From NCBI RefSeq assembly GCF_014863585.1, contig NZ_CP062253.1, positions 5,021,001 to 5,085,000 on the forward strand: a DNA stretch of 64,000 bases. Direction: 5' to 3'. The stretch is from Pseudomonas gozinkensis (lineage in GTDB: Bacteria > Pseudomonadota > Gammaproteobacteria > Pseudomonadales > Pseudomonadaceae). The notes beneath the pieces were generated by a model that was not told where the DNA came from, did no database searches, and saw only the letters and a list, made by a program, of their open reading frames with translations. This document shows, piece by piece, positions 1 through 64,000 of this stretch. Positions within the stretch are counted from its first letter, which is position 1. Each line of letters starts with the position of its first letter. Both the position numbers and the translations under genes were made by a program.

Positions 1-645
1 GGTGTATTGCAGTACTGCAACGTCGCCGCTGTCCGGGTTGGCTTCGGCAACGGGCTGGCCCTGGCCCTTGCTCAGCACGTCGTTGAACTTGACGGCTTTT
101 GGCAGGTGGTAGGCCGGAACCATTTTCTTTACGTACTTGATGACGCTGTTGATCAGCAGGCGCTTGATCGGCGGCAGCAAGTCGGCGACTTCGGTGACGA
201 TGACGTGTTTGACGCCGGTTTTCGGCACCACGGCTTCGGCCAGATGCGCCATGTTCGCCAGGCACACCAGCGCCTTGGCACCGGAGTCGTTGAACTGGTG
301 TTCCATTTCCCGCGCGGTGTACAGCGGGTTGGTGTTGACCACAATCAGCCCGGCACGGATGGCACCGAAGACGGCGACCGGGTACTGCAACACGTTGGGC
401 AGTTGCACGGCGATTCGATCACCAGGCTGCAAATCGGTATGCTGTTGCAGATAAGCGGCAAACGCACCGGACAATTCGTACAGTTCACCGTAGGTGATGG
501 TCTTGCCCAGGTTGCTGAACGCCGGTTTGTCGGCGAAGCGTTGGCAGGATTGCTTCAACACTGCCTGAATATTCGGGTACTCGTCTGGATTGATGTCGGC
601 AGCAATTCCAGCGGGGTACTTATCCTTCCAAAAGTCTTCGATCAT
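1..645 (-). CDS. fadD1: Long-chain fatty acid-CoA ligase FadD1, N-terminal part
   Basis: This is the first 215 codons of an acyl-CoA synthetase that runs off the left edge of the window. It activates fatty acids to acyl-CoA at the inner membrane for beta-oxidation. The start MIEDFWKDKYPAG follows a GAGGAG ribosome site. The protein tracks FadD2 (1005-2693) almost colinearly, including the NTNPLYTARE and VKKMVPAY segments and the beginning of the AMP-binding motif (VLQYT) at the window edge. The order fadD2 then fadD1 on one strand matches the P. aeruginosa pair. The 359-base spacer from fadD2 and its own upstream repeats suggest separate transcription. The C-terminal half cannot be judged here. 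Confidence 0.93.
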   Translation of the reverse strand, partial: MIEDFWKDKYPAGIAADINPDEYPNIQAVLKQSCQRFADKPAFSNLGKTITYGELYELSGAFAAYLQQHTDLQPGDRIAVQLPNVLQYPVAVFGAIRAGLIVVNTNPLYTAREMEHQFNDSGAKALVCLANMAHLAEAVVPKTGVKHVIVTEVADLLPPIKRLLINSVIKYVKKMVPAYHLPKAVKFNDVLSKGQGQPVAEANPDSGDVAVLQYT

Positions 646-696
646 GGAAGCCCACTCCTCAGCAACGCGAATTCAGCACCGCATTTGATGCGATTA

Positions 697-719
697 TTAT
701 TGGTGTTTGTTTATTGGTG
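697..719. repeat. Direct repeat upstream of fadD1
   Basis: TTATTGGTG occurs twice (697-705 and 711-719) with a 14-base period, about 52 bases before the fadD1 start. It could be an operator, but no regulator is identified. Confidence 0.4.
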
Positions 720-908
720 AGTCTGGCTTTTTACAAGGCCGAGAAGTCACAAAGCGCGCCGAGAGTAGCAGCTTTGCCAAGGGTCGACTAGAGCCAAAAG
801 CGGCCCCCACAGTCATTTTCATGACTCAAGAACTACTGGCAGTCATTTTAGAGCAAAAATCCTATAACGCCTTGAAAGTCCCGGTTTTCGGGGGCTGGAA
901 ACAAAAAA

Positions 909-967
909 TCGCGAGCGGGCTCGCTCCCACAGGTTCACTGATGACCTTGTGGGAGCGAGCTTGTTCC
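909..967. repeat. REP doublet (REPIN), degenerate, fadD2-fadD1 spacer
   Basis: Two inverted REP arms, GCTCGCTCCCACA and TGTGGGAGCGAGC, face each other with the CCCACA ends inward. The right arm is degraded (TTGTTC where others have TTGCTCGC). Apart from this and the fadD1 upstream repeat I see nothing else in the 646-1004 spacer. Confidence 0.8.
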
Positions 968-1004
968 GGGCGGCGATCCGACGATTGCGCGAAGCGCAGT
1001 TCTT

Positions 1005-2693
1005 TTAGGCGATATCGCGTAACTCTCTGCGCAGGATTTTCCCGACAGGCGTCATAGGCAAAGACTCACGCAGCACGATGTGTTTCGGCACCTTGTACGC
1101 GGTGAAATTCTCTTTGCAGTAGGCCTTCAGCTCTTCCAGGCTCACGCCGGTTTCGCGCGCCACCACAAACAGCTTCACCGCCTCGCCGGAGCGCTCGTCC
1201 GGCACGCCGATCACTGCGCAATTGGCGACTTTCGGGTGAGCCATCACCACGTCTTCGATTTCGTTCGGGTACACGTTGAAACCCGAGACGATGATCATGT
1301 CTTTCTTGCGGTCGACGATGCGCACGAACCCGTCCGGGTCGATCACCGCGATGTCGCCGGACTTGAACCAGCCCTCGGCATCCAGCACCTCGGCGGTGGC
1401 CTCGGGTTTCTGCCAGTAGCCCTTCATGATCTGCGGGCCCTTGATGCACAGCTCGCCGCGCTCGCCCAAAGGCTGTTCGACGCCGTCGTCATTGATGACT
1501 TTCAAGCGGGTGCCCGGCACCGGCAGACCGACCGTGCCGATCCGCGACAGCTCGCCGTACGGGTTGGTGCAGGCCACCGGCGAGGTTTCGGTCAGGCCGT
1601 AGCCTTCGGTGATGCGGCAACCGGTAATCTGCTCCCAGCGCTCGGCGGTGGCCTTGACCAGCGCGGTGCCACCGGAGTTGGTGAGTTTGAGGGTGGAGAA
1701 ATCCAGAGTCTTGAAGTCCGGATGATCCATCAGCGCGACAAACAGCGTGTTGAGCCCCAGCAACGCCGAGAACTTCCAGTTCTTCAGCTCCTTGATGAAG
1801 CCGCCGATGTCACGCGGGTTGGTGATGAGAACGTTGTGGTTGCCCGACACCATCATGCACATGCAATTCGCGGTGAACGCATAGATGTGGTACAGCGGCA
1901 GCGGCGCGATCATCACCTCCTGCCCTTCGCGCAACAGTGGCTGGCCGTCGCTGCCGAATTGTCCGAGACAGGCGCGCACCTGCTGCATGTTGGCCACCAG
2001 ATTGCCGTGAGTGAGCATCGCGCCCTTGGCCAGGCCGGTGGTGCCGCCGGTGTATTGCAAGACAGCGATGTCATCCAGACCGACCTTCATCGGCTTGATG
2101 CCCAAGCCCCGGCCCATGCGCAGCGCACTCTTGAAGGAGATCGCCTGGGGCAGCGAATACGCCGGGACCATTTTCTTCACTTTGCTGACCACGGTGTTGA
2201 CCAGCCAGCCCTTGGCAGTGGGCATCAGGTCGCCCATCTTCGCTTCGATCAGATACTGAATGTCAGTGTCCGGCAGCACTTCCTGGACCTTCTGGCCGAA
2301 CATGTTCAGGTACACCAGCGCCCGGGCGCCGGAGTCCTTGAACTGGTGACGCATTTCCCGCGCGGTGTACAGCGGGTTGGTGTTGACCACGATCAGCCCG
2401 GCACGCAACGCACCGAACACGGCAATTGGATAATGCAGGACGTTGGGCATCTGCACCGCGATGCGATCCCCAGGCGCGAGGTCGGTGTGGGCTTGCAGAT
2501 AACCGGCGAACGCGGCGCTCTGGCGCTCCAGTTCGGCGTAGGTCAGGGTCACGCCCATGTTGCTGAACGCCGGGCGATCAGCGAATTTCTTGCAGGAACG
2601 CTCGAACACCTCGATCACCGACTTGAACTCACCCGCGTCGATGTCCAGGGGTACGCCCGCCGGGCGTTTGTCATTCCAGAAATCAGGTTGCAT
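1005..2693 (-). CDS. fadD2: Long-chain fatty acid-CoA ligase FadD2
   Basis: A full-length (562 aa) acyl-CoA synthetase of the adenylate-forming ANL superfamily. It couples fatty acid, ATP and CoA to give acyl-CoA, AMP and PPi. The P-loop motif YTGGTTGLAKGA lies near residues 214-225 and EGYGLTETSP near 363-372. The FACS signature around SGDIAVIDPDGFVRIVDRKK spans about 444-463, and the C-terminal lysine lies in GKILRREL. It is the closer partner of the divergent hydrolase/phaJ1 genes, a layout matching P. aeruginosa PA3300-PA3302. It is a paralogue of FadD1 next door. Chain-length preference cannot be read from the sequence. Confidence 0.95.
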   Translation of the reverse strand: MQPDFWNDKRPAGVPLDIDAGEFKSVIEVFERSCKKFADRPAFSNMGVTLTYAELERQSAAFAGYLQAHTDLAPGDRIAVQMPNVLHYPIAVFGALRAGLIVVNTNPLYTAREMRHQFKDSGARALVYLNMFGQKVQEVLPDTDIQYLIEAKMGDLMPTAKGWLVNTVVSKVKKMVPAYSLPQAISFKSALRMGRGLGIKPMKVGLDDIAVLQYTGGTTGLAKGAMLTHGNLVANMQQVRACLGQFGSDGQPLLREGQEVMIAPLPLYHIYAFTANCMCMMVSGNHNVLITNPRDIGGFIKELKNWKFSALLGLNTLFVALMDHPDFKTLDFSTLKLTNSGGTALVKATAERWEQITGCRITEGYGLTETSPVACTNPYGELSRIGTVGLPVPGTRLKVINDDGVEQPLGERGELCIKGPQIMKGYWQKPEATAEVLDAEGWFKSGDIAVIDPDGFVRIVDRKKDMIIVSGFNVYPNEIEDVVMAHPKVANCAVIGVPDERSGEAVKLFVVARETGVSLEELKAYCKENFTAYKVPKHIVLRESLPMTPVGKILRRELRDIA

Positions 2694-2941
2694 TGTTCTT
2701 GTCCTCTTTACCTGAGCCGATCCGGGGCCGCTTCGCTGTCATTTCTTTCTGTCCCTGAAAAAGCCGAGAGCAAAAAGCGGGGCTTCACGGACACTAGCAG
2801 CTATGGTCAATCAGGCAAATATGGGCAAGGTCCTCATTGATCGTGTGAATCTTCCTGCCGTGGCGTGAGCTGATCGGACGCGCTATACAATGCACCCTCT
2901 GCAAGACGCTTGAGCAAAAACAGGCCGCAAAAGGAATCGCC

Positions 2942-3886
2942 ATGATCCACGACATCTTCTGGCTGGACGCCAGCGACCGCAGCCGCCTCTTCGTCAATCT
3001 GTGGCTGCCGAACTCGCCGCTGAAGGCGGTGATTCTGCTGGCTCACGGCATGGCGGAACACAGTGCCCGCTACGCACGGCTGGCAGAGGCGTTTTGCGCC
3101 GAAGGCTACGGTGTGTACGCGCCCGACCAACGCGGCCATGGCAAAACCGCCGATCATGGGACGCTGGGGCATTTCGCCGACGACGATGGCTGGTGCAAGG
3201 TGGTTGGTGATCTGGCCAGCCTCAATCAATTCCTCGGCCAGCGTCATCCAGGGGTGCCGATCGTGCTGCTTGGGCACAGCATGGGCAGCTACATTGCCCA
3301 GGCATATTTACTGCATCACAGCGCCAGCCTGCACGGCGCGATTCTCAGCGGCTCGAATTTCCAGCCGGTTGCGCTGTACCGTGCGGCCCGGCAGATCGCC
3401 CGGTTCGAAAAGCTGCGTCAGGGCGCCAAGGGCCGCAGCGCACTGATCGAATGGCTGTCGTTCGGCTCGTTCAACAAGGCATTCAAACCGGCGCATACCG
3501 CGTTTGACTGGCTCAGCCGCGACCCGGCCGAGGTCGACAGGTACGCCAACGATCCGCTGTGCGGCTTTCGCTGCACCAATCAGTTGTGGATCGATCTGCT
3601 CGGCGGGTTGCAGCAAATCAGCAAAGCGTCCAATCTCGCCCAGATTGATCCGGGCCTCCCGCTGCTGGTGATTGGCGGCGAATGTGATCCGGTGAGCGAA
3701 GGCAAGCGTCTGACTGATCTGGCCAATGCCTTGCGCACGGCCGGCAGCCAGAACCTGCAACTGAAGATCTACCCGCAGGCGCGGCACGAATTGTTCAACG
3801 AGAGCAACCGCGACGAAGTGACCGCCGATGTGCTGGCCTGGATCGATCAGGCCCTGAGCCATCACCGGCCGCACCGCAGCGAATAA
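2942..3886 (+). CDS. Alpha/beta hydrolase, monoacylglycerol lipase/lysophospholipase-like
   Basis: A 314-aa serine hydrolase of the Hydrolase_4 (lysophospholipase/MGLL) type. The nucleophile elbow GHSMGS sits at about 111-116 (Ser113), with the likely acid in GECDPVSEG and the histidine in ARHELFNE. HGMAEHSARY near 35-44 supplies the HG oxyanion motif. There is no signal peptide, so it is probably cytoplasmic. The start follows AAAAGGAATCGCC. It lies divergent from fadD2 and 42 bases upstream of phaJ1, which suggests release of fatty acids from monoacylglycerols or lysophospholipids for FadD activation. That role is inferred from context; the substrate is unproven. Confidence 0.85.
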   Translation: MIHDIFWLDASDRSRLFVNLWLPNSPLKAVILLAHGMAEHSARYARLAEAFCAEGYGVYAPDQRGHGKTADHGTLGHFADDDGWCKVVGDLASLNQFLGQRHPGVPIVLLGHSMGSYIAQAYLLHHSASLHGAILSGSNFQPVALYRAARQIARFEKLRQGAKGRSALIEWLSFGSFNKAFKPAHTAFDWLSRDPAEVDRYANDPLCGFRCTNQLWIDLLGGLQQISKASNLAQIDPGLPLLVIGGECDPVSEGKRLTDLANALRTAGSQNLQLKIYPQARHELFNESNRDEVTADVLAWIDQALSHHRPHRSE

Positions 3887-3928
3887 TTTTTTGTGGATTC
3901 ATTTCATCTGTCACAGGAATTCAGACCC

Positions 3929-4399
3929 ATGACCCAGGTTACCAACATCCCTTACGAAGCCCTCGAAGTGGGCCAGACCGCGAGCTACAGCAAGACCGTC
4001 GAAGAACGCGACATTCAGCTGTTCGCCGCGATGTCCGGTGACCACAACCCGGTGCACCTGGACGCCGAGTTCGCCGCCGCCAGCATGTTCAAGGAGCGCA
4101 TCGCCCACGGCATGTTCAGCGGCGCGCTGATCAGTGCGGCAGTAGCCTGCGAGCTGCCTGGGCCGGGCACCATTTATATCGGCCAGCAGATGAGCTTCCA
4201 GAAGCCGGTGAAGATCGGCGACACCTTGACCGTGCGCCTGGAAATCCTCGAAAAGCTGCCGAAATTCCGTGTGCGCATCGCCACTCGCGTATTCAACCAG
4301 CGTGAAGAGCTGGTGGTGGACGGTGAAGCCGAGATCCTGGCGCCGCGCAAGCAACAGACCGTTACCCTGCCAACCTTGCCGGCCATCAGCATCGGCTGA
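3929..4399 (+). CDS. phaJ1: (R)-specific enoyl-CoA hydratase PhaJ1
   Basis: A 156-aa MaoC-like hot-dog hydratase. It converts beta-oxidation enoyl-CoA to (R)-3-hydroxyacyl-CoA, linking fatty acid degradation to polyhydroxyalkanoate synthesis. The catalytic motif SGDHNPVHLDAEFAA places Asp38 and His43 as expected, followed by FKERIAHGM. The sequence closely resembles P. aeruginosa PhaJ1, including GPGTIYIGQ, LPKFRVRIATRVFNQ and the PAISIG end. The ATG at 3929 is preferred over an upstream in-frame start at 3893 because it restores the family length and follows CAGGAA. It probably shares a transcript with the hydrolase. Confidence 0.94.
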   Translation: MTQVTNIPYEALEVGQTASYSKTVEERDIQLFAAMSGDHNPVHLDAEFAAASMFKERIAHGMFSGALISAAVACELPGPGTIYIGQQMSFQKPVKIGDTLTVRLEILEKLPKFRVRIATRVFNQREELVVDGEAEILAPRKQQTVTLPTLPAISIG

Positions 4400-4420
4400 T
4401 TTTTTTTGCAAAGACACAAA

Positions 4421-4510
4421 GTGGGAGCGAGCTTGCTCGCGATAGGGCCAGATCAGTCAACATCACTGTTGAATGTCAGTCCGTCATCGCGAGCAAGCTC
4501 GCTCCCACAG
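4421..4510. repeat. REPIN, GCGAGC family
   Basis: GTGGGAGCGAGCTTGCTCGC and its exact inverse face outward around about 45 bases of less conserved sequence. It lies between the convergent genes phaJ1 and the four-helix-bundle gene. Confidence 0.9.
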
Positions 4511-4523
4511 TTTTTTGTGAAGC

Positions 4524-4991
4524 TTACGAGCGCGCGCGAGCCTGGTTGCGCAGGGCTTTCACCTGATCGTGATTGCGTTGCACGCCGTGGTACTGGCGTT
4601 CGACCAGGTCACGAATGCTCACCAGGTTGTGCTTGTTGATCTTCTCGATCGCTTCACGATAAGCCTTCAGGGCGTGGTCTTCACCGCGCTCGGCTTCGTT
4701 GAGCACCGCTTCTTCGTCCTTGCCGGTGAACATCGCTTTGACGTCGACCCAGCGACGGTGCAGATCACCGCTGACACTGGTCGAGGTTTCCGGATCACCG
4801 CCCATCGAACGCACCGCCGCCTGCAGCTCGGCCGCAGCCGTCGCGCAATCGGCAGAGCGTTGCACGAACACGGTTTTCAGTTCCGGGTGTTTGATGTCTT
4901 CAGCGCAGGTCTTGAACCCTTCCTGACCGTCCTTGCTGGTTTCGATCAGGTCGTTGAGGACGGAGATGGCTTCTTTATTCATGTCAGTCAT
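4524..4991 (-). CDS. PA2169-family four-helix-bundle protein (DUF2383)
   Basis: A 155-aa, all-helical, charged protein that starts MTDMNKEAISVLNDLIETSKDG and follows AAGGAATTGAAAA. The pattern (LNDLIETSKDGQEGFKTCAEDI, then a QRSADCATAAAELQ segment, GEDHALKAYREA and NLVSIRDLVERQY) fits the ferritin-like DUF2383/PA2169 family. Members are associated with stationary-phase or stress expression in pseudomonads, but their biochemical role is unknown to me. No metal-ligand set is obvious. The gene stands alone, with a REPIN after its 3' end. Confidence 0.8.
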   Translation of the reverse strand: MTDMNKEAISVLNDLIETSKDGQEGFKTCAEDIKHPELKTVFVQRSADCATAAAELQAAVRSMGGDPETSTSVSGDLHRRWVDVKAMFTGKDEEAVLNEAERGEDHALKAYREAIEKINKHNLVSIRDLVERQYHGVQRNHDQVKALRNQARARS

Positions 4992-5196
4992 TTTTCAATT
5001 CCTTGCGTGGGTGAAAGATGCAAGGAGTGTTGCAGTGGTCGTGCCAGCTTCTCTTTAATAATTTAATTGTTTATTTTCAATCACTTACAAATAAAACATA
5101 AATCTGTATGCCTGTTATTTGCATGATCTGTCATTTGGCCTGCATGCAGAATGCCTGTATTTTTCAAAGTGTTTTCAAAGCCAGACGATTGCAACG

Positions 5197-5433
5197 ATGA
5201 ACCCTGAAAAGCTCGAACTGTTGATCACCCGCGAAATGCCCTTTGGCAAATACAAAGGCCGGATCATTGCCGACCTGCCGGGCCCCTACCTGAACTGGTT
5301 CGCCCGGGAAGGATTTCCCCATGGCGAACTGGGCGGGCTGTTGGCGTTGATGCAGGAAATCGATCACAACGGCCTGTCGGAACTGCTCGAACCGCTGCGC
5401 GCCAAACACGGCAAACCTGCCCCGCGCCATTGA
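5197..5433 (+). CDS. DUF3820 family protein
   Basis: A 78-aa protein starting MNPEKLELLITREMPFGKYKG. The segments MPFGKYKGRIIADLPGPYLNWFAREGFPHGELGGLL define the DUF3820 family (putative quorum-sensing-regulated or nucleic-acid-associated small proteins; function not established). The ATG at 5197 is preferred over 5119 because homology begins there. It precedes the aminotransferase gene by 30 bases on the same strand, so the two may be cotranscribed. Confidence 0.8.
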   Translation: MNPEKLELLITREMPFGKYKGRIIADLPGPYLNWFAREGFPHGELGGLLALMQEIDHNGLSELLEPLRAKHGKPAPRH

Positions 5434-5463
5434 GGCGTCACCCTGATCCGAGTCGAGTCGACC

Positions 5464-6645
5464 ATGCCCGATAACACCCGCCGCGCCCGAGACGAAGCCT
5501 TCTGGCAAACCTTCGCCGACCGTTACGACCGCCACCCCGGCCCCGTGAATCTGGAAAACGGTTACTTCGGGCGCATGTCGCGCACCGTGGTCGAGGAGTA
5601 CCAGCGCAACATCGAGCTGATCAACAACAGCAACTCGATCTACGTGCGCCAGCGTTTCGAACAGCACGACAGCCTCGACATCCGCGCACAACTGGCCGAG
5701 CTGATTGGCGTCCGCGCGCAAAGCGTGGCATTCACCCACAACGCCACTGCCGGCCTGCAATCGCTGATCCGCAACTACAACCGCCTGCAGCCTGGCGACC
5801 AGGTGCTGATCTGCGACCTGGAGTACGACACGGTCAAGGGCGCCATGCGCTGGCTCGCGCATCATCGCGGGGTCGAGGTGATCGAGATCGAGCACGCCCA
5901 CCCCGCCACCTTCGACAGCCTGCTGGCCACTTATCGCGAAGCCTTCGTCCGCTATCCGAAGCTCAAGCTGATGGCGCTGACCCACGTCACCCACCGCACC
6001 GGGCTGGTGATGCCGGTGCAGGCCATCGCCTCGCTGGCCAAGGAGCATGGCGTCGATATCATCCTTGATGGCGCCCATGCCCTCGGCCAGATCGAGTTCG
6101 ACCTCGAAGCGCTGGGCATCGCCTTCGCCGGGTACAACCTGCACAAGTGGATCGGCTCGCCGCTGACGCTCGGCTTTCTGTACATCGCCCCGCAGCGCCT
6201 GGCCGACATCGACCCGGACATGGGAGAAATGCATTTCCCGCTCAACGATATCCGCTCGCGCACGCCTTACAGCACGCCGAACATTCCGGCGTTGATGACC
6301 TTGCCGCTGGTGTTCGAGGAACACCGCTCACTGGGTGGCGCGGCCGCCAAGGGCGCGCGGGTGAACTACCTGCGCAACCTGTGGGTCAGCGCGGTGCGCA
6401 ACCTGCCGGGCATCGAGGTCACGACACCGGATGATCCGCGTCTGTATTGCGGCATCACCTCGCTGCGCTTTACCCGCCATGCCGACCAGCAGGCGATGGT
6501 CGAACGCCTGCTCAATGACTTCAACCTGTTCACCGTGGTGCGCAACGGCGCAGCCTGCGGGCCATGCATCCGCGTCACACCCTCGCTGACCACCACGGCG
6601 GCGGAGATTCAGTGGCTGGTTCAGGCGCTGAACGAACTGCGCTAA
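5464..6645 (+). CDS. Class V aminotransferase-fold PLP enzyme
   Basis: A 393-aa fold-type I PLP enzyme of the aminotransferase class V / isopenicillin N epimerase-like group. FTHNATAGLQSLI binds the cofactor phosphate, DIILDGAHALGQIEF carries the PLP-pyridine aspartate, and the Schiff-base lysine lies in YNLHKWIGSP. Length and these motifs are typical and complete. The substrate is unknown; cysteine desulfurase-like or epimerase activities are possible. Its 3' end overlaps the convergent dioxygenase gene by four bases. Confidence 0.85.
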   Translation: MPDNTRRARDEAFWQTFADRYDRHPGPVNLENGYFGRMSRTVVEEYQRNIELINNSNSIYVRQRFEQHDSLDIRAQLAELIGVRAQSVAFTHNATAGLQSLIRNYNRLQPGDQVLICDLEYDTVKGAMRWLAHHRGVEVIEIEHAHPATFDSLLATYREAFVRYPKLKLMALTHVTHRTGLVMPVQAIASLAKEHGVDIILDGAHALGQIEFDLEALGIAFAGYNLHKWIGSPLTLGFLYIAPQRLADIDPDMGEMHFPLNDIRSRTPYSTPNIPALMTLPLVFEEHRSLGGAAAKGARVNYLRNLWVSAVRNLPGIEVTTPDDPRLYCGITSLRFTRHADQQAMVERLLNDFNLFTVVRNGAACGPCIRVTPSLTTTAAEIQWLVQALNELR

Positions 6646-7358
6646 ACCGTGTACTTGTCGAAGTCCTCGGGCTTGATCTGCGACGACACCGCAAAGGTGT
6701 CGATGCCGATCGAGAGGTGGCCGAAGTAACCGTCCTCGTGAGAGTCGCGGCCGATCGGCCAGACCGTCAGGGTCGAGGCCTCTCCGCCCATGCTGGCGTA
6801 GTAGGCATCATCGGTATTGCACAGCGGCACCGAACCGCGCCCACGATAGGCCTTGGCGTTGAGCACACCACGGGATACCACCTCCGGAAAATAAAGCTGC
6901 CCGACCCAGGCTACATTGCGCTCCTCCAGATATTCGTTACCGCAGACGATGCGCACCGCCACGTGAATGTGCAGCGCGCGACCAGCGTAGAAACCCGGAT
7001 AGATCGTGGTAAAGCGCACCCTGCCCTTGTGGTCGCTGAACTGTGCACCGCGCAGGTAGGTGTCATCGTCGGTTCGCGGGATCGAGCCGATGTCCTCGAC
7101 GTCGACTTCCAGATCCGGGTTCACCCGGCTCCAGCCGGAATACGCGCCGCGCGCGTTGCAGTGCCAGATATCCACCAGCGCACCGCTGACCGGCTCGGCG
7201 GTCATCGCATCGACGATGGTCAGGCGCAAGAGCAATGGCAATCCCTCGGCGCCTTCGCTGATGTTGCGACGCAGCAGTTTCGGATTGCGGAAATACGGCC
7301 CGGCGACTTGCTCGGGGGCCAGTTGATAAACCGATGGAGCTGAAGGCTGGTTATCCAT
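6642..7358 (-). CDS. Intradiol ring-cleavage dioxygenase family protein
   Basis: A 238-aa protein of the protocatechuate 3,4-dioxygenase / catechol 1,2-dioxygenase fold, which uses non-haem Fe(III). The N-terminal GPYF and the signature LVDIWHCNARGAYSG contain the first Tyr ligand. The segment TTIYPGFYAGRALHIHVAV supplies the second Tyr and the two His ligands, so the metal site looks intact. It is a single-subunit type, unlike the paired PcaG/PcaH, with no aromatic-catabolism genes nearby, so the substrate is open. The start MDNQPSAPS lacks a signal peptide. Tandem palindromes lie 69-98 bases upstream. Confidence 0.85.
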   Translation of the reverse strand: MDNQPSAPSVYQLAPEQVAGPYFRNPKLLRRNISEGAEGLPLLLRLTIVDAMTAEPVSGALVDIWHCNARGAYSGWSRVNPDLEVDVEDIGSIPRTDDDTYLRGAQFSDHKGRVRFTTIYPGFYAGRALHIHVAVRIVCGNEYLEERNVAWVGQLYFPEVVSRGVLNAKAYRGRGSVPLCNTDDAYYASMGGEASTLTVWPIGRDSHEDGYFGHLSIGIDTFAVSSQIKPEDFDKYTV

Positions 7359-7426
7359 GACGCGTTCTCTCTTCCATAAGATGAACGCAGGTTAACGTCA
7401 CACGCAAAGCCAGGTGCGGTAACTAT

Positions 7427-7456
7427 GTATCTCCAGATAACGTATCTCGAGATAAC
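7427..7456. promoter_or_regulatory. Two tandem near-identical palindromes upstream of the dioxygenase gene
   Basis: GTATCTCCAGATAAC (7427-7441) is followed directly by GTATCTCGAGATAAC (7442-7456), with 14 of 15 bases identical. Each carries the dyad TATCTC-GAGATA, perfect in the second copy. The placement, 69-98 bases before the start, suits an operator; the regulator is unknown. Confidence 0.6.
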
Positions 7457-7472
7457 GAAGTTTTTTGCGGGC

Positions 7473-7504
7473 AAAAAAAACGGTGCACCGACCAAGCGCA
7501 CCGT
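7473..7504 (-). terminator. Rho-independent terminator after eda
   Basis: On the minus strand ACGGTGC pairs with GCACCGT across an 11-base loop and is followed by a run of eight T. It lies 38 bases after the eda stop and ends the zwf-pgl-eda operon. Confidence 0.85.
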
Positions 7505-7541
7505 AAAGCCGTAGAACACACAACGAAGTGTCAGTTGAAAA

Positions 7542-8207
7542 TCAGTCCAGCAGCGCCAGAGCCTCGGCGGTGCATTCCTGAATGCGGGCCCAGTCGCCGT
7601 TCTTGATCCACTCAGGATCGAGCATCCAGCTACCGCCCACGCACATGACGTTTTTCAGCGCCATGTAGCTCTTGATGTTGGCAGGGCCGACACCGCCGGT
7701 CGGGCAGAATTTCACTTCGCCGAACGGGCCGCCGAGGGCCTTGATTGCAGCCACGCCACCGCTGACTTCAGCCGGGAACAGCTTGAAGCGGCGATAACCC
7801 AGGCCGTAGCCTTCCATGATGCCGGAGGCATTGCTGATACCCGGCAGCAGCGGGATCGGGCTTTCGACGCTGGCTTCCAGCAGGTCACGGGTGATGCCCG
7901 GGGTGACAATGAATTGCGAACCGGCGGCTTCGGCCGCGGCCAGCATGTTGCGGTCGAGCACGGTACCGGCACCGGTCACCAGTTCCGGGCGCTGTTCGCG
8001 CAGGATCTGGATCGCCTTGAGGCCGAACTGCGAACGCAGGGTCACTTCCAGCGCGGTCAGACCGCCGGCAGCCAGGGCGTCGGCCAGCGGCAGCACGTCC
8101 TGTTCACGGGCGATGGTGATCACCGGCAGGATCCGCGCCTTGGCGCAGAGGCTGTCGATCAGGGCAACTTTGTCCGCCATGGAAACGGTCGGGGATGGGG
8201 TTTTCAT
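7542..8207 (-). CDS. eda: 2-dehydro-3-deoxy-6-phosphogluconate aldolase
   Basis: KDPG aldolase (221 aa from the chosen start) cleaves KDPG to pyruvate and glyceraldehyde 3-phosphate, the last Entner-Doudoroff step. The class I aldolase features are present: ILPVITIARE, ALEVTLRS, GAGTV, and the Schiff-base lysine in YRRFKLFPAE, followed by FCPTGGV. The start MKTPSPTVSMADK follows AAGGAACAGCCGCT and matches Pseudomonas Eda. An upstream ATG at 8228 overlaps the pgl stop as ATGA and is the alternative (7 more residues). It is the third gene of zwf-pgl-eda, under HexR. Confidence 0.95.
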   Translation of the reverse strand: MKTPSPTVSMADKVALIDSLCAKARILPVITIAREQDVLPLADALAAGGLTALEVTLRSQFGLKAIQILREQRPELVTGAGTVLDRNMLAAAEAAGSQFIVTPGITRDLLEASVESPIPLLPGISNASGIMEGYGLGYRRFKLFPAEVSGGVAAIKALGGPFGEVKFCPTGGVGPANIKSYMALKNVMCVGGSWMLDPEWIKNGDWARIQECTAEALALLD

Positions 8208-8224
8208 AGCGGCTGTTCCTTGGC

Positions 8225-8935
8225 TCATGGGCACCAGTAAATCTCTAACGTAGGTTGCAGAAACGCGCGAACCGGCATGGCGGCGACGTCGTTGGATGCC
8301 AGTGCGGCATTCAGGGTGGTCAGTTTCGACTGACCGGAAATCGACAGAATCTTGTGCCGGGCCGAAGCCAGCAGCGCGCGGCTCATGGTCAGGCGCTGAC
8401 GCGGCACGCTGGGCGCCAGCATCGGCCAGCAGCGACGGGTGCCGTCGGCCAGGGCTTCAGCCAGGTTCGGGCTGTCCGGGAACAGCGACGCGGTGTGACC
8501 GTCATCGCCCATGCCCAGCACCAGCACATCGATTGGCGGCAACTCGGCGAGCAAACGATCGGCCTGCTCCGCAGCCTGCTCGACGTTGGCCGCCGCGCTG
8601 TAGAGGCTGAGGAACTGCGCCTTGGCCGCCGGCCCCTTGAGCAGATACTGCTTGAGCAGACCGGCATTGCTGTCGGCGTGTTCGACCGGCACCCAGCGCT
8701 CGTCGGCGAGGGTCACGACGACCTTCGACCAGTCCAGTTCCTGCTTGGCCAGGTGCTGGAAAAACGCCACCGGGCTACGACCGCCGGACACCACCAGCAC
8801 GGCGTTGCCACGTGCCGCCAGCGCTTCGCTCAATTGCTTGGCGACATTCAGCGCCAAGCCTTCGGCGAGTAGCACCGGGCTCTTGAATTCGCGGGCATTC
8901 ACGCCCTCGGGCAGTTTCACTTCAGATATCGCCAT
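8225..8935 (-). CDS. pgl: 6-phosphogluconolactonase
   Basis: A 236-aa SIS-like lactonase that hydrolyses 6-phosphogluconolactone to 6-phosphogluconate. The motifs [12 protein letters not shown] and LADERWVP for phosphosugar binding and [14 protein letters not shown] with the catalytic histidine are all present. Its start lies inside the end of zwf (14-base overlap), showing translational coupling in the zwf-pgl-eda operon. Confidence 0.95.
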
Positions 8936-10388
8936 ACCACGACCTCCCGTCCCGCGTGATCAGTGCAATGGAGCTCATCGGCCCCCACGACCCGGCCGCA
9001 TACGGCTTGGGCGCGTCACCGGATTTTTTCCACCCGGCGATCAACTGGTCACACCATTTCCACGCGGCTTCGATTTCATCTTTACGGACAAACAGGTTCT
9101 GATTGCCGTTCATCACTTCCAGCAACAACCGCTCGTAGGCATCGGGGATCCGAGCGCTGCGCCAGGTGTCGGAAAAATTCAGTTGCAGCGGACCGCTGCG
9201 CAGTTGCATGCCCTTGTCCAGGCCTTGCTCCTTGGTCATCACGCGCAAGGAAATGCCTTCGTCCGGTTGCAGGCGGATGATCAGTTTGTTGCTGATCTGC
9301 AGGCGCTGCTCGGGGGCGAAGATGTAGTGCGACGGTTCCTTGAAGTGGATGACGATCTGTGACAGTTTCTGCGGCATGCGCTTGCCGGTACGCAGGTAGA
9401 ACGGCACGCCGGCCCAGCGCCAGTTGCGGATGTCGGCACGCAGGGCGACGAAGGTCTCGGTGTCGCTCTGGGCGTTGGAATTCGGTTCTTCGAGGTAGCC
9501 CGGCACGGATTTGCCTTCGCTGTGCCCGGCGATGTACTGGCCGCGCACCACTTGAGTGGTCAGGCCTTCCGGACTGATCGGCGCCAGGGCCTTGAGCACT
9601 TTCACTTTTTCATCACGGATGCTGTCGGCGGACAGGTCGGCCGGCGGGTCCATGGCGATCAGGCAGAGCAGTTGCAGCAGGTGGTTCTGGATCATGTCCC
9701 GCAGCTGACCGGCCTTGTCGAAGTAACCCCAGCGGCCTTCGATACCGACCTTCTCGGCCACGGTGATTTCCACGTGGGAGATGTAGTTCTGGTTCCACTG
9801 GGTTTCGAACAGGCTGTTGGCGAAACGCAGGGCGATCAGGTTCTGGACGGTTTCTTTACCCAAGTAGTGGTCGATACGGTAGGTGCGGTTCTCCGGGAAG
9901 AACTGCGCCACGGCGTCGTTGACCTTGCGCGAAGACTCCAGATCGGAGCCGATCGGTTTTTCCAGCACCACGCGGGTGTTTTCGGCCAGGCCGACGTTCG
10001 CCAGGTTCTCGCAGATCGCGCCGTACACCGCCGCCGGGGTGGCGAAGTAGGCAATCATGCGCTGCGTGCTGCCGGCCAGTTCGGCCAGCGCCACATAATC
10101 TTCAGCCTTGAGGAAGTCGACGTGCAGGTAGGTCAGGCGCGCCAGAAAGCGCTCGGCCACGGCCTCGTCCAGTTCCTTGCCCACGTAACGGCGCAGTTCG
10201 GCGGCAATGAATGCCAGGTGCTGCTGCTCGGTGCCTTCTTCCCGGGCCAGCGCGATAATACGCGTGTCCTCGTGCAGCAGGCCGGCGCCATCAAGGTGAT
10301 AAAGGGCAGGAAACAGCTTGCGCAGGGCCAGATCGCCCAAGGCGCCGAACAAGGCGAAGGTGCACGGTTCAACCGTAATCGAAGGCAT
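8922..10388 (-). CDS. zwf: Glucose-6-phosphate 1-dehydrogenase
   Basis: A 488-aa enzyme oxidising glucose 6-phosphate to 6-phosphogluconolactone with NAD(P)+. The Rossmann start [17 protein letters not shown], the catalytic signature [13 protein letters not shown] and EKPIGSDL are complete. It is the first gene of the zwf-pgl-eda operon and is transcribed divergently from its repressor gene hexR across a 217-base spacer with a HexR-type operator. It is located next to the glucose uptake cluster, so it is the zwf-1 type paralogue of pseudomonads. Confidence 0.97.
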
Positions 10389-10449
10389 GATGTTTGTTCT
10401 TTTATCAAGTTAAGCTACAAATACCTTTTTTCAAGGCATCACTCAAGGG

Positions 10450-10481
10450 AAAATGTAGTAATAACCACAACATTTTCGCAA
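10450..10481 (-). promoter_or_regulatory. zwf promoter with overlapping HexR operator
   Basis: AAAATGTAGT (10450-10459) and ACAACATTTT (10467-10476) form a dyad with a 7-base spacer. Its core TAGT-N7-ACAA differs by one base from the HexR consensus TTGT-N7/8-ACAA known from P. putida. On the minus strand a candidate -35 TTGCGA (10481-10476) and -10 TACATT (10457-10452) are 18 bases apart, so the operator fills the promoter spacer and would block RNA polymerase. The same spacer serves hexR. Confidence 0.8.
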
Positions 10482-10605
10482 AATACAGATTCCGAGTGGT
10501 GGTCGGTCGGAGCCATCAGTAGGATAGGCCACCGTCACGGGCCACATCAAAGGCCCAATTTGCATAGCCGCGCGCTTATCGGCGCCGGTGAATCTAGGAA
10601 TTCTT

Positions 10606-11475
10606 ATGGACCGCGTGCGAAATTTACTGGAACAGATCCAGAGTCGCCTTGAAGAGCTGAACAAGGCCGAACGCAAAGTCGCCGAAGTGATCCTGCTCAA
10701 CCCACAGCAGGCCACCCGCTTCAGCATCGCCGCCCTCGCCCAGGCGGCGTCGGTCAGTGAACCGACGGTCAACCGTTTCTGCCGTTCGTTCGGCGTCAGC
10801 GGCTACCCCGAACTCAAGTTGCAACTGGCCCAGAGCCTGGCCAGCGGCGCGGCGTATGTCAGCCGTGCAGTAGAAGCCGACGACAATCCCGAGGCTTACA
10901 CGCAGAAAATTTTCGGCAGTGCGATCGCATCCTTGGACAGCGCTTGCCAGGCGCTGGACCCGAACCTGATCAGCCGCGCCGTCGACCTGTTGATCCAGGC
11001 CCGGCAGATCCACTTCTTCGGCCTGGGCGCTTCGGCTCCTGTCGCTTTGGACGCACAGCACAAGTTCTTCCGTTTCAACCTGGCGGTCACCGCCCACGCC
11101 GATGTGCTGATGCAAAGGATGATTGCTTCGGTGGCGCATACCGGCGAGCTGTTCGTGATCATTTCCTACACCGGCCGCACCCGCGAACTGGTGGAAGTGG
11201 CGCGCATCGCCCGGGAGAACGGCGCTTCGGTGCTGGGCCTGACAGCAGAGAATTCGCCGCTGGCCAAGGCCAGTACGCTGAGCCTGAATATTCCGTTGCC
11301 GGAAGACACCGACATCTATATGCCGATGACTTCGCGGATCATTCAGTTGACGGTGCTGGATGTGTTGGCGACGGGGATGACGCTGCGTCGCGGGGTGGAT
11401 TTCCAGCCGCATTTGCGCAAGATCAAAGAGAGTTTGAATGCCAGCCGGTATCCGGTGGGTGACGAGTTCAACTGA
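10606..11475 (+). CDS. hexR: HexR, repressor of central glucose metabolism (RpiR family)
   Basis: A 289-aa RpiR-family regulator. The N-terminal helix-turn-helix domain (about 1-77) contains [24 protein letters not shown], and the C-terminal SIS domain (about 120-255) contains [13 protein letters not shown] and [12 protein letters not shown] for sugar phosphate binding. In P. putida HexR represses zwf, edd and gap operons and is released by KDPG. The ATG at 10606 follows TAGGAATTCTT and is preferred over an in-frame upstream start at 10588. Matching operators are visible in both target spacers of this window. Confidence 0.96.
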
Positions 11476-11496
11476 AGATCAAAAACCCCTCACCCT

Positions 11497-11638
11497 GATC
11501 GTTCCCACGCTCTGCGTGGGAATGCCTCTAGGGACGCTCCGCGTCCAGTGACGCGGAGCGTCACGGGCTGCATTCCCACGCGGACGGTTCGACGCCTCGA
11601 CGTGGGAACGATCATCGCTCTGCATGGGAACGATCATT
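11497..11638. repeat. Complex inverted-repeat cluster, GTTCCCACGC type
   Basis: Several copies of a GTTCCCACGC / GCGTGGGAA motif lie in both orientations, with the internal dyad GGGACGCTCCGCGTCC and a GACGCGGAGCGTC arm. The outer pair GATCGTTCCCACG and CGTGGGAACGATC closes about 118 bases, and a partial extra copy follows up to the yeaD stop. This is a different family from the REPINs elsewhere in the window. Confidence 0.75.
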
Positions 11639-12491
11639 AGGCAGCCGCCCAAGCCTGCAAACTCAGATGCGCCTTCTCCCCCGGCGCCAGATGCAGGCTG
11701 TCGGTGCCGCCCGCCGCCGCTTCAACACAGACAAATTCCGAGATCTCATCCCAGCTCACGCCCAGCAACGGCCGCGCCCCCGGATGCCACACCACGGTGT
11801 CCGCGCTGTCACCGGTATCGATGCACAATTCGCGCTGCCAGGCGTGATCCTTGAGCTGCAATTCGCCGTCGTGCTGGAACACGCGCTGACAGCCACCATC
11901 GACCCGCAACTCGCCTTCCTGCTGGCAAACCTCACGGTTCAACTGGTCGTAACCCTGCGCCCCTTCGAGCCCAGACAGCGCTATCTCGCTCACGTCGCCA
12001 ATACGCCAGTAAGCGTGCAAAGCCTGACTCAACTGGCACGGCATGTCGTCCTGATGCTCGGTGCTCAGACGCAATTCCATGCGTTCGCCCAGGTGCGCGT
12101 GCAGGTCCACCTGCCAGTCGCACAGCTGCAATTGCCAATGCAGGCGCACGCCGTCATCGCCGGTGCTGCTGTCGAGCAGTTTCCAGTCCAGCAGTCGCGC
12201 CCAGCCATGGGACGGCCAGGCGTTTTCGCTCGGGTGACGGCCATACCACGGCCAGCACACCGGCACGCCGCCGCGAATCGCGCCGACATGCGGCCACTTC
12301 GCCGCACACCACAACCACGGTTTCTGCCCGCGCGGTTGAAAGTGCAGCAATTGCGCCCCTTGGCGACTGAACACCGCCTGGCACAGCGGATGATCGATCA
12401 CCAGCACATCGCGCATCTGATAGCGCTCCCAGGCGAACACCGGTCGTTCGCGCAGGGATTTGAAGAAGCGTTGCAGCGGATGCTCATGCAT
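11637..12491 (-). CDS. D-hexose-6-phosphate mutarotase (YeaD-like aldose epimerase)
   Basis: A 284-aa galactose mutarotase-fold protein that interconverts anomers of glucose 6-phosphate. Segments PRGQKPWLWC, AIRGGVPVCWPWYG (substrate pocket, catalytic histidine nearby in YGRHPSENAWPSHGWAR) and WHPGARPLLGVSWDE fit the family. It lies downstream of oprB but is separated from it by a strong terminator, so it is either driven by its own promoter or by readthrough. In the glucose cluster it would feed Zwf with the beta anomer (inference). Confidence 0.88.
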   Translation of the reverse strand: MHEHPLQRFFKSLRERPVFAWERYQMRDVLVIDHPLCQAVFSRQGAQLLHFQPRGQKPWLWCAAKWPHVGAIRGGVPVCWPWYGRHPSENAWPSHGWARLLDWKLLDSSTGDDGVRLHWQLQLCDWQVDLHAHLGERMELRLSTEHQDDMPCQLSQALHAYWRIGDVSEIALSGLEGAQGYDQLNREVCQQEGELRVDGGCQRVFQHDGELQLKDHAWQRELCIDTGDSADTVVWHPGARPLLGVSWDEISEFVCVEAAAGGTDSLHLAPGEKAHLSLQAWAAA

Positions 12492-12539
12492 GGGCCACGG
12501 TTCCAGATTCAGCTTTCATGGGCTGCGACACCCCTTTCC

Positions 12540-12569
12540 AAAAAAAAGCGGACAGCCTGGGCTGTCCGC
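12540..12569 (-). terminator. Rho-independent terminator after oprB
   Basis: GCGGACAGC and GCTGTCCGC form a perfect 9-bp stem with a 4-base loop, followed on the minus strand by a run of eight T. It separates oprB from yeaD. Confidence 0.92.
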
Positions 12570-12607
12570 AAATATGCGCACATAGAGAGGAGCTTATCGC
12601 AGACGCG

Positions 12608-13954
12608 TCAGAACGTAGACTGAATTTTCAGGCCAGCGACCAAAGCGTTATCCACTTCATCCACACCGCCCGGATGAGTGATGTATTGCAGGTTCGGGCG
12701 TACGGTCAGCCAGTTGGTCACGTGGAAGCCGTAGTTGATCTCGTAGTTGTATTCGGTTTCACGAATCGGCGCGAACACCGGATTGTCGTAGTCCGAAACA
12801 CCGTTGGAGACGTTGAGCAGCTCGGCGTTTTTCTTCACATCATCGTTGACGTGAATACGTGCCGCACCGATACCGATGTCATCCTTCGGACGCGCATCGA
12901 ACAGACCTTTGTACACAAACATCACGGACTGGTAGTTGTCGATGAAGTTGGTGTCCTTGTCGTGGAACGTGGCGTTGGCAGCGATGCTCAGACCACGGCT
13001 CTTGTCACCGTTGTGGCTGGTGAGTTGCTGTTGCGCAACGAACCAGTAACCGTGCTTGCTGCTGTGGGTGCGGTAGGCATCACCGGTGGTCGCCGCGTCG
13101 AAACCGTTGACGTCTTCGCGAACGTCGTCGGCATCGGCCGTGCTCTTGTAGTAACCGACACGATATTCGCCCGGCAGGCTGTTCGGGTTAGGCAACCAGA
13201 CCAGCTCCACTGGCAAAACGGTGCCTTTGGTGCCGCTGCCGCTCAACTTGAAGCCGTTGCCGTGTTCCAGTTGCGACGGGTTCTGGTTGTACGCACCGAT
13301 CTGTGCGTAGAGCTCGTCGTTGATGTTGTATTTGACGCGAATGGCCGCCTGGCTGACTGGCCAGTTGTACCAGATGTTGGTCGCCCAGTTACCCACTTGC
13401 GAACCGCAGAACGCCAGGTTCTGGAACTCGCACGGGAAGGTGTTGAAGTCTTCGCCTTCGCCGAAGTAACCGGCCTTGATGTCGAGCTTGTTGTCGAAGA
13501 ACTGATGTTTGATCCACAGCTGGGTCAGACGCACCATGTGACCACGACCGTAGACTTCCTGCGAGGAGCTGAGGGTGCCGGCACGCGGATCGCCAACGCG
13601 GTCGTTGGAAATGTTGTAGCCGTTACGGTTGGTGAACTGGACCTTGGCCTGGGTGTTGTCCCAGCCCCACAGTTTTTGCAGATCCAGCGCCACGCCCAGA
13701 CCGAACTGGTCAGCGTAACGCGCTGTCTTGTCGTCGTTGTAACCGCCGTGAAGGTTGCCGCCCACTTCACCGACATAGTCCATCTTGATGTCGATACCCT
13801 GCTCGATCAGCTTGGTACGTTCGCCACCCCAGTCCCCGGTCATCCACTCCGAATCGGAGCTGAACGCGTCAGCCGCGTGGACGCTACCGGCCAGCATCAT
13901 TGCCGCAATCGCCGACAACTGACCGATACGCTGAGCGTTGTTGTTCTTCTTCAT
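12608..13954 (-). CDS. oprB: Carbohydrate-selective porin OprB
   Basis: A 448-aa outer-membrane porin. An N-terminal signal peptide (KKNNNAQ, hydrophobic stretch, cleavage near SVHA/ADAF) precedes SEWMTGDWGGERTKLIEQGID, typical of OprB, and a beta-barrel that ends ALVAGLKIQSTF with a C-terminal Phe. It admits glucose and related sugars to the periplasm for GtsA. It follows gtsD on the same strand with a 132-base spacer. Confidence 0.95.
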   Translation of the reverse strand: MKKNNNAQRIGQLSAIAAMMLAGSVHAADAFSSDSEWMTGDWGGERTKLIEQGIDIKMDYVGEVGGNLHGGYNDDKTARYADQFGLGVALDLQKLWGWDNTQAKVQFTNRNGYNISNDRVGDPRAGTLSSSQEVYGRGHMVRLTQLWIKHQFFDNKLDIKAGYFGEGEDFNTFPCEFQNLAFCGSQVGNWATNIWYNWPVSQAAIRVKYNINDELYAQIGAYNQNPSQLEHGNGFKLSGSGTKGTVLPVELVWLPNPNSLPGEYRVGYYKSTADADDVREDVNGFDAATTGDAYRTHSSKHGYWFVAQQQLTSHNGDKSRGLSIAANATFHDKDTNFIDNYQSVMFVYKGLFDARPKDDIGIGAARIHVNDDVKKNAELLNVSNGVSDYDNPVFAPIRETEYNYEINYGFHVTNWLTVRPNLQYITHPGGVDEVDNALVAGLKIQSTF

Positions 13955-14052
13955 CCCTACATCCTCGTTTTATTGTTATTAACTGTTCTTCTTATCTAAC
14001 GCGGTTTACATCTGATGCGGCGCGCGACAGGCCACGCACCGCGTGCTCCCTG

Positions 14053-14083
14053 CGGAAACGGGCGAGCCCGCTCCCGCACGTGT
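14053..14083. repeat. Single degenerate REP-like element
   Basis: GGGCGAGCCCGCTCCCGCA resembles one REP arm (GCGAGCAAGCTCGCTCCCACA) with G/C substitutions. It lies between gtsD and oprB and has no partner. Confidence 0.5.
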
Positions 14084-14086
14084 TCA

Positions 14087-15247
14087 TCAGCGACCCTTGA
14101 ACTGGGCCACGTTGGCGCTGTGCGATTCGGTTTTCGGCAGGCCTGCAACCCCCAGGCGCTCACCGGACTTCGCATCGAACAGCAGCACTTTCGACGGATC
14201 GAATTGCAGGGTCAGGGTTTCGCCCACCTGCGGCGCCACGTCCGGCGCCAGACGGCAGCAGACCTTGGTGTCGTTCAGGTTGACGAACACCAGGGTGTCG
14301 GGACCGGTCGGTTCGGTAACCTGCACTTCAGCCTTGATGCTCGGCAGGCCGTTGCCCTCGCCGTAAGCCAGGGCGATCTGCTCCGGGCGCAGGCCGAGGA
14401 TCACTTCGCGATCTTCGAGACCGGCATCCTGCATCGCCATCGGCAATTCGCACCGGGCCTGGCCACTGTCGAGCAGCGCCACCAGACGGCCGTCCTTGCG
14501 TTGCAGGCGCAGCGGAATGAAGTTCATCGGCGGCGAACCGATGAAGCTCGCCACGAACAGGTTGGCCGGGTCGTTATAGATCTCTTTCGGCGTACCGAAC
14601 TGCTGGATGATCCCGTCCTTCATCACCGCCACTTTGTCGCCCAGGGTCATCGCTTCGATCTGGTCGTGGGTCACGTAGACCGTGGTGGTTTTCAGGCGCT
14701 GGTGCATCAGTTTCATTTCGGTGCGCATCTCGACGCGCAACTTGGCGTCGAGGTTGGACAGCGGTTCGTCGAACAGATAGATCTTCGGGCGACGCGCCAG
14801 TGCACGGCCCATCGCCACGCGCTGTTGCTGGCCACCGGAGAGCTGGCCCGGCTTGCGATTGAGCAGGTGCTCGATCTGCAGCAGCTTGGCCACGCGGGCG
14901 ACTTCTTCGTCGATCGCCGACTGGCTCATCTTGCGGATCTTCAGACCGAACTCGATGTTCTCGCGCACGCTCATGGTCGGGTACAGCGCGTAGGACTGGA
15001 ACACCATGGCGATGTCGCGATCTTTCGGGCTCATGCCGCTGACGTCCTGGTCACCGATCATGATCGCGCCGCCGGTGATGGTTTCCAGGCCGGCGATGCA
15101 GTTCATCAGGGTCGACTTACCGCAGCCCGAAGGCCCGACGAGGATCAGGAACTCACCGTCCTTGATCGACAGTTCGATGTTCTTCAGGGTGTCCGGCAGG
15201 CCGGCACCGTAGGTCTTGTTTACATTGCGAAGTTCGAGCGTAGCCAT
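14087..15247 (-). CDS. gtsD: Glucose ABC transporter ATP-binding protein GtsD
   Basis: A 386-aa MalK/UgpC-type ATPase that powers sugar import. Walker [11 protein letters not shown] is near residue 37, Q-loop [10 protein letters not shown] near 81, signature [15 protein letters not shown] near 135 and Walker [13 protein letters not shown] near 155. The H-loop lies in [12 protein letters not shown], and a C-terminal regulatory OB-like domain follows. It lies two bases after gtsC and is the last gene of gtsABCD. Confidence 0.95.
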
Positions 15248-15249
15248 GA

Positions 15250-16095
15250 TTACCCCTTGACTGCGCCGGCCGTCAGCCCGCGCACGAAATACTTGCCTGC
15301 GACCACATAGACCAGCAGGGTCGGCAGCCCGGCGATCATCGCCGCCGCCATATCCACGTTGTATTCCTTGGCCCCGGTGCTGGTGTTGACCAGGTTGTTC
15401 AGCGCCACCGTGATCGGTTGCGAATCACCGCTGGAGAACACCACGCCGAACAGGAAGTCGTTCCAGATCTGGGTGAACTGCCAGATCAGGCAGACCATGA
15501 TGATCGGGGTGGACATCGGCAGGATGATCTGGCGGAAGATCGTGAAGAAGCCCGCGCCATCGAGACGAGCCGCCTTGATCAACGCATCCGGGATGCTCAC
15601 GTAGTAGTTACGGAAAAACAGCGTGGTGAACGCCAGGCCGTAGACCACATGAATGAACACCAGGCCGGTGGTGGTGCTCGCCAGGCCCATCTTGCCGAGG
15701 GTGAACGACGCCGGCAGCAGCACGGTCTGGAACGGCAGGAAGCAGCCGAACAACAGCAGACCGAAGAACAGCTGCGATCCGCGGAAGCGCCAAAACGACA
15801 GCACATAACCGTTCAATGCACCGATGGCGGTGGAGATGATCACGGCCGGAACGGTGATCTTGATCGAGTTCCAGAAGTAGCCATCAACGGTGGCCCAGGC
15901 TTTCACCCAGCCGATGCCGCTGACCACGGTCGGCCAGCTCAGCAGGTTGCCGGTGGAGATGTCTTCCGGGGTCTTGAAGCTGGTCAGCAGCATGACCACC
16001 AGCGGTACCAGATACAGCAGGACCGCAAGGATCAGCACCGCGTAGATCGCGATGCGACTCAGGCTGATGGCCGGTTTGGAGGCGAGACTAGTCAT
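15250..16095 (-). CDS. gtsC: Glucose ABC transporter permease GtsC
   Basis: A 281-aa MalG-type inner-membrane permease with an N-terminal membrane segment (IAIYAVLILAVLLYLVPLVV) and about six helices. The EAA-like loop ALIKAARLDGAGFFTIFRQIILPMSTP contacts GtsD. It overlaps gtsB by eight bases, so translation is probably coupled. Confidence 0.94.
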   Translation of the reverse strand: MTSLASKPAISLSRIAIYAVLILAVLLYLVPLVVMLLTSFKTPEDISTGNLLSWPTVVSGIGWVKAWATVDGYFWNSIKITVPAVIISTAIGALNGYVLSFWRFRGSQLFFGLLLFGCFLPFQTVLLPASFTLGKMGLASTTTGLVFIHVVYGLAFTTLFFRNYYVSIPDALIKAARLDGAGFFTIFRQIILPMSTPIIMVCLIWQFTQIWNDFLFGVVFSSGDSQPITVALNNLVNTSTGAKEYNVDMAAAMIAGLPTLLVYVVAGKYFVRGLTAGAVKG

Positions 16096-16996
16096 GACGC
16101 TTGGTCCTCAGCTCGGAGTACAGGTAAGGCACGATGATCGCGAGGATCGCACCGAGCATCAGGATTGCACTGGCCGAGCCCATGCCCATCTGTCCACGGC
16201 TGAAGGTGAACGAGTACATGAACATCGCCGGCAAATCGGAGGAGTAACCCGGGCCGCCGGCCGTCATGGCCGCCACCAGGTCGAAGCTCTTGATCGCGAT
16301 GTGCGCCAGGATCATCACCGCACTGAAGAACACCGGGCGCAGGCTTGGCAGCACCACTTTCCAGTAGATGCGCGGCATGCTCGCGCCGTCGATCTGGGCG
16401 GCACGGATGATCGATTGATCGACGCCACGCAGACCGGCGAGGAACATCGCCATGATGAAGCCCGAGGCTTGCCAGACCGCCGCGATCACCAGGCAATACA
16501 CCACGCGATCCGGGTCGATCAGCCAGTCGAGACGGAAGCCTTCCCAGCCCCAGTCCCGCAGCAATTTGTCCAGGCCCATGCCCGGGTTGAGCAGCCATTT
16601 CCACGCGGTACCGGTCACGATCATCGAGAGCGCCATCGGGTACAGGTAAATGGTGCGGATAAAGCCTTCGCGACGGATTTTCTGGTCGAGGAAAATCGCC
16701 AGGGTCACGCCGATTACCAGGGTGATGCCGATGAACATGCCGCCGAACACGGCCAGGTTCTTGCTCGCCACCCACCAGCGGTCGTTGTCGAACAGACGCT
16801 CGTATTGCGCCAGGCCTGCCCACTTGTAGTTCGGCAGGAAGGTCGACGTGGTGAACGACAGGACAAACGTCCAGAGGATATAGCCATAGAAGCCCACCAG
16901 AACGATGAACATGCTCGGCGCCAGCACCAGTTTCGGTAGCCAGCGCTGCAATGCGTCGAACGGCGAGGCCTTGCTGAACACAGCAACAGAACTCAT
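16088..16996 (-). CDS. gtsB: Glucose ABC transporter permease GtsB
   Basis: A 302-aa MalF-type permease with an N-terminal segment (LVLAPSMFIVLVGFYGYILWTFVLSF) and further membrane helices. The EAA-like loop is SIIRAAQIDGASMPRIYWKVVLPSLRPV. It pairs with GtsC in the GtsABCD importer and lies 93 bases after gtsA, past a large hairpin. Confidence 0.94.
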   Translation of the reverse strand: MSSVAVFSKASPFDALQRWLPKLVLAPSMFIVLVGFYGYILWTFVLSFTTSTFLPNYKWAGLAQYERLFDNDRWWVASKNLAVFGGMFIGITLVIGVTLAIFLDQKIRREGFIRTIYLYPMALSMIVTGTAWKWLLNPGMGLDKLLRDWGWEGFRLDWLIDPDRVVYCLVIAAVWQASGFIMAMFLAGLRGVDQSIIRAAQIDGASMPRIYWKVVLPSLRPVFFSAVMILAHIAIKSFDLVAAMTAGGPGYSSDLPAMFMYSFTFSRGQMGMGSASAILMLGAILAIIVPYLYSELRTKRHD

Positions 16997-17026
16997 GGGA
17001 AGATCCAGTAAAGAAGATGAAGGACC

Positions 17027-17074
17027 GCTGCAAGCGGCAGGCTTCAGGCCGATGCGCGACCTGAAGCTTGCAGC
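17027..17074 (-). other. Intercistronic hairpin between gtsA and gtsB
   Basis: GCTGCAAGC...CTTCAGG pairs with CCTGAAG-CTTGCAGC with one bulge and an 11-base loop, and there is no T-run. Such stem-loops after solute-binding-protein genes often protect the upstream mRNA and keep binding protein in excess over permeases; that role here is inferred. Confidence 0.6.
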
Positions 17075-17089
17075 TGCTCTACGCTGACG

Positions 17090-18391
17090 TTACTTGGCAG
17101 CCTTGATGGCAGTGCCGAGTTTCTTGGCAGCGTCGGCCGGGTCGGCTTTCGGGTCGTTGATGTAGTTGGTCACGACATCAAAGAACGCGCCCTGCACTGC
17201 CAGCGTGGTCGCCATGTTGTGCGCCATGCTCGGTTGCAGGCCGCCGTTCTTGGCGTCTGCCAGGAAGTCCTTGGCAGCGGTCTGGGCGCAGGAGTCGAAA
17301 CCGTACTTGCCCATGTCGGCGAGCATGTCGTTACGCACCGGGATCGAGCCCTTGTTGATGCTGAAGACTTTCTGGAAGTTTTCACCCAGCACGACTTTGG
17401 CGATGTCCTGCTGACCGGCCGCGGTGCCCGCGTCCTTCTGCTTGAACACGGCCAGCGAGTCGATGTTGTAGGTGAACGCCTTGTCGGTGCCCGGGAACGC
17501 TACGCACTCGTAGTCCTTGCCGGCGACTTTCTTGGCGGCGGTCCATTCGGACTTGGCCCAGTCACCCATGATCTGCATGCCGGCCTTGCCGTTGATGACC
17601 TTGGCCGCTTCCAGGTTCCAGTCCTGGCCTTTGCCGTCCTGGTCCATGTAGGTCGCGACTTTCTTCAGCTCGGTCAGGGCCTTGACCATTTCCGGGCCGG
17701 TCAGGGCAGCGTTGTCCAGGTCGACCAGGGCTTTCTTGTAACCATCAACACCCATCACCGACAGCACGACCGCTTCGAACACGGTGCTGTCCTGCCAAGG
17801 CTGACCGCCGTGAGCCAGCGGAATGAAGCCCGCCGCTTTCAGCTTGTCGCCGGCGGCGTAGAATTCTTCGAGGGTGGTCGGGGCTTTTTCGATACCGGCT
17901 TTCTTGAAGACTTCCGGATTGATCCACAGCCAGTTCACGCGGTGAATGTTCACCGGCACGGCCACGTAATCACCTTCGAACTTCACGGTGTCGGAGACTT
18001 TCTTGTCGAGCAGGCTGTCCCACTTCTCGGACTTGGAAACGTCTTTCAGGACGTCAGTGTCGAGCAGACCGGTCGACGCCCATTCCTGGATGTCCGGGCC
18101 CTTGATCTGGGCAACGCCCGGCGGGTTGCCGGCTACCGCGCGGCTTTTCAGCACGGTCATGGCAGTCGCACCGCCACCGCCGGCGACAGCGCCGTCTTTC
18201 CATGTGAAACCGTCTTTCTCGACTTGTGCCTTGAGCACATCGACGGCAGCTTTTTCGCCACCGGACGTCCACCAATGCACGACTTCCACCGAACCTTTGG
18301 ATTCGGCAGCGGAAACACTCAGGGGCAGCACAGCGAGCGGGAACAGGGAGGCGACAGAAATGACAGTAGCGAGGCGAGAAATCGCATTCAT
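17090..18391 (-). CDS. gtsA: Glucose-binding periplasmic protein GtsA
   Basis: A 433-aa solute-binding protein of ABC family 1. The signal peptide [20 protein letters not shown] ends near SVSAAESK. The mature part shows [28 protein letters not shown] and the hinge/binding segments [13 protein letters not shown] and [12 protein letters not shown] typical of pseudomonad glucose-binding proteins. The ATG at 18391 follows AAAGGTACATCTCAG and is preferred to upstream in-frame starts that would bury the signal peptide. A promoter block shared with the AGE gene lies 86-122 bases upstream. Confidence 0.95.
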
Positions 18392-18452
18392 CTGAGATGT
18401 ACCTTTCTTGTTGTTATGCATGCAAGTCTGGTGCTTGCGCTGCACACGAGTT

Positions 18453-18513
18453 TAAACAGAGCGTTTCCCCTCGCAGGTAACGAAGGGACGCGCGAATGTC
18501 ACCACATGGTTAC
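18453..18513 (-). promoter_or_regulatory. gtsA promoter block with GTNAC boxes
   Basis: Read on the minus strand: GTAAC-N6-GTGAC-N10-CCCTTCGTTAC-N18-TGTTTA. The same motifs with the same spacings occur before the AGE-family gene at 19806-19866. The first two boxes are 11 bases apart and the third 21 further, the helical phasing expected for OmpR-family regulators such as GltR. TGTTTA is a candidate -10. Assignment to GltR is inference. The block overlaps the end of the AGE coding region. Confidence 0.65.
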
Positions 18514-19769
18514 ACAGGAACGCTTCGGGACAGGTGTGCCAGAGCACTGGCCATGCTCGGCGCCAGCGGCAGACGCGGGATCAGAACCGCCTGCCAGGCG
18601 TGGTACAGATCCGGTTTGCCCGCCCAGATATCGGCACTTGGGCGGTTCTGCGGATCGAGTTCGTGGTGCCAGCTGCCATCGCAGCGGTCGATGAAATGCG
18701 TTTCGCAAAATTCCCAGAACAGGCGATACCAGCTTTCGTACTGCGCATCGCCGGTACGTTTGAGCAAGGCACTGGCGGCAGCGCTGGCCTCGGCGTGGGT
18801 CCAGTGCAGGCGATGGCGAACCACCGCTTTGTTGTTCCAGTCGAGGGTGTAGACGATGCCCGGTGTGCCATCCACATCCCAGCCATGGCGGCAGTTGTTT
18901 TCGAACAGCTTTTGCGCGTCAGTGGCCAGCCAGCCGGGCGTGAGCATGCCGGCCTGAACCCGCGCGGCTTCGAGGTGCAGCAACAGCCGCGCCCACTCGA
19001 AACCATGGCCCGGCGTGGTGCCGTAGGGACGGAAACCGTCGGCCGGATTGTCATGGTTGTATTCGCGCAGCGGTTGCCAGTCGCGGTCGAAATGCTCGAT
19101 CACCAGGTAATCGTTGGCAGCGGCGTGCCCGTGAATCACCCGCTCGACGATGCGTTGCGCACGCACCAGCCAGCGTGGGTCTTCGGTGACATCGGCCAGC
19201 GCAAGGAAGGCTTCGGTGGCGTGCATGTTGCTGTTGGCGCCGCGATAGGCTTCTTCTTCGCGCCAGTCACGGTTGAAGAATTCGCGCATGGCGCCCTCTT
19301 CTTCGCTCCAGAAATACGTGTCGATGATGTCGATGGCGTCATCCAGCAACGCCTGCGCGCCGGGGCGTTGCGCGACCACGGCAGAACTGGCCGCGAGGGC
19401 AACGAAAGCATGCAGATAAGCGTTCTTGCCGGTGTTGCCGTCACGGTGTTCGGCGACGGCAAACCAGCCGCCGTGCAGCGCATCGCGCAACGGGCCGCGC
19501 AGGGCCGCAACGCCGTGATCGACCAGCTCGGCAAACCCCGGCAGGCCCTGAATGTGGGCCATGGCGAAGCTGTGGGTCATGCGCGCGGTGTTCATGGTTT
19601 CGGCTTGCGCGCCGGCCTGAAGCTGGCCGCGCTCATCGAGATTGCCGAAGCCTTCGGGCAATCGTGAAGCCTTGGCAAATGCCAGCAGGCGCAGGCCTTC
19701 ATCGGCGAGCCATTGCTGGTGGGCAGGGGCGTTCAGCCAACTGCTGAAGCCCGGATTGAAGTGATCCAT
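18510..19769 (-). CDS. AGE family epimerase/isomerase
   Basis: A 419-aa (alpha/alpha)6-barrel protein of the N-acylglucosamine 2-epimerase / mannose isomerase family. Segments RMTHSFAMAHIQG, GGWFAVAEHRDGNTGKNAYLHAFVALA, TPGHGFEWARLLLHLE and HWTHAEASAAASALL carry the conserved Arg and His residues of the active site. Its position before gtsA in the glucose cluster matches the P. putida order. A sugar epimerase or isomerase acting on hexoses is likely; the exact substrate is not known to me. Confidence 0.88.
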   Translation of the reverse strand: MDHFNPGFSSWLNAPAHQQWLADEGLRLLAFAKASRLPEGFGNLDERGQLQAGAQAETMNTARMTHSFAMAHIQGLPGFAELVDHGVAALRGPLRDALHGGWFAVAEHRDGNTGKNAYLHAFVALAASSAVVAQRPGAQALLDDAIDIIDTYFWSEEEGAMREFFNRDWREEEAYRGANSNMHATEAFLALADVTEDPRWLVRAQRIVERVIHGHAAANDYLVIEHFDRDWQPLREYNHDNPADGFRPYGTTPGHGFEWARLLLHLEAARVQAGMLTPGWLATDAQKLFENNCRHGWDVDGTPGIVYTLDWNNKAVVRHRLHWTHAEASAAASALLKRTGDAQYESWYRLFWEFCETHFIDRCDGSWHHELDPQNRPSADIWAGKPDLYHAWQAVLIPRLPLAPSMASALAHLSRSVPV

Positions 19770-19805
19770 GGGTGGCCTTTTTTGTTGTTATGACTGCGGG
19801 CAGTC

Positions 19806-19866
19806 TAAACAACGGGCCGGGAGGGACTTGTAACGAAGGGGGCGGGCTTTGTCACGGATCAGTGAC
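19806..19866 (-). promoter_or_regulatory. AGE gene promoter block with GTNAC boxes
   Basis: Read on the minus strand: GTCAC-N6-GTGAC-N10-CCCTTCGTTAC-N18-TGTTTA. Box and spacer lengths are identical to the gtsA block. It ends 37 bases before the AGE start, so it fits a promoter with the GTTAC box at -35. Confidence 0.65.
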
Positions 19867-19890
19867 ATTAGCATTGAACGGACCGACGCC

Positions 19891-19965
19891 TTCGCGAGCA
19901 AGCTCGCTCCCACAGGAGACAGGCGTTTTGTTCAAAACCAATGTGGGAGCGAGCTTGCTCGCGAA
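19891..19965. repeat. REPIN, GCGAGC family, inward type
   Basis: TTCGCGAGCAAGCTCGCTCC and its inverse face inward (CCCACA ends toward the centre). It lies between gtrS and the AGE gene. Confidence 0.9.
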
Positions 19966-19984
19966 GAACGATGACGCGGTCTGA

Positions 19985-21454
19985 CTAGTCAGCACTTCGC
20001 GGCAATTGCAGGGTCACGCGCAATCCGCCTTCACGAAGGTTCTGCAATGTCACCTCACCGCCATGGCTATGGGCAATGTTGCGGGCAATGCCCAATCCAA
20101 GCCCATAGCCCTGCTGCTGCCCCGCCAAGCGGAAGTGCGGTTCGAACACCTGTTCCAGCCGCTGTTCCGGCACGCCCGGCCCTTCATCGTCGACGTGCAA
20201 CACGAATGCGCTGTCATCGTCATCGATGTGCAAATGCGCGTTCTGCCCGTACTTCAACGCGTTGTCGATCAGGTTGCCGATGCAGCGTTTGAGCGCCAAC
20301 GGCTTGCCCGGATACGCCGCCAGCGCCCGCCCTTGCTGGGTCACGCGACCGTTGCCGTTGGGCGCCAGATACGGTTCCACCAGACAGTCGAGCACATGGT
20401 TGAGATCCACCGGTTCGATGTTTTCGTGGATGTCGGTGTCTTTCACGCATTGCAGCGCGCCTTTGACCAGCAGCTCCAGCTCATCCAGATCACGGCCGAA
20501 CTTGGTCTGCAGCGCTTCATCTTCCAGCAGTTCGACCCGCAGTCGCAGACGCGTGATCGGTGTGCGCAGGTCGTGGGAAATCGCACTGAACAGCTGACTG
20601 CGCTCGGTCAGGTAACGGCTGATGCGCTCGCGCATGGTGTTGAATGCACGCCCCACTTCCACCACTTCGCTGCCGCCGCCCTCAGCTACAGGCTCGACGT
20701 CGGCGCCCAGCGACAAATCCCGCGCGGCCCGTGCCAGACGCTTGAGCGGCCGGCTCTGCCAGTGCACCAGCAGGCCGATGAACAACAGCAGAAATCCGCT
20801 GGTGAACACGATGAACCACACCTGCTGGGTCGGCAGGCCTTGTTCTTCAAGACTGGTGTAGGGCTCGGGCAACAGCGAGGCGATGTACAGCCATTCACCC
20901 GGCGCCAACTGAATCTGGGTCACCAGCACTGGCGGATTCACCGGTTCCAGGGTCAATGCGTAATGCGCCCACGAACGCGGCAACTCATCGAGTTTCAACC
21001 CGGCGTTGAAGATCCGTAAGTCATCGGGGCTGACGAAGGTCACCAGAATGTCGGTGTCCTGGCCCAGCGACTGACGCAGCACTTCATCCACCGCTTTCAA
21101 CACCGCGGCCTTGCGCGGCGTCACCGGCAGCACTTCCATGCCCAGCGGTTTGTCATTCAGCGTCACCACAAAACGCGTGCCGCCCATGCTGCGCAACTGG
21201 TCGAGCACCAGCGGTCGATAGGCCACCGGCAACGAGCGGAAATAACTGACGCTGGCGGTCATCGAATGGGCGAGGCTGCGCGCGCTGGTGACCAGGCCTT
21301 CGAGCTGGGTCGCGCGCAATTGGGACACCCAGATCACGCTGGACAGCGTCTGGGCAAACAACACCGCGAGCAACGTCAACAGCAACATCCGCCCAAGCAG
21401 CGAACGCGGCATTGGCACTTTGCGCGCGGTGGTGCGCAGGAACTCAGTGACCAT
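19985..21454 (-). CDS. gtrS: Sensor histidine kinase GtrS
   Basis: A 489-aa membrane kinase that pairs with GltR. The first membrane helix (LGRMLLLTLLAVLFAQTLSSVIW) is near 18-40, then a periplasmic sensor region, a second helix (WFIVFTSGFLLLFIGLLVHW), HAMP, the phosphorylation site in FSAISHDLRTPITRLR, the N box GNLIDNALKYG and G boxes VDDEGPGVP and GYGLGLGIARN. In Pseudomonas GtrS senses 2-ketogluconate or 6-phosphogluconate-type ligands and controls glucose uptake. The start at 21454 overlaps gltR by 11 bases; 21496 or 21469 are alternatives. Confidence 0.93.
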   Translation of the reverse strand: MVTEFLRTTARKVPMPRSLLGRMLLLTLLAVLFAQTLSSVIWVSQLRATQLEGLVTSARSLAHSMTASVSYFRSLPVAYRPLVLDQLRSMGGTRFVVTLNDKPLGMEVLPVTPRKAAVLKAVDEVLRQSLGQDTDILVTFVSPDDLRIFNAGLKLDELPRSWAHYALTLEPVNPPVLVTQIQLAPGEWLYIASLLPEPYTSLEEQGLPTQQVWFIVFTSGFLLLFIGLLVHWQSRPLKRLARAARDLSLGADVEPVAEGGGSEVVEVGRAFNTMRERISRYLTERSQLFSAISHDLRTPITRLRLRVELLEDEALQTKFGRDLDELELLVKGALQCVKDTDIHENIEPVDLNHVLDCLVEPYLAPNGNGRVTQQGRALAAYPGKPLALKRCIGNLIDNALKYGQNAHLHIDDDDSAFVLHVDDEGPGVPEQRLEQVFEPHFRLAGQQQGYGLGLGIARNIAHSHGGEVTLQNLREGGLRVTLQLPRSAD

Positions 21455-22175
21455 TGCCGGCAACCACATTGGCTGCCAGCTGGTAGCCGCTGCCACGCAC
21501 GGTGCGGATCAGGCGCGGCGGTTTTTCGGTGTCGCGCAGACGCTGGCGCAAACGGCTGACGGCCATATCGACAATGCGGTCGAGGGGCATCAGGTCGCGG
21601 CCACGGGTGGCGTTGCCGATGGTGTCGCGGTCGAGGATTTGCTGAGGGTGATCGAGGAACAGCTTCAGCAGAGCGAAGTCGGCGCCGGACAGAATCACTT
21701 CCTCGCCGTCGGTGTGAAACAGTCGATGGCTGACCATGTCCAGCCGCCACTCATCGAACGCCAACACTTCACTGCCGCCGCGTTCCTGACCGAATTGGGC
21801 GCGACGCAGCAGGGCCTTGATCCGGGCTTGCAGTTCGCGGGGGCTGAAAGGTTTGCCGAGGTAATCGTCGGCACCGAGTTCCAGGCCGATGACCCGGTCG
21901 GTTTCGTCGGAACTGGCGGTGAGCATGATGATCGGCACCTGGGCCTGACGCGGATGCTGGCGCACCCAGCGGCACAGGCTGAAGCCGTCTTCATCGGGCA
22001 GCATCACATCGAGGATCACCAGATCGCTCGGCGCCTCGTTCAGTGCCTGACGAAAACCGGCGCCATCCGCCGTGGCCCGTACCTGAAAACCCGCGCGGGT
22101 CAGGTAGGTTTCCAGCAACTCGCGTATCTCCTGGTCGTCATCGACCAACAAAATCGACTTGTTGACTGAGCTCAC
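21444..22175 (-). CDS. gltR: Response regulator GltR (OmpR family)
   Basis: A 243-aa two-component regulator. The receiver domain starts SILLVDDDQEIRELLETYL, has the phospho-acceptor Asp in LVILDVMLPDEDG and the conserved Lys in DDYLGKPFSPREL. The C-terminal winged helix contains LLKLFLDHPQQILDRDTI and RLRQRLRDTEKPPRLIRTVRGSGY. With GtrS it controls glucose transport genes in pseudomonads; the GTNAC promoter blocks before gtsA and the AGE gene are candidate targets. Confidence 0.94.
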   Translation of the reverse strand: MSSVNKSILLVDDDQEIRELLETYLTRAGFQVRATADGAGFRQALNEAPSDLVILDVMLPDEDGFSLCRWVRQHPRQAQVPIIMLTASSDETDRVIGLELGADDYLGKPFSPRELQARIKALLRRAQFGQERGGSEVLAFDEWRLDMVSHRLFHTDGEEVILSGADFALLKLFLDHPQQILDRDTIGNATRGRDLMPLDRIVDMAVSRLRQRLRDTEKPPRLIRTVRGSGYQLAANVVAGNGH

Positions 22176-22251
22176 TTCGAAGGCATCCTTGTTGTTGGAA
22201 TTGGGCGGATTATGCCTGATGAACCTTGGTTATTTGTGGTCTGTTCTGGCC

Positions 22252-22338
22252 TCATCGCTGGCAAGCCAGCTCCCACAAGGTCTTGTACACATTCTGAGAA
22301 TGTCTGGAATCCTGTGGGAGCTGGCTTGCCAGCGATGA
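22252..22338. repeat. REPIN, GCTGGC family, inward type
   Basis: TCATCGCTGGCAAGCCAGC-TCCCACA and its inverse face inward. It lies between gltR and glk. Confidence 0.9.
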
Positions 22339-22351
22339 AGGCGACTCGGTT

Positions 22352-23302
22352 TCAAGCCTGTTCGAGCGCCACTCCTGCACCGACGAGCCCCGAGTAAGGC
22401 GCCGTCACCAGCCACACCGGAATCCCCTTGAAGTAATCGCTCATGCAGCCCTTGTCGGCAAAGCTGCGGGCGAAACCGCTTTCGAGGAAGAAATCGGCGA
22501 AACGCGGAATCACGCCGCCAACGATGTACACCCCGCCCCGGCCGCCAGTGGTCAGCACGTTGTTGCCGGCCACGCGACCGAGCCAGCAGCAGAACTGCTC
22601 CAGCACTTCCAGGGCAATCGGATCACCCGCCAGCCCGGCCGCCGTGATCGCTTCCGGCGTGTCGAGTTTCGGCTCATGACCGTCCACCGCACAGATCGCC
22701 CGGTAAACCCGTGGCAAGCCGCCACCGCTCAACGCGGTTTCCGCGCTGACGTGGCCGATCTCGTTGTGGATGTGCTGCCAGAGCTGGGTTTCACGCGGGC
22801 TGCTCAGCGGCAGATCGACGTGGCCGCCCTCTCCCGGCAACGCGGCAAACCGCCCCTCACCGAGATCAAGCAAGGTGCCGACGCCCAGGCCAGTGCCCGG
22901 GCCGATCACCACTGCCGGGCGCAATGGCTCCGGCGTGCCTTCGCAGACCACGCGAAATTCGCCGGGCTGCAAACGGGTCATGCCCAGGGCCATGGCCGAG
23001 AAATCATTGACCAGCAACAACTGCTCGACCTGCAAGGTCTGGCAGAACGCCTTGCGGCTCAGGCGCCAGTGATTGTTGGTGAACTTGAATTCATCACCGC
23101 TCACCGGCCCCGCCACCGACAGGCACACCGAACCGATGGCGCCCGGCGCCAGACCGAGCCCGCTCAGGTAGAGGCTGATCGCCTCTTCCGGGCTGGCATG
23201 GTCGGCCGTGGCCAGCACCTGAACCGATTCGAGCTGCTGATCTTTCCACAACGCAAACCGCGCGTTGGTGCCTCCGATGTCACCGACCAAAGCCAGTTTC
23301 AA
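22352..23302 (-). CDS. glk: Glucokinase
   Basis: A 316-aa kinase phosphorylating glucose with ATP to glucose 6-phosphate. The phosphate-binding motif [15 protein letters not shown] is N-terminal, followed by [13 protein letters not shown] with the catalytic Asp, [11 protein letters not shown] and GEGGHVDLP. The start codon is TTG and overlaps the edd stop as TTGA, which couples translation to edd. No ATG in the right frame gives the family N-terminus. It is part of the edd-glk-gltR-gtrS run. Confidence 0.95.
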
Positions 23303-25125
23303 TTAAGCGTCTCCAGGGCAGAAGTGAAGGCGCTGGCGCCCTGCTCCGCCGAGCTGAAGGCCAAACGCATGAAGCCAAACAGTTCGCGACCGCTGCCGAT
23401 GTTGTTGCCCAACAGGCCTTTGGCGGGTTCGCGCGCTGCGAATTCGGCGGCGTCCACCTTGAGTTCCAAAGTGCCTTTGACGCCATCGACGCGGATGATA
23501 TCGCCCTCTTGCACGCGCGCCAAAGCGCCGCCGACATAAGCTTCAGGGCTGACGTGAATGGCCGCCGGGATTTTCCCCGACGCGCCGGACATCCGTCCGT
23601 CAGTCACCAGCGCGACTTTGAAGCCGCGATCCTGCAGCACACCAAGGAACGGCGTCATCTTGTGCAGCTCCGGCATGCCGTTGGAACGCGGGCCCTGGAA
23701 GCGCATCACCGCGACAAAATCCTTCTCCAGCAGACCGGCCTTGAAAGCGTCGGCCAGATCCTGCTGATCCTGGAACACCATGGCCGGGGCTTCGACGATC
23801 TGGTTTTCCAGCGCGACGGCGGACACCTTCATCACGCCACGACCGAGGTTACCTTCCATCACGCGCAAGCCGCCCTCTGCCGAGAACGCACGAGCCACCG
23901 GCCGCAGGATGTTTTCGTCGAGGCTGTCGGTCGGGCCTTCGCGCCACACCAGTTTGCCGTTATCGAGGAACGGCTCTTTGGTGTACTGGCTCAAGCCGTG
24001 GCCGAGCACGGTGTTGACGTCTTCGTGCAGCAGGCCGGCTTCCAGCAGTTCGCGGATCAGGAACGACATCCCGCCGGCTGCCTGGAAGTGGTTGATGTCG
24101 GCTTTGCCGTTCGGATAGACGTGGCTCAGGGTCGGCACGACTTCGGAGAGGTCGGCCATGTCCTGCCAGGTCAGTTGAATGCCCGCCGCCATGGCGATGG
24201 CCGGCATGTGCAAGGTGTGGTTGGTCGAGCCGCCGGTGGCGTGCAGCGCGACGATCGAGTTGACCAGCGCCTTCTCGTCGACGATTTCGCCGATCGGCAG
24301 GAAGTTGCCGCTCTGTCTGGTCAGGCGCGTGACCTGATGCGCGGCCTCGCGGGTCAGGGCCTCACGCAGCGGCGTGTTCGGGTTGACGAAAGAGGCGCCC
24401 GGCAAGTGCAGGCCCATGACTTCCATCAGCAACTGGTTGGTGTTGGCGGTGCCGTAGAACGTGCAGGTGCCCGGGCTGTGGTAGGACTTCATTTCCGATT
24501 CCAGCAGCTCTTCGCGGGTCGCCTTGCCTTCGGCGTACTTCTGCCGCACGTCGGCTTTTTCCTTGTTGGAAATCCCCGAGACCATCGGCCCGCCCGGTAC
24601 GAAAATCGTCGGCAGGTGACCGAAACGCAGGGAGCCCATCATCAGGCCCGGCACGATCTTGTCGCAGATGCCGAGCATCAGCGCGCCGTCGAACATGTTG
24701 TGGGACAGCGCCACGGCCGTCGACATGGCGATCACTTCGCGGCTCGGCAGGCTCAGCTCCATGCCCGGCTCGCCCTGGGTCACGCCGTCGCACATGGCAG
24801 GTGTACCGCCGGCGAACTGGCCGACCGAGCCGATTTCGCGCAGGGCGTTCTTGATCTGTTCCGGGAAGACTTCGTACGGCTGGTGCGCCGAGAGCATGTC
24901 GTTATATGACGAAACAATTGCGATGTTCGCCGAGTTCATCATCCGCAGGCTGTGCTTGTCTTCGCTGCCACATCCGGCCACGCCGTGGGCGAAGTTGGCG
25001 CATTGCAGCTTGCCGCGCATCGGCCCGTCAGTTGCAGCGCCGCGAATCAGCGCAAGGTAAGCCTGACGCGTGGCGCGGCTGCGGGCGATAAGCCGTTCGG
25101 TGACCTCAAGAACGCGGGGATGCAT
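23299..25125 (-). CDS. edd: Phosphogluconate dehydratase
   Basis: A 608-aa IlvD/Edd-family [4Fe-4S] dehydratase converting 6-phosphogluconate to KDPG, the first Entner-Doudoroff step. Cluster cysteines lie in [33 protein letters not shown] and [18 protein letters not shown]-like and [22 protein letters not shown] segments are complete. It is divergent from gap across a 220-base spacer with two HexR-type operators and is followed by glk with a stop/start overlap. Confidence 0.96.
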
Positions 25126-25172
25126 GTGTAGAACTCCAGGCTAACGGATGTGGCGACCTGATTGTCTATGCT

Positions 25173-25217
25173 GATCAAAAGCCCGTTCGCGTGGGATGAC
25201 GAACGGTTTTCTTGATC
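25173..25217 (-). other. Long imperfect inverted repeat in the edd leader
   Basis: GATCAAAAGC-CCGTTCG (25173-25189) faces CGAACGG-TTTTCTTGATC (25200-25217), with a 10-base loop and one extra base. It lies about 50-95 bases before the edd start. It may be an operator or an mRNA stem-loop. Confidence 0.55.
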
Positions 25218-25245
25218 ATTCGGACCAGTTGATTCAGGTCACTCG

Positions 25246-25260
25246 TTGTAGATAAAACAA
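25246..25260. promoter_or_regulatory. HexR operator 1, edd/gap spacer
   Basis: TTGT-AGATAAA-ACAA is a perfect match to the HexR consensus TTGT-N7-ACAA. It lies on the edd side, 121 bases before edd. Confidence 0.85.
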
Positions 25261-25280
25261 AATATTGCCACTAAAAAGGC

Positions 25281-25322
25281 TTGTTTTCTATTTTTATGCG
25301 AATAATCTTGTAATTCCAACAA
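25281..25322 (+). promoter_or_regulatory. gap promoter with HexR operator 2
   Basis: TTGT-AATTCCA-ACAA (25308-25322) is a second perfect HexR consensus match. A candidate promoter TTGTTT (25281-25286), 16 bases, TAATCT (25303-25308) places it at the start point of gap transcription, 23 bases before the gap ATG. Confidence 0.8.
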
Positions 25323-25345
25323 CAAAACGACGGCGGCGCTGTTCA

Positions 25346-26347
25346 ATGACTCTTCGAATCGCAATCAATGGTTTTGGCCGCATCGGCCGTAATGTCCTGC
25401 GCGCACTGTATACCCAAGGCTATCGTCAGGATTTGCAGATCGTCGCCATCAACGATCTGGGCGACAGCGCAATCAATGCGCATCTGCTCAAGTACGACAC
25501 CGTTCATGGCACATTCGACGCCGAAGTTGCTCACGACAACGAGAGCCTGACCGTCAACGGCGACCGCATTTCGGTCAGCGCCATCCGCAACCCGGCCGAC
25601 CTGCCATGGGCCGCGGAAAAGATTGATGTGGTGTTCGAATGCACCGGTCTGTTCACCGACCGGGCCAAAGCCGCCGCGCATATTACCGCCGGCGCACGCA
25701 AAGTGATTATCTCGGCCCCGGCCAAAGGCGCCGATGCCACCGTCGTCTATGGTGTGAACCACGACATCCTGCGCCAGTCGCACCAGATCATTTCCAACGC
25801 GTCGTGCACCACCAACTGCCTGGCCCCGGTGGCTCAGGTGCTGCACCGGGAACTGGGCATCGAAAGCGGTCTGATGACCACTATCCACGCCTACACCAAC
25901 GACCAGAACCTGACCGACGTTTACCACACCGACCCGTACCGCGCCCGCTCCGCCACCCAGAACATGATCCCGAGCAAGACTGGTGCTGCCGAAGCGGTGG
26001 GCCTGGTGCTGCCGGAACTGGCGGGCAAGCTGACCGGCATGGCCGTGCGCGTGCCGGTGATCAATGTGTCGCTGGTTGACCTGACCGTGCAACTGAAGCG
26101 CGAAGCGTCGGCCGATGAAGTCAATGCATTGATGAAAGCGGCGAGCCAGCACTCGAAGATCCTCGGCTACAACACCCTGCCGCTGGTATCGAGCGACTTC
26201 AACCACAACCCGCTGTCGTCGATCTTCGACGCCAACCACACCAAATCCAGCGGCAAACTGCTGAAAGTGCTGGCCTGGTACGACAACGAGTGGGGTTTCT
26301 CCAACCGTATGCTCGATAACTGCCTGGCGCTGTGCAACGCCGAGTAG
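25346..26347 (+). CDS. gap: Glyceraldehyde-3-phosphate dehydrogenase, type I
   Basis: A 333-aa NAD-dependent GAPDH acting on the triose phosphate from Eda. The Rossmann motif [18 protein letters not shown] opens the protein, the catalytic Cys lies in [12 protein letters not shown], the catalytic His in [15 protein letters not shown], and [13 protein letters not shown] ends the catalytic domain. The ATG at 25346 is chosen over an upstream in-frame ATG because homology starts there; no strong ribosome site is visible. It is divergent from edd under HexR. Confidence 0.96.
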
Positions 26348-26361
26348 TCCCTCCCGCATAC

Positions 26362-26453
26362 CTGTGGGAGCTGGCTTGCCAGCGATGAGGTCGGCACATC
26401 CAATATGGATATCCGCTGACCTACCGCCATCGCTGGCAAGCCAGCTCCCACAA
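26362..26453. repeat. REPIN, GCTGGC family
   Basis: TGTGGGAGCTGGCTTGCCAG and its inverse face outward around about 45 variable bases. It lies between gap and the ECF sigma gene. Confidence 0.9.
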
Positions 26454-26482
26454 GGTCAATTATTCCAATTTGAAATCAGGGC

Positions 26483-26516
26483 TTGACCACTCGACTAGAT
26501 GATAAGCATTATCATT
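26483..26516 (+). promoter_or_regulatory. ECF sigma gene promoter with Fur box
   Basis: GATGATAAGCATTATCATT (26498-26516) closely matches the 19-bp Fur box. It overlaps a candidate promoter, TTGACC (26483-26488) and CATTAT (26507-26512) 18 bases apart. This predicts iron repression of the haem uptake genes. Confidence 0.85.
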
Positions 26517-26541
26517 CGCTCGAAATGGATCAGGTCCTCCC

Positions 26542-27060
26542 GTGAGTCAATCACACTTCAACCACGTCTTCCTCGCCCAGCGCACGTCGCTGCTGCGGAC
26601 CCTGGAACGGATGGTCAACAACCACAGCACCGCCGAAGACCTGTTGCAGGAAACCTACCTGCGCGTCACCCGGGCGCTGAGCGAACGGGCCATCGATCAC
26701 CTTGAACCCTTTGTCTTCCAGACCGCGCGCAACCTGGCGCTGGACCATTTGCGTGCGCGCAAGATTCATTCGCGCACCATGGTCGACGACGTGCCGCAGG
26801 ACGTGGTGCACAGCGTCGCCGCCCCCGCCAGCAGCGCCGAAGACGCCGCCCACGCCGAACAATTGCTGGAGCGCCTGAACGTGAGCCTCGGTGAACTCAG
26901 CCCGCGCCAACAGCAAATCTTCATCCTCAGCCGCCTGCATGGGCACAGTTATCAGGAAATCGCCGAAGAACTGAGCGTGTCCCTCAGCACGGTGCAGAAA
27001 GAACTCAAACTGATCATGACCATCTGCATCGGTGTCGCCGAGCGTTTGAATAGTGACTGA
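26542..27060 (+). CDS. hxuI: FecI-type ECF sigma factor of the haem uptake system (HxuI-like)
   Basis: A 172-aa extracytoplasmic-function sigma factor of the iron-starvation group. Region 2 spans about 10-75 (TAEDLLQETYLRVTRAL, FVFQTARNLALDHLRARK) and region 4 about 110-165 (LSPRQQQIFILSRLHGHSYQEIAEELSVSLSTVQKEL). The start is GTG; no in-frame ATG lies nearby. It heads a sigma / FecR-like / TonB receptor trio as in P. aeruginosa hxuI-hxuR-hxuA, and a Fur box precedes it. The exact name (Hxu, Hur or Has type) is by context. Confidence 0.88.
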   Translation: MSQSHFNHVFLAQRTSLLRTLERMVNNHSTAEDLLQETYLRVTRALSERAIDHLEPFVFQTARNLALDHLRARKIHSRTMVDDVPQDVVHSVAAPASSAEDAAHAEQLLERLNVSLGELSPRQQQIFILSRLHGHSYQEIAEELSVSLSTVQKELKLIMTICIGVAERLNSD

Positions 27061-27184
27061 CGCTGTAGGGCGTTTCTGTAAACCTCAGGATCGACTGCAC
27101 TGATCATCGGGCTTTGTTACCCTTGCCCGACTTTTACGCTTCACTAAAAAAACAGCCGTGCACAGACACTGCCGAGGAAACACC

Positions 27185-28150
27185 GTGACGGACACCCACC
27201 GCTCCCCTCCGCCTTCATCGGCGCAGGACGCCGCCAGCGCAATGGACCAGGCCCTGGACTGGCTCATCGTGCTCGGCAGTCCGGACGAGGAGCAGACCCG
27301 GCAATTCCATGCCTGGCTGGCGGCCGATCCGTTGAATACCGAGGCGTTCGCCAAGGCCCAGGCGATCTGGGACGGCCCGCAGATCGCCGAATGCGCGCAG
27401 AACCTCGCCGCCAAACCGAAGAAAGTCACCGTCCTCACTCGCCTGCGCCCGCACTGGAAACCGCTGGCCACCGCCGCGGTGCTGCTACTCGGGCTGTTCA
27501 GTTTCAGCAACCTGCCGATGCGTCTGCAGGCCGATCACCTGACCGTGGTCGGCGAGCGTCAGCGCCTGCAGCTTGAGGACGGCTCGAAAGTCCTGCTCAA
27601 TACCAATTCCGCGTTCTCCAGCACGATCAACGATCAGCAGCGAGTCGCGCGGCTGTATCAGGGCGAAGCGTTTTTCGAGATCCCGGCGAGCCGTAACCAG
27701 CCGCTGGAACTCGACGCCGGCCCGGTGAAAGCCAGCGTGCGCGATACCGCTTTCGCCGTGCGCTATCTGGACGGCGTGGCGCAGGTGCGGGTGCAGCGCG
27801 GCGATGTTGATCTGCGGGCGACCCGTGACGATGCGCGGGTGCGGCTGTCCGCCGGGGAAAGCATCCGCATCGGCCCGAACGGTTTCGATCGCCCGGCCAA
27901 GGTCGACGCCGCCACCGATCTGGCGTGGGTGCAGGGTCGGCTGATCTTCGAGAACTGCCCGCTGAACCAGGTGCTGGCCGAACTGCGTCGCTACTATCCG
28001 GGCTTCATCATCAACACCAACGAGCAGTTGGCCGACGTCGCCGTCACCGGCAATTACCGTCTCGACCAGCCGCTGGACGTGGTGCGTTCGCTCGCTCACA
28101 TTACCTCGGCCAAGCTTCAGGAATTCCCGGCGCTGGTGATTTTGAACTAA
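27185..28150 (+). CDS. hxuR: FecR-family anti-sigma regulator (HxuR-like)
   Basis: A 321-aa single-pass inner-membrane regulator. The cytoplasmic N-terminus (about 1-90) has the FecR N-terminal pattern ALDWLIVLGSPDEEQTRQFHAWLAADPLNTEAFAKAQAIW. A membrane helix (ATAAVLLLGLFSFSNL) is followed by the periplasmic FecR domain with the LEDGSKVLLNTNSAFS and GEAFFEIPASRNQPLEL motifs. It would receive the signal from the receptor's STN domain and control HxuI. GTG at 27185 follows CGAGGAAACACC and is preferred over a GTG at 27158. Confidence 0.88.
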   Translation: MTDTHRSPPPSSAQDAASAMDQALDWLIVLGSPDEEQTRQFHAWLAADPLNTEAFAKAQAIWDGPQIAECAQNLAAKPKKVTVLTRLRPHWKPLATAAVLLLGLFSFSNLPMRLQADHLTVVGERQRLQLEDGSKVLLNTNSAFSSTINDQQRVARLYQGEAFFEIPASRNQPLELDAGPVKASVRDTAFAVRYLDGVAQVRVQRGDVDLRATRDDARVRLSAGESIRIGPNGFDRPAKVDAATDLAWVQGRLIFENCPLNQVLAELRRYYPGFIINTNEQLADVAVTGNYRLDQPLDVVRSLAHITSAKLQEFPALVILN

Positions 28151-28169
28151 ATGAGAATTATTTTTACTC
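28149..28169 (+). promoter_or_regulatory. Possible second Fur box, upstream of hxuA
   Basis: AAATGAGAATTATTTTTACT carries a good half of the AATGAGAATTATTCTCATT-type Fur site, but the other half is poor. It overlaps the -35 part of the ECF-type promoter next to it. Confidence 0.45.
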
Positions 28170-28197
28170 GATAGCCAAAGCTCGTTCGTCTCGTTAT
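28161..28197 (+). promoter_or_regulatory. ECF-type promoter of hxuA
   Basis: TTTTTACT, 18 bases, CGTCTCGTTAT. The identical elements with identical spacing lie before the haem oxygenase gene (30904-30940). The CGTC core is typical of ECF -10 elements, so both are probably read by the ECF sigma encoded at 26542. Confidence 0.75.
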
Positions 28198-28272
28198 AGC
28201 CAATGCAATTGATTCGCATCTCGCGAGATCAATCAGCACCTATAAAGATTCGTGCGACACGGAGCGCTATCG

Positions 28273-30858
28273 ATGTCCTCACGCCTTACCCGCCAGACTT
28301 CTTCCCCTTCCCGCGTGCTGTCGCTGCTGACCGCCGCCATCCTGATGGCCGGCACCGCGCCGCTGATGGCCGCCACCGAACAGCCGACGCGCAACATGGG
28401 CGACTACTCGTTCGCCATCGGCCAGCAGCCGCTGGTGTCGGCGCTCAATGCGTTCACCGCCGTCACGGGCTGGCAGGTCGGTTTGCCGGCAGAACTGGGT
28501 CAGGACGTGTCGTCGCCGGGCGTGCGCGGTTCGCTGCCACCGGAAAAAGCCCTGGAGCGCCTGTTGGTGGGGACCAACCTGAGCTTCCGTAAACTGAGCA
28601 ACAACAACGTCGTGCTGGAAAAGCGCGCCAGCAGCGGCGCACTCAATCTTGATCAGGTGACCATCAGCGCCACCCGTCAGGAGCAGTCGATCAACAGCGT
28701 GCCAGCCACCGTCACCGTGCAGACCCGTCAGGATCTGGACCGCAACAACGTCAACACCATCAAGGATCTGGTGCGCTACGAGCCGGGCGTCTCCGTCGGC
28801 GGCGCCGGCCAGCGCGGCGGGATCAGCGGCTACAACATTCGCGGCATCGACGGCGACCGGATTCTGACTCAGGTCGACGGCGTCGAAGTGCCAGACGGTT
28901 TCTTCAACGGCCCTTACGCCAAGACCCAGCGCAACTACGTCGACCCGGAAATCATCAAGCGCGTCGAAATCCTCCGTGGCCCGGCCTCGGTGCTGTACGG
29001 CAGCAACGCCATCGGCGGCGCGGTCAGTTACTACACCCTCGACCCGGACGACATCATCAAGCCCGGCAAAGACGTCGGCGCCCGCCTGAAAACCGGCTAC
29101 AGCTCCGCCGACGAGAGCTGGCTGAAATCCGCCACCGTCGCCGGTCGCGCCGACCAGTTCGACGGCTTGCTGCACTACAGCCAGCGCGACGGCCACGAAA
29201 CCGATTCCTACGGCAGCAACAACGGCACCGGCCTTGAGCGCACCGCCGCCAACCCGGAGGACGTGAAAGCCACCAACGTGCTGGCCAAGATCGGCTGGAA
29301 CTACAACGAAGGTTCGCGCCTGGGCCTGACCTACGAAAAGTACAAGGATGATCGCGACACCGATCAGAAAAGCGCCTACGGCGGCCCGTACTTCAACGGT
29401 GCCCCGACGATCCCGGACAGCGTGCTGCCCGGCGGCATGTACCAGTGGCGCACCGGCAACGACACCATCACCCGCGAGCGTTTCGGCCTGGAGCACAGCT
29501 TCGAGTTGAACAGCCTGCTGGCGGACAACGTGAAGTGGAGCCTCAACCACCAGACCGCCAAAACCGACCAGAGCACCGACGAGTTCTACTACCCGATCAC
29601 CCGTAAAGTGCTGCGCACCCGCGACACGATCTACGAAGAGAAACAGTGGGTCTTCGACGCGCAACTGGACAAGGCATTCGCCATCGGTGACACCGATCAC
29701 GTGCTGACCTACGGCACCACCATCAAGCAGCAGAAAGTCACCGGCTCGCGCAGCGGCGACGGCACGTGCCTGGCGGTCGGTCGCGGCTGCACCGCCATCG
29801 GCGCCACCAGCGCGGCTGACGTACTGAAAAAATCCAGCGACTTCCCGGACCCGACCATCAACACCTACAGCCTGTTCGCCCAGGATCAGATCAGCTGGAA
29901 CAACTGGACCTTCCTGCCGGGCCTGCGCTACGACTACACCCAGCTCAAGCCGCACATCACCCAGGAATTCCTCAACACCGTGGCCGCCGACGGCAACGGC
30001 ACAGTCAGCGACAAGAACAAGACCTGGCATAAAGTCTCGCCGAAATTCGGCCTGACCTACGCACTGACCGAAAACTACACCTGGTACGGCCAATACGCCG
30101 AAGGCTTCCGCACCCCGACCGCGAAAGCGCTGTACGGCCGCTTCGAGAACAGCACCACCGGCTACAACGTGGCGCCGAACCCGGACCTGGAACCGGAAAA
30201 AAGCAAAAGCTATGAAACCGGCCTGCGCGGCAACTTCGAGCAAGGCTCGTTCGACGTGGCGGTGTTCTATAACAAGTACCGCGACTTCATCAACGAAGAC
30301 GCCGTCACCCCGGGCTACAGCGAGCTGACCTTCCAGTCCAGCAACATCAAGCACGCGACCATCAAGGGTGCGGAAGTCAAAGGTCGCCTGAACCTCGATT
30401 CGTTCGGCGCGCCACAGGGCCTGTACACCCAGGGTTCGATCTCCTACGCCTATGGACGCAACAACGACAACGGCGAGCCATTGAACAGCGTCAATCCGCT
30501 GACCGGCGTGTTCGGTCTGGGTTATGACCAGGACAACTACGGCGGCCTGCTGAGCTGGACCGTGGTCAAGAAGAAGGATCGCGTCGACGACAGCAACTTC
30601 AAGTCGCCGGACGGCGTCAGCAGCCAGTTCAAGTCGCCGGGCTTCGGCGTTCTCGATCTGGCCGGTTATTACAAGGTCACCGACGACGTCACCGTCAGCG
30701 GCGGCATCTACAACCTGACCGACAAGAAATACTGGCTGTGGGATGACGTGCGCGGTTACGACAGCGTCGGCGAAGCGTCGGTGACACAACCGGCCAACCT
30801 CGATCGCCTGACCCAGCCGGGTCGCAACTTCGCGATCAATCTGGTCTGGGATATCTGA
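28273..30858 (+). CDS. hxuA: TonB-dependent haem/haemoprotein receptor with signalling domain (HxuA-like)
   Basis: An 861-aa outer-membrane receptor. A signal peptide (cleavage near LMAA/TEQP) precedes an STN signalling domain (about 45-120; FAIGQQPLVSALNAFTAVTGWQ), then the TonB box region (LDQVTISATRQ), the plug (VRYEPGVSVGG, VEILRGPASVLYGSNAIGGAVSY) and a beta-barrel ending NFAINLVWDI. GFRTPTAKALYG and APNPDLEPEKS correspond to the FRAP/NPDL boxes of haem receptors. It lies downstream of the sigma and anti-sigma genes and is followed by haem oxygenase. The ATG at 28273 follows GGAG. Confidence 0.92.
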   Translation: MSSRLTRQTSSPSRVLSLLTAAILMAGTAPLMAATEQPTRNMGDYSFAIGQQPLVSALNAFTAVTGWQVGLPAELGQDVSSPGVRGSLPPEKALERLLVGTNLSFRKLSNNNVVLEKRASSGALNLDQVTISATRQEQSINSVPATVTVQTRQDLDRNNVNTIKDLVRYEPGVSVGGAGQRGGISGYNIRGIDGDRILTQVDGVEVPDGFFNGPYAKTQRNYVDPEIIKRVEILRGPASVLYGSNAIGGAVSYYTLDPDDIIKPGKDVGARLKTGYSSADESWLKSATVAGRADQFDGLLHYSQRDGHETDSYGSNNGTGLERTAANPEDVKATNVLAKIGWNYNEGSRLGLTYEKYKDDRDTDQKSAYGGPYFNGAPTIPDSVLPGGMYQWRTGNDTITRERFGLEHSFELNSLLADNVKWSLNHQTAKTDQSTDEFYYPITRKVLRTRDTIYEEKQWVFDAQLDKAFAIGDTDHVLTYGTTIKQQKVTGSRSGDGTCLAVGRGCTAIGATSAADVLKKSSDFPDPTINTYSLFAQDQISWNNWTFLPGLRYDYTQLKPHITQEFLNTVAADGNGTVSDKNKTWHKVSPKFGLTYALTENYTWYGQYAEGFRTPTAKALYGRFENSTTGYNVAPNPDLEPEKSKSYETGLRGNFEQGSFDVAVFYNKYRDFINEDAVTPGYSELTFQSSNIKHATIKGAEVKGRLNLDSFGAPQGLYTQGSISYAYGRNNDNGEPLNSVNPLTGVFGLGYDQDNYGGLLSWTVVKKKDRVDDSNFKSPDGVSSQFKSPGFGVLDLAGYYKVTDDVTVSGGIYNLTDKKYWLWDDVRGYDSVGEASVTQPANLDRLTQPGRNFAINLVWDI

Positions 30859-30866
30859 TCCGGATG

Positions 30867-30908
30867 ACCTCACGGCGCGCATGCATTGCCGCGCCGTGAG
30901 GTTTTTTT
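30867..30908 (+). terminator. Rho-independent terminator after hxuA
   Basis: ACCTCACGGCGCG and CGCGCCGTGAGGT form a perfect 13-bp stem with a 10-base loop, followed by seven T. Its T-run also forms the start of the -35 element of the next promoter. Confidence 0.94.
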
Positions 30909-30940
30909 ACTGTCCGGCGCTTGCCCGTACGTCTCGTTAT
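30904..30940 (+). promoter_or_regulatory. ECF-type promoter of the haem oxygenase gene
   Basis: TTTTTACT-N18-CGTCTCGTTAT, the same as before hxuA. It begins inside the terminator T-run and ends 29 bases before the haem oxygenase ATG. Confidence 0.72.
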
Positions 30941-30969
30941 CAAGCGCCTCTTCTTTTCAAGGACATCTC

Positions 30970-31566
30970 ATGAGCACCCCGGAAAAAGCCCTGCGTTCGC
31001 AACGCCTGAACCAGATCACCCACGAGCCGCACAGCAAGCTCGACGCGCTGGTCAAGGCCCACGCGCCGTTCGAGACCCGCGCCAATTTCGCCCGGTTCGT
31101 GGTCGCGCAGTACCTGTTCCAGTCGGAACTGGTGTCGCTGTACAACGATGCCGAACTGACCGACATCGTCCCTGACCTGCCGGCCCGCTGCCGCGCCGAA
31201 GCGGCCAGGGCCGACCTCGCCGACCTCGACACCGAAGTGCCTGCGCCAGTGGCCGGCGCGGTGAAAAACCCGAGCAAGGCCCGCGCCCTGGGCTGGATCT
31301 TCGTGTCCGAGGGTTCCAAGCTCGGTGCTGCGTTCCTGATCAAACGTGCGGTGGCGCTGGACCTGAGCGAAACCTTCGGCGCCCGTCACCTGGGCGAGCC
31401 TGAAGGCGGTCGCGCCGAAGGCTGGAAGAGCTTTGTGCGCACCCTCGATTCGCTGCAATTCAGTGCCGAAGAGGAAGCCGAAGTCGAGCAAGGCGCGATT
31501 GACGCGTTCAACCGCTTCACCGTGCTGCTGGAACAGGCTTACGCCAAAGAAGCCGAACCGGCCTGA
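30970..31566 (+). CDS. hemO: Biliverdin-producing haem oxygenase (HemO/PigA-like)
   Basis: A 198-aa haem oxygenase, the same length as P. aeruginosa PigA/HemO, which opens haem to release iron, CO and biliverdin. The proximal haem ligand is predicted as His21 in NQITHEPHSKL, and the distal helix is LGWIFVSEGSKLGAAFLIKRA. Asn14 and the Phe in GWIFVSEG correspond to PigA residues tied to delta/beta cleavage, so non-alpha biliverdin is plausible. The ATG at 30970 follows AAGGACATCTC. The gene sits just beyond a terminator and has its own ECF-type promoter. Confidence 0.92.
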   Translation: MSTPEKALRSQRLNQITHEPHSKLDALVKAHAPFETRANFARFVVAQYLFQSELVSLYNDAELTDIVPDLPARCRAEAARADLADLDTEVPAPVAGAVKNPSKARALGWIFVSEGSKLGAAFLIKRAVALDLSETFGARHLGEPEGGRAEGWKSFVRTLDSLQFSAEEEAEVEQGAIDAFNRFTVLLEQAYAKEAEPA

Positions 31567-31587
31567 GCCACACCGGACACAAAACCC

Positions 31588-31678
31588 TGTGGGAGCTGGC
31601 TTGCCAGCGATGACGGCGCGTCAGACAACATCCGTGTCGACTGACCGGACGCTATCGCTGGCAAGCCAGCTCCCACAA
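31588..31678. repeat. REPIN, GCTGGC family
   Basis: TGTGGGAGCTGGCTTGCCAG and its inverse face outward. It lies between hemO and the DUF454 gene. Confidence 0.9.
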
Positions 31679-31735
31679 GGAGTTGCGTAAGTCTGTAAGA
31701 TTCCTGCCCTGTCTCATAAGCCTCTCGCTGAGCCC

Positions 31736-32131
31736 ATGCCCCAACCCGCCTCCTCCCGACTCGCCCGCCTGCTGTTCGGCCTGCTCGCCTATGTCAGCCT
31801 CGGCATCGGCCTGATCGCCATCGTCGTGCCCGGCCTGCCGACCACCGAGTTCATCCTGCTCGCCGCCTGGGCCGCGACCCGCAGTTCGCCGCGCCTGAGT
31901 GCCTGGCTGGAAAACCACCGGCTGTTCGGCCCGATCCTGAGCAACTGGCGCAACGGCAAGATCATCGCCCGCAAGGCCAAGGTCAGCGCCACCGTCAGCA
32001 TGTTGCTGTGCGCCACGCTGATGCTGGTGATGCTCGATCACGGCTGGCCGATCTATCTGGCGATTGCAGGGATGATGATGGGCAACCTGTGGATCTGGTC
32101 GCGACCGGAAACGTTGCCGAAGATTTCCTGA
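31736..32131 (+). CDS. DUF454 (YbaN family) inner-membrane protein
   Basis: A 131-aa small membrane protein. Two hydrophobic stretches near the N-terminus (LLFGLLAYVSLGIGLIAIVVPGLPTTEFILLAAW) carry the family motif GLPTTEFILLAAWAATRSSPRL. RLFGPILSNWRNGKIIARKAK and a further C-terminal membrane hairpin follow. Its function is unknown. Members are often found near haem or iron genes, and here it follows haem oxygenase. Confidence 0.85.
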   Translation: MPQPASSRLARLLFGLLAYVSLGIGLIAIVVPGLPTTEFILLAAWAATRSSPRLSAWLENHRLFGPILSNWRNGKIIARKAKVSATVSMLLCATLMLVMLDHGWPIYLAIAGMMMGNLWIWSRPETLPKIS

Positions 32132-32312
32132 TTTTTCCCTTGTTTTCAGGGCTTTTACCCGCGCAAACGTTTAGCCATGACCGTTCGTCGGCATGCCGCT
32201 CATGCGTCCTCGCCCTGCGCCGATGAGCCTTGAATGGCGCTGAATGGATTTGGCGAACCGGGCACCTCCCCTGCCCCGTAGCCAACAGTTCATTCATTCG
32301 CGAGAACGTCCC

Positions 32313-34451
32313 ATGTTCGACTCTCTGTCCATTCGCCTGAAAATCGTCCTGCTCTCCGGCCTGTGCCTGCTCGGCGTGGTCGCGCTGATCGTCGGCATCA
32401 ACCTCTACCAGACCAATCAGAACGACGAACTGGTCAGCGAGTCGAGCAGCAAGATGCTCACCGCCAGCGTGCAGAACCTGCTGCAGGCCAAGGCTGCCGA
32501 ACAAGCGGTTCAAGTACAGAAAACCTTCGGCGAAAGCCTGTTGGTGATCACCGCGCTGGCCGATCAGATCAAGGACATGCGCGTCATGGCCGCCAAGCGT
32601 TCGCTGGACGCCGGCGCCCTGCGTGAAGAGCTGAACCTGAGCCTGAAAACCGCGTTCGAGCGCAACAGCAAGGTGCTCGGCATCTGGCTGGCGTTCGAAC
32701 CCAACGGCCTCGACGGCAAGGACAGCGAGTTCGTCAACGACGCCGCGCGCCAGTCCAACGAAGCCGGGCGCTTCGCCACCTACTGGAGCCGCGCCGCCGG
32801 TTCCGCGCTGAACACGATCATGGTCGAAGAGGACATGACCAAGACCACTCTCAGTGTCAGCGGCACACCGTACAACAGTTGGTACACCTGCCCCCGCGAC
32901 AACAAGCGCACCTGCCTGCTCGACCCGTACGCCGACACCGTGGGCGGCAAGGAAATGCTCATGACCACCATTTCCGTGCCGTTGCTGGTGGACGGCAAGA
33001 CCATCGGCGTGGTCGGCATCGACATCGCCCTCGATGCGCTGCAAGCGGCGGCCGTGAATTCCCAGCGTGAACTGTTCAACGGCGCCGGGCACATGCTGAT
33101 CGTCTCCGGCAGCGGCGTGCTTGGCGCCTACAGCACCGACGCGACCAAGGTCGGCAAAGGCATCGCCGAAACCCTCGGCGCCGAAGGCAAGGACATCCTG
33201 CAACTGCTGAGCGCCGGCACAGCGAAGATTCTGGAACAGGGCGATCTGATCCGCGCCGTGTACCCGGTCGATCCGATCGGCAATTCCCGGGCCTGGGGCG
33301 TGGTCATCGACCTGCCGAAACAAGTGCTGCTGGCCGACTCGGTCAAGCTGCAAGCGGTGCTCGACGACGCTCAGCAAGCCGGCATGATTACCGCGCTGTC
33401 GGTGGCCGTGATCGCAGGTCTGATCGGCCTTGTGCTGATCTGGCTCACTGCTTCGGGCGTGACCCGTCCGATCAATAGCGTTGCCGAGATGCTGAAGAAT
33501 ATCGCCAGTGGCGAAGGCGACCTGACCCAGCGCCTGAACTACACCAAGAAAGATGAACTGGGCGAACTGGTGAACTGGTTCAACCGTTTCCTCGACAAGC
33601 TGCAACCCACCATCGCCCAGATCAAACAGAGCATCACCGAAGCCCGTGGCACCGCCGATCAGTCGTCGGAAATCGCCCGCCAGACCAGCGAAGGCATGCA
33701 GGTGCAGTTCCGCGAGATCGATCAGGTGGCGACCGCGTCCAACGAAATGAGCGCCACCGCCCATGACGTTGCCAACAGCGCTTCGAACGCGGCCAACGCG
33801 GCGAAAGGCGCCGATCAGTCGGCCAAGGACGGGATGTCGATCATCGAGCGCAGCACCCGCGACATCAATCAACTGGCCGATGAAGTCAGCAAAGCGGTGA
33901 CCGAAGTCGAAGAGCTGGCGGTCAACAGCGAGCAGATCGGCTCGGTGCTGGAAGTGATCCGCAGCATCGCCGAACAGACCAACCTGCTGGCGCTGAACGC
34001 CGCGATCGAAGCGGCTCGTGCCGGTGAAAGCGGTCGTGGTTTTGCGGTGGTGGCCGACGAAGTCCGTAACCTGGCCAAACGAACCCAGGATTCGGTGGAA
34101 GAAATCCGCGTGGTCATCGAACGCATCCAGACCGGCACCCGTGGCGTGGTCGCGACCATGCATTCAAGCCAGACCCAGGCCCACAACAACGCCGGGCAGA
34201 TCCGCCAGGCTGTGGACGCCCTCGGCAAGATCAGCGACGCGGTCACCGTGATCAGCGACATGAACCTGCAGATCGCCAGCGCCGCCGAACAGCAGAGCGC
34301 CGTGGCCGAAGAGGTCAACCGCAACGTTTCGGCAATCCGCACCGTCACCGAAACCCTGACCGAACAGGCCACCGAATCGGCGGCGATCAGCAGCCAGCTC
34401 AACGCCCTGGCCAGTCAGCAGATGAAATTGATGGATCAGTTCCGCGTGTAA
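32313..34451 (+). CDS. Methyl-accepting chemotaxis protein with dCache-like sensor
   Basis: A 712-aa chemoreceptor. A membrane helix (about 9-30) precedes a periplasmic sensor of about 330 residues with a double-Cache pattern ([48 protein letters not shown]). A second helix ([19 protein letters not shown]), HAMP and a cytoplasmic signalling domain follow, with the hairpin tip [21 protein letters not shown]. The sensor resembles amino-acid dCache domains around WY and D-x-Y but lacks the usual Arg before WY, so the ligand is uncertain. No CheR-binding pentapeptide is seen. The ATG at 32313 fits the membrane anchor. Confidence 0.9.
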
Positions 34452-34471
34452 TCGCAGTCGCCCTGAATCCC

Positions 34472-34560
34472 TGTGGGAGCTGGCTTGCCAGCGATGGCGG
34501 TAGATCAGTCGATACATTGTTGACTGACACTCCGTAATCGCTGGCAAGCCAGCTCCCACA
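34472..34560. repeat. REPIN, GCTGGC family
   Basis: TGTGGGAGCTGGCTTGCCAG and its inverse face outward. It lies between the chemoreceptor and CoA-transferase genes. Confidence 0.9.
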
Positions 34561-34648
34561 GGGACCGGTGATGTCCGGTAAATCGGGGATTTCATCTAAG
34601 CCAACAGCGTTTTGCACTATTCTGCCCTCTCGTTCCGGAGGGCCTTCG

Positions 34649-35995
34649 ATGACTGATCTGCTCACGTCCATTCAAGCCGCACTTGGCTTGTCCCGCACGC
34701 CGATTCCGTTCACCGGCGAGGGCGCCCTGCCTTCGGCGTTTGCCGTCACCGACCTTGCCTGCGCGAGCATTGCCGCGGCCGGGCAAGCCGTCGCCGAACT
34801 CCTTCAGCAGCAAACCGGCGACTTGCCCAGCGTAGAAGTCGACCGCCGCCTCGCCTCGTTCTGGTTCGCCACTTCACTGCGGCCAATCGGCTGGGAAGTC
34901 CCGCCGCTCTGGGATCCGGTGGCCGGCGACTACGCGACCAAAGACGGCTGGATTCGCCTGCACACCAACGCCCCGCATCACCGCGCCGCTGCTGAAAGCG
35001 TGCTGGGCGCCTGTGCCGACCGCGCGGCGATGGCGGCGAAAGTCGCACAATGGGCCAGTGCCGATCTGGAGCGAGCGGTGGTCGAGGCCAAGGGTTGTGC
35101 GGCCGAAATGCGCAGTTGGGAGCAGTGGCAGAAACATCCCCAAGGGTTGGCGGTGAATGCCGAACCCATGGTGCATTTCAGTGATGGGAAAGACGAAAGT
35201 CATCAACCCTGGCAAGGCTCGGTGGCGCAACCATTGGCCGGACTCAAGGTGCTCGACCTGACTCGCGTACTCGCCGGCCCGACTGCCAGCCGTTTCCTCG
35301 CTGGGCTGGGCGCCAATGTCCTGCGCATCGATCCACCGACCTGGAACGAACCCGGCGTGGTGCCGGAAGTAACCCTCGGCAAGCGTTGTGCGCGGCTGGA
35401 TCTGCATCAACCGGCAGATCGCGCAGTGTTCGAAAGCCTGCTCAAGGATGCCGACATTCTGTTGCACGGCTATCGCGCCGACGCCCTTGAACATCTCGGC
35501 TTCGGCGTCGAACGTCGCCGGCAACTGGCGCCGGGGCTGATCGATGTCTGCCTCAACGCTTACGGCTGGAGCGGCCCGTGGCAGAACCGTCGGGGCTTCG
35601 ACAGTCTGGTGCAGATGAGCAGCGGGATTGCCGAGGCAGGACAGCGCTGGAAGCAGGCGGACAAACCGACGCCGTTGCCGGTGCAGGCGCTGGATCATGC
35701 GACGGGGTATCTGATGGCGGCAAGTGTGATTCGGTTGCTGGCTGACCGGTTACGCAGTGGTCGAGGTGGGTCGGCACGGTTGTCGCTGGCGCGGACGGCG
35801 AAGTTGTTGATTGAGGATGGGGCTGGGACTGACGAAGCGTTGCGTCCGGAAAATCCACAAGATCAAAGCTCGCTGGTGGAGCAGACACCTTGGGGGCCGG
35901 CGCATCGGCTACAAGCGCCGCTTCGTATCGCAGGAACGTCGTTGCAGTGGTCTTTGCCGGCGACTGAGTTGGGATCGCATCGTCCGCAGTGGTGA
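34649..35995 (+). CDS. Class III CoA-transferase (CaiB/BaiF family)
   Basis: A 448-aa family III CoA-transferase. The C-terminal two thirds carries LAGLKVLDLTRVLAGPTASRFLAGLGANVLRID, which holds the usual LD-x-RV-x-AGP motif, and LLKDADILLHGYRADALEHLGFG. GLIDVCLNAYGWSGPWQNRRGFDSLVQMSSG is also typical. The catalytic Asp expected after such a Gly-rich loop is not clearly identifiable by eye. The N-terminal 190 residues form an additional domain. The substrate is unknown. The start follows GGAGGGCCTTCG. Confidence 0.82.
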   Translation: MTDLLTSIQAALGLSRTPIPFTGEGALPSAFAVTDLACASIAAAGQAVAELLQQQTGDLPSVEVDRRLASFWFATSLRPIGWEVPPLWDPVAGDYATKDGWIRLHTNAPHHRAAAESVLGACADRAAMAAKVAQWASADLERAVVEAKGCAAEMRSWEQWQKHPQGLAVNAEPMVHFSDGKDESHQPWQGSVAQPLAGLKVLDLTRVLAGPTASRFLAGLGANVLRIDPPTWNEPGVVPEVTLGKRCARLDLHQPADRAVFESLLKDADILLHGYRADALEHLGFGVERRRQLAPGLIDVCLNAYGWSGPWQNRRGFDSLVQMSSGIAEAGQRWKQADKPTPLPVQALDHATGYLMAASVIRLLADRLRSGRGGSARLSLARTAKLLIEDGAGTDEALRPENPQDQSSLVEQTPWGPAHRLQAPLRIAGTSLQWSLPATELGSHRPQW

Positions 35996-36006
35996 ATGTC
36001 AGACCG

Positions 36007-36099
36007 CCATCGCTGGCAAGCCAGCTCCCACAGGTCCAACGGTGTTTACGGATTTTGTGTACGGCCTGGATACTGTGGGAGCTGGCTTGCCAGCGATGG
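36007..36099. repeat. REPIN, GCTGGC family, inward type
   Basis: CCATCGCTGGCAAGCCAGC-TCCCACAG and its inverse face inward. It lies between the convergent CoA-transferase and alkA genes. Confidence 0.9.
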
Positions 36100-36127
36100 G
36101 GCCAGTAATGACAGCCTATCAGCCGGA

Positions 36128-36979
36128 TCAGTCTGCCCTGCTCAGAGATGTCCACAGCAACTGCGCCGCATACCCCCGAAACGGCCGCCAGGCTTCAGCG
36201 CGGGCTGACAACTCCCGCACCGTCATCCGCTCCCCTTCCAGCACCTCCAGCGCCCGCAGCAATCCCACATCGCCAGTCGGAAACCCGTCCATATCCCGCA
36301 ACTGCCGCAGGGCAATGTACTGCGCCGTCCAGTCGCCAATCCCGTGCAGCGCCAGCAATCGCGCGGTCCCGGATGAAAACAGCAACGGGTCCTCCAGCAA
36401 CGCCTGCACCACGCCCGACAGCGTGCGACCACGACTTTTCGGCATGCCCAGCGCCGCCAGATCCGCGCGCGCTAAAACCGCCGCTTCGGGAAACACATGG
36501 GTCAACCCCGGCACCGCAGAGTGCAACGGCTCGCCATACTGCGCCACGAGTTTCCCTGCCAACCGGATCGCCCCGACCACTGTAATCTGCTGCCCCAGCA
36601 CCGCCCGAAACGCCAGCTCCAGACCATCCCACGCCCCCGGCACCCGTAAACCCGGGCGCGCGGCCATCAACGGCGCCAGCAGCGGATCCGCCGCCAGATG
36701 CCGTTGCATGGTCGGCAGATCGGCGTCCAGATCGAACAGCCGACGCAAGCGCGCAACAATCTCGGGAAGCGCTGATGGATCAGGAAAATCCAGTTCGACC
36801 TCCAGCGCATCACCTTCACCCGGCCAGACCGAAACCGTACCGTAAACACCGTTCAATCCGATGCTGCGCGAATACACGCCATCGACCACCGTTTCCATCC
36901 CGACCACCGCCCGCGCCGCGAAAAACCCGAGCATCGCCGGCCAGTCACAGGATCCCTGATAGTCGAGCCGTAATCTCAC
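36128..36979 (-). CDS. alkA: DNA-3-methyladenine glycosylase II (AlkA-like)
   Basis: A 283-aa HhH-GPD base-excision glycosylase that removes alkylated bases. The N-terminal AlkA domain (about 1-115) is followed by AFRAVLGQQITVVGAIRLAGKLV, the helix-hairpin-helix LLALHGIGDWTAQYIALRQL and the catalytic Asp in FPTGDVGLLRAL. WRPFRGYAAQLLW closes the fold. It starts with GTG, overlapping the upstream antiporter stop as GTGA. It is therefore translationally coupled to a transporter gene, an odd pairing. Confidence 0.88.
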   Translation of the reverse strand: MRLRLDYQGSCDWPAMLGFFAARAVVGMETVVDGVYSRSIGLNGVYGTVSVWPGEGDALEVELDFPDPSALPEIVARLRRLFDLDADLPTMQRHLAADPLLAPLMAARPGLRVPGAWDGLELAFRAVLGQQITVVGAIRLAGKLVAQYGEPLHSAVPGLTHVFPEAAVLARADLAALGMPKSRGRTLSGVVQALLEDPLLFSSGTARLLALHGIGDWTAQYIALRQLRDMDGFPTGDVGLLRALEVLEGERMTVRELSARAEAWRPFRGYAAQLLWTSLSRAD

Positions 36980-38403
36980 AGGGACAACACGCCGCTGTAC
37001 AACCCATACGCCGCGAGCCCGGCGCCGGCGATCACACAGGTGAAAATCCCCTTCTCGATCGTCGTGAACAACGGTTCGCCCTGCTCATGCTTGGCCTTGG
37101 CGAACAGAATCACTCCCGGTGCATACAGCAGCGCCGACAGCAGCAAATATTTCACCCCGCCGGCGTACAGCAACCACACCGCGTAGCACAGGGCGATGCC
37201 GCCGATCAGCAGATCCTTGGTGCGTTCTGCCGAAGCATGTTCATAGGTTTCCCCCCGTCCGCTCAACAGCACCGCATAGGCCGCCGACCACAGGTACGGC
37301 ACCAGAATCATCGAAGAGGCGAGGTAAATCAGACTGGTGTAAGTGCCTTCGGAAAACAGCGTGATCAACAGGAAAATCTGGATCATCACGTTGGTCAGCC
37401 ACAACGCGTTGACCGGCACATGGTTGGCGTTTTCCTTTTTCAGGAACGCCGGCATGGTCTTGTCCCGGGCAGTGGCAAACAGGATTTCGGCGCACAGCAG
37501 GGCCCAGGACAACAATGCACCGAGCAACGAGATCGCCAGGCCGATGCTGATCGCCAGCGCCCCCCACGGCCCGACGATATGCTCGAGCACCGCCGCCAGC
37601 GACGGGTTCTGCAAGGTCGCCAACTCAGGCTGGCTCATGATTCCGAGCGACAGCACATTGACCAACACCAGCAACGCCAGCACGCCAATGAACCCGATCA
37701 CCGTGGCACGCCCCACGTCGCTGCGTTTCTCCGCTCGCGCCGAGTACACACTGGCACCTTCGATGCCAATGAACACAAACACGGTGACCAGCATCATATT
37801 GCGCACCTGATCCATCACACCGCCAAAACTGGGGTTGCTGCGGCCCCAGATGTCGCGGGTAAAGATGTCAGCCTTGAACGCCACCGCGGCAATCACGATG
37901 AACATGATCAGCGGCACGATCTTCGCCACCGTGGTCACCTGATTGATGAACGCCGCCTCCTTGATCCCGCGCATCACCAGAAAGTGCACGGCCCACAGCA
38001 GCACCGAAGCGCAGCCAATGGCAATCGGCGTGTTGCCTTGACCGAACACCGGGAAGAAATACCCGAGAGTGCTGAACAGCAACACGAAATACCCGACGTT
38101 GCCCAGCCACGCGCTGATCCAGTAACCCCACGCGGAAGAAAAACCCATGTAGTCGCCGAACCCGGCCTTGGCGTAGGCATACACGCCGGAGTCCAGTTCC
38201 GGTTTGCGATTGGCCAGGGTCTGGAAAACGAAGGCCAGGGTGAGCATGCCGATTGCCGTGATGCCCCAGCCGATCAGGATGGCCCCGGCATCGGCCCGGG
38301 CCGCCATGTTCTGCGGCAGGGAAAAAATCCCCCCGCCGATCATCGAACCCACCACCAGGGCGATCAGTGCGCCAAGGCGCAGTTTTTGCGTCGGTTGCGA
38401 CAT
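36976..38403 (-). CDS. Arginine/ornithine antiporter, second ArcD paralogue
   Basis: A 475-aa, roughly 12-helix APC-superfamily basic amino acid/polyamine antiporter. It is gap-free and highly similar along its whole length to the ArcD encoded at 38842-40269 (same length; shared [45 protein letters not shown]). It is divergent from that gene, and its upstream region carries an ANR-like box. The start follows AAGGAG. It may exchange arginine for ornithine or transport another basic amino acid; the duplication suggests specialised substrates or extra capacity. Confidence 0.88.
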   Translation of the reverse strand: MSQPTQKLRLGALIALVVGSMIGGGIFSLPQNMAARADAGAILIGWGITAIGMLTLAFVFQTLANRKPELDSGVYAYAKAGFGDYMGFSSAWGYWISAWLGNVGYFVLLFSTLGYFFPVFGQGNTPIAIGCASVLLWAVHFLVMRGIKEAAFINQVTTVAKIVPLIMFIVIAAVAFKADIFTRDIWGRSNPSFGGVMDQVRNMMLVTVFVFIGIEGASVYSARAEKRSDVGRATVIGFIGVLALLVLVNVLSLGIMSQPELATLQNPSLAAVLEHIVGPWGALAISIGLAISLLGALLSWALLCAEILFATARDKTMPAFLKKENANHVPVNALWLTNVMIQIFLLITLFSEGTYTSLIYLASSMILVPYLWSAAYAVLLSGRGETYEHASAERTKDLLIGGIALCYAVWLLYAGGVKYLLLSALLYAPGVILFAKAKHEQGEPLFTTIEKGIFTCVIAGAGLAAYGLYSGVLSL

Positions 38404-38472
38404 TCAAATCTCCTTGAAAGATGGTGTGATGTTTTCGGTTATTACAACTATTAACTAAACGGATAAAGCTAG

Positions 38473-38486
38473 CTGACGTTTATCAG
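38473..38486. promoter_or_regulatory. ANR-like box for the second arcD paralogue
   Basis: CTGAC-GTTT-ATCAG closely resembles the FNR/ANR site TTGAT-N4-ATCAA and the arc-type variant. Read on the minus strand, a start point near 38438 would place it at about -41.5, with a weak candidate -10 TAGTTG at 38450-38445. The rest of the 438-base spacer is AT rich, with an inverted GCCAAC/GTTGGC repeat at about 38490-38523. Confidence 0.6.
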
Positions 38487-38766
38487 GTAACGCCAACAAA
38501 CGCCTGTTTATATATAGCGGTTGGCGCTAACGCCTAGCACGCTCAGACAGTTTTGTGCGCGAATCCTAATAAATCAATTCTGTACTGAAAACAGCGGTGA
38601 AAAATTTGCCAAAACCTGAAAACGAACTAGCGTGATAATTCGAAAGTAATAGGATCCATTCTTGATAATCTCCCCAAAAAGCCTCTAGGACAGGCTTTCC
38701 AGGCAATAGCCTTATGCCTCCAGACGTTTCATAAGTCATTCATTAACAATGGAATGTGACTATGCA

Positions 38767-38780
38767 CTGATCTAAGTCAG
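38767..38780. promoter_or_regulatory. ANR-like box of the arcDABC operon
   Basis: CTGAT-CTAA-GTCAG is a symmetric FNR/ANR-type site (CTGAC-N4-ATCAG on the other strand). A weak -10 TACGCT (38803-38808) gives a start near 38815, placing the box centre at -41.5, the class II activation position. This predicts induction by oxygen limitation. Confidence 0.7.
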
Positions 38781-38841
38781 CTGTTTGAAAAGCCAACAGA
38801 ACTACGCTGTGAACTCTTCTCTCCTGCAATGGAGTCATGCA

Positions 38842-40269
38842 ATGTCTGAAGCTCCCGGAAAACTACGACTAGGTGCACTGGTTGCATTGGTAGTCGGTTC
38901 AATGATCGGTGGCGGGATATTCTCTTTGCCACAAAACATGGCCGCCAGTGCCGACGTCGGCGCGGTACTGATTGGCTGGGCCATCACCGCTGTCGGCATG
39001 CTCACCCTCGCTTTCGTCTTCCAAACCCTCGCCAATCGCAAGCCTGACCTGGACGGCGGTGTCTACGCCTACGCCAAGGCCGGTTTCGGCGATTACATGG
39101 GTTTCTCCTCGGCCTGGGGTTACTGGATCAGTGCCTGGCTGGGCAACGTCGGTTACTTCGTTCTGCTGTTCAGCACCCTCGGATACTTCTTTCCGATATT
39201 TGGGGAAGGCAACACCGTGGCTGCGGTGATCGGCGCCTCGGTGCTGCTGTGGGGCGTGCACTTTCTGGTGCTGCGCGGGATCAAGGAAGCGGCGTTCATC
39301 AACCTCGTGACCACCGTCGCCAAAGTCGTGCCGCTGCTGCTGTTCGTGCTGATCGCGGTTTTCGCCTTCAAACTGGACATCTTCACCGCCGACATCTGGG
39401 GCGTGAAAAACCCGGATCTGGGCAGCGTGATGAACCAGGTGCGCAACATGATGCTGGTCACCGTGTGGGTGTTCATCGGCATCGAAGGCGCAAGCATCTT
39501 CTCGGCCCGGGCGGAAAAACGTTCGGACGTCGGCAAGGCCACCGTGATCGGTTTCATCACCGTGCTGCTGTTCCTGGTGCTGGTGAACGTGCTGTCGCTG
39601 GGCATCATGACCCAACCGGAACTGGCCAAACTGCAGAACCCGTCGATGGCTGCCGTGCTTGAGCATGTGGTCGGTCACTGGGGCGCGGTGCTGATCAGCG
39701 TCGGTCTGATCATCTCGCTGCTGGGGGCGTTGCTGTCGTGGGTGCTGCTGTGTGCGGAGATCATGTTCGCCGCCGCCAAGGACCACACCATGCCGGAGTT
39801 CCTGCGCAAGGAAAACGCCAACCACGTGCCGGTCAACGCCCTGTGGCTGACCAACGCGATGGTGCAGCTGTTCCTGATCATCACCCTGTTCTCGGCCAGC
39901 ACTTACCTGTCGCTGATCTACCTCGCCACTTCGATGATTCTGGTGCCGTACCTGTGGTCGGCGGCCTACGCCCTGCTGCTGGCGGTGCGTGGCGAAAGCT
40001 ACGAAGGCTTCGCGGCCGAACGGCGCAAGGACCTGATCATCGGTGGTATCGCCCTGATCTACGCGGTCTGGCTGCTCTACGCCGGTGGCGTGAAGTACCT
40101 GCTGCTCTCGGCCCTGCTCTATGCCCCCGGCGCGATCCTGTTCGCCAAGGCCAAGCTCGAACTCAAACAACCGGTTTTCACCAACGTCGAGAAGCTGATT
40201 TTCGCCGCAGTGGTCGTGGGTGCCCTCGTGGCCGCCTACGGACTGTATGACGGCTTCCTGACTCTGTAA
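38842..40269 (+). CDS. arcD: Arginine/ornithine antiporter ArcD
   Basis: A 475-aa APC-family antiporter, about 12 membrane helices, exchanging external arginine for internal ornithine in the arginine deiminase pathway. The first helix has [18 protein letters not shown], and [23 protein letters not shown] and [27 protein letters not shown] follow. ATG at 38842 follows AATGGAGTCATGCA and matches the paralogue's length; an upstream in-frame start at 38785 is rejected. It is first in arcDABC, 34 bases before arcA. Confidence 0.95.
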
Positions 40270-40303
40270 CTGCCCAACGTTTTCACTCTGGAGGATCACT
40301 GAA

Positions 40304-41560
40304 ATGACCACGGAAAAAGCTAAGTACGGCGTCCATTCCGAAGCCGGCAAACTGCGCAAAGTCATGGTTTGCTCCCCAGGTCTGGCCCATCAGCGGCTGA
40401 CCCCGAGCAACTGCGACGAGCTGCTGTTCGACGACGTCATCTGGGTCAACCAGGCCAAGCGCGACCACTTCGATTTCGTCACCAAGATGCGCGAGCGCGG
40501 GATCGAAGTGCTGGAAATGCACAACCTGCTGACCGACATCGTTTCCAACCCCGAAGCGCTGAAATGGATTCTGGATCGCAAGATCACCCCCGACACCGTC
40601 GGCGTTGGTCTGACGAATGAAGTGCGCAGCTGGCTCGAAGGCCTGGAGCCACGCAAGCTCGCGGAGTTCCTGATCGGTGGCGTGGCCGGTGAAGACCTGC
40701 CGGACAGCGAAGGCGCCAGCGTGATCAAGATGTACCGCGATTACCTGGGCCACTCCAGCTTCCTGCTGCCACCGCTGCCCAACACTCAGTTCACCCGCGA
40801 TACCACGTGCTGGATATACGGCGGCGTGACCCTCAATCCGATGTACTGGCCAGCCCGCCGTCAGGAAACCCTGCTGACTACCGCCATCTACAAATTCCAC
40901 CCCGACTTCACCGGCGCCGACTTCGAAGTCTGGTACGGCGATCCGGACAAGGATCACGGCCAGGCCACCCTCGAGGGCGGCGACGTGATGCCGATCGGCA
41001 ATGGCGTGGTATTGATCGGCATGGGCGAGCGCACCTCGCGCCAGGCCATCGGCCAACTGGCGCAATCGCTGTTCGCCAAAGGCGCTGTGGAAAAGGTCGT
41101 GGTCGCCGGCCTGCCGAAATCCCGCGCGGCGATGCACCTGGACACCGTGTTCAGCTTCTGCGACCGCGACCTGGTCACGGTCTTCCCGGAAGTGGTCAAG
41201 GAAATCGTGCCGTTCATCATTCGTCCCGACAGCACCAAGCCGTACGGCCTGGACGTGCGCCGGGAGAACAAGTCGTTCATCGAAGTGGTGGCCGAAGTCC
41301 TCAACCTGCCGAAGTTGCGCGTGGTGGAAACCGGCGGCAACAGCTTCGCCGCCGAACGCGAGCAATGGGATGACGGCAACAACGTGGTGGCCGTGGAGCC
41401 GGGCGTGGTCATCGGCTACGACCGCAACACCTACACCAACACCCTGCTGCGCAAGGCCGGGGTCGAGGTCATCACCATCAGCGCCGGCGAACTGGGCCGT
41501 GGCCGTGGCGGCGGCCACTGCATGACCTGCCCGATCGTGCGCGACCCAATCGACTACTAA
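40304..41560 (+). CDS. arcA: Arginine deiminase
   Basis: A 418-aa enzyme converting arginine to citrulline and ammonia in fermentative arginine use. Guanidine-binding [22 protein letters not shown], and the catalytic Cys406 in [14 protein letters not shown] near the C-terminus are present and match the P. aeruginosa numbering. It lies second in arcDABC and starts after GGAGGATCACTGAA. Confidence 0.97.
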
Positions 41561-41571
41561 ACGACCATCTC

Positions 41572-41601
41572 CCCGGCCGCACTGACCCTGTCGCGGCCGG
41601 G
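41572..41601 (+). other. Hairpin in the arcA-arcB spacer
   Basis: CCCGGCCGC (41572-41580) and GCGGCCGGG (41593-41601) form a perfect 9-bp stem with a 12-base loop and no T-run. It may be an mRNA processing or stability element; arc mRNA processing is known in P. aeruginosa, but the link here is inference. Confidence 0.55.
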
Positions 41602-41629
41602 CCGATTACCGAATCCAAGGAGAATCATC

Positions 41630-42640
41630 ATGGCGTTCAACATTCACAACCGTAACCTGCTCAGCCTGGAACACCACACCCCGCGTGAGCTGCGCTACCT
41701 GCTCGACCTGTCCCGCGACCTCAAGCGCGCCAAGTACACCGGCACCGAGCAGCAACACCTGAAGGGCAACAACATCGCCCTGATCTTCGAAAAAACCTCG
41801 ACCCGCACCCGCTGCGCGTTCGAAGTCGCCGCTTATGACCAGGGCGCCAACGTCACCTACATCGACCCGAATTCCTCGCAGATCGGCCACAAGGAAAGCA
41901 TGAAGGACACAGCCCGCGTGCTGGGTCGCATGTACGACGCCATCGAGTACCGTGGCTTCAAGCAGGAAATCGTCGAAGAGCTGGCCAAGTTCGCCGGTGT
42001 GCCGGTGTTCAACGGCCTGACCGATGAATATCACCCGACCCAGATGATCGCCGACGTGCTGACCATGCGTGAGCACGCCGACAAGCCGATCCACGAGATC
42101 AGCTACGCCTACCTGGGCGACGCGCGCAACAACATGGGCAACTCGCTGCTGCTGGTCGGCGCCAAACTCGGCATGGACGTGCGCATCTGCGCGCCGAAAG
42201 CCCTGTGGCCCCACGATGATCTGGTGGATCGCTGCAAGAAATACGCAGAAGAAAGCGGCGCCCGCATCACCCTGACCGAAGACCCGAAAGCCGCCGTCAA
42301 AGGCGTGGACTTCATCCACACCGACGTCTGGGTATCGATGGGCGAGCCGGTTGAAGCCTGGGCCGAGCGTATCCAGCAACTGCTGCCGTATCAGGTCAAC
42401 GCCGAGCTGATGAAAGCCACCGGCAACCCGCGCACCAAGTTCATGCACTGCCTGCCGGCGTTCCACAACAGCGACACCAAGGTCGGCAAACAGATTGCCG
42501 AACAGTATCCGCACCTGAAAAACGGCATCGAAGTGACCGACGATGTGTTCGAGTCGCCGGCCTGCATCGCCTTCGAGCAAGCGGAAAACCGCATGCACAC
42601 CATCAAGGCGATTCTGGTGTCGACTTTGGCTGATCTGTAA
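41630..42640 (+). CDS. arcB: Catabolic ornithine carbamoyltransferase
   Basis: A 336-aa transcarbamoylase that phosphorolyses citrulline to ornithine and carbamoyl phosphate. The carbamoyl phosphate motif [17 protein letters not shown] and the ornithine motif [19 protein letters not shown] are present, and the length matches the catabolic dodecameric type. It follows arcA after a hairpin and starts after AAGGAG. Confidence 0.96.
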
Positions 42641-42677
42641 CCACCACCCCGCTCCCACTGAAGGACCTGGAACCCAA

Positions 42678-42768
42678 TGTGGGAGCGAGCTTGCTCGCGA
42701 AGGCGGTGCGCCAGTCGCCAAAGATGTTGCCTGACACAACGCTTTCGCGAGCAAGCTCGCTCCCACAG
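42678..42768. repeat. REPIN inside the arc operon, between arcB and arcC
   Basis: TGTGGGAGCGAGCTTGCTCG and its inverse face outward. Being inside an operon, it would fold in the arcDABC mRNA and could change arcC levels. Confidence 0.9.
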
Positions 42769-42832
42769 GTGCCCGGTACCGACAGTGTGATGGAGTCGTT
42801 TGCCATTCCTCTGTACAAGAAGGACATGCACC

Positions 42833-43762
42833 ATGCGTATCGTCGTAGCTCTGGGCGGTAACGCCCTGCTCCGCCGTGGTGAGCCGATGACCGCTGACAA
42901 TCAGCGCGCCAACATCCGCATCGCCACCGAGCAAATCGCCAAGATCCATCCCGGCAATCAACTGGTCATTGCCCACGGCAATGGCCCGCAAGTCGGCCTG
43001 CTGTCGTTGCAGGCGGCGGCCTACACTTCCGTCACCCCTTACCCGCTCGACGTGCTCGGTGCCGAAACCGAAGGCATGATCGGCTACATCATCGAACAGG
43101 AACTGGGCAACCTGCTGGACTTCGAAGTCCCGTTCGCCACCCTGCTCACCCAGGTCGAAGTCGACGCCAACGACCCGGCCTTCAAGAACCCGACCAAACC
43201 GATCGGCCCGGTCTACGAGAAAGCCGAAGCCGAAAAGCTCGCCGCTGAAAAAGGCTGGGCCATCGCCCCGGACGGCGACAAGTTCCGCCGCGTGGTGGCC
43301 AGTCCACGGCCGAAACGCATCTTCGAAATCCGCCCGATCAAGTGGCTGCTGGACAAGGGCAGCATCGTGATCTGCGCCGGCGGTGGCGGCATTCCGACCA
43401 TGTACGACGAGAACCGCAATCTCAAAGGTATCGAAGCGGTGATCGACAAGGACCTGTGCTCGGCGCTGCTGGCCGAACAGCTGGAGGCGGACTTGCTGGT
43501 GATCGCCACCGACGTCAACGCGGCGTACATCGATTTCAAGAAACCCACCGAGAAAGCCATCGCTCAGGCCCACCCGGACGAACTCGAACGCCTGGGCTTC
43601 GCTGCCGGCTCCATGGGGCCGAAGGTGCAGGCAGCCTGTGAATTTGCGCGCCATACTGGCAAGGTCGCGGTGATCGGTTCGCTCTCGGACATCGAAGCCA
43701 TCGTCCAGGGCACCGCCGGTACGCGGGTCAGCACCGCAGCGCCGGGCATCACCTACCGATAA
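42833..43762 (+). CDS. arcC: Carbamate kinase
   Basis: A 309-aa amino acid kinase-fold enzyme that uses carbamoyl phosphate to make ATP, the energy-yielding step of the arginine deiminase pathway. [33 protein letters not shown], and the ICAGGGGIP and [22 protein letters not shown] segments are all standard. The ATG at 42833 follows AAGGACATGCACC and is preferred over an upstream in-frame start at 42800. It is the last gene of arcDABC, after a REPIN. Confidence 0.96.
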
Positions 43763-43775
43763 AAAGAAACTCCGG

Positions 43776-43796
43776 GGGCAGACCTCAGGTCTGCCC
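43776..43796 (+). other. Hairpin after arcC, possible weak terminator
   Basis: GGGCAGACC and GGTCTGCCC form a perfect 9-bp stem with a 3-base loop 14 bases after the arcC stop. It is followed by TTCTCCC rather than a clean T-run, so termination efficiency is doubtful. Confidence 0.6.
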
Positions 43797-43824
43797 TTCT
43801 CCCATGCCTTGAAAGGAGAAAACC

Positions 43825-44187
43825 ATGGCCCAGTTCGAACCCGGCCGCTTGCACATCGAGCGCCACGCGTTGACTGACGACGACGTCAATTACAACGTGT
43901 GCCTCGACTATGAAGTGTTCACCGATCCTCAGAAAGGCAAAGGGATACAGTTCACCCTGCACGGCAGCATGCAGGGCAAGGACATGAAGGAAACGTTTTT
44001 CCTGCCCAAGGAAGAGGCTTACAACTTCGCCCGCGACGTGACCAGGATCGCCGAGAAATACGGGATTCCCAAGGCGCACAGCCAGATCGGCTCGGTGCAC
44101 AAGCATTACGACCTGATGTTTGAAGACATCCGCAAGCAGCTGAATATGCAATCCGGGGATCCGGTCAATCCCGAGCATTTCGAGTAA
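43825..44187 (+). CDS. DUF5064 family protein
   Basis: A 120-aa soluble protein starting MAQFEPGRLHIERHAL, typical of the Pseudomonas-restricted DUF5064 family (function unknown). Features are VNYNVCLDYEV, GIQFTLHGSMQGKDM and EEAYNFARDVTRIAEKYG. It lies 62 bases after arcC with a good AAGGAGAAAACC ribosome site; a hairpin lies between them, so a shared transcript is uncertain. Confidence 0.82.
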   Translation: MAQFEPGRLHIERHALTDDDVNYNVCLDYEVFTDPQKGKGIQFTLHGSMQGKDMKETFFLPKEEAYNFARDVTRIAEKYGIPKAHSQIGSVHKHYDLMFEDIRKQLNMQSGDPVNPEHFE

Positions 44188-44208
44188 CCCGAACTCACCA
44201 CATTCCCC

Positions 44209-44299
44209 CTGTGGGAGCGAGCTTGCTCGCGAAAGCGCTCTGTCAGTTCATATCTTCATTACTGATACACCGCATTCGCGAGCAAGCTCGCTCCCACAA
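44209..44299. repeat. REPIN, GCGAGC family
   Basis: CTGTGGGAGCGAGCTTGCTC and its inverse face outward. It lies between the DUF5064 gene and gcsR. Confidence 0.9.
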
Positions 44300-44396
44300 G
44301 GGTATGTATCCAGCGAAAAAACACGCCCGGTTTCACCATTTCCCCGCCCCAAGGCATACTTGCCCCCCTCCGCACTCCAGAACCCAGAACCGCCCC

Positions 44397-45905
44397 ATGC
44401 GTATCCACGTCAGCTTCATCGACCGCGTCGGCATCACCCAGGAAGTCCTGGCCCTGCTCGGTGGGCGCAATCTCAATCTGGATGCGGTGGAAATGGTCCC
44501 GCCGAACGTCTACATCGACGCCCCGACCCTGAGCCCGCAAGTGCTCGAAGAACTCAAAGATGCGTTGTTCCGGGTGCGCGGCGTAGAGGCCGTGGTGGTA
44601 GTCGACATCCTCCCCGGACAGCGTCGGCACCTGCAGCTCGACGCGTTGCTCGCGGCGATGACCGACCCGGTGCTGGCGCTGGACAGCGCCGGCAAGGTGC
44701 TGCTGGCCAACCCGGCGCTGATCGCCTTGTACGGTCGCGAGCCGGCAGGCGAAAGCGTCTCGGAACTGTTCAACGATCCGGGCCTGCTCGAAACGTTGTT
44801 GGAACAGGGTTTCCGCCTTCCGCTGCGGGAAATCACCGTCAACGGCCAGACCCTGTTGCTGGACGCCACGCCGATCACCGACGCCGGCGCCCTGCTGACG
44901 CTGTACCAGCCGAACCGCATCGGCGAACAACTCTCGGCGCTGCACCACGACCATGCCGAAGGTTTCGATGCACTGCTCGGTGAATCACCGCCGATCCGCA
45001 CCCTCAAGGCCCGCGCCCAACGCGTCGCAGCCCTCGATGCGCCGCTGCTGATCCAGGGCGAGACCGGCACCGGCAAGGAACTGGTGGCCCGCGCCTGCCA
45101 CGCCATCAGCGCCCGGCACAGCGCGCCATTCCTCGCGCTGAACTGCGCGGCCCTGCCGGAGAACCTCGCCGAGAGCGAACTGTTCGGCTACGCCCCCGGC
45201 GCCTTCACTGGCGCACAACGCGGTGGCAAACCGGGGCTGATGGAACTGGCCAACCAGGGCACGGTGTTCCTCGACGAGATCGGCGAGATGTCGCCGTATT
45301 TGCAGGCCAAACTGCTGCGCTTTCTCAATGACGGCAGCTTCCGTCGGGTCGGTGGCGATCGTGAGGTGAAGGTCAACGTGCGGATCCTCAGCGCGACCCA
45401 CCGCGACCTGGAAAAAATGGTCAGCGAAGGTCTGTTCCGCGAAGACCTTTTTTACCGCCTCAACGTGCTCAACGTCGAAGTGCCGCCCCTGCGCGAACGC
45501 GGTCAGGACATTCTGTTGCTGGCGCGCTATTTCATGCAGCAGGCCTGCGCGCAGATCCAGCGCCCGGTCTGTCGCCTTGCCCCCGGCACTTACCCGGCGC
45601 TGCTCGGCAACCGCTGGCCGGGCAACGTGCGGCAATTGCAGAACGTGATCTTCCGCGCCGCCGCGATCTGCGAAAGCAGCCTGGTGGACATCGGCGACCT
45701 CGACATCGCCGGCACCTCGGTGGCGCGCCAGACCGACACCGACGTCGACAGCCTCGAAGAAGCCGTCGAAGCCTTCGAGAAATCGCTGCTGGAAAAACTC
45801 TACGTCAGCTACCCCTCGACCCGCCAACTGGCCAGCCGCCTGCAGACCTCGCACACGGCGATTGCCCATCGGCTGCGCAAGTACGGCATTCCCAACAAGC
45901 CCTGA
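44397..45905 (+). CDS. gcsR: GcsR, sigma54-dependent regulator of glycine cleavage
   Basis: A 502-aa TyrR-like enhancer-binding protein. An N-terminal ACT domain (about 1-70; MRIHVSFIDRVGITQEVLALL) and a PAS domain (about 80-180; MTDPVLALDSAGKVLLANPAL) precede the AAA+ domain. That domain (about 195-425) has Walker A GETGTGKE, the sigma54-contact GAFTGA and GTVFLDEIGE. A TyrR-type HTH (TRQLASRLQTSHTAIAHRLRKYG) closes it. In P. aeruginosa GcsR activates gcvH2P2-glyA2-sdaA-gcvT2 in response to glycine; matching boxes and a sigma54 promoter follow here. No clear ribosome site is seen at this start. Confidence 0.93.
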   Translation: MRIHVSFIDRVGITQEVLALLGGRNLNLDAVEMVPPNVYIDAPTLSPQVLEELKDALFRVRGVEAVVVVDILPGQRRHLQLDALLAAMTDPVLALDSAGKVLLANPALIALYGREPAGESVSELFNDPGLLETLLEQGFRLPLREITVNGQTLLLDATPITDAGALLTLYQPNRIGEQLSALHHDHAEGFDALLGESPPIRTLKARAQRVAALDAPLLIQGETGTGKELVARACHAISARHSAPFLALNCAALPENLAESELFGYAPGAFTGAQRGGKPGLMELANQGTVFLDEIGEMSPYLQAKLLRFLNDGSFRRVGGDREVKVNVRILSATHRDLEKMVSEGLFREDLFYRLNVLNVEVPPLRERGQDILLLARYFMQQACAQIQRPVCRLAPGTYPALLGNRWPGNVRQLQNVIFRAAAICESSLVDIGDLDIAGTSVARQTDTDVDSLEEAVEAFEKSLLEKLYVSYPSTRQLASRLQTSHTAIAHRLRKYGIPNKP

Positions 45906-45923
45906 GGCGAGACCCCGAATAAA

Positions 45924-46014
45924 CTGTGGGAGCGAGCTTGCTCGCGATGGCGGTGCGACATTCAAAAAGCTGTCGACTGACACGCCCTCATCGCGAGCAA
46001 GCTCGCTCCCACAG
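45924..46014. repeat. REPIN, GCGAGC family
   Basis: CTGTGGGAGCGAGCTTGCTC and its inverse face outward. It lies directly after gcsR, upstream of the GcsR boxes. Confidence 0.9.
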
Positions 46015-46075
46015 GCTCTCCATCCAGCCGGTTCTCCATCCAGTTGAGAGTCCGAGCCCAAAAGCGACCTCTATC

Positions 46076-46112
46076 TGTACTGAAAGCGCTACAGCGGAAC
46101 GATATCGCTACA
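46076..46112. promoter_or_regulatory. GcsR-like boxes A and B upstream of gcvH
   Basis: TGTACTGAAAGCGCTACA (46076-46093) and CGGAACGATATCGCTACA (46095-46112) are 18-bp sites. The second, inverted, reads TGTAGCG-N4-CGTTCCG, one change from the published P. aeruginosa GcsR consensus TGTAACG-N4-CGTTCCG. Confidence 0.75.
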
Positions 46113-46175
46113 CCCTTCTCCGATTACCGCTGTGCAAGGCTTTGATCCGGTTCAGCTTTTTTATTCGTCCCGTGC

Positions 46176-46213
46176 TGTAGCGATTTCGCTACAGTCAACG
46201 TGATTTCGTTCAC
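46176..46213. promoter_or_regulatory. GcsR-like boxes C and D upstream of gcvH
   Basis: TGTAGCGATTTCGCTACA (46176-46193) is a near-perfect palindrome, and CAACGTGATTTCGTTCAC (46196-46213) lies 20 bases on. They sit about 55-110 bases before the predicted transcription start, as expected for enhancer sites. Confidence 0.75.
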
Positions 46214-46256
46214 CCACAATTCAATCAAGCCATTGATTTATAACGATATTTTTACG

Positions 46257-46274
46257 TTGGCCGCGTTCTTGCTA
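46257..46274 (+). promoter_or_regulatory. Sigma54 promoter of the gcv operon
   Basis: TTGGCCGCGTTCTTGCTA has GG at 46259-46260 and GC at 46271-46272, the GG-N10-GC spacing of sigma54 promoters. The start of transcription should be near 46284, giving a leader of about 73 bases before gcvH. Confidence 0.88.
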
Positions 46275-46356
46275 AGTAACCGCTCATAAAATCAGGGCAT
46301 TGCCGCCCGAGCATTCCACCGCGTCCACCAGACGAGTCTGGCCCCTAGGAGATTCC

Positions 46357-46740
46357 ATGAGCGAGTTGCGTTTTACTGAAGATCACGAATGGCTGCGCGC
46401 CGAAGCCGATGGCTCTGTCACCGTTGGCATCACCGCTTTCGCGCAGAACGCCCTGGGCGACGTGGTGTTCGTGCAACTGCCTGAATTGCAGGCGTACGAG
46501 AAAGGCGCCGAAGCCGCCACCGTGGAATCGGTAAAAGCCGCCAGCGGCGTTTACATGCCACTGGACGGTGAAGTCCTGGCCACCAACCCGGCCCTGGAAG
46601 ACAGCCCTGAGCTGGTCAACGAAGATCCGCTGGGCGAAGGCTGGTTCTTCCGCTTCAAGCCATCCGACGCTTCTGCCGTCGCCAAGCTGCTGGATCAGGA
46701 CGCCTACGACCGCCTGATCAAAGCCCAAGCCGAAGCCTGA
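46357..46740 (+). CDS. gcvH: Glycine cleavage system H protein
   Basis: A 127-aa lipoyl carrier that shuttles the aminomethyl group between P, T and L proteins. The lipoylated lysine lies in [15 protein letters not shown], and the start [13 protein letters not shown] is typical. The ATG at 46357 follows TAGGAGATTCC; the longer upstream frame lacks homology. It is the first gene of the GcsR-regulated operon. Confidence 0.97.
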
Positions 46741-46750
46741 GGAACCTGAC

Positions 46751-49603
46751 ATGACCCAAGTAAATCTCGGCACCGCCAACGAATTCATCGCCCGTCACAT
46801 CGGCCCGCGCGCCGGTGACGAGCAAGCCATGCTCAACAGCCTCGGTTTCGACTCGCTCGAAGCCCTGAGCGCCAGCGTCATCCCGGAAAGCATCAAGGGC
46901 ACCAGCGTGCTCGGCCTCGACGACGGCCTGAGCGAAGCCGATGCCCTGGCGATGATCAAAGGCATCGCCGGCAAGAACCAGCTGTTCAAGACCTACATCG
47001 GCCAGGGCTACTACAACTGCCACACGCCGTCGCCGATCCTGCGCAACCTGCTGGAAAACCCGGCCTGGTACACCGCTTACACCCCGTACCAGCCAGAAAT
47101 TTCCCAGGGCCGTCTCGAAGCGCTGCTGAACTTCCAGACCCTGATCAGCGACCTCACCGGCCTGCCGATCGCCAACGCTTCCCTGCTCGACGAAGCCACC
47201 GCTGCTGCCGAAGCCATGACCTTCTGCAAACGCCTGAGCAAGAACAAGGGCAGCCACCAGTTCTTCGCCTCGATCCACAGCCACCCGCAAACCCTCGACG
47301 TACTGCGCACCCGTGCCGAGCCGCTGGGCATCGACGTAGTCGTGGGCGATGAGCGCGAACTGACCGACGTGACGCCGTTCTTCGGCGCGCTGCTGCAATA
47401 CCCGGCCAGCAACGGTGATGTGTTCGACTACCGCGAACTGACCGAACGCTTCCACGCTGCCAACGCCTTGGTAGCCGTGGCCGCTGACCTGCTGGCCCTG
47501 ACTCTGCTGACCCCGCCGGGCGAGTTCGGCGCCGACGTGGCCATCGGCAGCGCCCAACGTTTCGGCGTGCCGCTGGGCTTCGGTGGCCCGCACGCGGCTT
47601 ACTTCTCCACCAAAGATGCGTTCAAGCGCGACATGCCGGGCCGACTGGTCGGTGTATCGGTTGACCGTTTCGGCAAGCCGGCCCTGCGTCTGGCGATGCA
47701 GACCCGCGAGCAACACATCCGCCGCGAGAAAGCCACGTCGAACATCTGCACCGCGCAAGTGCTGCTGGCCAACATCGCCAGCATGTACGCCGTGTACCAC
47801 GGCCCTAAAGGCCTGACCCAGATCGCCAACCGCGTGCATCACCTGACCGCGATCCTGGCAAAGGGCCTGAGCGCACTGGGCGTGACCGTCGAGCAAGCCA
47901 GCTTCTTCGACACCCTGACCCTGGCCACCGGCGCGCAAACTGCCGCGCTGCACGACAAGGCCCGCGCCCAACAGATCAACCTGCGTGTGATCGATGCCCA
48001 GCGTCTGGGCCTGTCGGTTGACGAAACCACCACCCAGGCCGATATCGAAACCCTGTGGGGCCTGTTCGCCGACGGCAAGACCCTGCCGGATTTCGCCGCT
48101 CTCGCCGCTGCCGCGCAAAGCACGATTCCAGCCGCACTGGTGCGTCAGTCGCCGATCCTCAGCCACCCGGTGTTCAACCGTTATCACTCGGAAACCGAGC
48201 TGATGCGCTACCTGCGCAAACTGGCGGACAAGGACCTGGCACTGGATCGCACCATGATCCCGCTGGGCTCGTGCACCATGAAACTCAACGCCGCCAGCGA
48301 AATGATCCCGGTGACCTGGGCTGAATTCGGCGCCCTGCACCCGTTCGCTCCGGCCGAGCAAAGCGCCGGTTACCAGCAACTGACCGACGAACTGGAAGCG
48401 ATGCTTTGCGCAGCCACCGGTTACGACTCGATCTCGCTGCAGCCGAACGCCGGTTCCCAGGGTGAGTACGCAGGTCTGCTGGCAATTCGCGCCTATCACC
48501 AGAGCCGTGGCGAAGACCGTCGCGACATCTGCCTGATCCCGTCGTCCGCCCACGGCACCAACCCGGCGACCGCCAACATGGCTGGCATGCGCGTGGTCGT
48601 GACCGCGTGCGACGCCCGTGGCAACGTGGACATCGAAGACCTGCGCGCCAAGGCCATCGAGCACCGCGAACACCTCGCGGCGCTGATGATCACTTACCCG
48701 TCGACCCACGGCGTGTTCGAAGAAGGCATCCGCGAAATTTGCGGCATCATTCATGACAACGGCGGCCAGGTGTACATCGACGGCGCCAACATGAACGCGA
48801 TGGTCGGCCTCTGCGCACCGGGCAAGTTCGGCGGCGACGTCTCGCACCTGAACCTGCACAAGACCTTCTGCATCCCCCACGGCGGTGGCGGCCCGGGTGT
48901 CGGCCCGATCGGCGTGAAATCGCACCTGACGCCGTTCCTGCCCGGCCACGGCCACATGGAACGCAAGGAAGGCGCGGTCTGCGCCGCACCGTTCGGCAGC
49001 GCGAGCATTCTGCCGATCACCTGGATGTACATTCGCATGATGGGTGGCGCAGGTCTGAAGCGCGCTTCGCAGTTGGCGATCCTCAATGCCAACTACATTT
49101 CCCGTCGCCTGGAAGAGCACTACCCAGTGCTGTACACCGGCAGCAACGGTCTGGTGGCGCACGAGTGCATCCTGGATCTGCGCCCGTTGAAAGACAGCAG
49201 CGGCATCAGCGTCGATGACGTGGCCAAGCGTCTGATCGACTTCGGCTTCCACGCCCCGACCATGTCGTTCCCGGTGGCCGGCACGCTGATGATCGAGCCG
49301 ACCGAAAGCGAATCCAAGGAAGAACTGGACCGCTTCTGCGACGCCATGATCCGCATCCGCGAAGAAATCCGCGCGGTGGAAAACGGCACGCTGGACAAGG
49401 ACGACAACCCGCTGAAGAACGCTCCGCACACTGCGGCAGAGCTGGTCGGCGAGTGGACTCACCCGTACAGCCGCGAACAAGCGGTGTACCCGGTAGCGTC
49501 GTTGATCGAAGGCAAGTACTGGCCGCCGGTCGGTCGCGTCGACAACGTGTTCGGCGACCGCAACCTGGTCTGCGCCTGCCCGTCGATCGAAAGCTACGCT
49601 TAA
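46751..49603 (+). CDS. gcvP: Glycine dehydrogenase (decarboxylating), P protein
   Basis: A 950-aa PLP enzyme that decarboxylates glycine and loads the aminomethyl group onto GcvH. The N-terminal and C-terminal halves are both complete. [13 protein letters not shown] and GSQGEYAGL lie in the C-terminal half, and the PLP lysine is in [20 protein letters not shown]. It lies 10 bases after gcvH. Confidence 0.97.
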
Positions 49604-49652
49604 ACGAATGAGGGGCATTCATTTGCCCCCACTTCCAACAACACCGCAAAAC

Positions 49653-49744
49653 CTGTGGGAGCTGGCTTGCCAGCGATGAGGGTGGATCAGCCTCCATCCA
49701 AGTTGCCTGACACACCGCCATCGCTGGCAAGCCAGCTCCCACAA
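49653..49744. repeat. REPIN between gcvP and sdaA, at the glyA position
   Basis: CTGTGGGAGCTGGCTTGCCA and its inverse face outward. It fills most of the 200-base spacer where P. aeruginosa carries glyA2. Confidence 0.9.
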
Positions 49745-49803
49745 GGAAATGCTTCAAGCCTGATATCCCGCCAATTCCTATAACAAGAAACCGGAGAACA
49801 ACC

Positions 49804-51180
<1,377 letters not shown>

Positions 51181-51194
51181 TCGCGCCATCAAAT

Positions 51195-51249
51195 CTCTCT
51201 CCCTTTGGGAGAGAACACAAAACTGGCCCCCTCTCCCTCCGGGAGAGGG
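51195..51249. repeat. Two short CTCTCCC/GGGAGAG hairpins before gcvT
   Basis: CTCTCCC-TTT-GGGAGAG and CCCTCTCCC-TCC-GGGAGAGGG are perfect small dyads in the sdaA-gcvT spacer. They form a third repeat type distinct from REPINs. Confidence 0.75.
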
Positions 51250-51273
51250 TTGGTGTGAATCAAGGAGTCACGC

Positions 51274-52398
51274 ATGTCCACCGAACAACTGTCGAAAACC
51301 CCGCTGCACGCTCTGCACATCGAACTCGGCGCCCGCATGGTGCCGTTCGCCGGCTACGACATGCCGGTGCAATACCCGCTGGGCGTGATGAAGGAGCACC
51401 AGCACACCCGTGAGCAGGCCGGGCTGTTCGATGTCTCGCACATGGGCCAGATCCGCCTGACCGGCGCCAATGCCGCCAAAGCCCTGGAAACCCTGGTGCC
51501 GGTGGACATCATCGACCTGCCGGTAGGCATGCAGCGTTACGCGATGTTCACCAACGAAACCGGCGGCATCCTCGATGACCTGATGGTCGCCAACCTGGGC
51601 AACGACGAACTGTTCCTGGTGGTCAACGCCGCGTGCAAGGACCAGGACCTGGCCCATCTGCAGAAGCACATCGGCGATCAATGCAAGATCGAGCCTCTTT
51701 TTGAAGAACGCGCCCTGCTCGCCCTGCAAGGCCCGGCCGCCGTGACCGTGCTGGCTCGCCTGGCGCCGGAAGTGGCGAAAATGACTTTCATGCAATTCAC
51801 CCGCGTGAAGCTGCTGGGCGTCGACTGCTTTGTCAGCCGTTCGGGCTACACCGGTGAAGACGGTTTCGAAATCTCGGTTCCGGCAGCCGACGCGGAAAAA
51901 CTCGCGCGCGCCCTGCTGGCCGAACCGGAAGTCGCCGCCATCGGCCTCGGCGCCCGTGACTCGCTGCGCCTGGAAGCCGGCCTGTGCCTGTACGGCCACG
52001 ACATGAACACCGAGACCACCCCGATCGAAGCCAGCCTGCTGTGGGCAATCTCCAGGTCTCGGCGTTCCGACGGTGCTCGCGCCGGTGGTTTCCCCGGTGC
52101 GGAACAAGTCTTCGCTCAGCAGCAAAACGGCGTTTCGCGTAAACGCGTCGGCCTGCTGCCGCAAGAGCGTACGCCGGTCCGTGAAGGTGCAGAGATCGTC
52201 AACGAAGCGGGCGAAATCATCGGCAGCGTGTGCAGCGGCGGTTTCGGTCCGACCTTGGGCGGCCCGTTGGCCATGGGTTATCTGGACAGCGCCTATATCG
52301 CACTCGACACGCCAGTCTGGGCGATTGTTCGTGGGAAAAAGGTGCCATTGCTTGTAAGCAAAATGCCATTTGTTCCACAACGCTACTATCGCGGTTGA
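51274..52398 (+). CDS. gcvT: Aminomethyltransferase, T protein of glycine cleavage
   Basis: A 374-aa folate-binding protein that transfers the methylene group from GcvH to tetrahydrofolate, releasing ammonia. The N-terminus [52 protein letters not shown] and the [14 protein letters not shown] segments are standard. It starts after AAGGAGTCACGC and is the last gene of the operon. A dyad GCGATTGCG/CGCAATCGC (52420-52459) follows without a T-run. Confidence 0.95.
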
Positions 52399-52504
52399 TT
52401 GACTGTTTCTATAAGTAACGCGATTGCGCTATGCGTGCACTAATGTGTAACGCAATCGCCATAAAACAGTGCACTCCTCTTACATACGATTCGAATTTGA
52501 AATT

Positions 52505-52550
52505 GGCTTATAACGTTCGAAAACAATTGAACAAGCTAATCGTATAAGCC
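52505..52550. promoter_or_regulatory. Inverted repeat upstream of the cold-shock gene
   Basis: GGCTTATAACG and CGTATAAGCC face each other across about 25 bases. The region may include the cold-shock promoter (TATAAG at 52543-52548). Confidence 0.4.
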
Positions 52551-52802
52551 GGACTAGTAGACCGACTAAGTACTAGAAAGGGCAGGAAAACCGGGGCCTT
52601 CGCGGGGCTTGTTTTTCCTCCCGTAGTTGGCGTAGAGTTTGTCCACTGTGTTTGCATGGGTCAGCTTGGAATCGTGACCTGGGCAGTAGCCTACAAGTTA
52701 GCTACATCCCGTTCGACGTCTTCTTACTCTCCTGCAACCAGCCCCAGTACTCTTTCATGAGAAGGAGACTGTCATCAATTTTTGCGTCAAAGGAAATAAG
52801 AA
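52551..52802 (+). promoter_or_regulatory. Probable long 5' leader of the cold-shock mRNA
   Basis: About 250 non-coding bases precede the cold-shock ATG, ending in a strong AAAGGAAATAAGAA ribosome site. Long structured leaders are typical of cspA-family mRNAs. No ORF or other gene is seen in the 404-base spacer. Confidence 0.5.
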
Positions 52803-53015
52803 ATGTCCACACGTCAGAGCGGTACCGTCAAGTGGTTTAACGACGAGAAAGGTTTTGGTTTTATCACTCCAGAAAGCGGTCCGGATCTGTTCGTGCATTT
52901 CCGCGCCATTCAGGGCAACGGCTTCAAGAGCCTGAAAGAAGGCCAGAAAGTGACCTTCGTTGCTGTGCAGGGCCAGAAAGGCATGCAAGCTGATGAAGTC
53001 ATCGCAGAAGCCTGA
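52803..53015 (+). CDS. Cold-shock-domain protein (CspA/CapB family)
   Basis: A 70-aa single cold-shock-domain OB-fold protein that binds single-stranded RNA and DNA. RNP1 KGFGFITP and RNP2 DLFVHFRAI are intact, and the [13 protein letters not shown] opening is typical of the family. It is monocistronic, with a long leader and a strong terminator. Which pseudomonad paralogue it is cannot be told by eye. Confidence 0.95.
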
Positions 53016-53027
53016 TTTTCTGTAACG

Positions 53028-53062
53028 AAAAAGCCCCTGATATTGATATCAGGGGCTTTTTT
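53028..53062 (+). terminator. Rho-independent terminator after the cold-shock gene
   Basis: AAGCCCCTGATAT and ATATCAGGGGCTT form a long perfect stem with a 2-base gap, followed by a T-run. Confidence 0.95.
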
Positions 53063-53112
53063 GTGGGCGCAAATCCGTAAAATGGCGCTTCATTTTCCGT
53101 CCAGAGGCTGCC

Positions 53113-53601
53113 ATGTCGAAACACCTGCTCACTCCCCAGGGCGATTTCCCCGCCGTCGGCCTGGGTCGTCGCCTGGCAGCGATGTTCTACGATTTCCTTC
53201 TGTGCACCGCTCTGCTGATCGTCACGGGATTCATTTATAAGCTGATCCAGGCCGCGATCATCGGTGAAGAGCGCCTGCGAGTGCTGACCGACGCCGGCAA
53301 GCTCGACGGAGACCCGCTGTACTCCACCGTGCTGCTGCTGGTGCTGTTCGGTTTCTTCGCCAAATTCTGGACTCACGCCGGCCAGACCCTGGGCATGCAG
53401 GTCTGGGGCATTCGCGTACAGAATGCCGATGGCACCGCGATCAGCCTGTGGCAGGCGCTGCTGCGGTTCATGGTGTCGATCGCGTCGTGGTTATGCCTGG
53501 GCCTGGGGTTCTTCTGGTCGCTGTTCGACAAACAGAAACGCGCCTGGCATGACATCTACTCCGACACGCAGCTCGTGCGAATTCCGAAGAAGACCAAATA
53601 A
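53113..53601 (+). CDS. RDD family membrane protein
   Basis: A 162-aa inner-membrane protein with three hydrophobic helices. The Arg-Asp-Asp family pattern appears as GLGRRLAAMFYDFLLCTALLIV, KFWTHAGQTLGMQVWGIRVQNADG and LFDKQKRAWHDIYSDTQLV. RDD proteins are proposed transport-related, but the function is not settled. No operon partner is evident. Confidence 0.88.
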   Translation: MSKHLLTPQGDFPAVGLGRRLAAMFYDFLLCTALLIVTGFIYKLIQAAIIGEERLRVLTDAGKLDGDPLYSTVLLLVLFGFFAKFWTHAGQTLGMQVWGIRVQNADGTAISLWQALLRFMVSIASWLCLGLGFFWSLFDKQKRAWHDIYSDTQLVRIPKKTK

Positions 53602-53622
53602 CTCTCAAACGCCACAAAACAA

Positions 53623-53712
53623 TGTGGGAGCGAGCTTGCTCGCGAAAGCGTCGTGTCAGTCAATATCAATGGCGACTGATACACCGCTTTCGCGAGCAAG
53701 CTCGCTCCCACC
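53623..53712. repeat. REPIN, GCGAGC family
   Basis: TGTGGGAGCGAGCTTGCTCG and its inverse face outward, between the convergent RDD and nadA genes. Confidence 0.9.
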
Positions 53713-53737
53713 GGTTTTGCATGCAGACAAGAAGAAC

Positions 53738-54796
53738 TCAGGCGTTGCCGGCCAGCTTCATCCGCGCAGCCTGAGTGAAATCGAGCATGCGCTTGAGTGG
53801 GCGGATCGCCTGGGGAATGAGCGCCGGGTCGACGAAGATCTCGTTCGAGCCCTCCTTCAGGCACTTGAGCGTGCGCTCAAGGGTGTTCATGGCCATCCAC
53901 GGGCAATGCGCGCAACTGCGACACGCCGCGCCGTTACCGGCGGTTGGTGCCTCGATGAAGACCTTGTCCGGGCACAGCTGCTGCATCTTGTAGAAGATGC
54001 CGCGATCGGTAGCGACGATCAGGGTCTTGTTCGGCAGCGATTGAGCGGCGGCAATCAGCTGACTGGTAGAGCCCACGGCGTCCGCCAGTTCGATCACCGA
54101 AGTCGGCGACTCCGGGTGCACCAGAATGGCGGCATCCGGGTACAGCGCTTTCATGTCTTCCAGCTGCTTGGACTTGAACTCCTCGTGAACGATGCAGGCA
54201 CCGTCCCAGAGCAGCATGTCGGCGCCGGTCTGACGCTGAATGTAGGTGCCCAGGTGCTTGTCCGGCCCCCAGATAATGGTTTCGCCGTTGTCCATCAGGC
54301 TTTCGACGATTTCCAGTGCGCAGCTGGAGGTCACTACCCAGTCGGCCCGGGCTTTGACCGCAGCCGAGGTGTTGGCATACACCACCACGGTGCGTTCCGG
54401 ATGCTGATCGCAGAACGCCGAGAACTCATCCACCGGGCAACCGAGATCCAGCGAGCAGGTCGCTTCCAGGGTCGGCATCAGCACGCGCTTTTCAGGGTTG
54501 AGAATCTTCGCGGTCTCGCCCATGAACTTCACGCCGGCAACCACCACGGTCTTGGCCGGATGGGCATTGCCGAAACGGGCCATTTCCAGGGAATCGGAAA
54601 CACAACCGCCGGTTTCTTCGGCGAGGGCCTGGATGATCGGATCGCAATAAAAGTGGGCAACCAGCACCGCGTCCTGAGCCTTGAGCTCGGCGGCGATGGC
54701 GGAACGGTAATAAGCCTCTTCCTCGGCTGTCAGCGGCTTGGGCTGCTTGGCATCGAGGTGGGCTTGTACCAGAAGGCGTTCGGAAATCTGCGTCAT
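53738..54796 (-). CDS. nadA: Quinolinate synthase A
   Basis: A 352-aa [4Fe-4S] enzyme that condenses iminoaspartate with dihydroxyacetone phosphate to quinolinate for NAD synthesis. Segments [40 protein letters not shown] and the C-terminal cysteine region [20 protein letters not shown] fit NadA. The ATG at 54796 (MTQISERLL) gives the family length; the longer upstream frame is rejected. No partner genes are nearby. Confidence 0.95.
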
Positions 54797-55067
54797 GTTC
54801 GCAAGACCTGCAGGCGCATTCGCGCGAAAGTCGAGTATACACCCGGCTCCGGACCGCTTGAGGGTACCGCCGGGAGAGTGAGTATTATCAGGCACGGACA
54901 GCATTGAAGCTGCGCAAGGCTACAGAATATCCCGTTGATACAAAAGATGATTCTGACCTGCGTCACGGCGAGCAGAAACGAAGAGAGGGACGCCCGAATC
55001 GCAGGCAAAAAAAAATCCGGAAATCCTCACTTTCGTGGGCCTTCCAGACTTTTAAAAACAGCAAAAA

Positions 55068-55143
55068 TGGTGGGTCGTGTGGGATTCGAACCTACGACCA
55101 ATTGGTTAAAAGCCAACTGCTCTACCAACTGAGCTAACGACCC
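55068..55143 (-). tRNA. tRNA-Lys (anticodon TTT)
   Basis: A 76-base cloverleaf including the encoded CCA. The acceptor GGGTCGT pairs with ACGACCC, the D arm is GCTC-AGTTGGTA-GAGC, the anticodon loop CTTTTAA has anticodon TTT and the T arm has GGTTCGAATC. Upstream on the minus strand, TTGAAT (55088-55083) and TATTAT (55166-55161 numbering: see promoter entry) form its promoter. Confidence 0.97.
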
Positions 55144-55160
55144 GCTGTGTGGTGGCGCGT

Positions 55161-55188
55161 ATAATACTGATTTTTAAGGACTATTCAA
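55161..55188 (-). promoter_or_regulatory. tRNA-Lys promoter
   Basis: On the minus strand, TTGAAT (55188-55183) and TATTAT (55166-55161) are 16 bases apart, followed by a GC-rich discriminator (ACGCGCC) typical of stable RNA genes. The tRNA starts 18 bases after the -10. Confidence 0.8.
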
Positions 55189-55206
55189 CACCTAATTTGA
55201 AAAAAA

Positions 55207-55899
55207 TCAAAAATAAGGTGTCGGGTCGCTGATTCCGGCCGCCACAAAGCCTTCTGCACGCAGTCGGCAGCTGTCGCATTTGCCACAGGCACGGCCATCA
55301 TCGTCGGCCTGATAGCAGGACACAGTCAGCCCGTAATCAACGCCAAGCTTCACGCCCGCCTGGACAATCTGCGCCTTGCTGAGGTTCTGCAGCGGTGCCT
55401 GGATGCGGAAACCATTGCCTTCCACACCCGCCTTGGTCGCCAGATTGGCCATGCGCTCGAACGACTCGATGAACTCGGGACGGCAATCCGGATAACCGGA
55501 ATAGTCCACCGCGTTGACGCCGATAAAGATGTCACGGGCGCCGAGCACTTCAGCCCAGCCCAATGCCAATGACAGGAAAACCGTGTTGCGCGCCGGCACG
55601 TAAGTGACCGGGATGCCTTCGCCCAGCTCTTCCGGGATATCGATGCTGGTGTCCGTCAGGGCCGAACCGCCCATGCCGTTCAGGTTCAGGCCGATCACCT
55701 TGTGTTCGACCACACCCAGGTCGCGGGCGACGCGAGCAGCGGCATGCAGTTCGGCGTGGGAACGCTGACCGTAATCGAAACTCATGGTGTAGCAGGCGTA
55801 GCCTTCAGCGCGAGCCATCGCCACAACAGTGGCCGAGTCCAGACCACCCGACAGCAGGATTACCGCACGTTTTTGGCTAGTGTTCAGTTGTTCAGTCAT
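55207..55899 (-). CDS. queC: 7-cyano-7-deazaguanine synthase
   Basis: A 230-aa PP-loop ATPase that makes preQ0 for queuosine synthesis. The ATP motif [17 protein letters not shown] is N-terminal and a C-terminal zinc cluster is seen in [14 protein letters not shown]. The start [11 protein letters not shown] is preferred over an upstream in-frame ATG at 55920 inside queE. It follows queE by one base. Confidence 0.95.
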
Positions 55900-55900
55900 C

Positions 55901-56548
55901 TCAGCGCCCCGGCTCATCATTCCATAGATATTTATGCAGCTGCAGTTGCAGGCGCACTGGCAGGTTATCCGCCACCACCCAGTCCGCCAGATCCCGAGCG
56001 TTCAGGTCATGGTGACTTGGGGAAAACAGCACTTCACCTGCACGTCGCTCGAGACCGTACTGGATCAGCTTCGATACCGCCCAGTCATAGTCCTCCCGCG
56101 AGCAGATGACAAACTTCACCTGATCGTTGGGCGTCAGCAGTTCGATGTTCTCGTAACGGTTGCGATGGGCTTCTTTGGAGTCAGGCGTCTTCAGGTCGAC
56201 AACCCGACTGACCCGCGGATCGACCGCCGAGATGTCGAGGGCGCCGCTGGTTTCCAGCGAGACTTCGTAGCCGGCATCGCACAACTGTTTGAGCAAAGGG
56301 ATGGCATTGGGTTGTGCCAGCGGCTCACCGCCAGTGACGCAGACGTAGCGCGGGCGAAAGCCGGCCACTTGCTCGAGGATGTCGTCGAGGGTACGGATCG
56401 TGCCACCGCTGAACGCGTAGGCGCTGTCGCAGTATTGGCAACGCAATGGGCAACCGGTCAGGCGCACAAAAACAGTGGGCAGCCCGGCAGTCCGCGTTTC
56501 CCCCTGCAACGAGTAGAAAACTTCGGTGATTCTCAATGTGTCTTGCAT
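55901..56548 (-). CDS. queE: 7-carboxy-7-deazaguanine synthase
   Basis: A 215-aa radical SAM enzyme that makes CDG from 6-carboxytetrahydropterin. The cluster motif CPLRCQYCD binds [4Fe-4S], [17 protein letters not shown] is the GGEP motif and ETSGALDIS follows. The start [17 protein letters not shown] gives the usual length; an ATG three codons upstream is possible. It pairs with queC. Confidence 0.94.
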
Positions 56549-56664
56549 AGTCGCCACGGGCGTAACAGCTAAACAGGCTGTCCGCCTCCGTCAGGCACTT
56601 CAGGCAACCCCGCCAACGCGTAGATCACCAGAAGCGTGTTTCATAAAAGGGCGTGAATTCTAAC

Positions 56665-56695
56665 GAAAAAACCCGCGACAAGCGCGGGTTTCTTC
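56665..56695 (-). terminator. Rho-independent terminator of the tol-pal operon
   Basis: AAACCCGCG and CGCGGGTTT form a strong stem, followed on the minus strand by a run of six T. It lies just after cpoB. Confidence 0.92.
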
Positions 56696-56713
56696 CAAAC
56701 GGGTCAAACGCTG

Positions 56714-57553
56714 TTACATGCGTTGCAGATCGCGCTGCGCCAACTGTGCGGCGGACGTGCCCGGATATTGGGCCACCACCTGCTGCAGAATGCCTTTGAC
56801 CTTGTCGGTATGACCGAGGCGGCGCTCTACGTCAGCCAGCTTGTACAGCGAATCCGGCACTTTGGCGTGCTTGGGATACAGCTGCGAAACCTTGGCGAAA
56901 GCCTGACCTGCACCTTGCAGATCACCTTTGGCCAGATTCACTTCACCCAGCCAGTACTGGGCATTGCCCGCGTATTGGCTATTCGGGTATTTACGCAGGA
57001 AAGCGGCAAACGCCTGGCTGGCCTTGTCGAAATCCTTGGCCTTGATCAGGTCGAAAGCGGCATCGTAATACAGCTTTTCCTTGGCCGGATCAGCCGGTTC
57101 GCTACCCGCGGCAGGTGCCTGGGCGGCCGCAGCGGCACCGGCTCCAGCGGCGGCACCGGCAGCAGCACTTGCATCGCCACCGGCAGAAGAATTCTCGGGA
57201 GTCGCGGCAGGTGCAACGCCGGATCCTATGCGCCGATCAAGATCCTGGTATCGCTCCAGGGATTCCTGCTTCATGCGCGCAATCTGATTCTGCAGTTCTT
57301 CGATCACGCCCTGCTGGCGCGATATCTGATCCTGCATTTGTTGCAGTTGGTTGAACAGCATGCCTTGTGCCGAGGCAGGGGCCGAAGCCGCTCCCCCGGC
57401 ATAGGCGCCGTTCGTACCGTAACCTGCAGGCGGATAACTGCTCCCGCTATTGTTATAACCGGAGTTGTCATCGACCACAGGAACCGCAGCCCACGCCGCA
57501 AGCGGCGCGAGGCTGAGAGCCAGAACAGTTACAGCACGACGGCACGTTCGCAT
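56714..57553 (-). CDS. cpoB: Cell division coordinator CpoB (YbgF)
   Basis: A 279-aa periplasmic Tol-Pal accessory protein that links peptidoglycan synthesis to outer-membrane constriction. A signal peptide (MRTCRRAVTVLALSLAPLAA) is followed by a coiled coil (LQQMQDQISRQQGVIEELQNQ). An Ala/Gly-rich linker and three TPR repeats follow (LYYDAAFDLIKAKDFDKA, YAGNAQYWLGEVNLAKGD, VPDSLYKLADVERRLGHTD). It is the last gene of tolQRAB-pal-cpoB. Confidence 0.95.
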   Translation of the reverse strand: MRTCRRAVTVLALSLAPLAAWAAVPVVDDNSGYNNSGSSYPPAGYGTNGAYAGGAASAPASAQGMLFNQLQQMQDQISRQQGVIEELQNQIARMKQESLERYQDLDRRIGSGVAPAATPENSSAGGDASAAAGAAAGAGAAAAAQAPAAGSEPADPAKEKLYYDAAFDLIKAKDFDKASQAFAAFLRKYPNSQYAGNAQYWLGEVNLAKGDLQGAGQAFAKVSQLYPKHAKVPDSLYKLADVERRLGHTDKVKGILQQVVAQYPGTSAAQLAQRDLQRM

Positions 57554-57559
57554 ATCGAA

Positions 57560-58057
57560 TTACTTACGCAGTTCGACGCGACGGTTTTGAGCCCAGGACT
57601 GCTCGTCGTTGCCGGTAGCAACTGGACGCTCTTCGCCGTAGGAAACCAGTTCCAGCTGAGCTGGGGAAACACCTTGCAGTACCAGGTAGCGCTGAACGGC
57701 TTTCGCACGACGCTCGCCCAGTGCCATGTTGTACTCACGAGTACCACGTTCGTCGGTGTTGCCTTCCAGAACAACGCGAGCGCCGTTTGCTTTCAGGTCT
57801 TTGGCGTGAACGTCCAGAGCGCGCATGGCTTCTGGCTTCAGGTCCGAGCTGTCGTATTCGAAGTAGAAGGTGGTGATTGCGCGCAGAGCAGCTTCTTCGC
57901 TCAGGGAACCGTCAACTGCACCAGTGTTTGCGCCGTAACCAGCGTTTGGATCAACAGCGCCTTCACCGGCGTTGTCGCCGCCTTTGGACGAGCAACCTAC
58001 AGCTACAGCCATGGCCAGAGCCAGCGCAGCAAATTTACCAAACTTCAGCATTTCCAT
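57560..58057 (-). CDS. pal: Peptidoglycan-associated lipoprotein Pal (OprL)
   Basis: A 165-aa outer-membrane lipoprotein. The lipobox VAVGCSS with Cys22 follows a short signal peptide; the OmpA-like domain contains [34 protein letters not shown] and SYGEERPVA. It binds peptidoglycan and TolB. The start follows AGGAGTTTCACG. It lies between tolB and cpoB. Confidence 0.97.
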
Positions 58058-58109
58058 CGTGAAACTCCTAATGAACCCCAGTGTGTTAAGTAAAACGTAA
58101 AGCGCCGCG

Positions 58110-59411
58110 TCAGTTCAGGTAAGGGGACCAGGACGGTTCTCTGACTTCGCCTTGAGCGGTAGGAAGCGGGAGCCTCACGCGTCCATTAATGGACACGAGC
58201 ATCAAGACTCCCCGGCCCTGCTGGCGGGTGGCGTAGATTACCATGGTGCCGTTGGGCGCAACAGTAGGCGACTCGTCCAGAGTGCTATCAGTGAGGATTT
58301 TTACACTTCCGCGCTGCAAATCCTGGGCCGCCACTTTGAAATTGGTGAAACCGTCCTGACGATGGATCATCACCAGGGTCTTTTCATCCGCCGAAAGCTT
58401 CGGGTTGGCGTTGTAGTTGCCCACGAACGTCACACGCTCGGCACCGCCGCCCCCGGCGCTGGTCTTGTAGATCTGCGGCTTGCCGCCACGGTCGGAGGTG
58501 AAGTAGATGGTCGAACCATCCTTGCCCCAGTACGGTTCGGTGTTGATGCCAGGACCTGCGGTCACGCGGGTGATCTGACGCGAACCGAGGTTCATCACAT
58601 AAATGTCCGGGTTACCGTCTTTCGACAGTACGAACGCCAGGCGATTGCCGTCCGGCGACCAGGCTGGCGCGCCGTTCAGGCCTTCGAAGTTGGTGATCTG
58701 CTCGCGGCGACCGGTGTCGATGTTCTGCATGAAGATGCGCGGACGCTTCTGCTCGAACGACACGTAGGCGATACGCTTGCCGTCCGGTGCAAAACGCGGC
58801 GACAGGATCGGCTCGCGCGATTGCAGCAGGGTCACGGCGCGGGCACCGTCGTAGTCCGAACGCTGCAGGGTGTAACGGGTGTTCTTCTCGGAGAAACGCT
58901 CGGCCGTGACGTACAGCAGGCGAGTCGAGAACGCACCTTTGATACCGGTCAGTTTTTCGAACGACTGATCGGAAATGTAGTGCGCCATGTCGCGCAGCTG
59001 TTCGGTGGTACCGGACACACTGCCGTCAGCCACTTTCTGTTCGGTGGCGACGTTGAACAAAGCCCACTGCACTTGCAGACGACCACCGGCCGGCACGATG
59101 CTGCCGACCATCATGTATTGCGCGCCCACCGCCTTCCAGTCACGGAAGATGATTTCGCTCGGCTGGCTTGGCTGGCTGATCATGTTCTGCTTTGGAATCG
59201 GCGAGTAATAGCCCGAGTTGCGCAAATCGTTACCAATGATTTCAGCCATGTCATCCGGCAGGACGGCACCGCCCTGGAAACCGAACGGTACGACGGCGAT
59301 CGGCGTTGCCCGATCGCTGCCGCTGGTGACCAGAATGTTCTTTTCATCCGCCATCGCGATCCCTGCCATGCAGCAGATCACGACCAGCATTCCTCGAAGA
59401 AGGTTTCTCAC
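58110..59411 (-). CDS. tolB: Tol-Pal system protein TolB
   Basis: A 433-aa periplasmic protein with an N-terminal domain and a six-bladed beta-propeller (repeated [46 protein letters not shown] patterns). It has a signal peptide ending near GIAMA. The start is GTG and overlaps the tolA stop as GTGA. It contacts Pal and TolA. Confidence 0.96.
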
Positions 59412-60487
59412 AAGGCTAGATCCTCAGGTGTGAATGTCATCTTGAATGAACGATACGGAGCGAAATCGCTCGGCTTCATTCCCTGCATTTCCGTCAAACG
59501 TCCAATATTCTTGACCGCTGCCACTGCCGATGCATCGAACGGACCGTCGCCACTGGACTTGGCCACGCTGACCGAAGTCACCGTACCGTCCGGCAACATG
59601 CCGATCTGCAGTACAACCGTCATGCCTTTGCGTGCCGAAGGTGGACGTGCCCAGCCTTCCGCTGCTCGCGCACGAATCAGGTCATCGAAACTGCCCGCGA
59701 CTTCATCGCCCTGCTCATCGGCCAAGGCCTGCTGGCGCTGCGGCGTGTCGGAAAGCAAATCTGCCAGGGCCTGAGCCTTTTTGTCTTCGGCGGATTTACG
59801 TGCCGCGTCCTGCGCTTTCTTCTTCGCAGCATCGGCAGCAGCTTTCTTCTTCGCGTCTTCGGCGACTTTCTTCTTCGCCTCTTCAGCTTCAGCTTTCTTC
59901 TTGGCGTCTTCGGCGGCTTTCTTCTTCGCGTCTTCGACGATCTTTTTCTTGGCTTCTTCAGCGGCCGCTTTCTTGGCCTCTTCTTCAGCAGCCTTCTTGG
60001 CTTCTTCTTCGGCTTTCTTCTTGGCTATATCAGCCAATTGTTTCTCTTCTGCCTTCTTGGCTTCGGCGGCTTTCTTCGCGTCGTCGGCTTTCTTGGCTTC
60101 ATCAGCCTTCTTCGCCTCGTCCGCTTTCTTCGCCTCATCGGCCTTCTTGGCTTCCTCGGCCTTTTGAGCCGCTTCTTCTTTCTTTTGTTCCGCAGCCTTC
60201 ACCGCTTCCTGCTCGACCTTTTTCTGCTCCATCTGCTCGACTTCAGTCTGGCGCGCGGCGGATTTCTTCGCCTCACCCGCAATCTTCTGATTGGTCTGGG
60301 TGGTTGCCTGACTTTTCGATTTCAGCTGGTACAGGGTCGCCTGGACAATCGGCTTGGCCGGCGGCAGCTCCGGGGTCAGGGCGAAACTGACGAACAGCAT
60401 GCCGAACACCAGCACGTGCAAGCCAATCGCCCAGACACTAGGCCAGAAGTAGCTTTCCGAGGCGGACGGCTCTCGCTGTTGCTGCAT
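59408..60487 (-). CDS. tolA: Tol-Pal system protein TolA
   Basis: A 359-aa inner-membrane anchored spanning protein. One N-terminal helix (about 15-38) is followed by a long Lys/Ala/Glu helix of about 200 residues with tandem KKADEA units, and a C-terminal domain (about 260-359; [20 protein letters not shown]) that binds TolB and Pal. It overlaps the tolR stop as TGATG. Confidence 0.95.
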
Positions 60488-60948
60488 CAGGGCGCCTCGG
60501 TGATCAAGCCAACGTTACCGACCCCGGCTTTCTGCAACCCGCCCATGGCGCCCATGACGGAGCCATAATCGACGGACTTGTCGCCACGGATGAAGACCTG
60601 GGTACGCTTGCCGCCTTCAGTGCCGGCACGAATGATCTTGGTCACCGCGTCGGTCATCTGTGGCAGGGTCATGGCACGGTCCTGCTGCTTCTCGGTGTCG
60701 ACTTCGCTGCCAAGGTTCCAGTAGTAGGTCTTGTCCGATTTGATCGAAATGGTCAGCACCTGGGTGTTGTTGTCCTGCGGCAAGGCTTCGCTGGAAACCT
60801 TGGGCAGATCCACTTTCACGCCCTGATTGAGCATCGGCGCAGTCACCATGAAGATGACCAGCAGCACCAGCATCACGTCGATGTAAGGCACTACGTTCAT
60901 CTCGGCGACCGGCTTGCGCTTGTGTCGGGCTCGAGTGATTAAAGCCAT
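60487..60948 (-). CDS. tolR: Tol-Pal system protein TolR
   Basis: A 153-aa ExbD-like inner-membrane protein. It has one helix near 18-38 (VVPYIDVMLVLLVIFMVTAPML) with the proton-relay Asp in YIDVML, and a periplasmic domain. It partners TolQ to energise TolA. Confidence 0.95.
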   Translation of the reverse strand: MALITRARHKRKPVAEMNVVPYIDVMLVLLVIFMVTAPMLNQGVKVDLPKVSSEALPQDNNTQVLTISIKSDKTYYWNLGSEVDTEKQQDRAMTLPQMTDAVTKIIRAGTEGGKRTQVFIRGDKSVDYGSVMGAMGGLQKAGVGNVGLITEAP

Positions 60949-60962
60949 CGTGAAATACCTGC

Positions 60963-61658
60963 TTATTCTTCGCTGGTGTGCACTTTGCGGTGCAGGATCG
61001 CCTGGAATTCATCGGCGAAGGTGTAGTAGCGGCTCAGCAAGGTTTCACTGCGGGCAGAGAAACGGTTGTAAGCGATAACGGCCGGGATCGCGGCGAACAG
61101 ACCGATCGCGGTGGCGATCAGGGCTTCGGCGATGCCGGGTGCCACGGTGGCCAGGGTGGCCTGCTGGGCGCTGGCCAGACCACGGAAGGAGTTCATGATC
61201 CCCCAGACGGTACCGAACAGACCGATGTACGGGCTGACCGAACCGACGGTGGCGAGGAACGGCAGGCTCTGCTCGAGCTTCTCTTCCTCACGGGAGATGG
61301 CGACGCGCATGGCACGGGCCACGCCTTCCATCACTGCTTCAGGATCGACACCAGGCTGCTGACGCAGACGGGAGAACTCCTTGAAGCCGGCGCGGAAGAT
61401 CTGCTCGACGCCCGAATCCGGATCCGGGTTGCTGCCGGCCTGACGGTAGAGTTTGGACAGGTCGATACCCGACCAGAAGCGCTCCTCGAAGCTCTCCAGG
61501 GCACGTCGACCGGCGCGCAGCAGGTTGCTGCGCTGAAAGATCATGATCCATGAGGTCACCGATGCGGCTACCAGGGTCAACATTACCAACTGCACCACGA
61601 TGCTGGCATTGCTGACCAGGCTCCACATGGAGGAATGGTCGACGACGTTAGCTTCCAC
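60963..61658 (-). CDS. tolQ: Tol-Pal system protein TolQ
   Basis: A 231-aa ExbB/MotA-like inner-membrane channel protein with three helices ([63 protein letters not shown]). The GTG start at 61658 follows AGGAGATAAAGC; an ATG ten codons on is the alternative. It overlaps ybgC by 11 bases. Confidence 0.94.
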
Positions 61659-62115
61659 GCTTTATCTCCTGCTTTGAGTGTGTACCCGTGCCGACCGCGT
61701 CGGCAAAGGCCGCACGCAGGTCTTCGGGAAGGGCCCGGGGTTTCAAACTGTTAGTGCGCACACAGGCCACCAGAAACTGCCCTTCGCAGAGCAGCACATT
61801 ATCCGTTGCCCGCCTGACCTGCTGTCGAAAGCGCAGGCTGGCACGGTTCAATTCGATTACATCAGCGCTTACCAGAAGCTCGTCATCCAGTCGCGCCGGC
61901 GCGTGGTAACGCGCTTCGCTGGAATGCACGACGAACAACAGGTCCTCCCCTGCCAGCGCCGACTGGGCAAAGCCCAGCTCCCGGAGCCGCTCGGTTCGAG
62001 CCCGTTCCATAAACTTGAGGTAATTAACGTAATACACGATGCCGCCCGCATCGGTGTCCTCGTAATAAACGCGACAACGATGTGCGAACGACTCAAGCCC
62101 GTTTTGCGCGCGCAT
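61648..62115 (-). CDS. ybgC: Tol-Pal-associated acyl-CoA thioesterase YbgC
   Basis: A 155-aa hot-dog thioesterase of the 4-hydroxybenzoyl-CoA type. [33 protein letters not shown] carries the catalytic Asp. It is the first gene of the tol-pal operon and is linked to phospholipid or acyl-CoA metabolism; its exact substrate in pseudomonads is uncertain. Confidence 0.93.
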
Positions 62116-62242
62116 ACTCTAGTGCTTACTCCTCGGGTTGCCAATCCGGCCAGGCAACTGTTTTTCATTGTTCGAAGGCTTTACCGCAAAAGTACCGTCC
62201 TGAGACAGTACAAACGCTGAATAAATCGACAATAAATGTGTA

Positions 62243-63304
62243 TTAATCGTCCACGGCATCGAGAAACTCGTCTACCACGGGCATCTCGCCCATTCGTGTC
62301 GGAATGTTTAAACCAAAATGCAGGTACGCGTGGCGGGTAACCACCCTGCCCCGTGGTGTCCGCATGATGTAACCCTGCTGAATCAGATACGGCTCGAGCA
62401 CGTCTTCAATGGTGTGGCGTTCTTCGCTGATCGCCGCCGCCAGACTGTCGATGCCCACCGGGCCACCGTCGAACTTCTCGATCATGGTCAACAGCAGACG
62501 CCGGTCCTGATGATCGAAACCGTGCTCGTCGACATCCAGCAGGTTCAGCGCCAGATCCGCGACGGACTTGGTGATGTGGCCCTTGGCCCGGACTTCGGCG
62601 AAATCCCGTACCCGGCGCAACAGTCGGTTGGCGATCCGCGGCGTGCCACGGGCGCGGCGGGCAATCTCGAAAGCCCCTTCCGGATCCAGCGGCAGGCCGA
62701 GGATATTCGCTGAACGGCTGACAATCGTCGCCAGGTCAGCGGTGCTGTAGAACTCGAGACGCTGGACGATGCCGAAACGGTCGCGCAACGGGTTGGTCAG
62801 CATGCCCGCCCTGGTGGTCGCACCCACCAGGGTGAACGGCGGCAGATCGAGTTTGATCGAACGCGCCGCCGGCCCTTCACCGATCATGATGTCGAGCTGG
62901 AAATCTTCCATGGCCGGGTACAGCACTTCTTCTACGATCGGCGACAGGCGATGGATTTCATCGATGAACAGCACGTCGTGCGGCTCAAGATTGGTCAACA
63001 GCGCCGCCAGATCACCCGGGCGCTCCAGCACCGGGCCGGAAGTGCTCTTGATCGACACACCCATTTCCTGGGCGATGATGTTCGCCAGCGTGGTTTTACC
63101 CAGCCCCGGCGGGCCGAAGATCAGGGTGTGGTCGAGGGATTCGCTACGGCCACGGGCGGCCTGGATAAACAGTTCCATCTGCTCGCGAACGGTCGGCTGG
63201 CCGATGTACTCGGCGAGGCTGACGGGACGTATCGCCCGATCCTGGACTTCTTCGCGCTCACGCGGGCTGTGCGTGGCGGCGATCAGACGATCAGCTTCAA
63301 TCAC
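62243..63304 (-). CDS. ruvB: Holliday junction branch migration helicase RuvB
   Basis: A 353-aa AAA+ motor that drives branch migration with RuvA. Walker [16 protein letters not shown], Walker [11 protein letters not shown], sensor [18 protein letters not shown] and the C-terminal winged helix ([15 protein letters not shown]) are all present. The start codon is GTG, and it directly follows the ruvA stop. Confidence 0.97.
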
Positions 63305-63913
63305 TTAAATCATTCCCTTCAGGGCGCGTCGAATCATGTCTTCGCTGCTCAGGCCTTTCTCTTTGATCGCGGAAATCGCCTTGCTCGCTTCCTGTGGTTT
63401 GTAGCCCAGGGAAATCAGCGCGCTGACCGCATCGTTCTCGGCGGTGTTGACCGGCGCCGGGCCGTCCGGCTGGTTGGGTACCAGTGCGAACATGGCCGGC
63501 GAGGTTTCCCAGGCCTTGAAGCGATCCTTGAGTTCAACCAGCAGACGCTCGGCAGTTTTCTTGCCCACGCCCGGCACCTTGGTCAGCGCCGAGGTGTCCT
63601 GGGACTGCACGCAACGGATCAGTTCGTCGACTTCCAGACTCGACATCAAGGCCAGCGCCAGTTTCGGCCCCACACCATTGAGACGGATCAACTCGCGAAA
63701 AAAGTCTCGCTCACGCTTGCCGGCAAAACCATAGAGTAACTGCGCGTCTTCGCGTACGACCAAATGGGTGTGCAGGGTCAGCGGTTCACCGACCGACGGC
63801 AGACGATAAAGGGTGGTCATGGGCACTTCCAGCTCATACCCGAGGCCGTTTACATCCAGAATCAGGTGCGGCGGCTGTTTCTCAGCCAGAGTGCCGCGCA
63901 AGCGTCCAATCAC
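63305..63913 (-). CDS. ruvA: Holliday junction DNA helicase subunit RuvA
   Basis: A 202-aa tetrameric junction-binding protein. The N-terminal OB fold ([12 protein letters not shown]), two helix-hairpin-helix motifs ([31 protein letters not shown]) and a C-terminal RuvB-binding domain ([16 protein letters not shown]) are present. It starts with GTG, embedded in a GTGA overlap with an upstream reading frame. Confidence 0.97.
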
Positions 63914-64000
63914 GTTTCAGATCCTTGAGCGTTGGCCAGCCGTGGGCTGGCGACTGTCGGAAGGAGAGTTTCGGGCCGACGACCCAGGCGCAAAACACGC
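63910..64000 (-). CDS. Possible C-terminal end of ruvC, partial
   Basis: An open frame enters from the right edge and ends in a TGA that overlaps the ruvA GTG as GTGA. It reads [13 protein letters not shown] and continues to QGSET. RuvC usually precedes ruvA and ends near GRLRL, so this could be ruvC with a C-terminal extension of about 24 residues, or a coincidentally open spacer. Only the downstream 30 codons are visible. Confidence 0.35.

Follow-up and report, generated by a model that had tools for sequence, protein, structure and literature searches.

Two copies of a two-part element, TTTTTACT-N18-CGTCTCGTTAT, lie in the window (the whole 64,000-nucleotide stretch of DNA analysed here), one before a gene for a TonB-dependent haem receptor and one before a gene for a haem oxygenase, which raises the question of whether they are promoters of the neighbouring FecI-like sigma factor. 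The features are collected in Table 1, where hxuI, hxuR, hxuA and hemO are names given by analogy. Three parts of a FecI/FecR/FecA-type signalling system are present: an ECF sigma factor with regions 2 and 4, an adjoining FecR-type protein and a receptor with an STN domain. The sigma protein scored 53 bits against the FecI equivalog, below its cut-off of 260, while the hxuA product reached 539 bits against TIGR01786 (cut-off 323.75) and 31.5 bits for STN (cut-off 28.4); the hemO product gave zero NCBIfam matches. The HxuI/Ecf7 gene order, sigma-fecR-receptor with hemO, was seen in the window and in its relatives. An Rfam search returned zero known RNA families at the locus; elsewhere in the window, it matched the cspA thermoregulator at 52656-53062 (+), with 80.1 bits against a gathering score of 78.

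Table 1. Features of the haem locus in the window, with the relocated hemO of two related genomes in the last row
Feature	Position	Strand	Basis or remark
Fur-box-like site before sigma gene	26501..26519		14/19 to a 19-base Fur consensus, joint best in window
ECF sigma factor gene, HxuI/Ecf7-like	26542..27060	+	Pfam Sigma70_r2, r4_2; TIGR02937 above cut-off
FecR-type anti-sigma/sensor gene, HxuR	27185..28150	+	Pfam FecR, DUF4880, FecR_C above cut-offs
AATGAGAATTA, Fur-like half directly before hxuA -35	28150..28160		10/11 or better at 78/116 hxuA loci
hxuA promoter -35 element, core TTTAC	28161..28168	+	Exact pair and conservation
hxuA promoter -10 element, core CGT[CT]	28187..28197	+	Exact pair and conservation
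Dyad AATGCAATTGATTCGCATC at hxuA start site, conserved, possibly a Fur operator	28202..28220		Absent at hemO
hxuA, TonB-dependent haem receptor, N-terminal STN signalling domain	28273..30858	+	Pfam STN, Plug, barrel
Predicted intrinsic terminator, hairpin 30868-30901 and T-run 30902-30908	30868..30908	+	Folding
hemO promoter -35 element, five T common to terminator	30904..30911	+	Exact pair and conservation
hemO promoter -10 element	30930..30940	+	Exact pair and conservation
hemO, haem oxygenase	30970..31566	+	Pfam PF01126, E 1.3e-22
Relocated divergent hemO, promoter kept	L155 3535-4251 and like place in L156

The first-pass annotation had described identical 8- and 11-base elements with an equal 18-base spacer of differing sequence, and this proved exact: the window contains matches at 28161-28197 (+) and 30904-30940 (+), whose first base precedes the first base of the start codon by 112 bases at hxuA (28273) and by 66 at hemO (30970). 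CGTC is the core of ECF -10 elements. One hundred dinucleotide-preserving shuffles of the window gave a mean of 0.00 matches, and the whole genome (6,563,527 bases) held two at zero mismatches and still two at up to three, against none for a backwards control; the shuffle result and the genome-wide uniqueness of the pair rule out a chance repeat. TTTAC-N17..20-CGTCTCGT found the same two sites only. At three mismatches, a shorter pattern gave six matches against 15 in its control, two of the six being shifted reads of the hxuA and hemO sites, and another shortened pattern gave six against six, two of which were again these sites. A larger regulon by this motif was rejected for this genome, the other matches being scattered, weak and at or below control level; a regulon of more degenerate sites may exist. 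We also rejected a sigma-70 promoter at either site, as a scan of 26400-32200 yielded a single candidate, at 26483-26512 before the sigma gene, which is no excess over shuffles.

In the comparison that the first-pass annotation had suggested, the motif recurs in other genomes before hxuA and hemO homologues. The nearer comparison set comprised the best 80 loci of 290 confirmed HemO relatives in named genomes; all 80 are titled Pseudomonas, and, having been chosen as the nearest to the window, they are closely related and non-independent. None of the genomes examined is titled P. syringae, and two of the near loci are titled P. viridiflava. TTTTTAC-N19-CGTCT stood before hxuA at 80/80 of these loci and before hemO at 79/80; since the TTTTTAC and CGTCT columns are invariant by selection, these match rates are the evidence. 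Among 75 distinct hemO sequences, the -10 element continued with C (80%), G (97%), T (97%), T (99%) and A (95%). Parts of the hemO spacer also showed conservation in this set, at 99-100% for positions 9, 14 and 24, so the stretch between the elements is not free spacer.

The wider family set covered 39 of 48 HxuI genomes in 40 fetched stretches, of which G124 gave two and those of G174 and G170 were truncated; 36 stretches held an hxuA homologue and 26 a downstream hemO; the hxuA homologues of L147 and L148 are weak (27% and 36% identity). Within the 420 bases searched upstream, TTTAC-N18/19-CGT[CT] preceded hxuA in 36/36 and hemO in 25/26 of these stretches, giving 116/116 and 104/106 over all loci. 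The spacer measured 19 bases at 114 hxuA sites and 18 at two, and 19 at 87 hemO sites and 18 at 17. A two-part motif thus stands as first described, and its limits do not: across loci, the exact 8 and 11 bases shrink to TTTAC-N18/19-CGT[CT], usually followed by NNGT. Searched on both strands of 2.44 Mb (120 loci), TTTAC-N18/19-CGT[CT]NNGT placed 217 of its 218 matches at hxuA or hemO promoters; the remaining one (L122) lies after fecR on a contig ending ahead of hxuA.

Exceptions were few. At L078, hemO lacks the motif and the hxuA-hemO gap (before 6001) contains an unrelated inverted repeat; this hemO may rely on read-through. L138 carries the motif before hxuA and not before hemO, and its sigma gene is followed by hxuA, with no fecR found. 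In L129 and L137, sigma and fecR genes are present, with neither hxuA nor the motif within the fetched 6 kb.

The motif also keeps company with the sigma factor. A comparison by hand of 198 family genomes placed HxuI (E <= 1e-40) in 48, a strict form of the pattern in 23 and both in 21; the strict pattern occurred at 35 places, against five for a reversed control. We fetched 30 of these places, including two in the genome of the window; in 29, an extrapolated hxuA or hemO start follows 58-129 bases downstream. The strict pattern is present in all nine HxuI genomes outside the region fetch (the window's own, G030, G054, G071, G079, G087, G123, G128 and G151), and each one's fetched pattern loci precede hxuA or hemO. 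Two genomes have the pattern without HxuI: the G040 match lies on a short contig, 107 bases before hxuA, and the G066 match has neither hxuA nor hemO nearby. Conversely, 27 of the 48 HxuI genomes are without the strict pattern; 23 of these carry the relaxed motif before hxuA, and G174 has it after fecR at a contig end. In G166, G140 and G170, hxuA and the motif were not found in the fetched stretches.

Strict-pattern matches off the expected places occurred once each in L139 and L140. In these neighbourhoods, hemO (60-61% identity) lies on the opposite strand, upstream of the sigma gene and divergent from it. The motif precedes this relocated gene in 2/2 genomes, with TTTTTAC kept; a moved hemO that still has the motif indicates that the motif goes with the gene and not with the place.

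The two copies differ in what abuts them. At hemO, seven T (30902-30908) directly follow a hairpin at 30868-30901, and the last five together with ACT form the 8-mer TTTTTACT. The hairpin folds to a minimum free energy of -30.1 kcal/mol (z -6.4; 0/200 shuffles equalled it); a simple terminator scan did not list it, probably because of a bulge. Counting as abutting any hairpin of -8 kcal/mol or better that ends no more than three bases from the T-run, we found one at 85/104 hemO promoters and at 1/116 hxuA promoters, with a median of -22.3 over all 104 hemO sites. All 79 motif-bearing hemO sites of the 80-locus set have such a hairpin, and six more come from other loci; the stems vary, 75 being distinct among the 79. 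Base-composition shuffles of the hemO flanks also folded to -12 kcal/mol or better in 78/395 cases, so that presence alone is weak and the claim is carried by the z of -6.4 and the 79/79 recurrence. Fifteen hemO loci, which all carry genus code g9, have TTTACG followed by N18 (14 loci) or N19 (L132) and no strong hairpin abutting it, the best being -3.8 at L126; the hemO hairpins of L114, L115, L117 and L145 are also below threshold.

In the window's lineage, the hemO -35 element coincides with the tail of a terminator-like hairpin. The first-pass annotation, which had the -35 element built from the terminator's T-run, was right about the anatomy and probably not about the origin. The -35 element stands without a terminator at hxuA, at the 15 g9 hemO loci and at the relocated hemO, making it more likely that the terminator was built onto the -35. 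Judged from these sequences, the -35 is more constant than the terminator, whose assembly most likely took place on a pre-existing, T-rich -35. Mapped on a tree of 100 sigma proteins, fusion requires at least three changes, two of them forced by well-supported branches; this is a quick tree with many weak forks, on which gain and loss cannot be told apart. The fusion is unusual and possibly merely economical.

At hxuA, the surroundings of the promoter are of another kind. Just after the -10 element, at a near-fixed distance, lies a dyad that was missing from the first-pass annotation; AATGCAATTGATTCGCAT[CT] was matched at 15 or more of 19 positions at 113/116 loci, whereas the best score among the 104 hemO sites was 13/19. 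Against the Fur consensus, the hxuA dyad scored 11 and 12 of 19, as high as 86 window positions do, and its form makes it a possible Fur operator. The leader at 28198-28272 is strongly conserved in the 80-locus set; in single folds, a short hairpin of changing sequence follows the dyad, and a near-invariant stretch then extends to the start codon. Nothing comparable to this hairpin was present at the distant loci L142 and L146. The leader may exert control at the mRNA level.

Other readings of the repeat have to be weighed against a sigma factor promoter. It could be an RNA leader or regulatory-RNA site and no promoter at all, and the unusual conservation of the hxuA leader downstream of the element in the 80-locus set would fit this. 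The two-part form with nearly fixed spacing and a variable middle, however, suits the contacts of a sigma factor; the hxuA leader dyad is absent at hemO, and the Rfam search matched nothing at the locus, so that we consider an RNA site extremely improbable. Hardly more credible is that TTTTTACT is no -35 element, being part of a Fur box at hxuA and a mere terminator tail at hemO, with only CGTCTCGTTAT mattering. TTTTTACT does follow the Fur-like AATGAGAATTA at 78/116 hxuA loci and does overlap the T-run at hemO, but the other 38 hxuA loci retain TTTAC 18 or 19 bases before CGT; in L070, L072 and L082, AATGAGAATTA is replaced and TTTTTACT kept. On the hemO side, the core persists at the 15 loci without a strong abutting hairpin and at the relocated gene, and AC follows the T-run at 79/80 hemO loci compared with 1/25 other terminator-like sites (window and eight loci). 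Retention of the -35 without AATGAGAATTA or hairpin leads us to reject a Fur box alone or a terminator tail alone.

A third possibility, unlikely in our judgement though less so than these, accepts the promoters as real and denies a private two-gene regulon: they would be common to several FecI-like sigma factors, or HxuI would have many more targets. In P. syringae B728a, deletion of ecf5 or ecf6 lowered hemO 6.7- and 7.9-fold, respectively (PMC3597554), and in P. aeruginosa 87 genes went up and 22 down when HxuI was overexpressed (PMC8768829). The effect of the ecf7 deletion on hemO was nevertheless about 30 times larger (PMC3597554), nearly all genomes with the strict motif have HxuI (21/23), and the motif stands at two genes only in this genome. 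The two sites of the motif in this genome fit the two-target regulon proposed by the first-pass annotation; the P. aeruginosa response involved many more genes.

We therefore return to the promoter reading. The nearest printed system is ecf7/PSPTO_1286 of P. syringae, where, as here, genes for the sigma factor, FecR, a FecA-like receptor and hemO lie together (strain B728a; PMC3597554). In low iron, hemO rose 427-fold and the receptor 154-fold there; deletion of ecf7 lowered them 220- and 166-fold (PMC3597554, Table 4), so both need the sigma factor. The PSPTO_1286 regulon by ChIP-seq includes haem oxygenase and receptor (Markel et al. 2013, as described in PMC3597554). The parts of PMC3597554 consulted print neither a promoter motif nor a terminator overlap; Markel et al. 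(2013) may print a motif. In Pf-5, one iron-limited medium raised the sigma gene by log2 1.70 and hemO by log2 2.28, and in another medium hemO was non-significant and the sigma gene at 0.85 (PMC3377617). The HxuI-HxuR-HxuA system of P. aeruginosa shares the ECF sigma factor, anti-sigma factor and haem receptor, and hxuA rose 66-fold on HxuI overexpression, the strongest response among the table rows listed (PMC8768829). A different, degenerate 29-base MEME motif was proposed there (PMC8768829). At seven hxuA promoters, none titled P. aeruginosa, it matched at best 18-22 of 29 positions as a raw score, and in 6/7 the best match coincided with the Fur-like dyad and missed TTTAC/CGTC.

Taken together, the two motif copies are very probably promoters that serve a haem cell-surface-signalling system. 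As the first-pass annotation had proposed, it would serve the neighbouring FecI-like sigma factor, a reading favoured by conservation at orthologues, co-occurrence with HxuI, the moved hemO and the requirement for the P. syringae orthologue at both genes. The dependence of hxuA and hemO on the sigma factor is in print for that orthologue and is proposed here by likeness. Iron shortage would cause Fur to release hxuIR, as the Fur-like box suggests; haem-bound HxuA would then signal through its STN domain and HxuR, as family knowledge implies, and free HxuI. HxuI-RNA polymerase would initiate at TTTAC-N18/19-CGT[CT] before hxuA and hemO. In the window's lineage, the hxuA -35 lacks a strong abutting hairpin; hxuA may therefore also be supplied by read-through from hxuIR and be shut by iron through the Fur-like dyad. 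The strong terminator would cut hemO off from hxuA transcripts, and hemO should consequently depend almost wholly on HxuI. Under such a division of labour, iron would control a basal level of hxuA that permits sensing, and the insulated hemO would wait for HxuI.

The fusion might also couple the two genes: polymerase stopped at the hxuA terminator would sit on the hemO -35 and be recruited by free HxuI, so that receptor transcription feeds hemO initiation, or paused polymerase would cover the -35 and hold hemO back, with selection preserving the contact between hairpin and -35 in the window's lineage, and with more than one gain, or gain and loss, of that contact. We regard this as quite unlikely. 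RNA polymerase can stay on DNA past intrinsic termination and restart nearby (PMC6978380, PMC6978322), with restarts mostly antisense in PMC6978322. These single-molecule studies concern sigma70 and two separate transcription units, and the parts consulted describe no ECF promoter on a T-run.

That such a sigma factor governs a two-gene haem regulon is already known, because deletion of P. syringae ecf7 lowers both hemO and the receptor (PMC3597554). The defined motif and the terminator/-35 fusion are possibly new. Neither was found in the literature searched, which left most subscription journals outside and is weak evidence of absence; a narrow search for printed terminator-promoter overlaps found none, which means little, and one for ECF07 promoter motifs gave nothing useful. 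What emerges is a sharp motif for the HxuI/Ecf7 sigma factor across the sampled family, differing from the one printed for P. aeruginosa. Shared by the two genes, it offers a reason for the joint rise of haem oxygenase and receptor, and the lineages with and without the fusion form a natural test bed for whether a terminator set on a promoter alters its use.
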